Below are positions 1 to 64,000 of a DNA stretch of 64,000 bases, piece after piece; the stretch's first letter is position 1; each line of letters begins with the position of its first letter. This DNA comes from Asterochloris sp. CNOR1. Lineage: Eukaryota > Chlorophyta > Trebouxiophyceae > Trebouxiales > Trebouxiaceae. The translations under genes were made by a program, and so were the position numbers. Under the pieces are notes generated by a model. It was not told the origin of the DNA and ran no database searches. It saw nothing but the letters and a program-made list of their open reading frames with translations. The stretch is taken from the NCBI GenBank assembly GCA_963969365.1, contig OZ017755.1, forward strand, positions 930,001-994,000, given 5' to 3'.

Positions 1-368
1 AGTCGACGCCTCCTGCTGCACATGGGTTGATCGAGCAAGAAGATGTTGCACTTGATCCCAGCAAGAAGCGTGGGCAATTCGATCCTCGCCTGCTGCACCT
101 GGGTCGCTTCCATTAGGATGGGTTGTCCAGGCCCTCCTGCTGCAGACCCTCACCTGAGGAGTCATGCTCTGTGCAGGTTGCAGCTGCAGCCCAGCAAGCA
201 GGCCAGGCGGCCTCTGAGGCAGGGGCCTATGCTGAGGAACAGCTGAGCAAGGTGCCGGGCTTTAACATCAAGACAGAGGACCCCCATCGAAAGGAGCGTC
301 GGATCTGGAAGGCGCTCCTGATAGCTGGCTCTGCAGCGGGGGCACTGCTGGGGTTCACCCTCCTCTGA
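1..368 (+). CDS. 3' end of an unrecognised gene, hydrophobic C-terminus
   Basis: The supported coding part is a last exon starting about position 180, after an acceptor ending ctctgtgcag, and running to the TGA at 366-368. It encodes an Ala/Gln-rich stretch, then a charged segment (KTEDPHRKERRIWK), then about 17 hydrophobic residues ending ALLGFTLL at the stop. A basic cluster followed by one terminal hydrophobic helix resembles a tail-anchored membrane protein. That is inference, since I do not recognise the family. The upstream bases 1-179 look intronic and contain two similar stretches around 'cctgctgcac'. The 5' part of the gene lies left of the window. Confidence 0.45.
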
Positions 369-1915
369 TGTACAAGACCCCTCATGTACTCCCTTGCGCT
401 CCATGTTGCTAGCTGTATGTTATTGCGTCATGACAGACTCCTCACTGTCAGCTGTAGCCTGTTCGCCTGTCTATTGGTGGAAACGAGCTCTGTTGTGCCT
501 GGCTCGCGGTCGCTTGTCCCTGAGATGCCCCTGTATACCTGAAGAGTTCCCACTCCATCTGATGCCTGGCCCCCGAACGTTCACTTTCCTTTGTACATAA
601 AAGAGATGCCATCACTGAAGGGGAATTCAACACTGCATTTCCGAAAGTGGTCAAACGAAGAAGCCAGTGGAACTTCCAGCTGAAGATCTTCGTGCCTACT
701 GCACAATACAGGCTGCCGACACCACCAGCACCTGTGGCTGTCCTGTGCTCAAGCCATGCTGTGTTCAAACATGACCTTGAGCAGCGCCGTGACCGGGAGA
801 CTCATGCCAAGCAGGCAACATCTTGTTGGCAGGACACCGTGCAGGTAGGTCTGCCTGGGAGGGAACAGTGCAGCATTCTAGATCATTCCCTGCACAACCT
901 GTGCCTAAAGTGGCAGTGGCCTGCAATGTCCACTCTCACTGCAAACCATGCTGGTGTAGCCTCACGCCTTGCCTCAGACCGTCCTCACAAGTGCTGCCAC
1001 CCAAGGCGGCCCATACCAGCGCAATGCCGTTTTGGCGCCGGAGCAACGGCCAGCGCCTACAGAGCAGAATGCTGGCTGCCCCTGCACTGTCATGAGAGAC
1101 TGATGACTGGACGTAGTTGCCTGCATGCTGCAGGGGCCGCTTGCATCGCCTGCAGCTGCTGGCTGTGTCTCAGGCACACGAAGACAGCCCTATCCCCGGG
1201 TTGGAGCCTTCCACTGAGGCAGGCGCCCTGGCAAGCCAGGTCAAGCGCGTATCCACCGCCGGGTGCGCCAGCTCTTGTTCTGCATTCTATTCTCCATTTG
1301 TTGCGGGCGCTGCATTTGTGGGATCTGTGGCCGGCACCCGTTCAGAGCTGTAAAGGAGCACTTCAGGGCGGGCGGGGTTCACGTTGCTGGGGGTGTGCGT
1401 TGCCCTGATTCATTACGCTCAGCCCGCCTCCACTGCTGTGGGTGCCAGCTTGTGGCATATTGGATCAGGGCGGTTGCAGTCCTTCAGGCCCTGCCATGCT
1501 GCGCACTGGTGCCAGTGAACCCCTTTGCAGACCAGGGCAGAGGCGGCTTGAGCTTGCTCATTGCGGCCCTTCCCAAGGCTTCTCGGCGGCTTGGAAACTT
1601 GCCATGCACGCTCTGCATCCAGCAAGCCTGCAGAATACACCATCTGGTCTCTCTGCGCCGCAGTATCCTGACATAGCACACCACAGCCTGTGCTTTACAA
1701 GCCTGCAAGAGCCCTTGCCTGCCTGCATCTGGTCAAGGTGAAGGGCACGTGGCCCAGCAGCCACATGTGCCAGGGCCGGGCCCAGATGCTTGACAGGCCT
1801 GCAAGTTTTCAGTCCCTGCCTGCTGCACGTGAAGCTTGCAGACTCAGGCCTCAACGTCCAGCAGTCTGCAGCGGTGGCTCTGTAAGCCTCCATCACGCCA
1901 TGCCCTGCCTGCAGC
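369..1915. other. Region without a supportable gene
   Basis: I see no exon chain here that I can defend. ORFs exist on both strands, including a long minus-strand frame that runs through into the next gene, but none shows recognisable protein features or consistent splice phases. A stretch around 647-840 (+) that ends in 'cag|gtaggt', and another around 1197-1260, could be 5' exons of the following plus-strand gene. The remaining sequence is ctgcag-rich and looks like intron or spacer. Confidence 0.3.
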
Positions 1916-1917
1916 AA

Positions 1918-3793
1918 GTCAAAGCGCAAGGCTCGTGCACCCAAAGCGGTTGACAGTGCTTCCGAAGTGACAGTGGACGAGGCTGGCCCACCAGCCAAGC
2001 AGGTGATGGCAGTGACTGTTGCACCCCTGACATATGGTGATAGCTTCATGTCCGAATGGCCCCTTTGAGGCTGGTCTGCCAGCCCAGCAGGTAGGGCAAT
2101 AGTAGTGCACACACTGGCACGATTGGGAAGCACCAAAGGACCCCCAGGTGAGGCTGGCAAAGGCGACAAGCGACCGACTCCACAGCACAAGTTCATGCAG
2201 CCGGCAGAAGGGTTGCAAGTGGACAGCGAACCTTGGACTTGTCCGCAGGCCGCCAAGGTGCCCAGAGCCACCACAGCCAGGCGCAAGTCCACCACAACCA
2301 AGGCAGCAGCAGGCGACACCGCGACAGCAGGCGCCACCAAGACAAAGGCCGCAGCGGGTGGCACAGCCAAGACCAAGGCGGCGGCTGGGAAGCGAAAGCC
2401 TCGCGCCACCAAGGCTGCCGCTACTGCAGTGGCCGAGGCACCTGCTGTGCAGGCTTCAGCGGGGTCTGAGGCACAGCCCAAGGCGGCTGCTGAGACCTCG
2501 CCGTGAGTGTGAAGGGTGATGCTGCTGAGCCATGTGGTGCCATGGCTTGACCTTTGAAAGCTGGAGGGAAAGCCAGATGCACCGCCCAGGGCGGCTGCCC
2601 GAGACGTCATGGTGGCCTTGTCTCCAAGTGTGCCTTGCAGGTAGCATGCTGCTGAGTTCTTGCCCTGGCAGAGAGCTAGGCCCTGCCATGGTTGTGGCAT
2701 GCACACGCCACCCACTGCACCCAGCCCCTCCCCGAGGACTTTCTCTGCACGGGTATGCTGATGAGCTGGCCTCCCCTGGCGGAGCTTTGAGCTTTGCTTA
2801 TGCGGAACAGTATGCCTTCGGCTCAGCTTCACTGGTCTGCAGGGGTTGTGATGATGAGCTGGTCTCCCGGCAGAGGGACGCCCGCGAGTTCATCTCGCCC
2901 TGGCTGACAGCTAAGGCGGCCGGCCCTGAGGTAGGCACAGCTGACACACTGAGGCACCTGTGGGAGCAGGATGCAGGGCTGCTTGCCGACCAGCAGGAGC
3001 GGGCCCTCAAGCGGCTGCTCTCTCAGGGGTGGCAGTTGTGCTTCGAGGCCCATGTTGGGCTCAAGGGTATCTATTTTTTGCATGGCTGTGGGACATGTCT
3101 GCCGTGGGACAAGTCTGCAGTGCAGGCCGCACCCTTGAAGAGGCTGCAGTCTCAGGGCTTGCAGGTGTGCTATAGAGCCTGGCATTGCACTGAGGGAAGC
3201 TAGACAATGCTCCGTAGAACAGCAGCATCGTGCCCTCAAGCGGGTGCTGTCCAGGCTCTTCTGGGCTTCTTTGCCTTGTGGGACTTGCGCTCAGGACTTG
3301 GGGCACCTATCTGTCAGGATAACTGATTTTGTTCCTTAGCGCAGGTGGGTGCATGGGACATTGCTGCTTTGAGGCGTGGCATACCTCCGCTGTAACTGTT
3401 GACCTGGCAGGCCCCCACAGCAATGTGTGCACGCTGCCAATCGCTGTCCTGTCCACATCTCAGTAATCTTGGTGATCAATGGCCTCAGCCACCCTGCACA
3501 GAAGGCAAATCTCCCAGCATTTTCAAGCAATCTTGCCACCTCTGCAGGTTGCTGCGGCTCGTGTTGCTGCTGATAACAGTGAGGTAGATCCTGACAAGTC
3601 AGAGGAGGGGACCAGTGGGTTGGAGGATACTGTGGCTGCACCAACAGCATCTGCAGGCAGTGAGGAAGCTGGCACTGCAGAGGACAGCAGCCAGAGCAAA
3701 TTCAGCCCGACAGAGACTCTGGAGGATGGCAGCATGATGTTTTCAACTGAGGCGCTCAGCACCATGAGCTTTGAGGAGATCCTCACCCCCTAG
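1918..3793 (+). CDS. Unrecognised Ala/Lys-rich basic protein (multi-exon, 5' end unclear)
   Basis: Supported exons are about 1918-2001 (basic, starts near KSKRKARAPK, donor after CAG), about 2250-2504 (Ala/Lys/Thr-rich, like a histone-H1 tail, with repeated KAAAG-type blocks), an open stretch about 2876-3030 (starts DAREFISPWL, includes QQERALKRLL) and the last exon about 3549-3793 (acidic and Ser-rich, stop TAG at 3791). The TGA that seems to close the second exon overlaps a consensus donor (gtgagt), so I read it as a splice site. The boundary between the third and last exons does not close in phase, so an exon is missing or misplaced. Basic N-terminal repeats suggest a nucleic-acid or chromatin-binding protein, but no domain is recognised. 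It is convergent with MTR3, with 148 bases between stops. Confidence 0.45.
1979..2180 (+). repeat. Degenerate tandem copies of an exon end plus donor site
   Basis: The exon end beginning gaggctggcc at 1979, followed by its donor, recurs at about 2067 (again followed by caggtaggg) and in part at about 2149. Spacing is 88 and 82 bases. The copies lie in the downstream intron and are decayed. Confidence 0.6.
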
Positions 3794-3941
3794 ACATGCC
3801 CCAAAAGCCCACAATGACACAGTGCTCTGCTTTTTTGCACAGTTTTGGTGTTTGACGAGAAGACCTTGGTGATGCTGAGTTGACTCTGTCCACTGCGAGA
3901 CTACTGAAAGCATGCATTTTTCACAGACACCCGCACCAGCA

Positions 3942-5885
3942 TTAATGACTGTGGGGCCCTGATGGTTCTGAGGTCTTGGACTTATCATCGAGCACCTTTG
4001 TCCGCAGGTGTTGCCTCAGGACCTCATCCAATTGAGAGCATCCGCCCATGCACAGTTCAATGGCCTCTGTGCAGTCTGAGTTGCTCCATTCCCCAGTCAA
4101 GAGCACCTGTGTGACCTGCAGGCAAAGAGACCTGTCAGCCTCTCCCAGACCAGACAAATGCCATGGCACACGCTTGCTAGAGTCAGAAACCTGCCATGCT
4201 GCCTGCCTGCCAGAAAGCAGGAGAGAAGGAGGCCAGCCTGCTTACTAGGTTTGCCTGAGGCATCATGGCCAGCATGAGTGAGCCATCCTGCTGATGTTCC
4301 TCATCAAGTGTTGGGTCCAGCAGCAGGTGCCCAGACACTCTTGCCTGCAGGCAGTGCGCTCATGGTGCCGAACAGCAAGGGCTGATTGCAAGCCTGTGAG
4401 AGGGCCACGCCAGGGTTATCGCAGCTGAAAAGCCAGCAACCAAGCAGAGATCACCAGGCTGCAGCTGTGTGGTGACGGCACGCAGGCTCACAGGCAGTGG
4501 CCTGCTACACGGGTCCACGCGCTTCTCACCACTGCACAAGCCGACACGACATCATACATCTGCAGCCCAGCGCTAGCCAGCGCCAGGGAGGCTGCATTGA
4601 TGGCCACAGCTAGGTCAGCACCACCCGACTCCAGCACCAGGCAGTAGACATCCACATTGCTTTTGGGGAAGGTGTGGGTCTGCAGCGAGGCCAGCAGCGC
4701 GGTGTGCATCAGGCTGGAGATCTCACGCTCCTCTGTACTCTGCAGCCGGGGGGCACCACAACCTCAGGCAAGTCTGAAGACACAAATGGCCAAAGCTGTC
4801 GCCATGTTGGTCCGGAGCGTGGGCCAGTCCAATACGAGTTCTGCAGCAAGGGGAACGACGAGGTAAGGCATGTACAAGCTCACAGCCATCACGATCATGG
4901 GCCAAACAGGGAGGCAACATGCCCTGTGATCTGCGGCTATGAGCACCACAAGCCCAGGCAATGTGCACAGCATGGGAAGCAGCCAGCACAGTGGTGGCCT
5001 TCACACAAAGGGCAGGTAGACTCGGTGCCCCGCAGACAGGGGTGCCACAAACTCAGGCACCTTCACAGCAACTGTGCAGGAAAGGCAGCACACCATGGGG
5101 CCTCCACAGAAAAAATTCCCGTGGGGCACACCCGCCACAGTGCAAGCATGATTGCCCCAAGAGAGAGTGAGACAGCCATCTAGTGGCTTCGAAAGAGCAG
5201 GCCATCCACTGCTTGGCATGTGATGACTAGCATTTCTTGGACCTGTACACATTTGCTGACGGCAACTCTGCATGAAGCATGCACTGGGCAGGGCCGCTTC
5301 CTGATGGTTGGCACCAATTGCTGAAGCACCCTTGAGTGCTCCCAACATGTGAGGCGAGAGTGCTCACCTGCATGAAGCTCTTGCCTCGCTGCCTGGTGGC
5401 AAAAGTGGCAATCTTGACATCACATGTCAGCCTGCCCTGCTCACTGAAGCTGGTTTTTCTGTCTCTGGGACGAGGCCCATACCTGCAGCACACAAAGGCC
5501 CTTGCCAAGATCTTGCCAAACCCTGCAGTTGCGGTGGGGACATCTGCACACTCACACAGCGGCCATGACCTTAGTGTCACTGAACTCTGCGTATGCTGAT
5601 CCTGAGGCATTGCTGTTGAGACCAGAGTCCACGAAGACCTGCATGATGTAGGTTGGCAGCAGTCAAAGCATGCTCAGCACAGCGGCATTATATCTGAGGT
5701 CTTTCTCTTACCTGTCTGAATTCCTCAAAGCTCCTGCAAAGCATGGCTAGATCATCAGATGCTGCAGAACCAGTCAAGGCAGATGCACAACGAGCTGACC
5801 TGCCATCCAGTCGCTGCTGTCCACTGATCACATTCTCGGGCCAGCTCTCGATCTGCAATGGCACAGACGCAGCTGCTTGGGACAT
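3942..5885 (-). CDS. MTR3: Exosome complex subunit MTR3 (RNase PH-like, EXOSC6 family)
   Basis: Seven exons, phase-consistent: 5885-5800, 5733-5712, 5638-5556, 5482-5368, 4739-4530, 4344-4246 and 4115-3942, giving 262 residues. The protein is co-linear with plant MTR3: LDGR near the start, the GSAYAEF strand, YGPRPRD then GRLTCDV, TFPKSNVDVYCLVLESGG, and VTQVLLTGEW followed by the C-terminal helix. MTR3 is one of six RNase-PH-fold subunits of the exosome core ring in nucleus and cytoplasm, where it helps form the channel for 3'-5' RNA decay and rRNA processing. The eukaryotic ring subunits of this type are usually structural. The start is the first in-frame ATG with a typical N-terminus. The second exon is only 22 bases. 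The gene is divergent from the ASCH gene, with 165 bases between start codons. Confidence 0.9.
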
Positions 5886-6050
5886 GCTTTGACTGGGTTC
5901 GCCTTTGACCTAGACCAGTCAGCCTGACCAGCCCATGACTGTGCCATTTCAAGTCCACACATAAAATTGCTTTGAGATGCAAGCTGAAGATGTGGGCCTG
6001 GAGTGCAAGGTGATACCAGCACTTGTTGCATCTAGCACCTCTACTGCTCA
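5886..6050. promoter_or_regulatory. Putative bidirectional promoter, MTR3 / ASCH gene
   Basis: Only 165 bases separate the start codons of two divergent genes, so both promoters and 5' UTRs must lie here or overlap the genes. No clear TATA box or other element was recognised. The call rests on gene arrangement alone. Confidence 0.4.
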
Positions 6051-6712
6051 ATGCAAGACCTCCATCTGCAGGCAGCTTGGTGTCAAATGCTGCTCAGTGG
6101 AGTAAAGACCATTGAAGTGCGTGCATATGCCCTGCCAGAGTCCCTGAGAGGTGGTTGCTGCATCAAGCTGGCACAGCACCGCGCATATGGTCAACATGTG
6201 GTGCTCACAGGGCGCAGGATATGGCTGCTGGCCAGCACTGGGGAGGATGGCGTCTCCAACCTGAAAGACATGGTGCAAGCGGGAGACACCACTGCCCAAG
6301 TGGTGGGTGTTGCCTCAATTGCAGGACAAGCGGAGTGGGAAGGCCGAGCACTTTCTGTCACTGCAGGTGGGCTGCGTGGGCTTCAGCGGCTGCAAGGAGT
6401 ACCAGTCTGCGAGGGCCTTTGCAAAATGTTCAGGCAGTCACTGTGTTCCCGCGAAAAGCATCTATGCATTCAGTGAAGGTAACGTTTGGAAAGCAATGGT
6501 CAGATGATGAATGCAAAGCAATCATGCCACTGCAAGATGTGCCTGATGCAGCTGCAGGTGACCAGCGGCAGGCATTCGGCTGGCAGCTGCAGTCAGTGCA
6601 GGCCCTGAAAGGGGCAAGACCTTTGCCGAGTATGACAAGAATACATAGATCTCTGTTCAGCATGTCGGGCATGCCCACTTGTCAGCACCGAGACAGAGAG
6701 AGCAGCGAATGA
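6051..6712 (+). CDS. ASCH-domain protein
   Basis: Three exons, phase-consistent: 6051-6299, 6367-6478 and 6558-6712, giving 171 residues. The N-terminus has the ASCH/PUA-like pattern: LHLQAAWCQMLLSGVKTIEVR (cf. the family's 'W...i..G.KtvE.R'), a RRIWLLAST strand, VGCVGFSGCKEYQS, and a final FGWQLQSVQAL strand, where the family has YGW. ASCH domains have a PUA-like fold proposed to bind RNA or modified nucleosides. The exact substrate cannot be told from sequence. The first donor (gtggtg) is weak. The 67-base first intron begins with a degenerate copy of the start of exon 2 (VVGVASIAG versus VGCVGFSGC). Divergent from MTR3, and EMC5 begins 162 bases downstream in the same direction. Confidence 0.75.
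6300..6400 (+). repeat. Exon-start echo in ASCH intron 1
   Basis: Bases 6300-6335 resemble 6367-6402, the first bases of exon 2, at 67-base spacing. Their translations are visibly similar. The intron may have arisen by tandem duplication of this segment. Confidence 0.5.
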
Positions 6713-6874
6713 GATAACAAGATAGCTTCAAAGTCCGCGGCCCCCAATGATCGGCCATGAAAGCCAGCATGCTCCGAGCTGCCTGTACTGCTGTACTCTT
6801 GACTTTGAGCGTTGGATTTGTAGTCAAATCCACATTCTCTTTCTCTCACGACTCCCACTGCAACTGCCGGCTTC

Positions 6875-7405
6875 ATGGTGCTCGGCTTGTCCACAGCTGG
6901 TCTGGCCGTCCTGTCAGGACTGACTCTGCTGGGCTTTGCAGCATATCAAACACTTCAGTGTGAGCTTGATGTCACATCTGCACTGCATGTCCCTCCAGGC
7001 GGGCCACTGAGGAAGGATCTCACTGTGCCTGCAGACAGCAATGAACTGAAGCTTACACAGCAGGAGTTCACAGGAGTGCCGTTCACAATCACTGTGGAGC
7101 TCCTGGTGGCGGCAGGAGTCACCATGTGGGGTGAGAAACCCCCCTGCATCATGCAGCCATATACTCTGTTGGTCCTGCTCTGAGCTCGGAACGCTTGTTT
7201 TGCAGGGAGCTTGCTGATCTCTGGGAACTTCAAACCTATCAGCGCCCTCACAAACCAGAAGTAAGTCTGGCTGCGTGCCAAGAGTGCTGGGCTCCTGCAT
7301 GCAACACTGTGTTCATGCTGCAGGGGCCTGGATGCGTCTGCTTTACGGTCAGACTTCATGGTGTTCAACCACAGAGGCAGCGCCCTGCCCCTTGACGTCC
7401 AATGA
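6875..7405 (+). CDS. EMC5: ER membrane protein complex subunit 5 (EMC5/MMGT1)
   Basis: Four exons, phase-consistent: 6875-6959, 7035-7130, 7206-7260 and 7324-7405, giving 105 residues, the usual EMC5 size. An N-terminal hydrophobic helix (GLAVLSGLTLLGFAAY) is followed by a short polar loop and a second helix (VPFTITVELLVAAGVTMWG). The C-terminus has the family signature SDFMVFNHRGSAL. EMC5 is a two-helix subunit of the conserved EMC insertase, which places tail-anchored and multipass proteins in the ER membrane. An alternative acceptor for exon 2 at about 7004 would insert ten residues. I preferred 7035 because it gives the expected YxxLLKLT-like loop. Confidence 0.88.
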
Positions 7406-7894
7406 AAGCATGCAGCTATGATGATGATGCCATGTCATCAATGTGCTGTCATCTCACAGAGTTGACGCCCTGCACTTTGATGTCCAACAAAACCCTGCAC
7501 CTTACTTGGCTACGTTAGCTTGCTCACACATGACTGAATGCATGCTCCAGTAGTGCGATTTCAACATTTTTGTTGAAGCCTAATGAACAATACATCCTGC
7601 TGTACAAATTTGCAAAGCGCTGCAACACTGCTGCTGCTGCCAGACTTGACTGGGGTCCACTCTTGATACTTTGGGCTCAACATGTTCTTTGTCTATTGGG
7701 GACTGTGCTCTTCAAATTCTGGCACGATGATGCCATATCCCTGCAGTGCACACCAGCAGCGCTAACACAGCCAGGCAGTAGATAGCAGCAGTATGAACAC
7801 CAAGCCAGGCCGCACATCGAGGGGCAGGTTGCAACGCTGAAATTGGACAGGCCAAGGCTGCACATCAAAGTGAAGGGGCAATGCACAATCTGCA
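7406..7894. other. EMC5 3' flank with a decayed copy of its last exon
   Basis: No gene is visible. Bases about 7460-7488 (starting gttgacgccctgcactttga) are a degenerate copy of the EMC5 terminal coding bases at 7375-7403, 85 bases away. This shows that the echo duplications are not confined to introns. The rest should hold the 3' ends of EMC5 (+) and PSRP1 (-), which converge here. No certain polyadenylation signal was identified. Confidence 0.5.
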
Positions 7895-10522
7895 TCAAAC
7901 CCTCCAGGCCTGAGCTAATCTGTCAACAAGCCCGGCCCGGGCGCAGCCAGCCTGCATCAGTCTTCCAACCTGGTTCTTCCTCTTGTAAACCACTTGAACC
8001 TTGTCAGATGATTGCTCCCTGCAGGCAGGCAGAAGGCTAACAGGCTTGAGATGCAGCAGCCACAGACAGCAGGCAGGTTCCAGCAACGCCCCCTTGTCCC
8101 ATCTGCTGTTCATCAGGACATTGGCTTGCCACAGATGCGGCAGCCCTGGAGGCCATGTTGCCCCTTGCCATGAGACAACAGCAACAGATTTGCTGCTCCC
8201 TTTGTCTGCACAATGCATCCACCTGAAGAGATAGAAGCTGTGGCCTAGCTGATCACACTGCTCCAGAGCTGACTCAACAGACATGGGTGCCAGAAAGAAG
8301 TACCTGCAGGCAGTGCGCAGCATTGTGGGTGCTGCTTGCACTTTGGGCTACCCAACCATGCACCACAGGGGTGGTGGGTTTTTGCCTTTCATCAAGTTGA
8401 CCTGCTGGCTGCCGCGCAGGATGTAAGGGTGCTGCATGTGCTGCTGCCTGTGACACTACGGCAGTCTGTCTGAGGCACAGGCACACTGCACATGGCACGC
8501 AAGACCCAGCACCAGCAGTCCAGATCTGAGTCTCTACAGGATTACAGCAGCAGGGGGCTGAAAATCAGCCATGGCATCAAACTCTAGCCTGCTGCATGGC
8601 ACAGAGCACAATCAAGGACGTTGTCTGGCAGTATCAAGCTGCACGCAGCAGGACCAGGTACAGGTGGGTCTCCTGGAATCGATACACATACTTACTTGGT
8701 GCGTAGCACGTCAGATGGCATGACTATGTTGGGCCTTGCGCCGTTGGTGCCAGTCGCTGGCGCAGGCGCTGGTGCATCCACATCTAGCAGGTCAGCTTCT
8801 TCTGCCAGCTCCTCTGCCTTCACCTGCAGGCAAGTTTTATTCCTTTATGCATCTTCTGCAGGGCCCACATGCCATCAGCCATGAGATGCCACATGTGAAG
8901 CTGCCCATCTGAGTCAGCAGTGGCTGCTCACTGCCCGGCTGCAGCCAGCAGGCGCCATGCTCCTGGACAGGAGTGCTGATAGTGTTGTGATGCTCTGAAC
9001 CTGTCTTCTGCAACAGCTGCAATCAGAGAGGCAAGCAATCAGAGAGGCAAGCAATCTTGCACACACTGGGCACACCTGTGCGGGGCTGGAGCGAGGGCGT
9101 GCCCGGCCTGACCACTTGCCCTTGTCGATAGCCTTCTCCTTGACCTGCAGGCCCATGAAGCATCCTGGCCCAGGTGCAGCATCAAAGGGTGCCGCAACAC
9201 AGTGCTGGCCACGGGTGTACCCAGAAGCCTGGAGTTGAGTGGTGAAGGCTTCACCAAGCATTGGGTGCTACACAGGTCGAGCAACCCAGGGATGTCATTG
9301 TGCTGCAGCTGCAGAGCGGGCTGACGCATCTGCCCAGCATGCGAGGCAGGCACAGACGCCATGGGTGCAGTCTTGCTGCTTTCCAATTGGTGCATCGTGC
9401 TGGCCAGTTGTGCTTGGAAGCAGCCAGGGGTGCAACATTGTCCGCAGCAAGGGTGCCAGCTAGTCGACTGGTGCAGCAAGATAGGGCGCCCACAGAGAAT
9501 TGATTCAGAAGCTGCAGACATTGCCATACCTTGCGCAGCTTGCGCTTCAAACGATCACACACCAGGTCTATGCTTGCGTACCTGCAAAGCCACAGCCCAG
9601 AGTGTCATTCTGCAAGGTCTCCGCGGTCCAACCCCCCTTGGGCAATTCTGTCTGCATGGTGCACATGTCATCATCCCTCTGCCTGTCTTTTGCACTGCTA
9701 CTGTCACAGCATGCCAGCAGGGGACTTGAGAGCAACTTCTTTAGCAGGCAGACTAGTCTCCAAGCCCACTATCAAACCTGAACCCAGTCTCACATGTTGT
9801 CCTCCACATCCTCTGCCCTGAAGATGCCATTGCGCAGCGTGTATACTGTAATCTCGGTCCGTTGCTGCTTTTTGCCATGGCTCCTCTCACCGCCGCTGAC
9901 AGACAGGCGGATCTCAACCTTCTTGAGCTCCCCCTCAAAATGTGACACAGCCTTGCCAACCTGCAGCATGAGCAGGCACAGGTTTGCAGCCGCGCTTTGG
10001 TGTCGATGGCTTGGTAGGAGCATGGCCTTGACTCTGACACCCAGGGCCTTGGTGATGCCTTACAAATGCTACTCTACAGCTTCAGGCCAGGGGAGCCAGG
10101 GCAGAGAGACGGCAATGAATGCCTGTCGTGGCAGGTGCAAAGCGCAGGTGTCGGGCATCGTCTGCAGACTGGGAGGCATACCTTGTCCTCAGCATAGGCC
10201 TTCAGAGCAGGTGTCAGATCCATGTGCAGCCCCTGCATCGACTGGAGTGGTGAGGCATGAACTCTGCAAACATGCAGATCGTGAGAAGTTCAGCAAGGCC
10301 TGCCTGTGTGACCAGCTTCACAGTGCTGGGCTCTGCGGCGGCAGCCTGGGCAATGCACAAGGATCGCTTCCTGGCATCCAGAGGCTGCTGGTGCTGCAGA
10401 GCCAGGCCCCTGTGGCATGGGCTCCTCAGAGAGAAGGCATGGCCTTGCGCAAGCGCCGGCCGAATGCCAGAACAGCGATGCTGACTGGACATGAGCGGCA
10501 TAGCGGTCAGGGCAATGAACAA
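7895..10522 (-). CDS. PSRP1: Plastid ribosome hibernation factor, long HPF type (PSRP1)
   Basis: Eight exons, phase-consistent: 10522-10304, 10232-10182, 9960-9794, 9581-9530, 9144-9076, 8823-8696, 8303-8223 and 8018-7895, giving 296 residues. Residues 1 to about 60 are Ser/Arg/Ala-rich and look like a chloroplast transit peptide. The N-terminal HPF/YfiA fold follows (DLTPALKAYAEDKVGKAVSH, KKVEIRLSVSGG, RAEDVEDNMYASIDL, RLKRKLRK). After a linker comes the C-terminal dimerisation domain (VLRTKYFFLAPMSVESALEQ, GHSFYLFR, DKVQVVYKRK). Long HPFs bind the decoding centre and dimerise or silence 70S ribosomes under stress or darkness. The last about 25 residues after VVYKRK replace the usual 'GG-G-LI' ending. 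Intron 1 appears to use a GC donor (CAG|gcaggc). A GT alternative three codons upstream would remove family residues. Confidence 0.88.
9021..9052. repeat. Perfect 16-base tandem duplication
   Basis: The unit aatcagagaggcaagc occurs twice in direct succession (9021-9036 and 9037-9052) in the PSRP1 intron just upstream of the plus-strand position of exon 5. Being perfect, it is far younger than the other intronic copies. Confidence 0.9.
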
Positions 10523-10724
10523 TTACTGGAGGGGAATCTCAAGTGCTTGGAAGATCTCCTGCAGATCTGATCTGTCTTTGCGTGTAGTAGCTGCATGAAG
10601 AGCCTGGTTAGCCTGCTTACTGTTATCATCCAAATCAAATGAACTGATGCACACTATTGGGCTTAGGCATGCATGTATCCTGAAGACTCAGAGGGCAGGG
10701 GGAATGCAGGTGATGATTGCTATT

Positions 10725-13700
10725 CTAGGGGGCCTCCCAGTCTGAATCCCAGCTGGCCGTGTCTGAATTGGACTCTTCGCCGAAAAACGGGCAGGCTGCC
10801 TTGCGGCCCGGCCTCGCTGATGGGCCCGTGCTGCTAGAGGGGCCTGCTTCAGCATTGTTGGCGTCATAACGGTCCCTTCTGTTGCCAGCAGCACCACGAT
10901 GTGGGGGGCCGGTGCTCCTGCATGCGCCCTGTGCTGCAGCTGCAGCTGATGGCTCAGGGGTCGGGGAAGGTGATGTGGAGGCTGCAGCCTGGGCAGCACT
11001 GGCTGCCTCCTGGGCTATGGGGCCGACAGTGTCCCAGAATGGCTTCTTGAACAGTACATCAAGCTCCTGCAAGGCACAACGGCAGGGTGCATGGATCAGC
11101 CAGCACTGAGGTGAATCGTGGCGCACACAGCTGGAGGGAACTGCAGCTGGCAGACTATCTAACACAGCTCTTGGTCAAGGCAGCACGAGCTGCAGCCGTC
11201 AGAAAGCGCTGCTGAAAGTCTGCAACTCCAGAACATGGTGCGCTGCATTCAGCAGACTGCCAGCCCCAGCCTTTGAGACATGCGATATGCCCCACAGCTC
11301 CCACCTGCATCTTCAGGTTCTGCCGATCTGATCTGATGGCACCAGCCATGTCGGATGTCTTCATCTGCAGGCAGCACACAGCTGAAGAGGGTGCACAGAC
11401 CATAAATGCTGCTGCTGCAGATCCCAGCAAAAGCTACCTGTCACAGTGTGGCAGATCGTACAAGTGCAGCCTGCAGCTGATTGATCAGTCGGACATGTTT
11501 CAAGGTACTTGACAGATGGTAGGGCACAGAATGGCAGCCCTAAAGGCAGGTGTGACCGCCTGTCTCCACGCACAGTGAGCCCGAGATGTCTCCAGCAAGC
11601 ACCAAGCAGCAGGCCATGCTACGGCGCACCTGGGAACGCCTATGTGTGTGGACCAGTTCATCTGTGATGCTGGCCCCGCCAGCCTGCCGCGCCCGCACGA
11701 CCTCAATGATCCGCTCCTCCACAGTGTTGGCCACAAAGAACTTGCCCACAGTCACCTCCCGCTTTTGGCCCATGCGCCAGCTGCGCCCAATGGCCTGCAG
11801 GGCACACATTGCAGCTGATCAGCTTGCATCCCTGGGCCCATCTCCAGGTATACAACTTCGAGCCAGGTAAGGGACTTCTCCACTTGCTTCACACTTGTAC
11901 ATGTTCTAATACCTGGCATATCAGTAGCCTCACGAGCTGGGCAGCTGCAGTGCTGAGCAAACCCCTCACAGAGCAGCACACACAGGTTGGTGCAGGTCAT
12001 AAGCCTATGTGCTGACGTCCTGACAAGATGACTTATGTGTTAGAACAACAAAGGACTGCCTGCTAGGTTGCAGCTGCAGGTACCGCCTCCTGCGCAGCAG
12101 ATCCTGCAGGTTTGCAGGAAGACCCATGCTGGAGTGCACAAGGGGGAAGGCCTGCGCCAAGCAGCCCCCTTTGCCTGCAAGCACTCGCACCTGCTCCTCC
12201 AGTGCAGGGTTGATGCAGGGCTCCAGTAGGAACACATGGCTGGCCGCTGTCAAGTTGATGCCTACACTGCCAGCTCGCATGCTCAGCAGGAACACCGTGG
12301 TGGGCGGGTCTTTCTGAAAGGCCTCAATTGCCTGCAATCAATCTGTACATGAGAGAAGTGTTCTGAGGGGTCCACATGCTGTAGCAGGCCCACAGGCAGC
12401 GCAAAGGGCTGGCTAGCTTGGGCAGCTGGTTCTGCATTGTGGTGTGATGGATCGCTAACAAGGGCTGAGATGGGAAGAACAGGCCAATTCAAAGAACAGA
12501 GAGGCCATCAGGCAGGCACGCCGGGCACAAGAAGGAGCAGCAGGGCAGAGGTTGGAAGCCCTCACCTTGGTGCGCTTGGAGAGGGTCATGCCTCCAGAGA
12601 TGGTCCTGAAGCCAAAGCCATGCTCCCCTAGCTTGACTTTCAACCAGTCAATGGTGCTGTTGAACTGGCTGAAGACAAGAGCCTTGGCAGTCGGGTCAGC
12701 AGCCCTCATGTCCTCCAGCTGCACGGCAGGCAAAGCATCAGGGAGGCAGTCTGATGAGCAGTGTGAACACCTTCCATCAGGAGTGGCTTTAATGCAGGCA
12801 CTTAATGAGCAAGACGATTCTGACAGGGCCAGCAATAGATGCTCTCAAACAGCAGCAGAATGCCTCGTGGTAGTCCTGAGCATCCCAGTAGCAGCTTGGA
12901 GCAGAGGGGCTCTGCCAGTTGCTGATCACATGCTGGAGCAGGGCTGTGAGCTTGAACAGGCCAGACCCAGATTGGTCTGGCATAGTGACCAGTAGGTTTC
13001 GAAATGGTCCACAGCCAACATCCTGCTGCAGGCTGTAAGTCACCAAGAAAGCGCCACTCACCTGCTGCAGCAGGGCTGTGAGCTTGGACTCAGACTTGCC
13101 CAGCTGCTGCTCAACCTCCTGAATAACCTGATCCTCCTCCTCACTCCGCTGCCCAAACTACAAAGCAATCGAGCTTAGGAAGGCGATGCTGGGACAAAAG
13201 CCCCAACACAAAGCTCGAACACAGCAATGAAACAGCCCTTGAGCTGAGGCGACTGCACAGGGGACGCTGCTTGTGTAGTGTGCTGCAAGCTTGTAGCCAC
13301 AGAAGCTGCGCGGTGCTCAGGACGGTCAAGCTCAAAGAACGGCAACTGCAACTGCCCTCACCCGCAGACCCAGCACCATCTGCGCCAGGGTGATGCTGCG
13401 TCTGCACATGGGGCATGTGGAATGCCCACTGTTGCACCAGGACACAATGCACTCCCTGCAGGCAACCAGCAGAAGCTGTCACATAGGCTGTGGACAGGGA
13501 TAGCTGCACAGCCTGTCAGGGGGCGCACAGCAAGCCCTCAGGCCAGCCGCAGCATATAGCAAGCAGACACGCAGTCAACATGCAGCACAGCACACTTATG
13601 CCAGCAGCATCAAAGATGCAGCAGTGAGCAGACGAGTTGAGGGCCAGCAGTCCTCACTTGCAGAACCAGTGCTGGCAGGGTGTGCGGCAAGGTCTCTCAA

Positions 13701-16700
13701 AACCCTCATGGCAGATGGTGCACTCTGGCTGGTCCTCCGGCGCCACAGCAGTAGGATCTGGCTGGAGCGCGACGCCATCTGTGCAGCTGGCCTGTGGCCG
13801 ACCCTGAATGCTGGGTGGAAGTCCGCGAGTCTCAGGGACCTGCAATGCAGCACAAGCAGTCAGGCCTGCATCTGATACTGGATTAAACCGCTCGACATCA
13901 TGCCAAGCGTCTGAATGCTGGGCGGCAGTCCTTGCGCCTCAGGGATTGGCAGTGATAAGGAAGACAGAAGCAGCAGGATCTGCAAGAATGCACGCTTCCT
14001 GCATACATGAACAGGGCAGCGTGTGGCTGTGGCAGTCATTGAACGCCTGTGCCGCAAGCTGGATCTTGCGAGTATTAAGCCCTCAACAGCCTGCAATGAT
14101 CACAGCAGAGCCGCAAGGATGAGCAGGTGAGCCTCAGCCTTTGCCCTGGGCAAGGGCAAGGGTTTGGGCAAAGCTCGCGTGGCTGCGCACATTCCCGGCG
14201 CCGGCCCTGACATGCGATGTGTGCTGCACTGAGGTTGCCGCCGCACAAAGGGCTCACCGTCATGTCTCTCTGGGAGAGGGATCCGCCGCTACAGGTCCGC
14301 CTCAGGGGCATCAGCAGGCTGGTGATCTGCAGGAGGCGCTTGCTGACATAGGCCGGGCCTGCGCTCCGGTAGGACTGGTACTTGTCATTGGCAATGTTAT
14401 AGATCCGCATGTACAGCTCCTGCTCAGCTGGAGTGAATTGAACTGCAGGAACTGGGAATGAACAAGGTCCCCCAGGGACAGCACAAACGGCAGCGAAGTG
14501 AAAGACACTAGCTCAGACTCGTTATGAGGCTGCCTGCAGCACAATGACCCAGAGTGACACAATTGCAGCAATATGAGGTGCGCATGAACAACTGTGCTCA
14601 GCTGGAGTCAATTCAGCTGCAGGGGTAGGAAACATGTAAGCAGGCCAGCACTTTGGATGTGGCAGAGTGCTCCTGCTCAGCTCATCCGCAGAGGCAGGGG
14701 CATCCATGACTGGACAGCGCAAACGGTAGCAGCATGAGAAACTCTGTTCAGCTGGGAAGAGAGTGCCTGCAGCACAAAGACCTGACCACACATGGGTACC
14801 CTACGCATGATTGTGCATGTGCAGCCCCTGGTCAGTACACATGGAGAGCAAGTGCTTTGCCTACATGCAGGTCCTTCAGACATGTCACTTGTCCATGGCT
14901 GTTTGGCCTACCTCCAATGAGCTTCTCATGTTTGGGGGGCAGGGACAGCACCTCCTCTCCGCCAAGCACCTGAACATGGAAGCCCCAGCTCATTACAGAA
15001 GCTGCGCGCAGGGGGGCAGGCTGGCAGCCCCATGGGTTGAGGCGACTCAGTTTCCTGTCACAGCTACCAGGAGTAACCCCCGTGCACAGAGGGCCAAACT
15101 GCCGGTCCAGCAGCTTGTGACCTTCAGGGGCAGATTCACAGAAGACCACACCTACAAGTCCGGATCTAGCAGGCAGACTCCTCACCTGCAGCTTGGTGTG
15201 GCGGATCATGGTCTTGGACAGCATGTACAGCAGGGGCACTGCCGAAGACCTGTTGTACATGCTGCCGGTGAAGGCGGTTTTTACATGGGCCAGGAAGAAG
15301 TTGTTGATGCTGAAGGGGGACATGCGGAGCACTGCAAACTGCCCCAGCAGATCTGTGATGTCGTTGCCAACAGGGGTGCCGCTGCAGCACCACCTGCATG
15401 CAAGGAAGGCACAGTTACAGGCGGCAGACTGTGAATTGAAGCACACTGGACGCAGGAAGATGGGCATATCATCAGCTGCAGGGGTCCAGGAAGCTTGCAG
15501 CAGGGCAGGGAAGGTGGTGCTGAAATGAGACATCTGCACAACAGGAGGCCGTAATCACAGCAGAGGTCTGGCTCAGATGCACATTCATAAGGGATGTTGT
15601 TGCTCGCAGCTCAGCCCCACATTGCAGGTGCAGGTGGCAGGCAGGGGGTTGCCACAATGGCGAGGCGCAGTGCCTACACATGGGCTGCTGTTGAGCAGAG
15701 CAAGGCACCGCAGTGACTTTGGAGCCTGCACATCAGCCCGTGACTGAACGCACAACAGCACTGCAGGGATTGCACCAAGTCTACCCACCTCCTGTCAGCC
15801 TCAATTGCCATGCATGCCCTGCCTTGCACGGTGTTCATGCTCTTGGCACTGTGGCTCTCATCCAGTATGACCCTGCACGCCAGGGGCTGTCTCAAGTCAG
15901 CAGCTGAGGTGTGCAGGACTGCACCTCCCTCAGGGTGCGCCAATGCACATGCATTGCTGCTGCAATATCGCCTAGACATCTGTGCAACTTGAGAGCTGTT
16001 GCAGGACCTGGCTGTGAAGCAGGCTAGCCACAACACCTGCCCGGACAGCACAATTGCTGACCTGTGTGGACGTGCCAAGTGCAGACTGAGCCATACGTGA
16101 TTGCATTCATGCAGAGCTAAGCTTCTGAACATGCAGCAGCAAGTCAGGGCGCAGCGGACCTATGCCACTTGATCTTGCCAATGGGAGGAAACCTGTTCAC
16201 CGCAACACCAGACTTCTTTTCTTTGTTGAAGTCACTGGTCAGAATCTGGTAAGTCGTGACCTGCGCAGACAAATTCAAGGACATCTTAGAGCATGACTAG
16301 CTGCTGCTCCAACACACAGCAGCTGACAGAGCTGACAGAGGCCTTAGCCCTCAAGAAAACAACAGGGGACTGCTGAGTTCCCGAGCAAGGGGGTGCTGCC
16401 AGCCATGCTGTTACAGCGTGAACCAGGTGTGGCTGCCCTGTTGGCAGCCACACACACATTTTTAGACATTCAGGCTGTGCGCTGCTGTGCTCAGAAGCAG
16501 AAGCTGCAAGCATGCCCTCATGGCAGGCAGGCACGCGGGAGGCGTGCAGATGTTGCGCTGCTTACCACGACATCATAGTTGGCAGCCATCTTATGGACAT
16601 CGCGAACACGATTAGGGCCATGGTACTGGCAGATGCGCCTTTTGGTGGTGCCTGCCAGCTTGCTGCTGGCCTCATCGATCCACTGCCCCACCAGGGACAC

Positions 16701-19700
16701 ACAGCAGATGACGAGGGTGGCCCTGAAGGCAGCAAATCATGCTGTTCTGCGTGACGCCCCACAAGCAAGACAAAGCAGATGTCATGGTGATCCCGCAGGC
16801 AGACTCTGCAGCTGATCAGCTCGCTGCCAAAGCAGGCAGTCACAGCAGATGCCAAGGCTGCATGAAGGCAGTGTGACATGCTGCTCAGTCAGGGCCTTCA
16901 GAGGGACATGCAGCACACCAACAGGGGACTTCCAGGCAGCAGGCAGAGGGAGCTGCCAACTTTCAAGCACCCCATGGGGAAGATAAGGGAAGACAGCCAG
17001 AATGCAAAGGGGCACCTACAGGCAGTGAGCATTGGTGCACTCAGCACAGCCACTGAGCTGCCATCTGGAGGGCTGGGAGCCATATGCATTGCCATGCGAA
17101 CTGCCTTGGCAGGGGACAGGCTCACCTCGAGAGGATTAGACCATCGCACGTTGTGGAGGTCGGGTCTGTCAAAACAGGTGCAGGGTTGCTCAAGATGAGC
17201 GCGAGCACCTCCACCGTCTTGCCCAGACCCATCTGCAGGCAGCAGTGGGATGGTGTGGCTCCGCTCGGTGAAGACCTGCATGTGTGTGGGCACTTGACCA
17301 AGACCCAGCTGCAGGCAGCAAAGGACAGGGTGGTGTCCAGTCGCTGCAACAGTATGCATGCGGAGCTGGTATGTACTGAGCTGCACATGTGGGGCACTTG
17401 ACCCAGAGTGTCAACAGCCGCAAGCACCAATGGGGCTGCTGTTTGGCTGGCTGCTGCAGATCATGACTGCAAACCCATCTGCCCCTTGGGGACACTGCCA
17501 GCAATCTTGGCGAATCACGCATGCTGGGCTACTCCTGGCTGAGCTGCTTAGTTATTGTAGCCTGGTGTGAAAATCCCAGAAAGCAGCTCCACTGGAGCCA
17601 CCCCGCGGTGCAGGCACAGCCAGCACCATGAGCAGGGCTGCTGAGGTGCCCAACCTCCACATTGCCCTGCTGAAGCCAGGAAGCCACTTCAGGGTTGCAC
17701 TGGGAGCTTCAGTGTTAAGGACACAGGGCGGCTTCTGTTGCCAGTCTTAGCCATGAGCAGAACACACCTCCTCTGCAAGGAACCCTCCCCAGGGCAGCGC
17801 TGGGACGTCCAGTGCCATCTGCCTCAGCACCGGGCTGTACCAGAAGGACAGCCCTGCAGTGTTGGTCAGCTTCTGCCACAGATGGCGCCGAAAACCACCC
17901 TCGCCCTCCTCAGCATCCAGCATGAAGTGCAAGCTCTGCCGCTGGTACGGCCTCAGCTGCACGGTCAAGCCCTGCAGGTGCACTGGCACCATCGTCAGTC
18001 CACCATGCATGCAGCAAGTGTTCAGGCCTCTGCTGGCTAGTTGAGCCCTGCACATCCAATCACAGTGTGTCTGTCAAGCAATGGTCCGCGGTCAGCATGG
18101 CCTGCAGACCCTGTTGCAGGCATGTGTCAGCTGCTATACCAGACGATTTGCTTGCCATGGGTGGAGCATGAGGCAGTGTCTCCCTGATTGATGACGCCCC
18201 ACACGCCTGACAAAGTGACACACTGCATGTCTTTGCGCTGCAGCTGTATAAATTCCCAAGGGTCAGCTCAGAGAATGCTGGGCACTGCTGCTGGACAGGC
18301 AGGTCGCAGGCTGCAGGCGACACACAGCCCACCTCAGGCTGGGAAGCCTCAGACCTCTCCTTGCATTCCAGCATCTTCATCATGCCCACCAGGTTGCGGT
18401 CCTCCACCTTGTCCTTCCTCTCCCAGAGCCTGTAGTGTTCCTGCAGAAGGGCAACACAGAACTGGAGCATTGAAATTCCCCTGCACAGCACAATATGGAC
18501 CTTGATGACCTCCAGACACCACGCGAGGGCCCTGCATGAAGCTCTCCCAATCAGTTGGGGCCAATGTGCTTGTTACAATGACTGCAAGGAGGGGAGCTGA
18601 GTTCACTGCTGTCTGACAGAGAGAGAAGAGAGAGATGCAACTAGTCACTGCACAGGGGCAGCTCTGTGAGGCAAAAGAGATGCTCTCCCTTCATCTGAGC
18701 ACCATACAGGCTCATGAGCAAGTGGTTTGCAATGATCCCAACCTTACCGTCATCTCCTTGAAGCCTGCAGTGCCCTCACATAGGAACATGAGGGTGTCGT
18801 GCAGGGCAAAGAAGGGTCCATCATAGAGTCCGTGATAGCGCGACTTCTTGATACTGGGCCACTCTGAGGGATCTGAGAATACTGCTCGGTAACAGAGGCC
18901 ATCCTGCACGTGCTTCCACGCATACACCTGCACATTAGGGGAGCGCAGTATGTGTCTGGCCAGTCGGCAACACTGCACAGGTGCAGAGGCTGTTTTGGAG
19001 GTGCTGGCATACACATGCCTGCACCTCATGACAGCTGGAAATGCAGCGCCAAGTCCTGCGGGAGCATGCGGCAGCCTATGCCATGGAAAGACCAGCACAA
19101 CATGGTGGCTGATTCAAATGCACATCCGGCAGCTGATGCCAAGGAACCAGGCTTGGACCACGCTGTGCAGGGAGCCTAAAACGCAGGCACTGTTGCCTGA
19201 CGTTCGTGAATGGATCTGGCCAAGTGCTGCCAGCATCATGCAGGGAACAAGCAGTGGGGCCAGCAGGGTCAGACAACAGCACAGCGTGCATGCTGCCACT
19301 CTATGACGTAGCTGGTGCAGGACTGGGGAAAACAAAGCAGATTGGCCTGGCCTGAGCACAGAGGTGGAGGCCAGTCTTGGCTTGCGGCAGCAGCTCTCAG
19401 CCAGTTCAGTGCCTCAGATCACTGAAAGCCCCATGCCAAATCATGTTGCCCTTTCGCTCATATGGCTATGCAGGCAGGCTCCATGCCAAAGCACACCTGA
19501 GGCAACAACACAGAAGCAGCCTATCCAAAAACAACAGCTGACAGTGAAACACCAGGGTGCTGCTATGCTTGCTGTCTGCTGCCCTAGCAAGCCCAATGCT
19601 GAGGCGGCACAACAAGGGTGCAGCGGCTCAAGCAAAACACCCCAACCTGGATGACAAGGGTGCCCCTTCGCTCGCTGCCAGCCGCGCTGGCAGGCTCAAT

Positions 19701-22700
19701 GCCGAGGCGCAGCTTGATCATTGGCTTCTCAGCTCCAGCGCTGGACCCAGCCTTCAAGGACGCCCTGGCTGCAAGTCGTAGCTCATCCATGATGCTGACA
19801 GGGCGCCGCTGCTGCTGAGACTTAGCAAGATCGTATGCTGCTCTGTCCTCAAGAGCCTTCTGGGACTCTGCACACCACACAGCCGCACATCCATGAAAGC
19901 CATCTCTGTGAGAAGCACTGCTGCTGGGACTTGACTATGCCGCCCCCGCATGGACAGGGTCTCATAGAAAGGAGGCAGTGCATTCCCTGCAGCTCATGAT
20001 GCTTATGATGTTATAGCGAGCTCACAAACATGGGGTGCAAGTGTCACACTACCTAGGCACCAGACCGAATGGTATCTGGAAGCTGTATGCGGCTGAACTT
20101 GGAGAGGTAAGGGCAATCTTAGCAATTTGCTTTGGCCTGTAACAAAGGAGGCTCTTTCGGCCACTTCTTCTGGTATACACTACACTGCAGCTTTGAGCTT
20201 GGCCCCTGACAGGTGGCTTCATCATGACGAAGGGCCAGCAGGGCAGGCTGGTTCACCTGTCACCACTTGGTGCAACAATGTGGGGTGTAGCCTGGGCCCC
20301 AAGCTTGACACAGGGACCTTCTAGAAGACAGTCAGTGCAAGCTTGCTGCCTCACCTGCCACCAGTTCAGCCGCAACGCTGGACGGCTCTGGCTTTGTACA
20401 CACACAGGGTTTCACCTCACAGAGCAACCCCCTTGACACACCTGTACACGCGAGCTGCCTCGCTTGCCACCAGCTTAGGCACCATGCTGGGTGCAGCTCC
20501 AAGCTTGCCCAGCTTTCCAGCTCAAAAGGTCACCCTTGTGACACAGCATACAACAAATGGGCTCACCTGCCACCAACTCTGGCATCATGCTGGGATGCAG
20601 CTGTGCATGTACTGAGTTTCTGAAGTAATGAGCTATCACACTGACATAGCTGGTGCAGGCAGGCTGCGTCGCCTGCCATCAGCTCATGCACCATGCCGTG
20701 TACTGCTCCAAGCTTGGCCAACTCTCCAGCTCACAGGTTCCTCCCCTTGACACAACCGGCAGGAACTAGGCTCACGTGTCACCAGCTCCGGCACCACGCT
20801 GGGGTGCAGCTCTGGGGTGGCCCACTTGCTCAGATCATAGCGCTCCAGCTGATCAGCACGGTCCCACTGTGCCACCATGAACAGTATCTCATCTTTGACA
20901 CACCAGATGGTGTCTTGCACGTAGCTGGCGCCCATGAAGCCGGGATTGAGCGACTGAGACCGGGCCTGCAGGGCACAGCCAGCTGCTGTCAGCACGACGC
21001 TGACAGCATACAAGCTGGCATGATGGTGCAAGCACCTGGCAGCCAATCTGAAAAATCTAGGGAGCAGCTGCTGAGCAGCAGGCGAGTTACTCTGCATGGC
21101 AATGATGCGGGGCGCCTGCAAGCCATATACAATGACCTGAGGGGCAGCTGCCAGGCCATAGGATGTTGAGCAAGATCTTCTGCACATGCACCAGGCACTA
21201 GCATTCTACCCTCTGTACGTGTGTGCTAAGCAACAGCTCTGTACCTCCTGCACAGTGATGAAGCGCTCCTGCTGCCGCAGCTCTGTGCCCTGAAGGCTGC
21301 GGCCATGTATGCTGATCCTTCCAAGCTGGAAAGAGGAAGGCTCTGCTGCCTGTGACTCCTTCTTCAGCAGAGGTCTGATGGCCTCCAAGTAGAGCCGCTT
21401 CACCTCTGCGAACAGCGGCTAAGCTCAGTGAGACGCAGGACATGCAGGCACAGCAAGCCTGCTTGAAGCCTTGATGGGCCCCAGGTAGACTCGCTTCACC
21501 TTTGCAAAAAGCGGCAGCTCTTGATATGCATGCTTTGATCAAACATCGCATGCCGTACTGCCCAAAAATAAGCTGAAAAGCTTCACTAAGCCCCTTTGCT
21601 CCACTGAGCCATTTCACTGCTGTAACGGCGGAGCCTAATGCGAGGCGGACATTGCAATCATGACAGGATAGGCAGTGCAGGCAGCAACCTTGGCTGTAGG
21701 CCTCTTGCAGCTGCAGTGGGAGCTTTTGATCCCACAGCCTTAACCCTGCTCAGCAGTGAGATGATCTCCGAACCTCCGAAAAACACAAGCTGCTGCTTGG
21801 GCTGCCTTACTGGGCCCATTGGGACACTCATGCTGCATGTTTGAGCACGATGGCAGGGGTGCGAACCTTGGTTGGCCCCAACACCTCCATCTGCCAAGGC
21901 GTTGTCCCGCAGCGGCACCACCACTGGCCAGCCGACCCTGGCAGGCAAGTTGTGCTCGTACCACGACGCAGCAGAGGCAGCCTTCCTCTGCAGCAGGGAC
22001 AATGGATGGAGTGCAGGGCATGGCCTGAGCTGTGCACAGATGCTGGATGTCAGCTGGAGCAGCTCAGCAGCAAACCTGAGTTGACTCCACATAGTATCGC
22101 AGTGGTCCAGCAGCATGCACCTGCTGCATTACACTTAGCTTTGCGGCAAGGTCTGCGCAGTACACAAACTAAGCATGCCAAGCATGGTGCACAGCCCCTG
22201 CATAACAAGTTGGGAAGGCAGCATCACGCCACACCCACCTCTGACCAGATGACAGCACAGATCGGCCTGGATGAAGGGTGCTGGATCGCTGGCACAGTGA
22301 AGGCCATGTAGCGCATGGTGTCAGTGACCCTCCATCCTTCCCCAGGTACGTCAGTGTCAGCAGGCACGCTGTAGCAGCAGGCCGTGACATATGTGATGAG
22401 GCAGCATCTGACAGCAGGCCAAAGGACCCGCCAAGAGCAGTGCAACATGACAACCTTTGAGACAATGATGGCGCATGCAGGCCCAAGCGTCTAGCACATA
22501 AGGCAAGGCTGTTTCTGAGAGCCTGCAGCCCTAGACAGCAGCCTGCAGTTCCTCGCTTGGATGCCTTTGGAAAGCCAGCATGCATGGGGCAAAAAATGCA
22601 CCGGCCTGGTGTGCGCGCTCTCTGCAGCTCCTTACACTGGTAGGCCGTGGTTATTGCAGAAGGGGATCAGTCGGATGTCCTCAGGCAGCTCCAGCAATGT

Positions 22701-25700
22701 GCGCAGCTTGCCGTACACATCCTTGATCTGGGCATCCCGAGACGCCTCAACTCCATAAACCTGGGGTGGAGCAGGGATGTCCCCCCTGACCACGGTGATC
22801 TACAGCAACAGGACGGGTTTTCCACATTAGCTGGCTGCATGGGATTGTGGCCATCACAGGCACAACGGGGTCTTGCTGAGCTAGGTCCGCATAAACCCCG
22901 ACAATCAACTGGAACAGGACAGAAGCAGGTGGTCAAGCCTCTCTACTGCTGGTTGCGCAAGAGGGCATGCTGGACAATACAGCCTTGAGTTGCCGCTGGC
23001 AATATTGCTGCACAGCACCAATGAGAAGTGCTGACGCTGTGCTGCCCCCTGCTGAGCGCAGCATACATAAGCCTGATCTCGGCGCAGCTGCCACATGGCA
23101 GGGGCAGGACGCTGCTGGCCACTTGTAAGAATAGCATGCGCCTGCCCCCAACGCTGCAGCAGCCGCAAGGGACTGGCTGCTGGCTGATATGAGGTGCAGA
23201 GGCATTAACACAGGCAGGAGCTGGGGCTGACCTGGCGCAGCCGCATGTCACTGGGCTCCTCCATGCCATCAGGCAGCGGCAGAGGGCACAGCTTCAGATG
23301 TGCAGGCCGCCATTTGCTGTTGGGGTGGCTCCACGAAGTCTCGCACAGGTTCTCAATGGACAGCTGGTCGCCATGGAGCTCCTCCATGGTGGTGCGTTCG
23401 GAGTCAAAGTACAGGCCGTTGGGCAGCAAGCGGCGACTCACGTTGTGGATGCTGCCTGCCGCCTTGACAGCCTGCAGATGAGAGTGAGCGTGTCTCATAA
23501 AGCAGCTGAGGCAGCATATCTCAGCTTGGATGGTGGGCCAGGCCTGCCGGCTGTATGGCCTTGTGGCAGGGTACAACAATTTGCATTGAAGTACAGGGCT
23601 TTGGGCAGTAGGCAATGCTCCAAGTTTGTGGATGCTGCTAGTTGCCTTGGTGGCCGCCTGCTCCCACTCTGCTGCCTGAACAAAGCACTAACAGGGAGGC
23701 AGCTTTGTCAGTCTGAGTGTCTGACACACACAATATGTCATGCAAACCCTGTGATGCACAGGCCGCGAGCACTGCCTCTGGTAAGTACCCTGGCAGCAGG
23801 ACTCAAACTTTACTAAGATGCTGTCAGTAAGCTCCAGAACCGGCCTGTTCATTTGGCTGACCCAGCTCCTTTTGGCCCCTGCACTGTCACCTAGCAGGGT
23901 GTGCAGCCCCCAGGCAGAAAGTGCTTGGGAACTGCAGTCAGTGTGCAGCGCTCCTGCAGGGTTGTGCGCAGGTCAGCAGGTGCTCACCTTGACTGACAGC
24001 CTGATGACGCCTATCTCCATCAGGCCTGGCACCCTGGCAGGGTCTGGCATCTCAGCCTCCCTCTTGTGCGGCTTGCCAGGGTCCACCAGGGCAGCCTTGG
24101 CCTTTTTGCCACTCTTGCCGGGCGTCTTCTCCTTGTCCTCATCACGTCCAAGCTCACGTTTGCGCTTGAGCTTGACAGGGGGCTGCAGCAGAGGGCAGGT
24201 TGAAGCTGTGGCCAGAAAGGACAAAGATCTTTGATTGGCACACGTTGAAAGAGCCGTAAGAGACAGACAGCATGTGAAACCTGCACAGGGAGGGTTGGGA
24301 CATGTTCAGCATACGCGGCGCCTGCAGCAACCCTCACACAGCAGCAGAGGGCATGATGGAACTGCTGCCGGAGGCGACAACAACCAGTGACATCAGAGTC
24401 AGGGTTGGGCTGAGCAGAGGGCAGGGAGCAGGGACACACGCAATTCAAAAGCAAAACAGCTGGCACAAGCCACTGTAGGCCGCAAACCTGTGCAAAGCCA
24501 TGCCGGCCCCACCTTCTTGAGAGGCTGACCTGAGCAGGGAGCTCAGCTGTGACTTCCTTCCCATGGATAGCGCTTGAAAGGGGGCTGCTGGCAAACCACC
24601 CTCCAAAAGAGCCCCCAAGCCACAGAGTCACGTGGGCTCACCTGAGGAGACTGCTGGGACATGGCCTCCTTTCCCTTCGCCTTGCCAGGGCTCGAGGAGA
24701 CTGGCGGCAATGAGACCCCAAGGAGCGAGCCGACGGCGCGCAGGGCAGCTGCTCCTCGGCTGCCCTCCGCTGCTGTGCTGCCAGACCGCGCCTGCTGCTC
24801 ACTGGCGGCCCGCTGACTGCCAGAGTGCTGCTGCTCACTGGCCACCGCCTGCTTTCTTTTTAGGCTGGACTTCAGGTTGACATAGAAGGGCGTGTCATAG
24901 GCATTGCAGTGGTCCAGCATCTTAGCGCCTGCAGGACAGAATTGAAGGTGCAAGCAAGCTCCAGCAGCAGGCAACCCTCCAGCTCCCCTTCAGGCATGGG
25001 CAGCTTAACTGAGTTTGGGTACAAGAGCAGGGTAGCCAGCAAGCAGATGCATTGATCAGTAGGCAGTCAGGTATCCATGCCCTGGAGGGTGCCTGTCAGC
25101 CCTGCGCTGCTGAGCGCAGCATCCAGGAGGTCTGCAAGACAGATCTTCTGCTGCTGCAGGCTCAAGGTAGAAGTGTGATTGCAGCCTCACCTGTGCCCCA
25201 CTCCTTGCACAGGCTTGCCTCAGCATCGCAAATGAAGCAGTAGCACTGCAGCACGCAAGAAAGGATTGGGCGCAGGCGTGTTTGCTGAGCATGCAGGGTG
25301 ACCCCTGAGCCAAAGCAGTGGAGGCTGCTTGTGGCTGCCATAGATGGGAGCTTGTAGCAGGCTGACCTTGGCGCAGTAGGCGGCATTCCCTGTGCCGCGG
25401 GTCCTGCTGAAGTTCCTGTGCACGCCACACTGGTTTCTCATGTGCGGCAGGTCGCGGTCCCAAGCCTGAAGCATGGCAGCAGCTCCTGTGCTGAGCATAT
25501 GGGGCCCAAGCCGACCATGTCATTGCTGGACAAGCCTGCTGGCAAGCAGTTGCCCAGACCTGAGGACTGCCTTGCTGCGGCCTAACAGGCGAGGCATGCG
25601 CCTGACGATACAGTATTGGAGTCCTGACGGGTCACGGCGCAGAGGTGGGCCTGGCCTGGCCACCAGGCGTGCTGTTGTGCAAGAGTTGTTGCGCACCTGA

Positions 25701-25948
25701 CCAATCTCCTCTGTCAACAAGACATCCTCGTCCTGATCCATGGTTTCTGCTGCTATAGCAGCATTGAGGGCTGCCCCACTGGCAGCTGCCTCAGGCTCCA
25801 TGACCTCCAAGTCAGAGCTGGGGGAGCGCCCCTTGCCAAGGGAAGGTTGTAGGAAGGCCTCTGTCAGATCAATGACATCGTCTGTGTCCATGCTGAAGCA
25901 GCTGCTCAATGTCCTACGCTGCCAGGCACCTGCAATGGTCCTCACCAA
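10725..25948 (-). CDS. SNF2-family RAD5-like helicase with RING finger and N-terminal Cys/His zinc module
   Basis: 31 exons in phase: 25948-25697, 25465-25367, 25245-25191, 24928-24642, 24182-23988, 23471-23232, 22760-22636, 22368-22239, 21987-21867, 21405-21245, 20965-20776, 19867-19647, 18927-18748, 18612-18520, 18440-18333, 17971-17768, 17232-17126, 16722-16566, 16260-16160, 15872-15789, 15393-15186, 14969-14912, 14442-14258, 13839-13658, 13455-13362, 13148-13062, 12718-12566, 12331-12191, 11794-11630, 11364-11305, 11066-10725 (about 1594 residues; an ATG at 25891 gives 1575). Order: acidic DDVIDLTEAF N-terminus; Cys/His module about 85-150 (RDLPHMRNQC, CYCFICD, HCNA); basic linker; unknown middle; LRPYQRQ motif; Walker A MGLGKT split between exons at about 887; DESH box near 1012; CCSGTPVGND; C3HC4 RING near 1225-1265 inside the ATPase; VFSQFNSTIDWL; GSVGINLTAA; AIGRSWRMGQ. 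SNF2 motors with an internal RING are usually DNA-repair or chromatin ubiquitin ligases. The unknown middle and the 18520 donor are least certain. Confidence 0.85.
12938..13092. repeat. Exon-end echo in helicase intron
   Basis: The stretch gcagggctgtgagcttg at 13070 inside the exon recurs at 12938 in the adjoining intron, 132 bases away, with decayed flanks. Confidence 0.6.
13805..13960. repeat. Exon-start echo in helicase intron (RING exon)
   Basis: The exon bases tgaatgctgggtggaagtcc (13805) recur as tgaatgctgggcggcagtcc at 13912, 107 bases away. On the minus strand the copy still reads PEAQGLPPSIQ beside the real PETRGLPPSIQ and ends at an acceptor-like site. Confidence 0.7.
14416..14780. 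repeat. Three echoes of an exon start in helicase intron
   Basis: The exon-edge motif gctcagctggagtgaatt near 14422 recurs at about 14593 and in weaker form at about 14672 and 14747. Associated words such as ggacagcacaaacggcagc (14476) recur at about 14711. Spacing is close to multiples of 80 bases. Confidence 0.6.
17220..17490. repeat. Echoes of the Walker-A exon start in helicase intron
   Basis: The exon edge cagacccatctgcaggcagc (about 17224) is echoed at about 17301 (aagacccagctgcaggcagc) and at about 17469 (aaacccatctgcccct). A second word, gtgggcacttgacc, occurs at about 17287 and 17391, about 105 bases apart. Confidence 0.6.
20244..20815. repeat. Five-copy degenerate tandem array derived from an exon 3' end
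   Basis: The helicase exon ending at 20776 (plus-strand text gctcacgtgtcaccagctcc, which includes the donor) is preceded on the plus strand by five decayed copies starting near 20244, 20348, 20458, 20560 and 20667. Spacings are 104, 110, 102, 107 and 101 bases. Several copies keep the donor sequence (revcomp of gctcacctg). They fill most of the right half of the 908-base intron. Copies differ by substitutions and small indels, so the array is old. Confidence 0.8.
21398..21520. repeat. Exon-start echo in helicase intron
   Basis: The exon edge cttcacctctgcgaacagcgg (21398) recurs as cttcacctttgcaaaaagcgg at 21494, 96 bases away, preceded by the similar gccccaggtagactcg beside gcctccaagtagagcc. 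Confidence 0.7.
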
Positions 25949-26189
25949 CTGGATCAGCGGACACAGGAGCTACACTGGCAGTCCAGGAGCAGAGCTGCGC
26001 CGCAGTTTGCACCTTGAAACCCAAACGCAGCACATCGCTGGCTTGCTGCGATCTACCCTAAGCAGGTCAAGCGGTGGCACGGCTTCAGTGTGTATGCACT
26101 AAAGGAGGTCTGCATGCCCTGACAAGATCTTGGGAAGGTCGGGAGAAGGCCATGCATGAGTGAGTATAAACACTTGAATTCAGGACAGA

Positions 26190-26630
26190 CACAAGAGTTG
26201 CCAGTTTACATTGGAGGCATAGATGGAGGAACCACTGTCATTCAGGGAGGCATTAATGTCAAGTTGGAGTCCGCAGAATGAGCAGCAGCCAGTTTCTGAG
26301 GCAGGCCTCTCTTCCTGGCGAGACATCTGACGCTGGCGCATCTCACGCAGCGCCTGGCAGCGCGGCACTGGGCAGTCACTAACCTGGCACTGCTTGGCGT
26401 GCAACTCCATCAGCGCCCACAGCCGCCTGGAGGGTGCAGAGCAGAGGCGAAAGGTGCGCAGTCTGCTGCACTTCTAAGCAGCTGAGATCAGTGTGACCAG
26501 CCGTGCAGCAGCCATGCAGCAAGCCGACGGCGCGCAGGGTGGCTGCTGCCAGGCCGCCCTCCGCTGCTGTGCTGCCAGACCCCGCCTGCTGCTCGCTGGC
26601 TGCCCACATGGGGCTGGAAGGCCCACATTC
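26190..26630 (-). pseudogene. Mosaic fragment: HAC TAZ2 3' exon copy joined to helicase exon-4 copy
   Basis: 26270-26410 copies the last HAC exon ([16 protein letters not shown] kept), then diverges to unrelated residues. 26500-26625 copies the helicase exon 24928-24642 (GSTAAEGG and LRAVG still readable). 26190-26310 copies helicase upstream DNA that is also found at 32005-32125. Juxtaposing pieces of two genes, with no complete exon chain, marks it as a non-functional rearrangement product. It lies just 5' of the helicase start and may overlap its promoter. Confidence 0.65.
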
Positions 26631-26639
26631 CATGGGTCG

Positions 26640-28660
26640 GAGTCTGCAGCAGATATTTACAGCCTGACCCTGCCCGGGGCGGGCTCACCTGCATCATGCC
26701 CGCCATCATCGGCTGCTGCAATGCCACCCCATGCTGCAGCAGCCCGCTGCGGCAGGAACAGCTGCTGCTGCAGCTTAGGGTCCTGCACCATCGCTGCCGC
26801 TCGCTGCTGCTGTTGCAGGTGCGCAGCCAGACGCTGAGTTCGAATGTGCTGCTTGACCGGCGCACAGACGAGGCACTCTGGGTTGATGCACTCCCAGTAG
26901 TGCTTGAGCAGCTCCCAGGACGCCATGCACCTGCACATGGCATGCCGAGCTTTTGTGTTGTGATGAGTTGAACGGCTTGGCAAAGGTGATGCACGATGTT
27001 TGTCCAGCAGGTAGCGCCCTCAACCTGCTGGGTGCTTGCAGAGGCCCAGCAAGCAGCTTTGCCACGCCTTGGCTATAGCTGAAGGCGAGGAACGCAGGCG
27101 CATCTTCAGCCATGCCTTCACAAATGACAGAAGCAGCCTAGCCCTGAAAGGGCGACATGGATACAGCTCACAACACACCACTGGGCAGCAAGCCACACAA
27201 CTCAAGCATCGAGCAGCCTTTACCAAGCAAACTGCCTGTCGGCATGCCCAAGCAGCTTCAGAGACACTCTTTGAATAGCCCTGCAGCTTTGGGATGCAGC
27301 TCACCGTGGGTACTTGCAGTTTTGGTCGCTGCAGCTCAGAATGTGTTGCCACAATTGCTTTGCAACTGCGCAGCTGCTACCGTAGCTGCACTGCCCATCA
27401 GGGAACTGGCACTTGGCACAGTGCCGCAGGAACAGCAGCCATCTCTGCTGCTTAATTATGTACTCCTTTTTGAGTCGTGCATTGGTCTCAGCCTGCTGCT
27501 GCTGCTGCTGCTGGGCGGCCTGCTGATGCTGATGCTGCGCTTGAGCTTGCGCGCGCTGCTGATATTGGCTGGCCTGCTGTTGTGGCTGCTGCTGCTGGTC
27601 CTGAGTTGCAATCATGGCTCCAAGAGCACCTGCAGCACTCGTGATGCATATTGACAGGCCTCCAGTCGCGTCCCTGCTTTTGCTCTCAGTGTCAAAGCGA
27701 CAGCAGGCTTGTCCCAGGTTCGACACCGGCACAACCGCTGCCTGATCTTGCTGTCTGCCAGCCTCTAGCAGCCAGGGCCTCACCTGACAACTGCATGCCT
27801 GGATCTATCCTTGGCTGGCCCAGGGCAAGGGAAGACAGTAGAGGCTGAGCCTGAGGCCCACCTCCTGGCATTGCCCTGCTCCCCAGCCCCAACAACCCAT
27901 CTGCCATGAGTGCAGCCGAGGCCGTCGATAAGGCATGCCAGCCCCGGGCATCAGGCTGCCCGGTTCCCTGAGCCCGTACAGCATAGCATCTCGCGAAAGA
28001 CCTCCCAGCACCCGGCCTGGAAAGAGCTGCTGCCCTTGCTGCTGCTGCAGCATCATAGAAGGGGCAGCAGTGGAGGCAGGGGGGACTGAACCCCCCTGTA
28101 AGCCCGGCGGATCCGCTGAGGCTGGGCGCTGCTGCTGCTGCTGCGCCTGCTGCTGCCGGTTGTTTTTGCTGCTCACAAAGGTCCTGGCAACCTGCTGGAG
28201 CCTCTGCTCCAGCGTGGTGATGTCAGAATACTCCTCCTGCAGGAACCAGGGAGGATGGTCCGCACATGATGCATACCGATAGCGTGCAGGCTCTGCTGCA
28301 TGTCTGGGCCGCACCTGGCTGCCCGCATTGCGGTACAGCGCCTCCTCCATTCTCTTCACAAAGGCTGGGAGCCTTGCCTGCCATTCTTGGGAGATGTTGG
28401 GCTTCCTTACTGCAAAGAGGCGATAGCTGCAGGAGCAGGCAGGCAGTCAGCACCAGGGAGCTGTCCTGCGGTATTCTGGGCAAAACATGTCAGGCCCAGC
28501 TCACATGTGCTGGATGAGCGCCCCCCTGTGGGCAACGTCCCCCTGAGCATCCTGCCAGCGACCAGCCAGCGCCATGGTGCACTTGGCGCAATCTCGCTTC
28601 TCCTGGTCGCTGAGGTGCATATGATTCTCATTGATGCACTGTGCCTGAGCCTGCAGCACA
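26640..28660 (-). pseudogene. Rearranged copy of HAC 5' exons (truncated paralogue)
   Basis: Copies of HAC exons 1, 2, 3, 7 and 8 lie in order and orientation: 28575-28505 (71 bases), 28426-28315 (112), 28236 to about 27750, 27629-27305 (325) and 26930-26689 (242). The first, second and fourth equal the parent exon lengths. Exon 3 has a one-base deletion after GAGMPY that shifts frame, and it is fused at the DNA level to the tail of parent exon 6 (GMQLSGEAL), so exons 4-5 are gone. Exon 8 is two bases shorter than its parent and loses frame in the Gln-rich tail. Upstream of exon 1 the sequence is a TAZ2 fragment (INENHMHLSDQEKRD). The TAZ1 exon is nearly unmutated. Transcription cannot be excluded, but a HAC-like product is not possible because the HAT domain is absent. 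Confidence 0.8.
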
Positions 28661-29329
28661 GATGGGTTGGTGTGCTTTGCTGTCTTGACAGATGCTGTCC
28701 ACCCAATGCCTCTTGAGCCTGCAGCAGGGCAAGTCGTTTCCCTGCCAGCTGCTGTCCGCATGCTGAGGTGTATGCAATGCAGGCAGCAGCTCAACATTCT
28801 GACTACGGCAGACGCGTTCTGTCAAGGCCAGCAGGAAACCGAGAAAAAGGCCACTTTGGACAGCTGGCAGCGCAAATCAGCAGATACAGCAACCACTGCC
28901 TATGAGTGCAAGCTTCTGGCAGTGGCACATGTCGGCAGAGTTAAGGACGGGCAGCGCCAGCTTGGGCTTGACCTGGGCAGGTAAGCCTGCACCAAAACGC
29001 CATGGCCATGCTGATCACGACAGTTCCTTTGGGTGACCAACTGGGGTATGCCTGGCCACCTTTGATGCTTCTCAAGTTTGACAGCAAACGCCTGCTCAGA
29101 GACAAGCTGTGCTTGGTAAGGAATGCATGGGCAGTTGAAACATCCTGCCACAGGGGAACCCTTGGGGTTTACCAGGATGTCAGGTCCATGCTGAGCAGAA
29201 GTGGGCAGGTGCAATTCTGCCCAGAGTCTGCCACCTGCAAGTGCAGCCTTGCCTCGTACAGCAGGGGGCAGGGAGAATGCATCTTTGTGGCAGAATAGCC
29301 AGCAAAGGCCTCAGTAGGCCACTGATTTG
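28661..29329. other. Spacer derived from HAC intron 24 by duplication
   Basis: No gene is seen. About 28860-28960 (words such as agctggcagcgcaaatcagc and ttctggcagtggcacatg) resembles 30400-30490 and, more distantly, 33650-33740, which is HAC intron 24. This supports three copies of the TAZ2-containing block. Confidence 0.5.
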
Positions 29330-30200
29330 TGCAGCGCCGTACTGGCTGGCCCTCCATCTCTCACCTGAGCAGGCAGCCCAGAAGTGACGGGCTTCCTGTC
29401 GGACAGGGCTTGAGAGCTTCCGGCCTGAAGTTGATGCTGACACTTGAGCATGGCCTGGTACGCGCGCCATTGCTGCTCTTCCAGGTGAGACGTCAGCCGC
29501 TTGCACAGTTCACACAGCTCACGGCAGCACAGTACTTGGCAGTCAATCCTCTGGCACTGCTTGGCATGCAGCTGCCACAGCACCCACATCCGCCTGCAGG
29601 GTGCAGTGCAGCGGCGCTAGGTGCCCGGTCTGCTGCATTTTGAACAGCTGAGATCTGTGTGACCAGCCATGCGGCAGCCCACCTGCCCTGGTTGCTGGCC
29701 CTGAATCCTGTAGACATTACCACTGAAGCAGCCTCAGGGCTGTCAGGCCAGAGCAAGCTACAGAGCATGCAGTAAAGCAGGCAGGCCTCGATTCAGGAGG
29801 CTGTTGCATGCAGCTCTGCGACTCAGTAATGAATTTCAGATGTTGATACCGTCACATACAGCTGCAATGCGCGATGTCATTGCACCCGCTGCCCATACAA
29901 TGGGCATTCTCGGGACACGAGAGACGAGGAGTGCACCCCAACAGCAATACCAACCACGACAAAATCAGCACACCTACACAGCGAGCAGCTGCCAGCAATC
30001 TTCTTCTTGCAGGTAGCCACATGTTGGAGCAGGTTCTTCTTGACTTTGCTGCAGAGGCTGCTGCTGCAATTGGCGTCCTTGCAGTTACTGGCGTGCACCA
30101 GCAGCGACATGGTGCGCTGCAGCTGCTGCACCCAGTCCCGCTTCTCCTGGTTGCTGAGGGGCATGTGGGTTTCAATAATTTACTGTGCCTGGGCCTGCAG
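29330..30200 (-). pseudogene. Decayed second copy of HAC TAZ2 exons
   Basis: About 30200-29960 copies HAC exon 25 and about 29600-29360 copies exon 26. Most zinc ligands remain ([24 protein letters not shown]). The first copy carries an in-frame TAA where the parent has an Arg codon (CGG) near its start, and an extra Lys codon (KVKKN). In the second the parent's DCPVPRC has become DCQVLCC. With a premature stop and no upstream HAT exons it cannot produce a HAC C-terminus. Confidence 0.8.
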
Positions 30201-30899
30201 CACAAAGTTGTGGGCGTGATCGCTACTGTGGCAGATGTATGTGGGGTTTTATCAGCCTGCCGCATCTGAGCCTGCAGCGAGGCATCTCATGTCTTTGCCA
30301 GCTGCTGTTTGAATGCTGAGGCAGCAGCTCAATGAGAGAGACCAATGCAGACGCTTCTCAAGGCCAGCAGGCTACATCGAGACAGGTTGCATTGAACAGC
30401 AAACAGCTGGCAGCGCATGTCAGCTGATATAGCAATTACTCCCTATGCATGCAAGCTTCTGGCAGTAGGACATGCTGGCAGAGTCAAGGACGTAAGGAGC
30501 AGGCAGTGTGCACGCTTGCACCTGACCTGGCTAGGCAACACGTGCACCTGAAGCCGTTGCCATGCTGGTTATGAAAGCTCCCCCCAAACACAAATAGGTG
30601 CATGCTTGGCCACCTTGGAGGAAGTTTGAGGCAGCAGATGGCTGCGTCAGAGACAAGGCTGAGCTTGATCGCCCGCATGGGCAGGAGGCAGTGGTATGGT
30701 CCCCTGGCCACAGAAGAGCCAGTGAGACCTAGACAGAGATGCCAGGTAAGTACTAAGCAGACAGCGGGCACCTGCAACGCGGCCCTGAGTGCGCAACCTG
30801 CAAGTGATGCCTTTGCCTCATCTAGCAGGGAGCAGGGTGAAATGCGTCTTCCTGGAGTACAGCTAGCACAAGCCTCTGTAGGCATCTAACCTGTTGAAA

Positions 30900-31890
30900 G
30901 CCATGCTGGCGCAGGTCCTCCTTCTTGAAAGGCTGACGTGAGCAGGGAGCTCAGGTGTGACGTCCTGCCCCTCAGACAAGACTTGAGGGGACTGCCGGCA
31001 AAGAATAACGCACCAGAGCGCCTGAGCCACACACAGAGTGGCATGGGCTCACCTGACAAGATTGCTCAGACATGGCTTCATTACCCTTGGCCTTGCCAGG
31101 GCTCGAGGAGACTGCCGGCATTAAGACCCCAAGGAGCGAGCCGACAGCGCGCAGGGCGGCTGCCCCAGGGCTGCCCTCCGCTGCTGTGCTGCCGCAGACT
31201 AAGCAGTAGCACTGCAGCGCGAAAGAAGGAATTGGGTGCAGGCCTGTCTGCTGAGCATGCAAGGCGACCCTTGAGTAAACGCAGTGGAGGCTGCTCAAGG
31301 CTGCCATAGGCGGGAGCTGATAGCCTGACCGTGGCGCAGTATGCGGCATTCCCTGTTTCGCAGCTCATACCGACACTCAGGTGCACGCCGTACTGGTTGG
31401 CAGGTTGCGGTTCCAAGCCTGAAGCATGGAAGCAGTAACCCCTGTGTTGAGCACATGCCCATGCTGACCAGATCATTGCTGAAAACGCATGCTAGCAAGC
31501 TGTTGCCAGATCTGAGGGCCCGCTTTGCTGTCGCCTCACGGGTGAGGCTTGGGCCTGACATCAGCACCTCTGGCAGGTCACAAGTGCAGCGGTGCACGTG
31601 GACTGTCCGCAATGCATTCTGTTGCGTCTCATGCGGTCACATTATGTATGGTTGCTTGTCACACCTGGCCAATGTCAACACCATCCTCCTCCATGATGTC
31701 TGTTGCTGCAGCAGCATGAGGGGCTGCACTGCTGGCAGCTGCATCAGGCTCCACAATCTCCAAGTCAGAGCTGGAGGAGCGCTCCCTGCCAAGAAAAGGC
31801 TGCAGAAAGGCCTCTGTCAGATGCATGACATCGTCTGTGCGCATGCTGAAAGAGCTGCTGACTGTCCTAGGCTGCCACTGTCTTCGCAAC
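30900..31890 (-). pseudogene. Decayed copy of the helicase 5' exons
   Basis: About 31870-31680 copies helicase exon 1 and stays open (TDDVMHLTEAFLQPFLG beside the parent's TDDVIDLTEAFLQPSLG). About 31425-31330 copies exon 2, but loses the bases for part of the RDLPHMRNQC motif and its frame. About 31215-31040 is a direct fusion of exon 3 (CYCLVC) with the end of exon 4 (GSTAAEGSPGAAALRAVGS), so the HCNA ligands are missing. Beyond 30900 the match ends and no helicase motor follows. It is the left-behind half of a tandem duplication. Confidence 0.8.
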
Positions 31891-32685
31891 CGTGGCGCTG
31901 TTGCTCAACGTTGCATGCAGGCCTGCATGCTCCGAGATGGTTGGAAAAAGAAAGATTGAGTATGGTTTACCGCCATGTAAACAAGGTGGTGGAGGCCAGG
32001 TCACGGACAGATGTCGCCAATTTACATCGGAGGGCATGAATGGAGGAACCACTGTCATGAGGAAGGCATTCATGTCAAGGAGTCAGCAGAACGAGCAGCT
32101 GCTGGGGTTTTGAGGCAGACCAGACAGCAAATTATTGAGGGCTGCAGTTCATATGATTGAATCAACACTGGAGAGGCCATGTTTCTGAAGTAAAATATTT
32201 GAGCAGCTAGGGTTGCAGGTACTTAGCAGCCGCACAGGACAGTAGCCTGCACAGAGACACACGGGATGGGACGTGGCTCAGCAGGCCAGGTCCTGGAGAC
32301 TGAGGGTGTCAAAGCATGGCACAAGAGGAGGGAAGTGCTGCAATGGGGGATACCAGGCAGACGACGAGACTTGTGCTGGCAACAGGGTGCAGAGCAAGCA
32401 CACACTGCAGCTAATGCAGCAGCGGCAGTTGCACAGGCCTGGGCTAGTGCCCATAGGCCTGGCAGGGTCGGGCAGCTAGAGCCTGCACCGAGAACAGAGG
32501 GGACTCCACCACTACTGGTTCTAGCAAGCACCAGGCGTTCAAGAGTTGCTACAGGCCATGCGGTCGCTCCATGACCTCGGAAGGAGGCTGCCTGTGCGAC
32601 CATGCCAGCAAGCCCACTTTCTGCAGTCCAGATAAGCATCAAGGCTGCCCCGTGGGCTGTGGCGGGCTGTGGCTGCAGCCCGCGC
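31891..32685. other. Intergenic: HAC 3' flank and copied helicase upstream DNA
   Basis: 32005-32125 is similar to 26190-26310, the region just upstream of the helicase start (both contain atggaggaaccactgtcat). About 32130-32685 holds the HAC 3' UTR and flank. The ORFs there on both strands have no recognisable features. Confidence 0.5.
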
Positions 32686-35600
32686 CTACTGTCCAGCCTG
32701 GCTGTTGGCCTGACTCTGATGCTGGTGCTGGAGCATGGCCTGGTACGCACGCCGCCGCTGCTCTTCCTGGCGAGACATCTGGCGCTTGCGCATCTCACGC
32801 AACTCACGGCAGCGTGGCACTGGGCAGTCACTGATCTGGCACTGCTTGGCGTGCAGCTGCAGCAGCGCCCACATCCGCCTGCAAGGTGCAGTGCAGCAGC
32901 ATGATGTGCCCCAATTATGAAGCATTCTGGAGCAGCTGAGCTCAGTGTGATCGGCCATGCAACAGCCTGCCTGCCCTGCCTCCAGTTCCAATGTGCCAGG
33001 AAGCAGCTGCCAGGGTGTGATGTCAGGTCAAGTTACACAGCAGGCAGCTGGGCAGGCAGGCCGCGCATCAAGAGGCCGCTGCAAGCAACTCACATGTCAA
33101 CTCTGCAGCTCAGTAAAACATACAAACACCAATTACAGCTGCGATGAGCAGCATTGGTGCACCTGCTGCCCATGCAAGGACGGGGAGGGCACCCCAGCAA
33201 CGGCTGCCACCATGACAAAACCCACACACCTGCACAACGGGCAGCCGCCAGCAATCTTCTTCTGGCAGGTGGCCGCATGGTGGAACAGGTTCTTGACCTT
33301 GCCGCAGTGGCTGCTGCTGCAGTTGGCGTCCTTGCAGTTGCTGGCATGCACCAGTAGCAACATGGTGCGCTGCAGCTGCTGCGCTCGGTCCCGCCTCTCC
33401 TGGTCGCTGAGGCGCATGCGTGTCTCATCGATCCGCCGTGCCTGAGCCTGCAGCACAGATTGAAGGGTGAGACTGCTGCTGTGACAGACCTAGGTGGGAT
33501 TTTGTCAACTGGCCGCCTCTTGAGCCCGCAGCTGGACGTGTCATGTCTTGTACAAAGTGTGAGACTCCTACAATGCAGGCAGCAGCTGATAAGACTCTGC
33601 CTATTGCAGACACGCGTCAAGGCCAGCAGGCTGCAAACAGGGCACCACTGACAGCCTGCCGCTGGCAGCAGATGTCAGCTGACACAACAACCACCCTCCA
33701 TGAATGCGAGCTCTGGCAGCAGCACATGCTGGCAGAGAGCACCTTGCTGAGCATCACATCTTGAATTCAGGGTGCGAAGCCTGCACCGTATGGCCACTCA
33801 CCACTAAGGGATGAGGGTGCTCCACCTGCCCGCTTGAGTAGCACTTCTTGCAGACATCATAGTCACTGCACGTTGTGCACCTGAAGCCTGCGCCAGGCTC
33901 AATCTCTGCATTGCACCTGCAGGTGGCATGAGCCGGCTGTCAGCATGCATAAGCAGCCTGAAGCGTGTTGAGGCCTGCCTATGATGATGCAGTTCATCTT
34001 GGCAGACAGGCTCACAAGGCAGCCATTGTGCATTGGTGCTGAGGTGTTCAGTTGATATGCGGCTACCACTAGCCTGCGTGGCAAGTCTGATCTTCTAAGG
34101 ATGGCGATGGCTCTGTGCAGCTGCGAGATGCAGCAGCACTTGCCATAGCCCACCTGTTGCAGGTGCTGGCAAAGGCTGGAGCATCAGGGTTGTGCAAATG
34201 GTACAGCACCATTGCACTGCTGTGCTTGGCACGCCTGATGGTGTCAAACTGGTAATGGTTGCCCTGGCACAGAGACAGAAAGGCCTGCATATGCATGAAC
34301 CACATGTAAGATGGTTGGCCACAGAGCTCATGCCTTGAAAGCGCCAGCCTTGATCCAGTGCAGCAGGGCAGGGCAGCGGCAGAACAAAAGCAGAATCTCA
34401 TCTGCAGCAGGCCATCACCGCAGCAAGAAGGCCTCTGTCCACGCCCCAGGATGCAGACAAGTTTGACATGGCATGAGAGAAAGAGGCGCACTGCTTAGAT
34501 CTCCTAAGCATCCCAAAGATGTGCCAGCAAACACAACCGCAAACAGGTGCCCACCTGACGCGTGTGGAAAAACTGGCAATCCATGTCTGGGTTGTAGTCA
34601 GGAAGGGTAGATGGAATGGCCTCCACCTTCACCATCTGTAGATCCTCCAGCCTGACCCCAGCAGGCAAGCCCTTTGCCTTGGCACCTGCAGAAAGAACAC
34701 GTCACAGCATCAGCACAGCCACCCCTTGCGCAGGTCCACAACTGCTGCATGCAGCCCTCAAGAGACTGTAAAAGGGACGATCGACATCATCTGGGCAGCT
34801 GCTGAGATGTGGGCGCCAACATGCAGCTGGCTACAGTGGTGACTGCATTGTGCCTGCGGAGCAAGGCAGCCCACTTAAGTTCAAGCTTGCTGTAACACCA
34901 CCTCAGCCTGAGATTTTGATGCCGCTTTGGCCCCCTGATTGTGCTTCAAAGCCAACAGCGCTCTTGACCGAAGAAGACAACCCCGGACGCTTTGTAAGTC
35001 ACCTCCCGCCTGCTCTCGCTGGTAGCAGGTTGCACACAGCTGGAAGCGGCTCAACGGCAGCACCCTGTTGCTGGACTGCCCAGGGTTGTCCAAACTAATG
35101 CCCTCAAAGGTGCGCTCATTTTTCACCGTTCGGTGCGGCGGCGAAGGATGATAATACCTGCAGCAGCGCAAGCATTGCTGTGAGCCATTGTTCAGCTTCA
35201 TTGGCCTGAATTGAACAGCAGCGACAGCAGGCAGGAACGCACAAGCCCACCTGGTGCCTCTGCTGCCATGCACAGCGTTTACGGCAGTGTGCAGGCAGGG
35301 CTTGCTGCCAACCTTGCAGACCATTAAAGGCCTTGTCGCCTGTCAGCTCACAGGCCTCCTGCAGACAGTCCATGGCATGCAGCCCCAATGGCATGCAGTG
35401 TCAAGAGACTGCCCCTCTGCTGCACACTGGGCAGCTTTTCTGAGGTGCAGTATCCAGACTGTTTTGTAAACACCCATCACAGGCGGCCTATGCTCTCTGC
35501 CATTCTTTTGCAGCCCACCTAGGGGCATCTGAGATGTATTCCCGGCAGAAGGAGCAGGGCTCCTGCAGGTGGACGACGATGAAGTCGTCCTTCATGCCCT

Positions 35601-38600
35601 GGATGTTCTCCCCCAGCTTGGTCATGAGCTGGTCGTCAGCAGTGCCCTGGCCAAAGCGTTTGCCCTGCAGGGGACATGCAGTGTGGGTGAGCCATCAATA
35701 ACTGTGGACTGCAGGTACTGTTTGTTGGGAAGTGCACCATGTGCAGTACTGCAGCTGAAGCAGCTGGTGCTGCCAAAACCAGTGCCTTGGTGGTAGTCTT
35801 TGCACCGCACGGGGCGAGCTTGCTGGGCATAGCTGGGGGAGGCATCTACTTTGCGGTGCTGTCACTGCAGCACTTGCCCTGCCACTCACCAGCCTGTTGA
35901 CAACTGCAAGGCAGCAAGGGATGGTGCATGCAAGTGCTCCTGACTTGGGCAGGCAGCTGACCAGGAATTGCCTGCCACATGAGAAGCTCAGCTGATCCCA
36001 GGGTCATGCTGGCTCTTGCAGCAGCAGATGCAGAGCAGCGCTGTGCAGGGCTGCTGCCAGCAGAACCTGCCTCTTCAGAGCAGGCTCAAAGCAGTTGAAT
36101 TGGCCTGCTGTGCCTCCAGGGGTTGTGCCAGAGGCTAAGCTGCTCAGACTCTTGTGACAACATTAAGGCAGGCAGTGGACTTCACACATACATGTCACAC
36201 ACTGCCATAATCACCTTGGCGTTCTGCTTGCTACGTGCCTTTCCAGAGGCTGAGCCGCCCTGCCTATTGCGGCCAGCCTGTCGCTGCTGCTCCTCATAAT
36301 TGGCCAGCACCGCCTCAGCCTCTCCAGGCCAGTAGTCACCTGCAGAGATTCAGCACGTGTCAGCACAAATGTGGCAACTTGCCCATGGCATGCTGGCAGC
36401 TCAGCATGCACCTAAGCAGGCGCTGTGAAAAGGGTGAAAGGGGTGCATTGCTTACTAGCGCTGCCCCTTACAGCAAACCAGGCGGGCAGCACTGACACAA
36501 AGCACACTGTTGTCCTGGCGCAAACATGACAGCTGCTTTGTGGCATGTGTACTATGCTGCATCCCCAAAGCAGAGGGCTGCGCTGGAGTTCTCCACCCTA
36601 TAGGTGCAAAGCAAGACGGGCTGCGGCAGCAGAGCCTCTTCTGCCCACCCCAGAGCCTGCTGGCTACAAAGAGCCTGCCCCTCTGGCGCACCTTCAAAGT
36701 ATGGCAGGTGGGTAGCACTGGGACGGTCCACCCGGTGGTCCTTGCCACCCTCAAAGAAGGTGTCATACAGGTTGCTAATGTAAGTCACGATGCCCTCCTG
36801 TTTGGCCTGGCGCAGCAGGGCGTGGTACCACTCTCGCAGCCTGCACAGTCGACACAAGTGCATAGACGAGCAGAACAAGGCTCTGCCTAAGCTCCTGTGC
36901 AGGTGCCGCTGCATGCGGCCAGGCTGAGCAGATCATCATTTACATAGCCAGACACGTGGAAGAGCGGACATGAGCGCTGCTGTTCTGCTTATGCAAAGCT
37001 GGTCTCTACTTGCGCAGTTTGTGCAGACAAGAAAAACAGTTGTCTACAGCGCAAGTGGCAAAGACAAATGGGCAAGGATGTTGAAGCACCACTCTCTGCC
37101 CCTGCACAAATGAACTGACCTGTCGCTGCGCGGCGTTTTCTGGCGATGGGGGTGGCAGTACATGATGTAGTCATCACCCTGCAGCAGGAGGTGAGCGTCG
37201 TTGTGTTGTCGTGTTGTGAGCACAGTGCGGTGCACGTTACAAAAGTGTGTTGAGTCATGCCAAGCACCGCCCTGGGTGTAGCATGCCGCAGGATCATGGT
37301 CAAGCCCTCAGTGAGGTACAAGCTGCACTTCCTGAGCAGCATGACTCAGGAAGCAGCACTGCTCATTGGTCAGCATGCGGATGGGGGTATGTGCAGCGCT
37401 GAGAGGAGGTTTGAAAGCTTTATCAGGGGACAGCATGCTGCCCACAGCAGGCTCAGTCAGGGCATGTGCCTCCCTGGCAGCCAGTGCTGACCTGTAATGG
37501 TGGGCATGCCCAGATGAACATGGAGGTGTAGCCGCGGCGTTTGATGTAGTCAAGGTAGCCCACCATGACCTCATGGTACACCATTGTCCGCAGGGCCATA
37601 TTGCGTCCTGTGAGGAACAAAAGGGATGAGGCCTTGCAGTGCAGAATGATACTTGCAGAAGAAGAACTACTTTTTCAGAGATGCTGTGCAGAACAACACA
37701 CCACAACAGCAGCATATTGTCCTGCAGGTGGGAGCATGATGTATGGAAACGCTTCAAGCTGCATGGAGGCGGCAGGCACTGCTCCCCTCCAGCTGAATGA
37801 GAGGCCTCAAGGTCAGCAGGTGATACTGACACAGGTGGCTGTGGCCCTGGGCCACACACTGGCCAGTGCATTGTGCAGGCAGCATGAAAGGAGATGGTGG
37901 TAATCAAGTGCTGCAGGCACAAGCAGCTGGAACAACTGGTTTCAGCCTTCTGCTGCTTTACATGTGATGGGAGGTGCTGCACACTGTAAGGCAGACTTCC
38001 TGAGTGAGCAGCCCTGTTGCCTTCTGCTCCAGCCTGCAATGCGTTATGGCCTGCCCTTGGATTGCCAGACTGGCCCCATAGCTTACCTGCTGCCTCTTTC
38101 CCAGTTTCACAAACTCAAGGCAGCGGTGTCAGCAAGTGCTATTCAACAAGGTATGGTCTTGTCTAGAGTTCTTCCCACTGTCCAGGAGCTTCCGTTTGTG
38201 TTGGAGCCCGCATCAACAGGGTTGGGCCCTGGCTTCAAGCCTCCTCATGCACGAACCTGCAAGGCCTTAGACCCTGCCCGCAGCAGGCATGCGGCCCCCT
38301 GGCTCACCTGCTGCCTCCTGCTCTGGTCTGAAGTACTTCACACTGTCAAGGTAGGAGAGGTAGACCCAGCGCTTGTTGGGTGCGGGGCAGTCCTCATTGT
38401 ACTCTTGCATGTACAGGCAGTACAGGCAGACATCAACTCCGTCCAACTTCTGAAACAGTAAGATGACCTGCACAGGGCACCCAGCAAATTCATTTCAGGC
38501 TGACCCTAGGCACCTGAGTTTTGCACGACGCACAAGCAGTCAGGAATGGTCTAAAGTCAAATGCTGAGTGGGTAGGCAAAGAGGCTGCCTGACAACAAGC

Positions 38601-41600
38601 CATCTCTGTGAGTTTGCACAGGTACCCACTACCATGTCTGGCACTACTGCATCTCCATGGCAGCGGGTGCCAGCAGGCTAGCTTCATTTCACAGGCACAG
38701 CTTAGATGGATCTCCGATGCAGCACTCTGCAGAGAAACCTTGGCATCAGCCAGTCTTGCGTCTGGCCTAAGTGCTACTTGTGCAACGCCCACCTTCTGAC
38801 GATAGGGATGGGACTCAGAGCTGCCCTCAGGCTTGAAGGCGTCCCAAAATCTGGGTTTCACTTCTGTCCGCTTATTGACATTGTTGACCACTCTGATGAA
38901 GAGCGGGGCAAGGCTGGGGACCTGCAGGCAGGACGGTCTGCAGATCAGCTGGGCAGGCATGGCAGCTGAAATGTTCTCAACAAGCCGACCATCCACAGTA
39001 GCCACAACAGAAGCTGTGGACTGCTGGCGTGCTGCAGGCAAGACGGTCACGTTGTCAGCTGTCCCTGAATTGGTACAGGCACAAGGGAATGACTTTATCC
39101 AGGGCAGGGGAGCAATACCTGCAGACATGATGGTGAACTCTGGCTCTGCAGGTGGCGCTCTCCTTCCAGAGCTCAACCCTTGTCAGCATGCTCTCTGCAA
39201 AAGGCAGCTTCCCCACTGCTTCAAGGCCAACCCCTGCTCAACGCCAGTGAGTATGGAACCATGCTCCCCACTGCTCTGACAGGGAGGCGGCCACCAGCTA
39301 TATGTCAGACACGCCGCTGTTGCTGGCCCGCTAGTGCACTGCCCGCAGCAGCCAGAGCTGCAGCAGTAGCGATGAAGGTGTCCCTCGCTCAGTATGAGAC
39401 CTGCCCACCTGCCTGGTTTGTTGTGTTCAGGCAGACCAGATGTGCGCCTGACTTTCACCATGCGCATCTGCTTGGCATCACCAGCAAGTTCCCCACCTGC
39501 GAAGGGTGACTGGCGCCCGCCTGCTTAGCTCGCTCCAAGTGCTCATTTTGGACTGCAATGTTCAGGCGATGCTGTAGGAACTCGCTGAGCTCGCAGACAG
39601 GCAGGTCCTTTGCCTCCAGCATAGCCTGAGGCCTCACACCAATGGGCTGCCGTGAGCCCTTTAACAATCCTGCAGAGCACACTACACTGTTCAGGCGTCG
39701 ACTCAGGAACCAGTTACAGCATCGCATGCCTGGGGCCGGGCATCTGTGGTTTTGGAGGTAGAAGGGGCTGTACCCTGTAGACTCCTGAACCGCTTTGTTG
39801 ATTGCAAACTACAGAGCATCAAACGGAGCACTGGGTCACCACAGCCAGAGGCTTGACACTCATGGGCTGCCGCATGCCCCCACAAGCCTGCAGAGCACAC
39901 TCAGGAGCAGCCCCAAGGCAGGCTGGCTGCAGCGATCCTCCCCCAATCACTGTTGAGCAGCCTTCACTAGGTTGCAGCTCACTCCAGAGCTGCGCTTCTG
40001 ACATATTCAGACTCCAACGACATGCAGGCAGCATCCATTCAGTGAAGAGTCTAGCAGCCCTTGTGCATGCCTTCCACCCAGCAGGCTCCCTGCACAAACT
40101 AGGCAGAGTACAGCAAAGGCTTTGCAGCTGTATCCTGGCGTTAAGGATTGGCATGTTCTTCACCTGCGCCCTCTTGAACATCGCAGTCCTATGGCAGATG
40201 CCAGTCCACAGTGAGCATCTGCCCTCTGGTCATCTGGACAGGTCACTAATCAGCTAGCAAACACCCTGCAGACCTACACAGTGTGAAAGCATTCCCCAGC
40301 ACGCTTGACACTGCATCTGCACTCTGCCGGCCTCTTCCGGCCCAGAGTCTGCACCTGCCTCAAGTGAGCGTTCTGCTCACCTGACAGCAAGCACTTGTGA
40401 CATGGGGCATCAGCTCGCCCACTTTCACCACCCGTCCTCAGAAAGATGAGCTAACCCTTCTGGATTACCCCGTCCTCAGGCAGCTGCAGGCTGTGTCCAG
40501 CCCAAAGTGGTGGCACTCTTTACCCAGACTGGCAACAATCAGCCACCCTGGGAAAGCAGACTCACCTCCCAGCAGGCACTCTGGACAGTGGTAGGGCATC
40601 TCCTCATTGTTACGCCCCTTGTTGAAGAGCCCGCATATCATGTGGACCCAGGCTGAGCACAGATCGCACTGCACCCAGCCCTCCTCCTGCTCATCATCAT
40701 TCTTGCGCTTCTCCAGCTCAACCTTCTTGACCTGCAACACACAGACAGCAAAGACGTCATTTCGATGTTTCAGCAGCAGCTGTGCTGCTGAGACGAGCCT
40801 GGTGCGTCTCTGGCTCAGGTTCGCTGACCTTTGCACGAAGAGTCTTGAGGGGCATTCCACAGCGGGTCTGCTGCGACTGCAGGACATCTTAGGCGCAGAG
40901 GCAGACCACATGCTGCCTGACCGTGAAGGTATGATGCCTGTGAGGTGAGCATTGGCATGCTGCTTGCCATGCTGACATGATGCTCATCGCAGTGAAGCCA
41001 GGGCGGATGGCAGCATCAGCACTCACCCTGGTGCCGTCCATGTCAATGCTGTCCCCCTTTTGATCCTGGTAGCAGCCATGACACCAGTAACCCTTGATTT
41101 CTGCGGTTTGGTTCAGAGGCTGAGACCAGTACACCTGCAGCAGTAAGGACAGATACTGTCAAGAATGCACAACCTACAAGACAAAGAGGGTGAAAAAAGG
41201 CAGCTGCTCAGCTCGCACAGAGCTGCTTTAGGGAATGTGCACGGTGTCAGCAATCTAATGCCACAGAGCAACAATGCTGGACGTACAGATTGATGGCTTC
41301 CATTCCGATCTTTGAGCAATGCAGCCATACCAAGATTCATGAGGCTTGCAGTCCTCTCAAGAAAAGCGGGATTCCAGCAATTCCACGAAAGAGGTGCAAC
41401 CGCACTTGGTTGTAGCCTACTCAAGGCTTCTCAAGTGGACTGCCCAGCAGCTGACTGGTTGCACTCCATGCGCTGCCCACATGATACACCGGCTGCTGCT
41501 GACACACAGCATGCAGCCTGTTTATCAGGTCCTGCGCATCATCACACCTGATTGCGCTTGATGCGCTGCCCACAGCCACTGCAGTACAGCGAAGGCGGCT

Positions 41601-44600
41601 CAAAGGTGAGCCGTCGCTCGCCACAGGCCCGGCACTGGTTGTCATCCTCGGGGTTGATCTTCTCTGCTGTGCCTGGAGAGAACCAAGGCCAGCTGTAGAA
41701 TCCAGCGAACTGGCCTGGCACTAAAGGGCCGGGGGCATCAGCCGCCAGTTTCACACTAAGCAAGGCTGCCAGCTGCTGCAGCCACCTGAGGGAGCTGCTT
41801 TGCAGGAGTTGGCCCTCTGCCCTGCTGCACGTGGCTAGCTTATTGCAGGACAGGCAGCCTCAGCACCAGGAGCTTGCTTACCACACACTCAGTCTTGCTT
41901 GGCTGCACAAACACAGCAGCAGTGTTGGCTCATAATCAGTCTATCAACACCATGCACTGATGGGTCTGTCTGCTGGGTCATGCTTGGCAGACTCAGGGCA
42001 AATTGGCAGCTGTGCCTCCATATGCACTCAAGCCCAGCCCCGCTGAAAGCATCTGCAGATCTCCCCGCCCCCTCACACCCAGCAAGCCCTGTTGCTCAGG
42101 AGCAGAGTTCAAGTGCACCTGTTGCCAAGCAGGTCATCTGTGGTGCCAGGGCAACCCAAGCCGCACGGCATGACCCATCCAAGGGATAAATGGGTGGTGC
42201 AGCCTTACCAGGCCGAGTCCGCAGCATCTGCAGGTGGGTCTCAATCTCCTGCGCCGAGAAGGCCTCCAGCAGCGAAGTACCCTGGTTGCCCTCCAAAGCC
42301 ACCTTGGGCCGCTTGGAGGCTGCCCCTTGCAACTGCTGGTCCATGCGCCGAATGCCGTTGGGCATCATGATGGCGCCAGGGTTCACCCCTGTCCCTGAGG
42401 GGCTAGCCCCTGCTGCCGCCGCCTGGGCAGGGTGCATCCCATTGCGCAGCATCATGGCAGGCTGCATGCCCTGCAGGCCAGCTGGCAAGCTGAGAGGGTT
42501 CCAAGCTTAGCTGGGCAGGCAAGTGCAGTCAGGCAGGTCAGCCAGCTGAGAAGCACTGCCACGCAGTCCTGTGCTGTAACAAGGCTGCGTCTTTGTGGTG
42601 AAGACAGTGTAGCTGGCAGATGGGTCGAACAGAACATGCTGCTGCTACATGCCCACATGACAATGCTGCTAAGCAGCCAGGCAGTGATGCAGTGCTGGGG
42701 ACATCTTTCCCTGTTGCTGCCCGAATGGGGGCTGGGTGTCCCACATATCGTGCCTCCTGGTATGCAGAAGATCTTGCCTGACACTGCCTGGGACGTGCTC
42801 ACCTGCATCATGCCCGCCATCATCTGCTGCTGCGAGGCAGCCCCATGCTGCAGCAGCGCCTGCTGCTGCTGGAACAGCTGCTGCTGCAGCGCAGGGTCCT
42901 GCGCCGCAGCCGCCGCCCGCTGCTGCTGTTGCAGGTGTGCAGCCAGACGCTGGGTCTGAACATGCTGCTTGACCGGCACACAGATCAGGCACTCTGGGCT
43001 GATGCACTTCTGGTGGTGCTTCAGCAGCTCCCGGGACGCCACGCACCTGCACATGGCAGGCTGGGGTGTTATGCTGTGGTGAGTTGAGCACCTTAGCAAA
43101 GGTGATGCATGCTTTTGTCAGCAGGTGGCGCACTCTAACCTGCTGGGTGCTTGCAAACGCCCAGCTAGCAGCTTTGCCAAACCTTGGGACAGCTGAAGAC
43201 CAGCACTGCAGGTGCATCTTCAGGCGCGCCTTCACAAGATGACAGGAGCAGCCTAGCACTGGAATATCGACATAGCTGCAGCTAACAGCACGCCACTGGG
43301 CAGCAGGCCACACAACCAAGCATTGAGCAGCCCAGGCTGTACTGGGCAACTTGGCTGGCGGATCCTGTGCCCAAGCTGCTTCAGAGGGATGGTCTGAGTA
43401 GCCGTGCAGCTTTGGGGTGCAGCTCACCGTGGGTACTCGCAGTTTTGGTCGCTGCAGCTCAGAATGTGTTGCCACAATTGCTTTGCAACTGCGCAGCTGC
43501 TACCGTAGCTGCACTGCCCATCAGGGAACTGGCACTTGGCACAGTGCCGCAGGAACAGCAGCCATCTCTGCTGCTTAATTATGTACTCCTTTTTGAGTCG
43601 TGCATTGGTCTCAGCCTGCTGCTGCTGCTGCTGTTGGGCGGCCTGCTGATGCTGATGCTGCGCTTGAGCTTGCGCATGCTGCTGATGTTGGCTGGCCTGT
43701 TGTTGTGGGTGCTGCTGCTGGTCCTGAGTCGGAGCCATGGCTCCATCAGCACCTGCAGCACATGTGATGCATACTGACAGGCCTCCAATCGTGTCCCTGT
43801 TGTTGTTCCTAGTGTCAAGCGACAGCAGGCTTGTCCCAGGTTGCACACCGGCACAACTGCTGCCTGGTCCTGCTGTCTGCCAGCCTCTAGCGGCAGGGCC
43901 TCACCTGATAACTGCATGCCTCCAAACATCATCGGCTGGCTCCCAACGCCCTGCTGGCTGCCGAGGGCTTGCAGATTCATGCTGGGCAAGCCTCCGCTGG
44001 GCATGCCCCCCAAATTGGGGACCACACCCGAGGTCTGCCCCGACAGAGAAGGGCTGGCAGCCGCGCTGCCTGACAAGCCATTCAGGGCTGTTGCATTGTT
44101 CACTGGCACCATCTCCCCGCCATCGCTGCCTGCATGGCAGCAAGTGTAGGCCTCTAGTCCACGACACTTTGCACTTCGCTGTGAGCTGCCAATCCTGAGG
44201 CAGCATCTGCCCAGGTCCGAGGGCCGGCTTCAGCAGAGGGAGGGGAAGGAGAAGCCCAACCCTCCCTTCGCCCCGGACCCCTCCAAGTGAAGTACGGCTG
44301 ATGCCAGCAGAGCGGGCAGCAGGCCTAGAGGTGCACATGTCAAAGGTGATATGCTGCAGCTCAACTGCAGATTGTGTGACGCCTACATTGCCTCTGCAAC
44401 CAGGTCAGCAGGCGCAGTCAGCACTGCCCAAGCAGCGCCAGCCTGCCGAACTGATAGCACCTGGCATGAGGCCGTTGGTGTGGTGATGCTGCGCCATCAT
44501 GGGCATCATGGAGCCCATGTGGGAGCTGCCTGGCTGCCCATTTAGAGCCATCATGCCCGCACCCGGCATCATGCTGCCCATCATGCCATTGGCGCCCTGC

Positions 44601-46484
44601 AACGGGCAGCAAAGGGCATCTGTCAGCTGCAGCATCGTCAATGTGTCAGCAAGCAGCAGAGGGGGTCTGTTGGCTGCATCAATTGTGCGACGGGCATTGT
44701 GGCATGCAGCAGTCTGTCACCTTCAGGTTGAGCACAAGCATACAATCGGCACTGGAGCGTGTGGGCAGCCTGCCTCCTAGAAAGACACATCCTGCTGCAA
44801 GCACCACAGCATGGGCAAGAAACCCAACCAACTATGGCCCAACATGCTGCCTAAGGCACGCTAGCAGCACAGGATCCTGCATCATGGTGCATGCTGATGT
44901 CTGCACTGGCCCAGCACATGCTGGCTGGCCCTCTGTGACAGTTAAGTCGGAGTGGCAGAGTGGTGCTCCTGCCTGCGCTCACCCTAAGTCGCTGCTGCAT
45001 CTGCAACTGCATGGCCTTAGGCATGACTCCTGCCTGGGCTGCAGATGCATGCATCTGGCCACCCAGCCCCATCTGCATCTGGGGTGTAAGACCTGCAGGG
45101 CAGCGGCATCATGAGAATGGGACGTCAGCCAAGCAACCCTGCGCCGCCAGCTCCACAGCTGGCACGGGCAGGACGTGGAACAGGCACTGAGCATGCTAGC
45201 ACTGAGCAGGCCAATCACACGCTGCAGTGTAGCATGCCCGCAGGCGTTGACACAGCAAGGCAGGCACAAGCTCACCATTTACCAGGCCCCTTGCCTGATG
45301 GGGCACAGCCTGCATGCCAATAAACGATGCAATCAGCCATGCGTATGAAGTGTGGTGGATGGCATGTGTTTCATGTGAGGCAAGACACAGGTGCAGAACG
45401 TCTGACCAACCCAGATGCGTGCTCCGCAACTTGTGCAACCCTAATGTTGCACGGACATTGCACATATGGTGTCCCATGCAACCTGTACTCCCTAGAATTG
45501 CTGCGGATCTGCCTGCACAGTGCAGGCAACTCACTGTGCTGCCTCCCAAGCTTGACTGAGGTCCGGTGGCCTGATCCCGTGCTGCAGACCCACGCAGCAC
45601 TCCTGCCGGCAAAGGCTTGCCATTGCCCATCACTGAGGCAGGGCTGGCAGCCTGGCTCCTTAATGCAGCAGCCTGCTGCTGCAGAGGGGACATGCCGATC
45701 AGGCCCATGCCTGGATCTATCCCTGGCTGGCCTAGGGCAGGTGAAGACATCAGAGGCTGAGCCTGAGGCCCAACTCCTGGCATTGCCCTGCTCCCCAGCC
45801 CCGACATTCCGTTCGCCACGAGTGCTGCCGAAGCCATCTGATAAGGCATGCCAGCCCCGGGCATCAGGCTTCCCGGTCCCCCGAGCCCGTTCATCATAGC
45901 ATTTCGCTGAAGACCTCCTGGGACCTGGCCTGGGAAGAGCTGCTGCCCCTGCTGCTGCTGCAGCAGCACAGATGGGGCAGCAGTGGAGGCAGAGGGGGCT
46001 GAGCCCCCCTGTGAGCCCGGCGGACCCGCTGAGGCTGGGCGCTGCTGCTGCTGTGCCTGCTGCTGCCGGTTGTTCTTACTGCTCACAAAGGTCCTGGCAA
46101 CCTGCTGGAGCCTCTGCTCCAGCGTGGTGATGTCAGAATACTCCTCCTGCAGGAACCAGGGAGGATGGCTGCACATGGTGCATCCCAATAGCGTGCAGGC
46201 TCTGCTGCATGTTTGGGCCGCACCTTGCTGCATGCATTGCGGTACAACGCCTCCTCCAGTCTCTTCACAAAGTCTGGGAGCCTCTCCTGCCATTCCTGGG
46301 TGACATTGGGCTTCCTTGCTGCAAACAGCCGATAGCTGCAGGAGCAGGCAGGCAGTCAGCACCATGGAGTTGTCCTGTGATGTTGTGAGCAGGAGATGCC
46401 TGGCCCAGCTCACATGTGCTGAATGAGCGCCCTCCTGTGGGCAACGTCCCCCTGAACATCCTGCCAGGGACCAGCCAGCGCCAT
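32686..46484 (-). CDS. HAC: CBP/p300-type histone acetyltransferase, plant HAC architecture
   Basis: 26 exons, 4437 bases in frame, 1478 residues: 46484-46414, 46335-46224, 46146-45594, 45092-44983, 44596-44461, 44129-43905, 43752-43428, 43046-42803, 42470-42209, 41672-41548, 41134-41027, 40731-40566, 39669-39497, 38921-38793, 38467-38308, 37607-37492, 37178-37120, 36840-36692, 36339-36215, 35664-35519, 35157-35003, 34685-34555, 34284-34154, 33916-33802, 33447-33230, 32878-32686. Order: EALYRNA helix region; Gln/Met/Gly-rich stretch; TAZ1 about 460-540 ([25 protein letters not shown]); plant-specific Cys region ([18 protein letters not shown]); PHD about 765-812 ([18 protein letters not shown]); HAT about 860-1240 with FIWACPP, YIMYCHP and LREWYHALL, keeping the Trp and Tyr implicated in p300 catalysis; ZZ about 1304-1342 ([14 protein letters not shown]); TAZ2 to 1460. 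Lys acetyltransferase and coactivator in the nucleus. Divergent from the FKBP gene. Confidence 0.93.
39628..39905. repeat. Exon-start echo in HAC intron 12
   Basis: The exon 13 edge and acceptor at 39628-39682 (gaggcctcacaccaatgggc ... ctgcagagcacac) recur in decayed form at 39848-39904, 220 bases away, with the acceptor word ctgcagagcacac intact. Confidence 0.75.
41457..41580. repeat. Exon-end echo in HAC intron 10
   Basis: The exon 10 end, plus-strand atgcgctgcccaca at 41561, recurs at 41469 with a similar preceding word (ttgcactcc beside ttgcgcttg), about 92 bases away. Confidence 0.6.
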
Positions 46485-46798
46485 GGAGCAACCTTCAGCT
46501 CAGCATCCCTCCCAGCAGCACATCTGGTGCCTGCCTCACAGGCAGGACATCATCAGTCTGGCTCGCTAGATGCCTCTGCCAGACCAACAGGAAGCAACTA
46601 TGGGCTGCAGTTGAGCAAAGCAGAGTACACTGCAGAGGAGTCAGCACAATGGCAAGTTGTTCGCTGGCAGAAAGAGACGATTGCACGCTTTCTTTCCCCC
46701 AAACTTTTAGCCAGGCCTGTCCTGGATCTGGTCTGCAGAATGGCTTTCAGCATTGTCCAGCATGTAAGAAAGCCGAGCTCGCTTTGCTCTGCACGTCC
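46485..46798. promoter_or_regulatory. Putative bidirectional promoter, HAC / FKBP
   Basis: A space of 314 bases separates divergent start codons. The FKBP reading frame is open to 46649, so its start could be further left. No specific element was recognised. Confidence 0.35.
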
Positions 46799-48392
46799 AT
46801 GGCCAGATGTCTCAAGCTCATCCTCCTCCTGCAGGCCTGCCCATTGCAGCTGCAGGCCCACAGGTCCAGTGCTGCCCGTGAGCTTGGAAACAGCTTTCAC
46901 GCTCGGGCTCATGGCATGTCTTGCAGCACATGCAGCAATCAATGTAAGCCATGCTGTGCAACCCTGAGCCTGCACTTTGCAGGTAGATGCAACTCCTCCT
47001 CAGTGAGATGCAATGCAGCACAGAATGAGGACCAGACATGCAGGCCCAGCATAACAATGCCTCGGCGACACCTGCTGCAGCAGGCTATGGCGGCGACCAT
47101 TGGCCTGGGGTTTCTGAGGTGCGCTGCAGTTGTCAATGTCACCCTCCTGCCAGAATCTAGCCTACATGTGGCACGCTGGGATGGCTTGCTGCATGTTGCC
47201 GAGCAGGTCCTTCACATGCTCTCTGAAATGCACCCCTTGACCTCAATGCAGCAAGCTCCCAGCTGATGCCACAAGCCTGCCAGATGAGGGCCCCAGCACC
47301 AAGCTCCTGTGCGATTCTGAGTGCGAGGCTCGGCTGGAGCAGGCAGAGATGATCACGTCCCAGTCTGGCCTGCAGTACAAGGAGATCAAGGAGGGCACTG
47401 GCCCAAGGGCACCCACTGGCTTCCAGGTGACACGCTATACTGCTTTTTGCAGGGCCACTGCCTGCTGCTTCTGCAGCACGGCTCAGAGCATTGATGTCGT
47501 GTTGGGGTCCTCAGCTATCTTCACAGGATTGTTGCCGATTTGGTGGTCTGCTATCTGCTACGCGCGCCATGAAAGCAGACCTGGCAGCGACCAGGCTTCT
47601 GACCAGCGCTCAGGGAGCTGTGCAGCATGGTCGTGCGGCAGTCAGACTTTGTCAGCAGCTCTGACTGCCTACGCGCCTGCTGCAGGTAGTGGCCAACTAT
47701 GTGGCGAAGACCCCCCAGGGCAAGATCTTTGACAGCTCTCTCGATAAGGGCAAGCCATACGACATCAGGGTTGGTGCTGGGCAGGTGTGCACTCAAGATG
47801 GACTTGGGCTGACTGCTGTGCATTGGATGCAGTCTCTGCCACTGGCATGCGTACTGAAAGCAGCGTGTGCCTTCCAGCGCTCACTCGCAGGTGCACCGCC
47901 CTCACCCTGTCCAGGGCAGTGGTCATTCCTGAGACTCCCTGGCGCTGACACAAAGAGCTGCCACCTTCACCTTGGAGCGCTCCTGCAGGTCATTGCTGGC
48001 CTTGATGAGGGGCTTGGCAGCATGAAGGTCGGTGGCGTCCGGCGGCTGTACATCCCTGGCAATTTGGCCTTTCCCAAGGGGCTGGCCAGCGGGCCAGGCA
48101 GGCCCCGCGTGCCCCCCAAGACGCCAGTAGTGTTTGACGTGGAGCTGGTCTATGTGCCAGGTAAGGATCTTCAGGCCATGGCTGCCTCTGCTGCTTGCCC
48201 CTGTTGCTTTTGGCCAGGGTGGAGCGGGCTTCACACTTGCACCTGCCCTTCAGACAGCTCCACCAAGTGCCAGTGCTGCGATGCTGTGTCTAGGGGGCAA
48301 ATTGCCTTGTGCTCCAGACCACTGCCAGCAGCCAGTGCAGGCCATGACCTGCCTTGCCTGTCTGCTTTGCAGGCCTAGATGATGACCAGTAA
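46799..48392 (+). CDS. Thylakoid-lumen FKBP-type peptidyl-prolyl isomerase (FKBP16-like)
   Basis: Six exons, phase-consistent: 46799-46943, 46983-47118, 47252-47426, 47686-47784, 47989-48160 and 48373-48392, giving 248 residues. The N-terminal about 80 residues are Cys/Ser/Arg-rich (plastid transit peptide). A twin-arginine lumen signal follows (PRRHLLQQAMAATIGLGFL). The FKBP domain reads SGLQYKEIKEGTGP, FDSSLDKGKPYDIRVGAGQ, VIAGLDEGLGSMKVGGVRRL, YIPGNLAFPKG, VVFDVELVYVPG, ending GLDDDQ, the acidic tail typical of plant FKBP16-3/16-4. Several aromatic residues of the human FKBP12 active site are replaced, as in lumenal relatives, so isomerase activity may be low and a photosystem-assembly or scaffold role is possible. 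The start is the least certain part. The last exon is only 20 bases. Convergent with the next gene, with 152 bases between stops. Confidence 0.87.
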
Positions 48393-48544
48393 CCTGGCCG
48401 GCCTATGCAAATGCGCTGGGCGCAATTTTGAGAGGATCCTCCCATGATTTTGATGCTGGGCCTTTGTGAGGAAGTGAGGGTGGCAGAAAACAATAAAATG
48501 AACACCTCGTTAGTGATGTTGTTAACAACAAGGGATGCAGATAG

Positions 48545-50309
48545 TCATCTGGCTTTACGCGTCCTGGCAGCAACCCACGACGCAGGTTCAACATTGCTGG
48601 GGTCTCGTTTGTTGTGCTGGTAATAATGGCTCCAGTATGCAAACACCTGACTTGAAAGGCCAGAGTCACTGCTCCAGAGCAACAGGGGCTGCCAGTCAGC
48701 TGCATTGGGTCGTCGCCTGCACAAACAGGACGGTTCAGGTGCTGAAGGACACTTTGCAAGATGACGGTCTTGATATGCTTTAGCTTACGCTCGCTCTTGA
48801 GGATAGCCCAAGGGCCACTGCACATAGCGTACACCTTTTGTGGTGCAGTCCCAGCTGAAATGGGTGTGCCCAAAGCAGTGTGCCAATGGCTGCAGCCGCT
48901 GTATGTGAGGCAGAAGGAAGTCGCTGCCCGATGCCTTGGCCAAATTTGGCACAAACAGCATGCGTTTCTCAGGAAGCAGGCCCTGCAGGGCCAGTCATGC
49001 ATGTTGGATAGAAGCAAAGCGCTGGCAAGGGAACTGGTTTTCCAGCTGAAATCCGTGTGCACCTGGAAGGGTAGATAATGGCTGAAAGTGATGACTGGAG
49101 ACCTGTTTTGGTTGGCGCTGGACTGACACTGCAAACTGTGGGCCACTGTGTCTACTGACTCAGCGTTCATCTGGTCAAAATGCTGTGCTAGTGAGGTGTC
49201 TCGAGCATCAAAGTGCTCTGGCCATCTGCATGCATGGAAGTCTTTAAACACCTGCACCAGGTGCAAGCAAGGAGTTGTCAGACTGCTGTCAACAGCCCTG
49301 CCTACGGCAGTTGAGCAGTATGGGTGCTTCAGATGCATCCCCGAGGATGCACAGGCTCACCCGCTCTGCTGACAATGAGCCTGCGATGTCTGGCTCCTTG
49401 TCAAAGCTGCTGTGGTACCAGCTCTTCAGTGGCACAATCCACAATCCCTCCACTTGCTGCGCTGTGGTGTGCACGCCCAGATCGCAGCAGATCTGCTCCA
49501 GCAGCGCCAGCTTGCCTGCATTGAAGGTGCACAGCTGGATTGAGGAGAGACGCGTCACTGCATGGATGGGCTGCTGCACGCCTGGACTGCTGGCTTGCCT
49601 GACAGGCAGATGGCGCTCGGCTTGTGTAAGGGTCTGTTGCGACGAAAGTGTTGCAGACCAATGCAGACCGTCAAGCCCACTGCCATGTTAAAAATTTGCC
49701 AGGGAGGCTGGCCATGTACAGCTGTTGGCAAATGAGGCTGGGGCTTTCATCAGTACTCATACAGCAGCTATGCATGCTGCTTTTGGGCTCACGCCAGAGC
49801 ACGAGGCTCAGAGCAGCTGAGGCACCGCTGGCTCACATACTGCTAATGCTGTACCAAGCTGCTCACCAAGAGAGTTGCGCAGTTTCTCCTCCCCATTGCG
49901 GACCCAGAGGCAGTGGTTGCCAGGCGTGTAAAAGCAGTGCTTGTACTTTGCACCAAAGCAGCGCAGGGTGGAGGTGAAAGTTTCGACATTGTCAGAGAGG
50001 TCTCCTGCAAGTTCAGCACTGGCAGCTATGGACCCTGCTACACTGCTGCAGTCAGGCCCATGGGAGGGCAACTAAAGATGCCATGGCTGTGTAAGAATGC
50101 TCATCTCTCTTGCCTGCCAGGATGATAGCATCATCAGGCCGCTCTGGGAGAGCCTGGCACCTGCACAGACACGGTGTCGTGTTGAACTGTGAACATCTTC
50201 AAGTTGAGTGTTGTGAGATGTTGAGACATTTACAGTCATGCAAGAGGGCCCACCACTCCATGTTGGCAGGATAGTCCGTATGCACATCGCTCACGAGATA
50301 GACCTTCAT
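48545..50309 (-). CDS. Calcineurin-like metallophosphoesterase, plant uncharacterised type
   Basis: Exons: about 50309-50230, about 50157-50114, 50004-49867, 49515-49361, 49251-49063, 48982-48789 and 48716-48545 (about 300 residues). Metal-binding motifs run in order: VSDVHTDY (DxH), AGDLSDN (GDxxD-like), YTPGNHCLW (GNH), an isolated His in VITFSHYLP, and HCFGHTHFSWD (GHTH). The C-terminus (GVRYVQWPLGYPQER, LLLWSSDSGLSSQ, AYWSHYYQ) matches a plant and algal cytosolic family of unknown substrate. Exon 2 ends in a GC donor (CTGGCAG|gcaaga), which is needed to rebuild LAGD. I could not close the exon 1 to exon 2 junction in phase with standard sites, so a few residues there are unresolved. An in-frame ATG at 50411 could extend the N-terminus. 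Confidence 0.8.
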
Positions 50310-50411
50310 GGCAGCCTGAGTTATGGCACAACTTTTCCTGGCAGGCCTTCGTACAGTTATATGAATTGAGTATGGGCACTTGACAGAGCCAGGCCGGACA
50401 GACATGTGCAT

Positions 50412-51339
50412 GGCACGGCAGATGAATGGATTCAGAGCGACAAAGGTCAGCTTGTCAACAAACAGGCTACCAGGACTAAGCTCTTGGAGAAGCTGCTGCT
50501 GAGATGTTTATGACTCTGCATGAACAGCATGCAGAACAAGCTTGAGATGCAATGGAGCTGCAGATGCAGTGGTTTCAATGGCTTGTTCCAATGGCTTTGG
50601 TGAAAGCACTGCAATGGCTCTGCTGAAAGCACTGCATGGACAGGTGTGGTCAACATGAAGCATGGCACTGTCAATGTGTATTGTGTGCAGGCTGCTGCTC
50701 AAGCCCAGAGCCCTATGGGTGGCTCAGGCAGGCTGGTACTAATGCCTGGCCCCTGTCAGATGCAGGCATCTTGCGGCCTTCTCAGCAAAGGTGGCAGGCT
50801 GCTCTTGATGCAGGCGTTTTGATTGAAGCAGCACTAGCTGCCTGCCGCGTATCCTCAGCAAGCTCTGCTGTGGGGTACCCATTGGCCGCAAGTATTGCCC
50901 ACATGAGAGGCGCAAGAGGCTCCTGCAGGCAGAGCAGCTGCTGGTGGGGGTGGGCCGCCCATGCGGCATATGAGGCCATGCTGAATATTATGCCCAATTC
51001 TTGTAGATGTACTCAGGAGCCCTTATGCCTGATACACCTTGGCGCCCCTTCAGCTGGACCAGCTGGCAGTGACCCACAGACAGCTACAGCATCAGGCTCT
51101 TGCCACCAAGATGACACTAACACAGCAGTGACAATTCACTCAGTAGGTGGTTGCATCCTGTACAACAGGTGGCAACTCATTTTTTTATCTTTTGTCTTTG
51201 GCATCACGACAGACATCCGAGGTTACAAAAAGTGCAACAGGGGCACCAGGCGTGAGGGCTCTGGACGTCTGGCAGCAGGAGCTGAACAGAAGTAGTACAG
51301 CAGCGCAGAGCGGAGAGATTTACTACTCGGTGGCCCCTT
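50412..51339. other. Intergenic, no gene supported
   Basis: ORFs of 60-219 codons occur on both strands (for example around 50740-51000), but they overlap one another, lack recognisable features and have no consistent splice partners. 5' regions of the metallophosphoesterase (-) and of the 51865 gene (+) must lie in this interval and the next one. Confidence 0.4.
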
Positions 51340-51680
51340 CTTGAGGTGAGCCCTGACCTCAAACCCACGAAAAGGGCCCAAGTGATTTGGCTGGATCCAG
51401 CCCACGCAGCAGTCTTCCTAACAAGCTGGGGCCCCGAGGTGAGTTCAAGTTTGACAGCCGGCACTTTTTGCTCGACGTCGCCCCATGCTTTTGCCCAACT
51501 GGCTTGTGCATGACTGGCTCGGCGAGGGCCCATGCCGGGTCTGTGGGGTTGGTGGGCAGCACCGAGTGACTAAATTCCTCATGTGTGAAGTCCCCTCTCC
51601 CCCTGAAGGCTGCATGAGGAAGGCAGCTGGGTGCATGCGGGGTGCAGGTACATGCAGTGGCAGGTCTTGATTTCCTTTCC
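51340..51680 (+). mobile_element. Possible retroelement fragment
   Basis: The plus strand encodes WLVHDWLGEGPCRVCG followed by a V-T-K-F-L-M-C string. This is reminiscent of the Cys-containing tail after reverse transcriptase in non-LTR elements, which is a weak impression only. The base texture (fewer ctgcag words; runs such as acgaaaagggcccaagtgat) differs from its surroundings. No terminal repeats, poly-A or target-site duplication were identified. Confidence 0.2.
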
Positions 51681-51864
51681 CAGGTGGCCCAATGAACTCA
51701 AGGAAGGCGTGGTAGGGTCAGCAGCTTCATGCCAATAGCCCTGCATGGTTGCCACATGCACCGCTCTGGTGCAACGCTGCGCCCCACGTTGGTGCCCTCA
51801 GCCATCCTGTCCCCCCTGCTGCAGGCGTGTGCTGGGTCTGCCATCCTCTCTACACTTAGCAGAC

Positions 51865-54800
51865 ATGGCGCCACGCCAGAACCTGGCAGACGGCGGCCGC
51901 AGCTGCTACCCGCCATGGCAGCAGCCTCAGCAGCATGGTCACCAGGAGCCCCCACAGGCTGCGCCACCCGACAGGGGGGACACGCCCTCCAGAGGGACTC
52001 CAGTGCAGCCTGGGTCCATGCTGCGCCTCACACAGCAGCGGCGAGCGCGGGCGGCAGCCAACAGGCCCACCTCTCGGGACCTGCTGGCAGACGCACGGGC
52101 AGCTGCCACAGAGCAGCCTGCATGCACACTGGCTGCGTTGGGCACTGCCACGACGGTGCGCCCTGCGCCCGGTAGTGATCGGCCCACATGCTGCCTGCTT
52201 GCTATGCTGGTAAAACCATCATGCACATTGCTGTGCTCGAACATGTACTCTGAGGGTTTGTGGTGCCCACAACTCAGCTCAGTCCTGGCTGGAAACCGCC
52301 TGTAGAGACGCAGGTGCAGCTTGCGAGTCCCAGACGTCTTTCCCTCCTGTGCAGGGCCCCTGGGGACTGCGGCAGATGGCAGGAGCCCGCCAGAGGCCTG
52401 AGACGGCCTCGGACGCTGGCTTCACCACAGAGCAGCTGCTGCAAAGCGAGGTGCTCAGCAGGGGGGGCCTGCCCTTTGGCAGCCCCCAGGACAAGCTGAG
52501 CCCCATCGAGGTCAGCAGCATGCTGCCTGCAGCATGCGCAGAAAGCAGTGCCAGGCATCACTTCAAGAAATGGGCCAACCACAGCAGGCTGCTGGACGCA
52601 CTGCTGAGTGTTGGGTTCCCTGATATGGCCAGCAGCAGAGCTGTGCTGGAAGCCATGTGGAGCATGGGCATACTGCCCTTCCTGTGTGGAGTGTTTGATA
52701 GTGTATCAAGCGCTGATGTGCTGTCTGCAATGTGGTGCCTGGTGCTGCTGCAGGAGGCCAGCACGGAGGTGGACTCAGCCCCTGAGATCATGGACACCCA
52801 CATGACTGGCCTCCTGGACACCCACCTGTCTGAGGACATGCCCCCTGCTGGGCTGGCCAGCACCCAGGACGACATCTTTGCCTCCGCAGACAGTGCTCTG
52901 CTGCCTGGCTCTGCCACCAGCGGGGCCCTTGTGCACCAGCTGGGCAGTGCCATCCTCCAGGTGGGTCAACGCAGCCTGCAGCCCACGTCTGGGCGCTCAC
53001 GCCCTGGTGTGGCCCAGCTGCGCTGCCAAGGCCTGCTTATAGCCCTCATTGTGTGCATCAGTCTGGCAGAGCCATCCTGTGGATGGGGCAAGTGGGCTGG
53101 CAGCCTGCACTTCGGAGCACTGGTCGCAGATTGCGCCCGCATACCAACCTCCCATGAGTGTTGCGAGGCATGTCAATGACTGGCGGAAGGCCCACAACCC
53201 GGCTGGGGCTGCCACCTGCTCTTCACAGGTCACACTGCACCCTCTCCCCACAGCCTGCCCACCTGCCCCTGCCCTGCAGGCCCAGTCCCAGATAGCCCAG
53301 CAGCACATGGAGATGGCGGAGGGCGAGCAAACAGGGTTCTCCGATGCCGAGGGCAGGGCCCCCTCTTGCTGGTCTGGCTCCGGCCAGTCGGAGCAGTCAG
53401 TGGCTTCCAGGGCCTCCCAGGAGGGACAGGAGCTGCAGAACAAGCCGGGGCTGGACTCTGGGGAGCGGGACCCCGCTGCGCTGGCAGCTTCTGGGCTGGG
53501 GGCACAGTGGGAGGAGGATGAGGTGGGCATCAGCAAAAACGGCTTCACCTGGCTGCCAAAGTGGGCATAGCATGACCTGGCTGTGCTGGCGGTGGCCGCC
53601 ACCAGCACAGATGCGACAGGGCCACTCAAAGGGCTCCACCGCCTGATGTTTATAGCCCTTCAGCAGTAGTGGCCGGCAAGTGAGGAGCCCTGTGCAATGC
53701 CTGCAGACCTGCATAGATGACGGCAGGCCCACTCGAGGGCTCCAACCTAGCAACCCCAGTGCCCTGCAGCACGGGTGCCCTCCAGCTGAGGAGCTTTCGT
53801 GGCCTGCCTGCAGACCTCGACCACCAGCACGGACAATGACAGGCCAGACAGCCTGGCAGCCTGGCATCAGGGGGCGGTCTCACATGCAGAGGTGGATGAC
53901 ATCGCTGCCGCCCCCGAGTCAGCCCGGGACCAGCAGAGGGAGGAGCGTGTGCGCCGCCTGAGCCTGCAGGCAGCCCCCAGCAGCATCCTGGAGAGTGGCA
54001 GCAGCCCGGACAACGCCCCCGCCGACCGTGACGCACGACGGGGGCAGGCGGAGCCGCCTGCAGGGGCTGGGGCTGGCCTGGCGGGCACCCTGAGGGAGCA
54101 GCAGAGGCTCAGGCTGGAGCAGCAGCACAAGGCCGGGGCTGTCGACGGGGACGCTGTAACGCTGCGCTCCTTCCGCAGCTCTGCGTCGTCACAGGTGGGC
54201 TCGCACACCTTCCCACTTCATGACACCCTACAGGCACCATACAAGGTCACAGGTGCAGAGCTCCTGTGACAGGTCACATGGCTCTCACAAAACTTGGCTG
54301 GGGCCGGCTTCCTGAGCAGGTGGCGGCTGCAGGGCCCAGCTGCGAATGCAAGCTGGGCAGCGTGCACTGCGGGCCAAACAGCACAGGGTGCACACTGCAT
54401 GGCACGGGCATGTTTCTGGGCGGGTTGTGCTTGACAGTGAAGGAGTATTGTCTCTGCTGGGAGCCAGAAGCCCCAGGGCGGGCCACGGCTCTGCTGTCTG
54501 CAGTTCTGCAGAACCCTGGTGCAACGTGTGACTTGCTTCCCTTGCCCTGCACTGCACTCAGCTACATCTTGTCCAATGCCCAGCGGGTGTTAGCTGCCTG
54601 TGCAGGCCTGAGCTGGCCCCATTGCCCCTGCAGGGATCCCAGAGCAGCGACCGCCCCCAGGCGACTCAGCTCCACAGCGGCAGCTCGGGTCGCACGCTTC
54701 AGGTGACTGCGGCAGCCGTGCCGGCGTCCAGCTCATCTGCACACGGCGTCACCAACCCCTCCGCTGGCCAGTCCTCCTCAAGCAGCTCTGGGCGCCAGTT

Positions 54801-57800
54801 CCGGCCAGAGGTGGGTGTGGGAAAGCCATCGTGCACTCTTCCCACTGGCACGTGGACTTGCAAGCTTGCTCAATTGGTGGGACGGGCCGTGCTCCTTTGC
54901 AGAGAGCCTCAGCTGCAGTCACAAAAGCTTTTCTGCTCCGACGCTGCGACGCTCTGGAGCATCTGCATCACAGCCTGCCCAGGCACTGTGCTTGCCCTCC
55001 CCATCACCGCATCCCAAGCCCACCCTGTGCTACCTCCACTTTGTCAGCAGCACTTTTGGTAAGGTATTGCAGCATGTCCGTGTTTTACACTGCTATGCAG
55101 ACGGCCTCCTCAACCTGCAGCAGCGCCAAGCCAAGTTGCACAGGCCGTGACCAATGCTGTACCCATACTCTGCGCCAACCTCTCATTCGCAACTTCTTAC
55201 CATTTTGCAGGCGGCCTACTTCACCTCCAGCAGCTCGGGCGTCAGCCGCAACGCTGCACGGCAGGCCCTCAGCTCGCGCACGACCCACAACTCCAGTGGG
55301 TCCACTGCTGTAATGGCGGGCGTGGAGGGGGTGGTTGTCACCCCCGTGCTGCCCAACGCCTACCTGGGGGGCTCAGGGCAGCCGCCTACCACCAGCTCGG
55401 GCTCGTCCCAGGTGGGCATCCTGCTTAGCCTCGGCAAGTCACAGATTGGTGTCAAATACGGCCTGAAGCGTGTGGGGTGCCCCAGCGCTGCCCAAAGGCA
55501 CATGGCCAGCTGGCTGTTACCTGCCCTGGTCCCAGGAGACTCCGCACAACCAGTGTCCCACACCAGTCTTATGAGGGGGGCATGCTGCTCAGCCTTGCAG
55601 AGATGAAATGTATGTGTCAGCAGGGCTCATGTAAGGTAAGTTTGGAAATGGGCGCCCTGCTGACCAAAGCTGCAGGGGCAGCTGCCTGCCTGCAGCTCTG
55701 GCTCATCGCAGGCGGGCTAACCTGTGCAGGCATTCTGTGCAGGCAGAGTGCATTCTCAGGGTGCACTCGCACAAGCATGCTCATGCACAGCAGAGCAGTG
55801 CAGTTGCAGGGAAACGAGACCGCCCTGCGGAGTCCTGACTGGAAGGTGCACGGAGGTGCAGCGCGGTCACATTCTGCGCTGCCTGGCACCAGGAGAGCAT
55901 GGCACCCACAAGGTGTCGATTCTGTGGCCACACAGTCCCCTGATGCTGTCTGCCTGGTGCAGGTTCCAGGTGCTCAGCTGGCAGTGCCGGAGGGCCCCAC
56001 CATCACGCCGCGGGCTGGCCCCCCAGCCAGCCAGTCCCCGCTGCTGTTTGGGCCGCGCACCCCCGGAGCAGGCAGCATCTCCCCACTCAGGTGGGCCATG
56101 ACATGACGTGCAGCGCAGTGCCACCTTGCATCCCACCAGCTAGGCAGCTTACGTGAGACCCTGTTGTGCTTGAGCTTCTCCCCTGCATCTGGCGTGAAGT
56201 CTATACTCTCAGGCTGAACGTTGTTTTCTGGCAGGCACATCTGCATGTGGGCTCCTGGGCTGCGTAGCCAGCGCCAGCCACTGGTGCTCACCAGCCATCT
56301 GGGTCTGCCAGCACAGGGGTTCCCAGTGAGGTAGCTGCTACAATAGTGGCACCTGCCTCTGGCACCATAACTCGCTCACTCACTCTGTTGGTTGCCTGTC
56401 TGCAGGAGCAGCCGCCTAACAGGCAACCCGGCAGTGGTGGTTCCCCTTTCTCGGCTCGACTGCGAGGGGTTGCGCCATGTCGTGGATTCAGAGCCAGTGG
56501 CCCAAAATGACCGCATCTCGGAGTGGGCAGAGTCCAACCCGCTGAGTAACACACTGGCCATCGAGCCTGACCTGATGGCGTCAGCTGGCTCAGGTGTGGC
56601 ACAGTCTTGTTGGTTATCCATCTATGTTTTGAAGGGTGGCTGTACAGCATTTATCTTGCTGATGGCTGCAGCAGGACAGCTGAGCTCAAGAGTATATCTG
56701 GCTGCCCCTTGTGCTGATTGCTGCAGCAGGGCCCGAGTCAAGGCAATATCACCTTGTTTGGCTGGGAGCAGGAGGTGGGCGGCATGGGCACTCACTGCCC
56801 GCTGTCTCCCTGCTGCAGCTCTGGACCAGAGGCCCAGCCTGGCTCGGGCTCGCAGCCCAGGTACGCCTGAAGCGCCGACTCAGTCCAATGACAGGGTGCG
56901 CCCCCTGTCACCTCTGCTCGTGCGGGACGCCAACTGGCTTGCCAGTCCTGAGGGCTCCAGCGGGGGAGGCCCTCTGGTGGCTGCCAGGGAGGGGCCCACC
57001 ATCTTGATCAGGTGAGACAGGCCTCTCGCATGGCTGCTGGTCATGTGCACTCCCGTTCTGCTGTGAGGTGGGCTTGAAGGCTGTCACAAGAGCTTTTAAG
57101 CAGGGCACCTCTGTCAGAAGTTGTCCATCATCACCCACTGCCGTTCCTGACTGCTTTTTTCTTATGAGAGGCACACCAGCTGCTGCAGGCAAAGCAGGCC
57201 AGGCAGCTGCAACACAGCTGCCCAGCAGCCTACATGCCTGTCATGCTGGCCACACCTTTAGGTGTGCAGCCCCTCCAGCCTCTGCACAGCTCGCCACTGA
57301 CACCCTGCTGATACCCCTGCAGGCCGGGTGACAGCTGACACAGCTGCCCTGTGACCCATCGGGGCTGAGGCGGCTGCGGCTGCTGCTGCAGAGCAGTTGG
57401 CACCCAGCTGCGCCAGCAGCATCAGTGGAGGGGACCTCCGGCGCCTCTGTCAGAGACCTCCACTGCCTCAGCTGCCAGCACATCGTCCCTGCAGGTGGGA
57501 TGCACTACAAGTGACCCTCCTGTGCCCTCCTGTGGCCAGCAGACGCCTGCCCTGTGCCTGTACAGGTGCCTGCCTGCCTGCCGCCATGCGCCGACACCTG
57601 TGCAGTCCTTTCTGACGATGGCTTGTGCACTATCCCTGCAGGGTGAGCTCCTCGTCGAGCTATGAGGGCACCACCCAGCAGCAGCCTGAAGCACATGCGC
57701 GCCGCGTGCACCCACACCAAGTCCACCACCACCACCGCCTGCCCCAGTGCGGCTCCCGTGCCCTGCTGTGAGGCCAGCTCGACCAGTCCCTCTCTGCAGG

Positions 57801-59120
57801 CTCAAGCCAGCCATGTCTGGCTGCTGCTGTCAGTTCCATGACACCGCAGTCCCTGCAAGCACCTGTGCAGCTGCTACAGCGTCCATGCACTGCACCGTTT
57901 GGCTGGTGCGCATGGCCCCTAGCCGCTGTCCAGCCACAGGTGCCCCTGTGCTGCAGGTGTACCAAGGCCTTCTATGAGCGCCGGCGGGCTGCCCAAGTAC
58001 ATGCAGGACCAGCCGCGCAAAGACCCGCTGGCAGCAGCGGGAGGCGACGCAGGTGCAGGACAAGACGGCGCCCAGCAGCAGCAGTGGGAAGCCCCCCAGT
58101 GGCAGGCGCAATGCCATGGTGAGCATAGCCCCGAGCAGGCTGTGTTCATCATTGCTTGGAGAGTTACCCGCGACACCTTTGTGCCTGATGCCCAATGGGC
58201 AGACTGCTGCCACCGGCACTGTCGAGCACCTTGGCTGAGGGGTTGAGCACAAATGCAAAGCAGTGACGAAAGGCATTTGCATCGCGTCTGAGGCCTTCTC
58301 GGCAGCGCATGCTTTCATTGTTGAGGTGCACTGCGGCTGCTGCCACTCTCGAGACTGCAATGTGCTGCTGCACTCCTGTCGACACAGGCCCCGTCTGCAG
58401 GAGCAACACTAGACGCCCATGCGCTAGTGGTGCAATGCTGCCATGTGCTGGCACCGCACTGCTGCAGTGCTGCTGCCCAGAGGGTCTGTGATAAGAGAGC
58501 GACCACACCTCCATGCAGGATCGTCAGTGGACGCCGATGGACAAGATGGCTCTGCCCATTGGAGCACTCGTCCCAAGCACGGCCACGCGCGCGAGCAACG
58601 GCTCGGACACCAGCCTCTACTCCAACACGCCACCATACGAGGTGGTGCCTGGGCGGGCCACGCGGCGTCACAGCAATGTCTTTGACTGGAGCCACTGCTG
58701 GCAGAGTCTCAGGTGAGGGGCCACGACTCATACAGAAGGAATGCAGGCTCATGGCCAACTGCCAGCACGCTAGCAAAGGTCACACTGGGCTTACGGAGCA
58801 TCATGGGCTTGCTGCTGGTCACCCCTGCTGCTCACAGGGGGTGCTATAAACTTGCTGGTGCTGCACACCTGCTGGCGATGCATGTTGGCAAAGGTCGTGG
58901 CTGCTGCTGCAGGTGGCGAAAGGATCCAGCAGCTGCCCGGCGGATGGCTGCACGGCGGCCCCCCCTCAAGTTCAAGCCGGCAGCCAACCCAGCGCTGCGC
59001 CTGTTTGACAGCTGCACAGACCTGTGCCTGGGCCCCCCACAAGGCCCTCAGCACCGGTCACCAGCCTGCCAAGCGCCTCACCACTCAGGAAATCGCGCCC
59101 CCTGCCAGGCCGTGCGGTGA
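51865..59120 (+). CDS. Large Ser/Gln/Ala-rich protein of unknown function
   Basis: Phase-consistent exons: 51865-52155, 52355-52510, 52754-52960, 53280-53522, 53814-54194, 54634-54810, 55211-55411, 55963-56090, 56406-56593, 56819-57011, then a 57642 exon with unclear end, one or more exons about 57800-58120 whose frame I could not settle, 58519-58712 and 58913-59120 (stop TGA). About 950-1000 residues. The start is the ATG opening MAPRQNLADGG, which has an open frame and a good downstream donor. Most exons begin after ctgcag and end at gtgggN. Segments are Ser-rich (SSSSGRQFRPE), polar and Pro-rich, with one helical Arg/Glu/Gln stretch (DQQREERVRRLSLQ) and a His cluster near 57715. No folded domain is recognised, and it looks largely disordered. 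Function unknown. Confidence 0.6.
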
Positions 59121-60294
59121 AAGCCACACACGCCTGCTGTCGGCAGAGCGAGCCAATCGCCCAGAAAACCCCGCAAATTTGTGATAGCACCATTCGTCAC
59201 CCAGCACCATGGGGATGGCCTCTCACGCAATCAACACATATCTGGACTGGGACAGAGGCCAGCCTCTGCGCTCCCACGTTGCCCAGCATGCTTGCGGGCA
59301 GCGGTGGTGCCTTGCATCACCTTGCCAGACGGGAAGTCAGCACTGTTTACAGACCCTCCTGGAGCCAGGCCACAAGAAGCAGACAGGGCCCAGCTGTCTT
59401 GTTGCCTGCGTCCACCCACCTACACCCTGCAACCCACCTTGAGCACCCTGACGGCAGACTTTTGTCTAGATAGCAGGTGCTTCATGCCCTGCCAGGGTGA
59501 CCCCCTCCTGCCTGCCACTCGGCGGTCCCCCTGCCTTGCAAGGCGTGGCACTTGCCCTTCTCTCCCTTGAACACAGCACTGCCTCACACTTTGCACAGTT
59601 TCGCTCACTAGCAGTGACCCTTGCTGCTGAGGCCCTTTTCTTACCCCCTCAACCTTTGTGCTTTTAGTGTCTTGGTGGACACACGCTTTGTTTTCTCTGA
59701 TACGTGTTTTCATATTCCCGCTTTGGGCAGGCTGATGGGATGAATTTGCAAAATATATTCATGCTGGTCATGCCAGGCAATGGAGGGGTGTAGGTTCCAA
59801 TGTGCAAGATGCTGAGCACAGTCTTCACGATTTGACAGTGCCTCAAGCGGCCATAGCAGGGCAGCGCCCAGTCTCGCTCATTCTGCTGACTTTGCAAGGC
59901 AGCGGCCTTCAAAGGCCAGAATGCCTGCATCTGGCTCCATGTTGGGGCGGCAGCAAGCACCAGAGGCCAGAAAGCCATGGCAAGCTCAGAGCAGCAACAT
60001 GTACAGGTCTCACAGGCCAAACACGCCCCACTTTGACTTGTTGTGTGGCTTCTGTTGCACCTGCTCCTGCAGCAGAGGGTCCAGTCACAGGGTCTGGTTC
60101 AAGGACATCCAGTGTGTCACGGCAGCGGACTGCATGCCCTGGCCTGGCTCAAGCCTCAGGTGAACAATCAGTATGCCACATCAAAGCAAACGCCTTGTCC
60201 AGCTCAACGCCCAGGTCAGATTCCCTCCTCCCTCCACCCCCAGCAGTTAGCATGTTTGAGACTTGATTCACAAGCCAGCTATGCAAGCAAATCT
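59121..60294. other. 3' intergenic region left of the gap
   Basis: Contains the 3' flank of the 51865 gene. 59560-59760 is T/C-rich and lower in ctgcag words than the rest, as expected of a 3' UTR and spacer. No gene is supported. Confidence 0.4.
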
Positions 60295-60494
60295 NNNNNN
60301 NNNNNNNNNNNNNNNNNNNNNNNNNNNNNNNNNNNNNNNNNNNNNNNNNNNNNNNNNNNNNNNNNNNNNNNNNNNNNNNNNNNNNNNNNNNNNNNNNNNN
60401 NNNNNNNNNNNNNNNNNNNNNNNNNNNNNNNNNNNNNNNNNNNNNNNNNNNNNNNNNNNNNNNNNNNNNNNNNNNNNNNNNNNNNNNNNNNNNN
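60295..60494. other. Assembly gap (200 N)
   Basis: Exactly 200 unknown bases, a round number used for scaffold gaps of unknown or estimated size. The true length may differ. The 3' end of the minus-strand gene to the right may lie inside it. Confidence 0.99.
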
Positions 60495-60658
60495 GCTGCC
60501 TGTCAGGCATGGCTAGCAAGCACATAAGTCTGAGTTGCTTTCATCACGCTGGCACAACATGCCCCATGAAGGGGTGGCCCGCTGTGCGCTAGCGTTCAGG
60601 CACCAGGCCACAATCGGCAGCACTTTGCCTCAGCAGCAGCCATGCAGTGTTTAGCTCA

Positions 60659-63600
60659 CCTAGAGGCCTTCTCATCATCGGGCCACCACCGTTCCCGTGG
60701 GGGGCTGGCCAGCTGGGCGCCACTGCTGCAGGTGCCCACCAGGTCACTGCAGTCCCCGGTGGTGTCCAGGATGCTGCCCTGCTCCAAGCGGGTGCTGCTG
60801 CCCACAGGAGCCGTCCCAAACTGCACGCCGTCATACTTGGCTGCTGCTGCCTGCCTTCGGCGCGCTGCCTGCTCCAGCACAGCCCGGGCTGACAGGGAGG
60901 CACCGTCAGAGGGGTCCTGGGATGTCCTGCTCAGCGCGGCCGCGGCAAAGGAGGCTCCGCTGCCGCGTGTGGCGTGTCCACGCCTGCATCACATGAGGTC
61001 TCCCAAGTCAGGCAGGTGATGCATTCATCTGCACCGCGCCACATGACACCAGTCAGGCCGACTGTGCACAGCAACAATGCCGCATGCACCCTGGCTGAGC
61101 ACAGCTGCAGAGCATGATGCCACAGACGGCTGCAGAGCGCGAGGCCACACATCAGCTGAACCAATCATGGGCAGATGCTTCATAAAAGTGAAGCAGCATG
61201 ATGCAGCAGCCCTGGCCTGCCAAGGACCCATCTCCAGGCCAGGCAGCTGCGTCTGGCAGGGACCTCTTGCTAGGCCAGGCACTGTACCACCACAAGTCAG
61301 GTGATGCACTGAGGTGATGCTTCCTAATCTTAGTCATAGACACGCTATGACAAGCAACTTGCTGGGGCTGCGTGATGCAGCAGGCTGCTGGCTTGGTGAC
61401 GACGCCATTCCTTGGCATTGTGCATGCCTAGGTCTGCAAATAGGAGTCGTAGATCCCTTGCGACGTGACTCTGCAACTGCACAAACCGCCCTTCCAGCTG
61501 AAGTTCCTCATGCCACCTGCTTGCCACATGTTGGTTGCTGGCCAGCTCAGCTGCCAGGCTGCTGGTGTGTCCACCTGTCCTCGTCCTCCTGCCCCTTCAC
61601 AAGTGCAGCAGAGGAGCCTGCTGTCCCACCTAACCCCAACTCACCCTGCCACTGCTAGATGCTGGCCGGTCTGAGCCCGCTCAGCTGGCAGGCTGGCATT
61701 GCGTCTATGCTTTCTGAGCCTTGCATCCCCATCATCTGGTGTCCTGGAGCCACAGACACCTCATTCGCCACCCCATCAGGAGTGCTGCTCAGCTGCCTGT
61801 GCAGCGCTGGCACTGAGTCTGCCGTGCCTCCGTGCACGCTGCCATTGCAGCTGCCTGGGAGCCTGTAGGACCCAGGCTGGTCTTGATGCGGGGCGATGGC
61901 TCCGTTGGAACTTTGGCGCCCTGCCTGGGGTCGCTGGTTGCGCTTGGTGGTGCCTGTCACCTGGTGTGGCTCATGTGAGTGCTGCCTCGAAAGTAACTGG
62001 GGGCTGGACATCCTGATGGTGCCTGCAGCTGGCTGGTGGGTGCCAGCAGCAGCAGGTGATGGCGCTGATTGGGCAACTGAGTACAATTGCAGGCTGCCAT
62101 TGGGCCTCACCTGCTGCTGCTGCTGCTGCTGGGGCTTCTGGTGAGCCTCCCTGAGCTTCTGATGCTGCTGCTGCTGCTGTCTGGCTTTGTGCTGCTGCCA
62201 GAGGGCAGCAACATGTGAGGCAGATGGCGGTGGCGCCTGTCGCGGGGACTGCACAGCCTCGGCAGCTGGCCGTGCTGCTGATGTAGTCTGGGAGCCTGAG
62301 GATATGAACAGTTTGCTACCTCAGCAGATCGTTGTGGAGCGGGTGCATCCCGTTTCTTGCCCAGCTGCTCTGGCTGCTGGCTCCTGCCACAATGCACTGT
62401 GGCAGCCTGGCTGCTGTCCGTAGCAGCGGGGGCGGCCTGAGAGGGCGCGCTCGCATGGTCGTCAACAAAGGCAGTGCGGGCTGCCCGGGCAGCAGCACCA
62501 GCATGGGTTGCAGCCATAGCCACTTGCCCCCCTGAGCTCGACATCAAGAGATTGTGCACGCCTGTGAGCGCTCCCAGGGCTGCAGATGCCTCCGTGGGAG
62601 TCTGCAGCGAGGTGTCTACTGCACTCACTGGCGCCGGCTGCATTGGCATGGACCTCTTGGCTTCCGCAGGGGTCAAGGCAGTACTGGCCAGCAGATCTGC
62701 TGAGCTGCTGTACGAGTCTGGCGCCTGCAGCAGAATCTGGACAGTGGGTGTCAACTTGCAGCTGTTGAAAACATGCTGTCGCCCATGATATGGGCTGCTG
62801 CCTGCCCTTCAGTGCTGCCAGGGGTTTGACATGGTGCAGGACAGGTTGCTGCCTGCCTTTGTGCCCTTGCAGACAACAGCGGCACTGATAGGTGGGTAGA
62901 GAAGCAGGGCCAGCACAGCGTGGCCAGCAGGGCAGATGCATGTCTGAGACAGCAAACACAACCTCGACGGAAGGCATCGCATGCTGCTCACCAGGGTGTG
63001 GTCCCTGGCTGGCCAGCCTGCAGCTATGCCCTGAGGCTCCTGAGGTGGCCACAAGCTGAATGATATTTCAGGGCTCAGAGTCAGACCAAATGGCGATGCC
63101 TGCAGCAAGAGGGCCATGCAGTCACACATTGCTGAGCCTGGAGGGACTGAATGCATGCGGGATCCCGATTACATCATCTGTAACAAGTGCACCTGTAACA
63201 TGTGCACCTGTACTGCTGAAACAGTGCAGACTTGATCGTCCATGCCACTGCTGGTCAGACAACCAACGAGCCGTGCATCACTGCAGGGAGGCTGTGCGAT
63301 TTGCTTCTACATTTGCGTTGCTGACACCGCTAAGCTTAAGTATGTGGTGATGCCCCAGATCAAGCCCTCATAACACCCTCAAGTCAAGGGACTATGCAGG
63401 AAGAAGCCTGTCAGTTGTAGAGCTTTGCTAATCACTGCTTCAGTGCTCTTGCTGACTGCCATGAGCCCAAGGAAGCTTGCCATCCGGTGCATCATGGCAT
63501 GGACAATGTCTGCTGACACAGGTTGACCTCACCCCGCCTGCATCCCCCAGAGACTCCACTGGCCAGTCCTCAGAGGCACAGCCTGCCTCCTGATCCATGG

Positions 63601-63945
63601 TCCCCTGCTGCGCCCAATGCAGCTGCAGCATGAACACTGCCAGGATCAGAGGAGCGCCAGGGCTGCTCTCATGCGAGACATCCAAGCAGCTGCAGTTTTC
63701 AGCCCAACTAGGGTCAGCACTTGAGTCATTGAGCTGTGCCGAGTGCACTTGCAGCACCATTGCATGCAGTGTCAGATAGAGCAAGGTCAACAGGCAAAGT
63801 AGGTCAGCAACCAGGACAGAAACTAGTACAGCTCAACGAGCCGTTGCCCAACTCAGCTAGGGTCCGATGGACCCACCATCTCGCGGCTCAAGCTGAGATT
63901 TTGCATCTGCGCCTGCTGGCGCTCCCACTTACGCTGTGGCTGCAT
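60659..63945 (-). CDS. Gln/Ser-rich protein of unknown function (partial)
   Basis: Supported coding blocks (5' to 3' on the minus strand): 63945 to about 63875 (MQPQRKWERQQAQMQNLSLSREM, then gtgggt), about 63732-63530 (acidic, QEAGCASEDWPVESLGDAGG), 63099-62992 (starts ASPFGLTLSPEIS, in phase), 62724 to about 62330 (starts APDSYSSSADLL, Ala/Ser-rich), about 62310-61990 (poly-Gln: WQQHKARQQQQQHQKLREAH, then HQKPQQQQQQQV) and about 60928-60659 (LEQAARRRQAAAAKYDGVQF ... WWPDDEKAS, then gtgagc). Exact junctions between the 62.3 kb blocks were not solved. No domain is recognised. Poly-Gln and low complexity suggest a nuclear regulatory protein, by analogy only. The first block may be the start or an internal exon, and the last may splice into sequence near or within the gap. 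Confidence 0.5.
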
Positions 63946-64000
63946 CTCCACATGCCAATGCCACGGCTGATGTGCTGCACCAGCCTGCACCCAAGAGCAA

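Follow-up and report, generated by a model that had tools for sequence, protein, structure and literature searches.

An intron of a putative SNF2/RING helicase gene of an Asterochloris alga contains five decayed copies of the 3′ end of the adjoining exon together with its splice donor, arranged head-to-tail on the minus strand. The best explanation, to which we assign a probability of about 0.8, is tandem duplication across the exon-intron junction, followed by amplification and decay inside an intron that is spliced. The analysis was performed on a 64,000-nt stretch of Asterochloris sp. CNOR1 (GenBank assembly GCA_963969365.1, contig OZ017755.1, 930,001-994,000), referred to below as the window; genome searches covered its own assembly (56.38 Mb, 21 contigs).

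Gene context and architecture of the array

Exon pieces of the gene matched the Asterochloris gene model eukprot Astpho2 9589 (P0001; two proteins listed). The best seven pieces of P0001 run along the minus strand from 25891 to 22635, five of them at 95-100% identity and the remaining two, which extend into introns, at 55-59%; the spliced alignment of P0001 comprises seven exons and covers 412 of 412 residues. Among 12 protein matches were proteins of Myrmecia bisecta (P0003, P0004) and Trebouxia (P0005, P0006), which align to additional downstream exons of that strand, the alignments of P0003-P0005 extending to about 11000. These proteins carry PF00176 (SNF2), and RING-type accessions are present in P0003-P0005; the gene is accordingly assigned as a putative SNF2/RING helicase, with the array-bearing intron in its N-terminal part. 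A Pfam search of 15 proteins (exon pieces and single ORFs) returned no family, two sets of gene pieces matched no PDB sequence, and Rfam yielded nothing at gathering threshold within 19800-21000. A paralogue search for this part of the gene listed four places, of which two belong to the gene and the other two are weak matches (E 0.33 and 5.0).

The JGI model Astpho2 9589 stops at 22636 (minus strand), where the P0003 and P0005 alignments splice onward from a donor leading into the SNF2 part; the model is probably truncated through reading into the intron. Partial copies of the 5′ exons are found on the minus strand at 31844-31683, 31410-31333, 31193-31053 and 26618-26511, with protein identities to P0001 of 65, 54, 85 and 69%, respectively, and are probably the decayed remains of a segmental duplication that lies upstream of the gene.

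The features of the array, in window coordinates, are as follows.

20776..20968, minus strand: exon with the repeated 3′ end; 3′ end from the P0005 alignment, exon conserved in the related ORFs P0015-P0018
19868..20775, minus strand: array-holding intron, 908 nt, from the P0005 alignment
19647..19867, minus strand: next exon; start at 19867 common to the P0003, P0004 and P0005 alignments
20669..20736, minus strand: copy 1; junction CAG|GCGACG at 20673, no GT
20539..20605, minus strand: copy 2; junction CAG|GTGAGC at 20567, donor score 12.9
20431..20524, minus strand: copy 3; junction CAA|GCGAGG at 20464, no GT
20350..20391, minus strand: copy 4; junction CAG|GTGAGG at 20355, donor score 12.1
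20242..20296, minus strand: copy 5; junction CAG|GTGAAC at 20257, donor score 8.1
20642..20814, minus strand: first member of a 209-nt repeat; exon end and most of copy 1
20434..20605, minus strand: second member of the 209-nt repeat; copy 2 and most of copy 3

The 5′ end of the repeated exon was placed at 20968 by eye, but at 20892 in the P0005 alignment (exon 20892-20776). Of the 20 introns counted for this gene (median 352), the array-holding one is the longest, and without the five ~105-nt units it would be about 380 nt long, near the gene's median. A unit consists of the exon end, the donor and the start of the intron, and this exon end with its donor and flank matches copy 2 over 67 nt without a gap. 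Over the unit, the copies are 39-76% identical to one another, copies 1 and 3 being the closest, and 42-66% identical to the exon unit; copy 3 has a one-base deletion in its exon-like part. The last exon-like base lies at 20776 in the exon and at 20673, 20567, 20464, 20355 and 20257 in the successive copies, which gives junction spacings of 103, 106, 103, 109 and 98 nt from the exon to copy 5. These values are close to the near-constant spacing given in an earlier sequence-only reading of this DNA (104, 110, 102, 107, 101). A higher-order repeat of 209 nt, which that reading had not noted, is superimposed on this period, with 20814-20642 matching 20605-20434 at 75% over 173 nt; copies 2 and 3 together resemble a duplicated exon end plus copy 1.

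Significance of the copies

Gapped local scores of the 81-nt exon edge against the intron were compared with two nulls, namely 500 dinucleotide shuffles of the intron and 137 other pieces of the window (both strands). The five copies scored 57, 53.5, 34.5, 34 and 26. Among the shuffles, no fifth-best score exceeded 20.0 (mean 15.8, sd 1.0) and no best score exceeded 33.5; the corresponding maxima among the window pieces were 18.5 and 29.5. Both nulls are exceeded by the two top-scoring copies and by the five as a set; the fifth copy taken singly (26) is not above the best single null score. The presence of exon-end and donor copies in the intron is therefore confirmed, and, as a set, the five stand above every shuffled control of the kind the sequence-only reading had proposed. 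A candidate sixth copy at 20205-20186 scored 18.5, within the null, and was rejected. In the tandem-repeat search proposed in that reading, Tandem Repeats Finder at a minimum score of 30 had no entry at 20244-20815.

Donor sites and spliced alignments

The scoring matrix for donors was derived from 19 further donors in this gene; these score 5.5-12.9 themselves (median 10.3), and one of them is supported solely by P0001. The exon's own donor, CAC|GTGAGC, scores 7.7 and is outscored by the donors of copies 2, 4 and 5 (12.9, 12.1 and 8.1). The proposed ladder of decoy donors holds for these three copies, which keep GT; it does not hold for copies 1 and 3, which have GC.

The P0005 alignment is the only one to use the exon's own donor. 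In the P0003 spliced alignment this donor is skipped and small exons are placed at copies 2 and 4, and in that of P0004 it is skipped in favor of a small exon at copy 2; since spliced-alignment scoring rewards strong donors, these placements are scoring optima and not proof of use. They nevertheless weaken any firm claim that splicing relies on the exon's own donor and no other. The exon end is conserved at the protein level between the window and its relatives, which have V-A-G where the window has V-T-R; the relatives' residues are consistent with GCAG|GT at that position.

The array in related algae

An exon-into-intron ORF used as the query retrieved four proteins, all from ENA, among 42 candidates at E up to 1. 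P0015 is 99% identical to the window ORF and has the same arrangement. P0016, P0017 and P0018 are 71, 69 and 64% identical, have the exon in common and read on into the intron. For their intronic parts, the strongest match in the window is the flank of copy 2 followed by copy 3 (E 9.5e-18, 6.6e-13 and 2.0e-29, respectively), and the exon's own flank gives a weaker one (E 8.8e-5, 3.2e-6 and 1.6e-10); copy 4 is recognizable in P0018 and perhaps in P0016. Because copy 2 flank and copy 3 outmatch the exon's own flank, the array appears to be one 209-nt dimer shorter in all three diverged ORFs, a comparison made at the protein level on ENA sequences, in which short-read assembly could shorten a repeat. 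The comparison with relatives suggested in the sequence-only reading thus yielded, for proteins, a shared array of different length. The 25% divergence of the dimers would favor an old duplication with later loss in the relatives over a gain in the window lineage. No related loci were found in viral_contigs or genome_contigs.

A second repeat of the gene also has a counterpart among relatives: the 5′ edge of exon 23471-23232 has a copy in an intron stretch, which is matched in turn by the related ORF P0002 (41.7%, E 2e-17).

Local duplications in the gene and the genome

A scan of the window identified 31 clusters with a local direct match, a few of them simple CTG repeats. The exon-edge array has the most copies per query, with four extra copies versus at most two elsewhere in the window. 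Within the gene, 10 same-strand pairs were found at E up to 0.01, every one at a lag of at most 313 nt, together with one inverted pair about 3 kb apart. Other exon edges have single copies in adjoining introns, on donor as well as acceptor sides:

23649-23589 and 23466-23407, minus strand: matching pair
21520-21472 and 21426-21376, minus strand: matching pair
19709-19654 and 19606-19551, minus strand: matching pair
14623-14581 and 14449-14406, minus strand: matching pair
13089-13058 and 12957-12926, minus strand: matching pair

A preference for exon boundaries was not significant in the gene (6 of 8 pairs versus 3.97 by rotation, 533/5000 as high), nor was there a strong preference for pairing exonic with non-exonic sequence (6 of 8 versus 3.31, 229/5000 as high); the eight pairs are taken as independent and the exon list is partly uncertain.

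To place the array in the context of this genome, 18 stretches of 10 kb (180 kb) were sampled from it. A local direct match was present for 278 of 4441 80-mers, compared with 29 of 4441 for inverted matches (19 of the 29 in one stretch) and 6 of 4459 in shuffled sequence, and direct matches occurred in 16 of the 18 stretches. Self-BLAST of the stretches gave 79 direct pairs and 2 inverted ones. Lags of 60-140 nt accounted for 37 of the direct pairs, and the lower limit near 60 nt may reflect the detection threshold; at least three extra copies were counted in 12 of 78 clusters in the 180 kb. With local direct duplications this common in the sampled genome, the array is less special than supposed.

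Donor-like sites (score at least 10) numbered 19 in repeated segments versus 7.9 expected (0/1000 shifts as high), and acceptor-like sites 82 versus 58.6 (9/1000 as high); by cluster, donor-like sites occurred in 12 of 45 versus 6.8 (38/2000 as high). Because the two members of a pair are not independent of each other, and because GC content is higher in repeated segments (59.4% versus 57.0%), this splice-site enrichment is suggestive only.

Two of the sampled stretches have peculiarities of their own. The stretch at G000:C6:500001-510000 (L011) has the most local inverted matches (19 of 248 80-mers), perhaps a hairpin-like element. In another (L017, positions 1941-3920, G000:C12), two repeat groups about 1 kb apart, each with ~100-nt spacing, are perhaps a larger duplication of an existing array.

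Origin of the array and alternative explanations

Under the preferred explanation, a segment of ~105 nt comprising the exon 3′ end, the donor and the first intron bases would have been tandemly duplicated, and the array would then have grown, at least once by a 209-nt dimer. The copies would have decayed within the intron while splicing continued between the outer exons. Exonic duplications would be purged by selection, and those spanning a junction or lying within an intron would be tolerated because splicing removes them. Selection would hold the exonic copy, so that exon-edge pairs stay recognizable longest, and this, we propose, is why the intron seems to echo the exon. Once two copies are present, unequal exchange or slippage could change their number; the dimer and the shorter arrays of the relatives suggest such change. 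The initial source may have been a small tandem duplication at staggered breaks, with unequal exchange or slippage completing the likely mutational route. The exon's own donor would presumably have stayed in use, and the copies are presumably without function. Head-to-tail order, constant period, the 209-nt unit and the different copy number in relatives all support the scenario of tandem duplication and decay put forward in the sequence-only reading, as does the lack of another genomic place in a search of limited sensitivity.

Chance similarity arising from composition might be suspected in a region rich in CAG/CTG words, but it is refuted by the five-copy set, which beats the 500 shuffles and the 137 window pieces, and a related array is present in other algae; we give it practically no credence. 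Repeated units inside an intron are likewise what a dispersed repeat or an Introner-like element could leave. A genome search with 631-nt and 166-nt queries at E up to 10 returned only the window's own place, with a sensitivity limited in that the 75% neighboring copies were not listed separately, so that diverged copies elsewhere could be missed. The unit moreover matches the coding sequence of the adjacent exon, and we regard a dispersed origin, a refuting outcome in the sequence-only reading, as very unlikely.

It is also conceivable that the copies act as alternative mini-exons or donors, forming a splicing switch, possibly one in which copy 2 takes over from the exon's own, weakened donor. 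Copies 2 and 4 carry strong donors, the P0003 and P0004 alignments place small exons at copy 2 (and 4), and, by eye, an exon ending in G, as the exon-like parts of copies 2, 4 and 5 do, would encode the junction residue E of Myrmecia, where the window's own end would encode Q. However, reading through from the exon meets a stop at 20686, inside copy 1, the exon's own end is conserved in protein between the window and its relatives, copies 1 and 3 have lost GT, and the deletion in copy 3 also speaks against such a role, which we therefore rate as unlikely. An intron that arose when an exonic AGGT segment was tandemly duplicated, as in the Rogers model, and that was lengthened by further duplications would fit the AG|GT junctions of copies 2, 4 and 5, and this type of mechanism is established elsewhere (PMC3443670, which treats tandem duplication as an intron source, and PMC4974935). 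Yet no significant copy lies near the acceptor (19868|19867), the last one ending at ~20250, about 380-390 nt before it, and the sequence just upstream of the copy junctions is 40-47% pyrimidine, a poor acceptor. The array adjoins the donor end of the intron, and an old acceptor-side copy could have decayed beyond recognition; such a birth of the intron nevertheless seems improbable.

Comparison with known systems

In the potato RdRp gene, a boundary-crossing tandem duplication with a new intron was shown (PMC4974935). As in that case, the duplication described here spans an exon-intron boundary and carries the splice site along; the potato case, in contrast, concerns the acceptor side, one duplication and a new intron, whereas the Asterochloris array concerns the donor side, several copies and intron growth, and is old and common to related algae. 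Multiple tandem 24-bp AGGT duplications in the fission yeast genes SPOG_01682 and SOCG_00815 (as described in PMC4974935) similarly involve an intron across several tandem duplicates, but their units are exonic and short and create splice sites, while the ~105-nt Asterochloris unit spans the exon-intron junction. Breaks with complementary overhangs yield small tandem duplications upon break induction in mammalian cells (PMC8355091); this short head-to-tail class of mutation is a plausible source here, although the link from mammalian cells to an Asterochloris alga is one we infer. Introners insert copies into many genes (PMC9860276) and share with the array a repeated sequence tied to introns; here, by contrast, there is one local array, with no second place found by a search of limited sensitivity. 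In PMC6652019, arrays of 141-bp units are reported at a virus-derived region and nowhere else in that genome; the word "tandem" occurs 0 times in the main text. A literature search limited to titles and abstract openings found no description of arrays such as the present one.

Implications for intron growth

Set against these systems, the array is a donor-side, multi-copy duplication common to related algae, by which an intron was lengthened rather than demonstrably created. Intron lengthening without transposons is seldom visible, and in this case the sequence itself reveals where the added length came from; the array may represent one ordinary way for introns to grow. More tentatively, and with well below even odds in our estimation, tandem duplications of ~100 nt, often across splice junctions, could be a genome-wide and long-running means of intron growth in Asterochloris, leaving behind series of spare splice sites to which the role of working donor could pass. 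In the present gene, the exon itself has a weak donor, and a near-perfect one survives in a copy 209 nt downstream. Given RNA and annotated genomes for a number of Asterochloris species, one could measure how often such duplications arise, how large they are and how they act on splice-site choice. Even if the array is wholly neutral, it would still offer a clean natural record of how splice sites are duplicated and decay.
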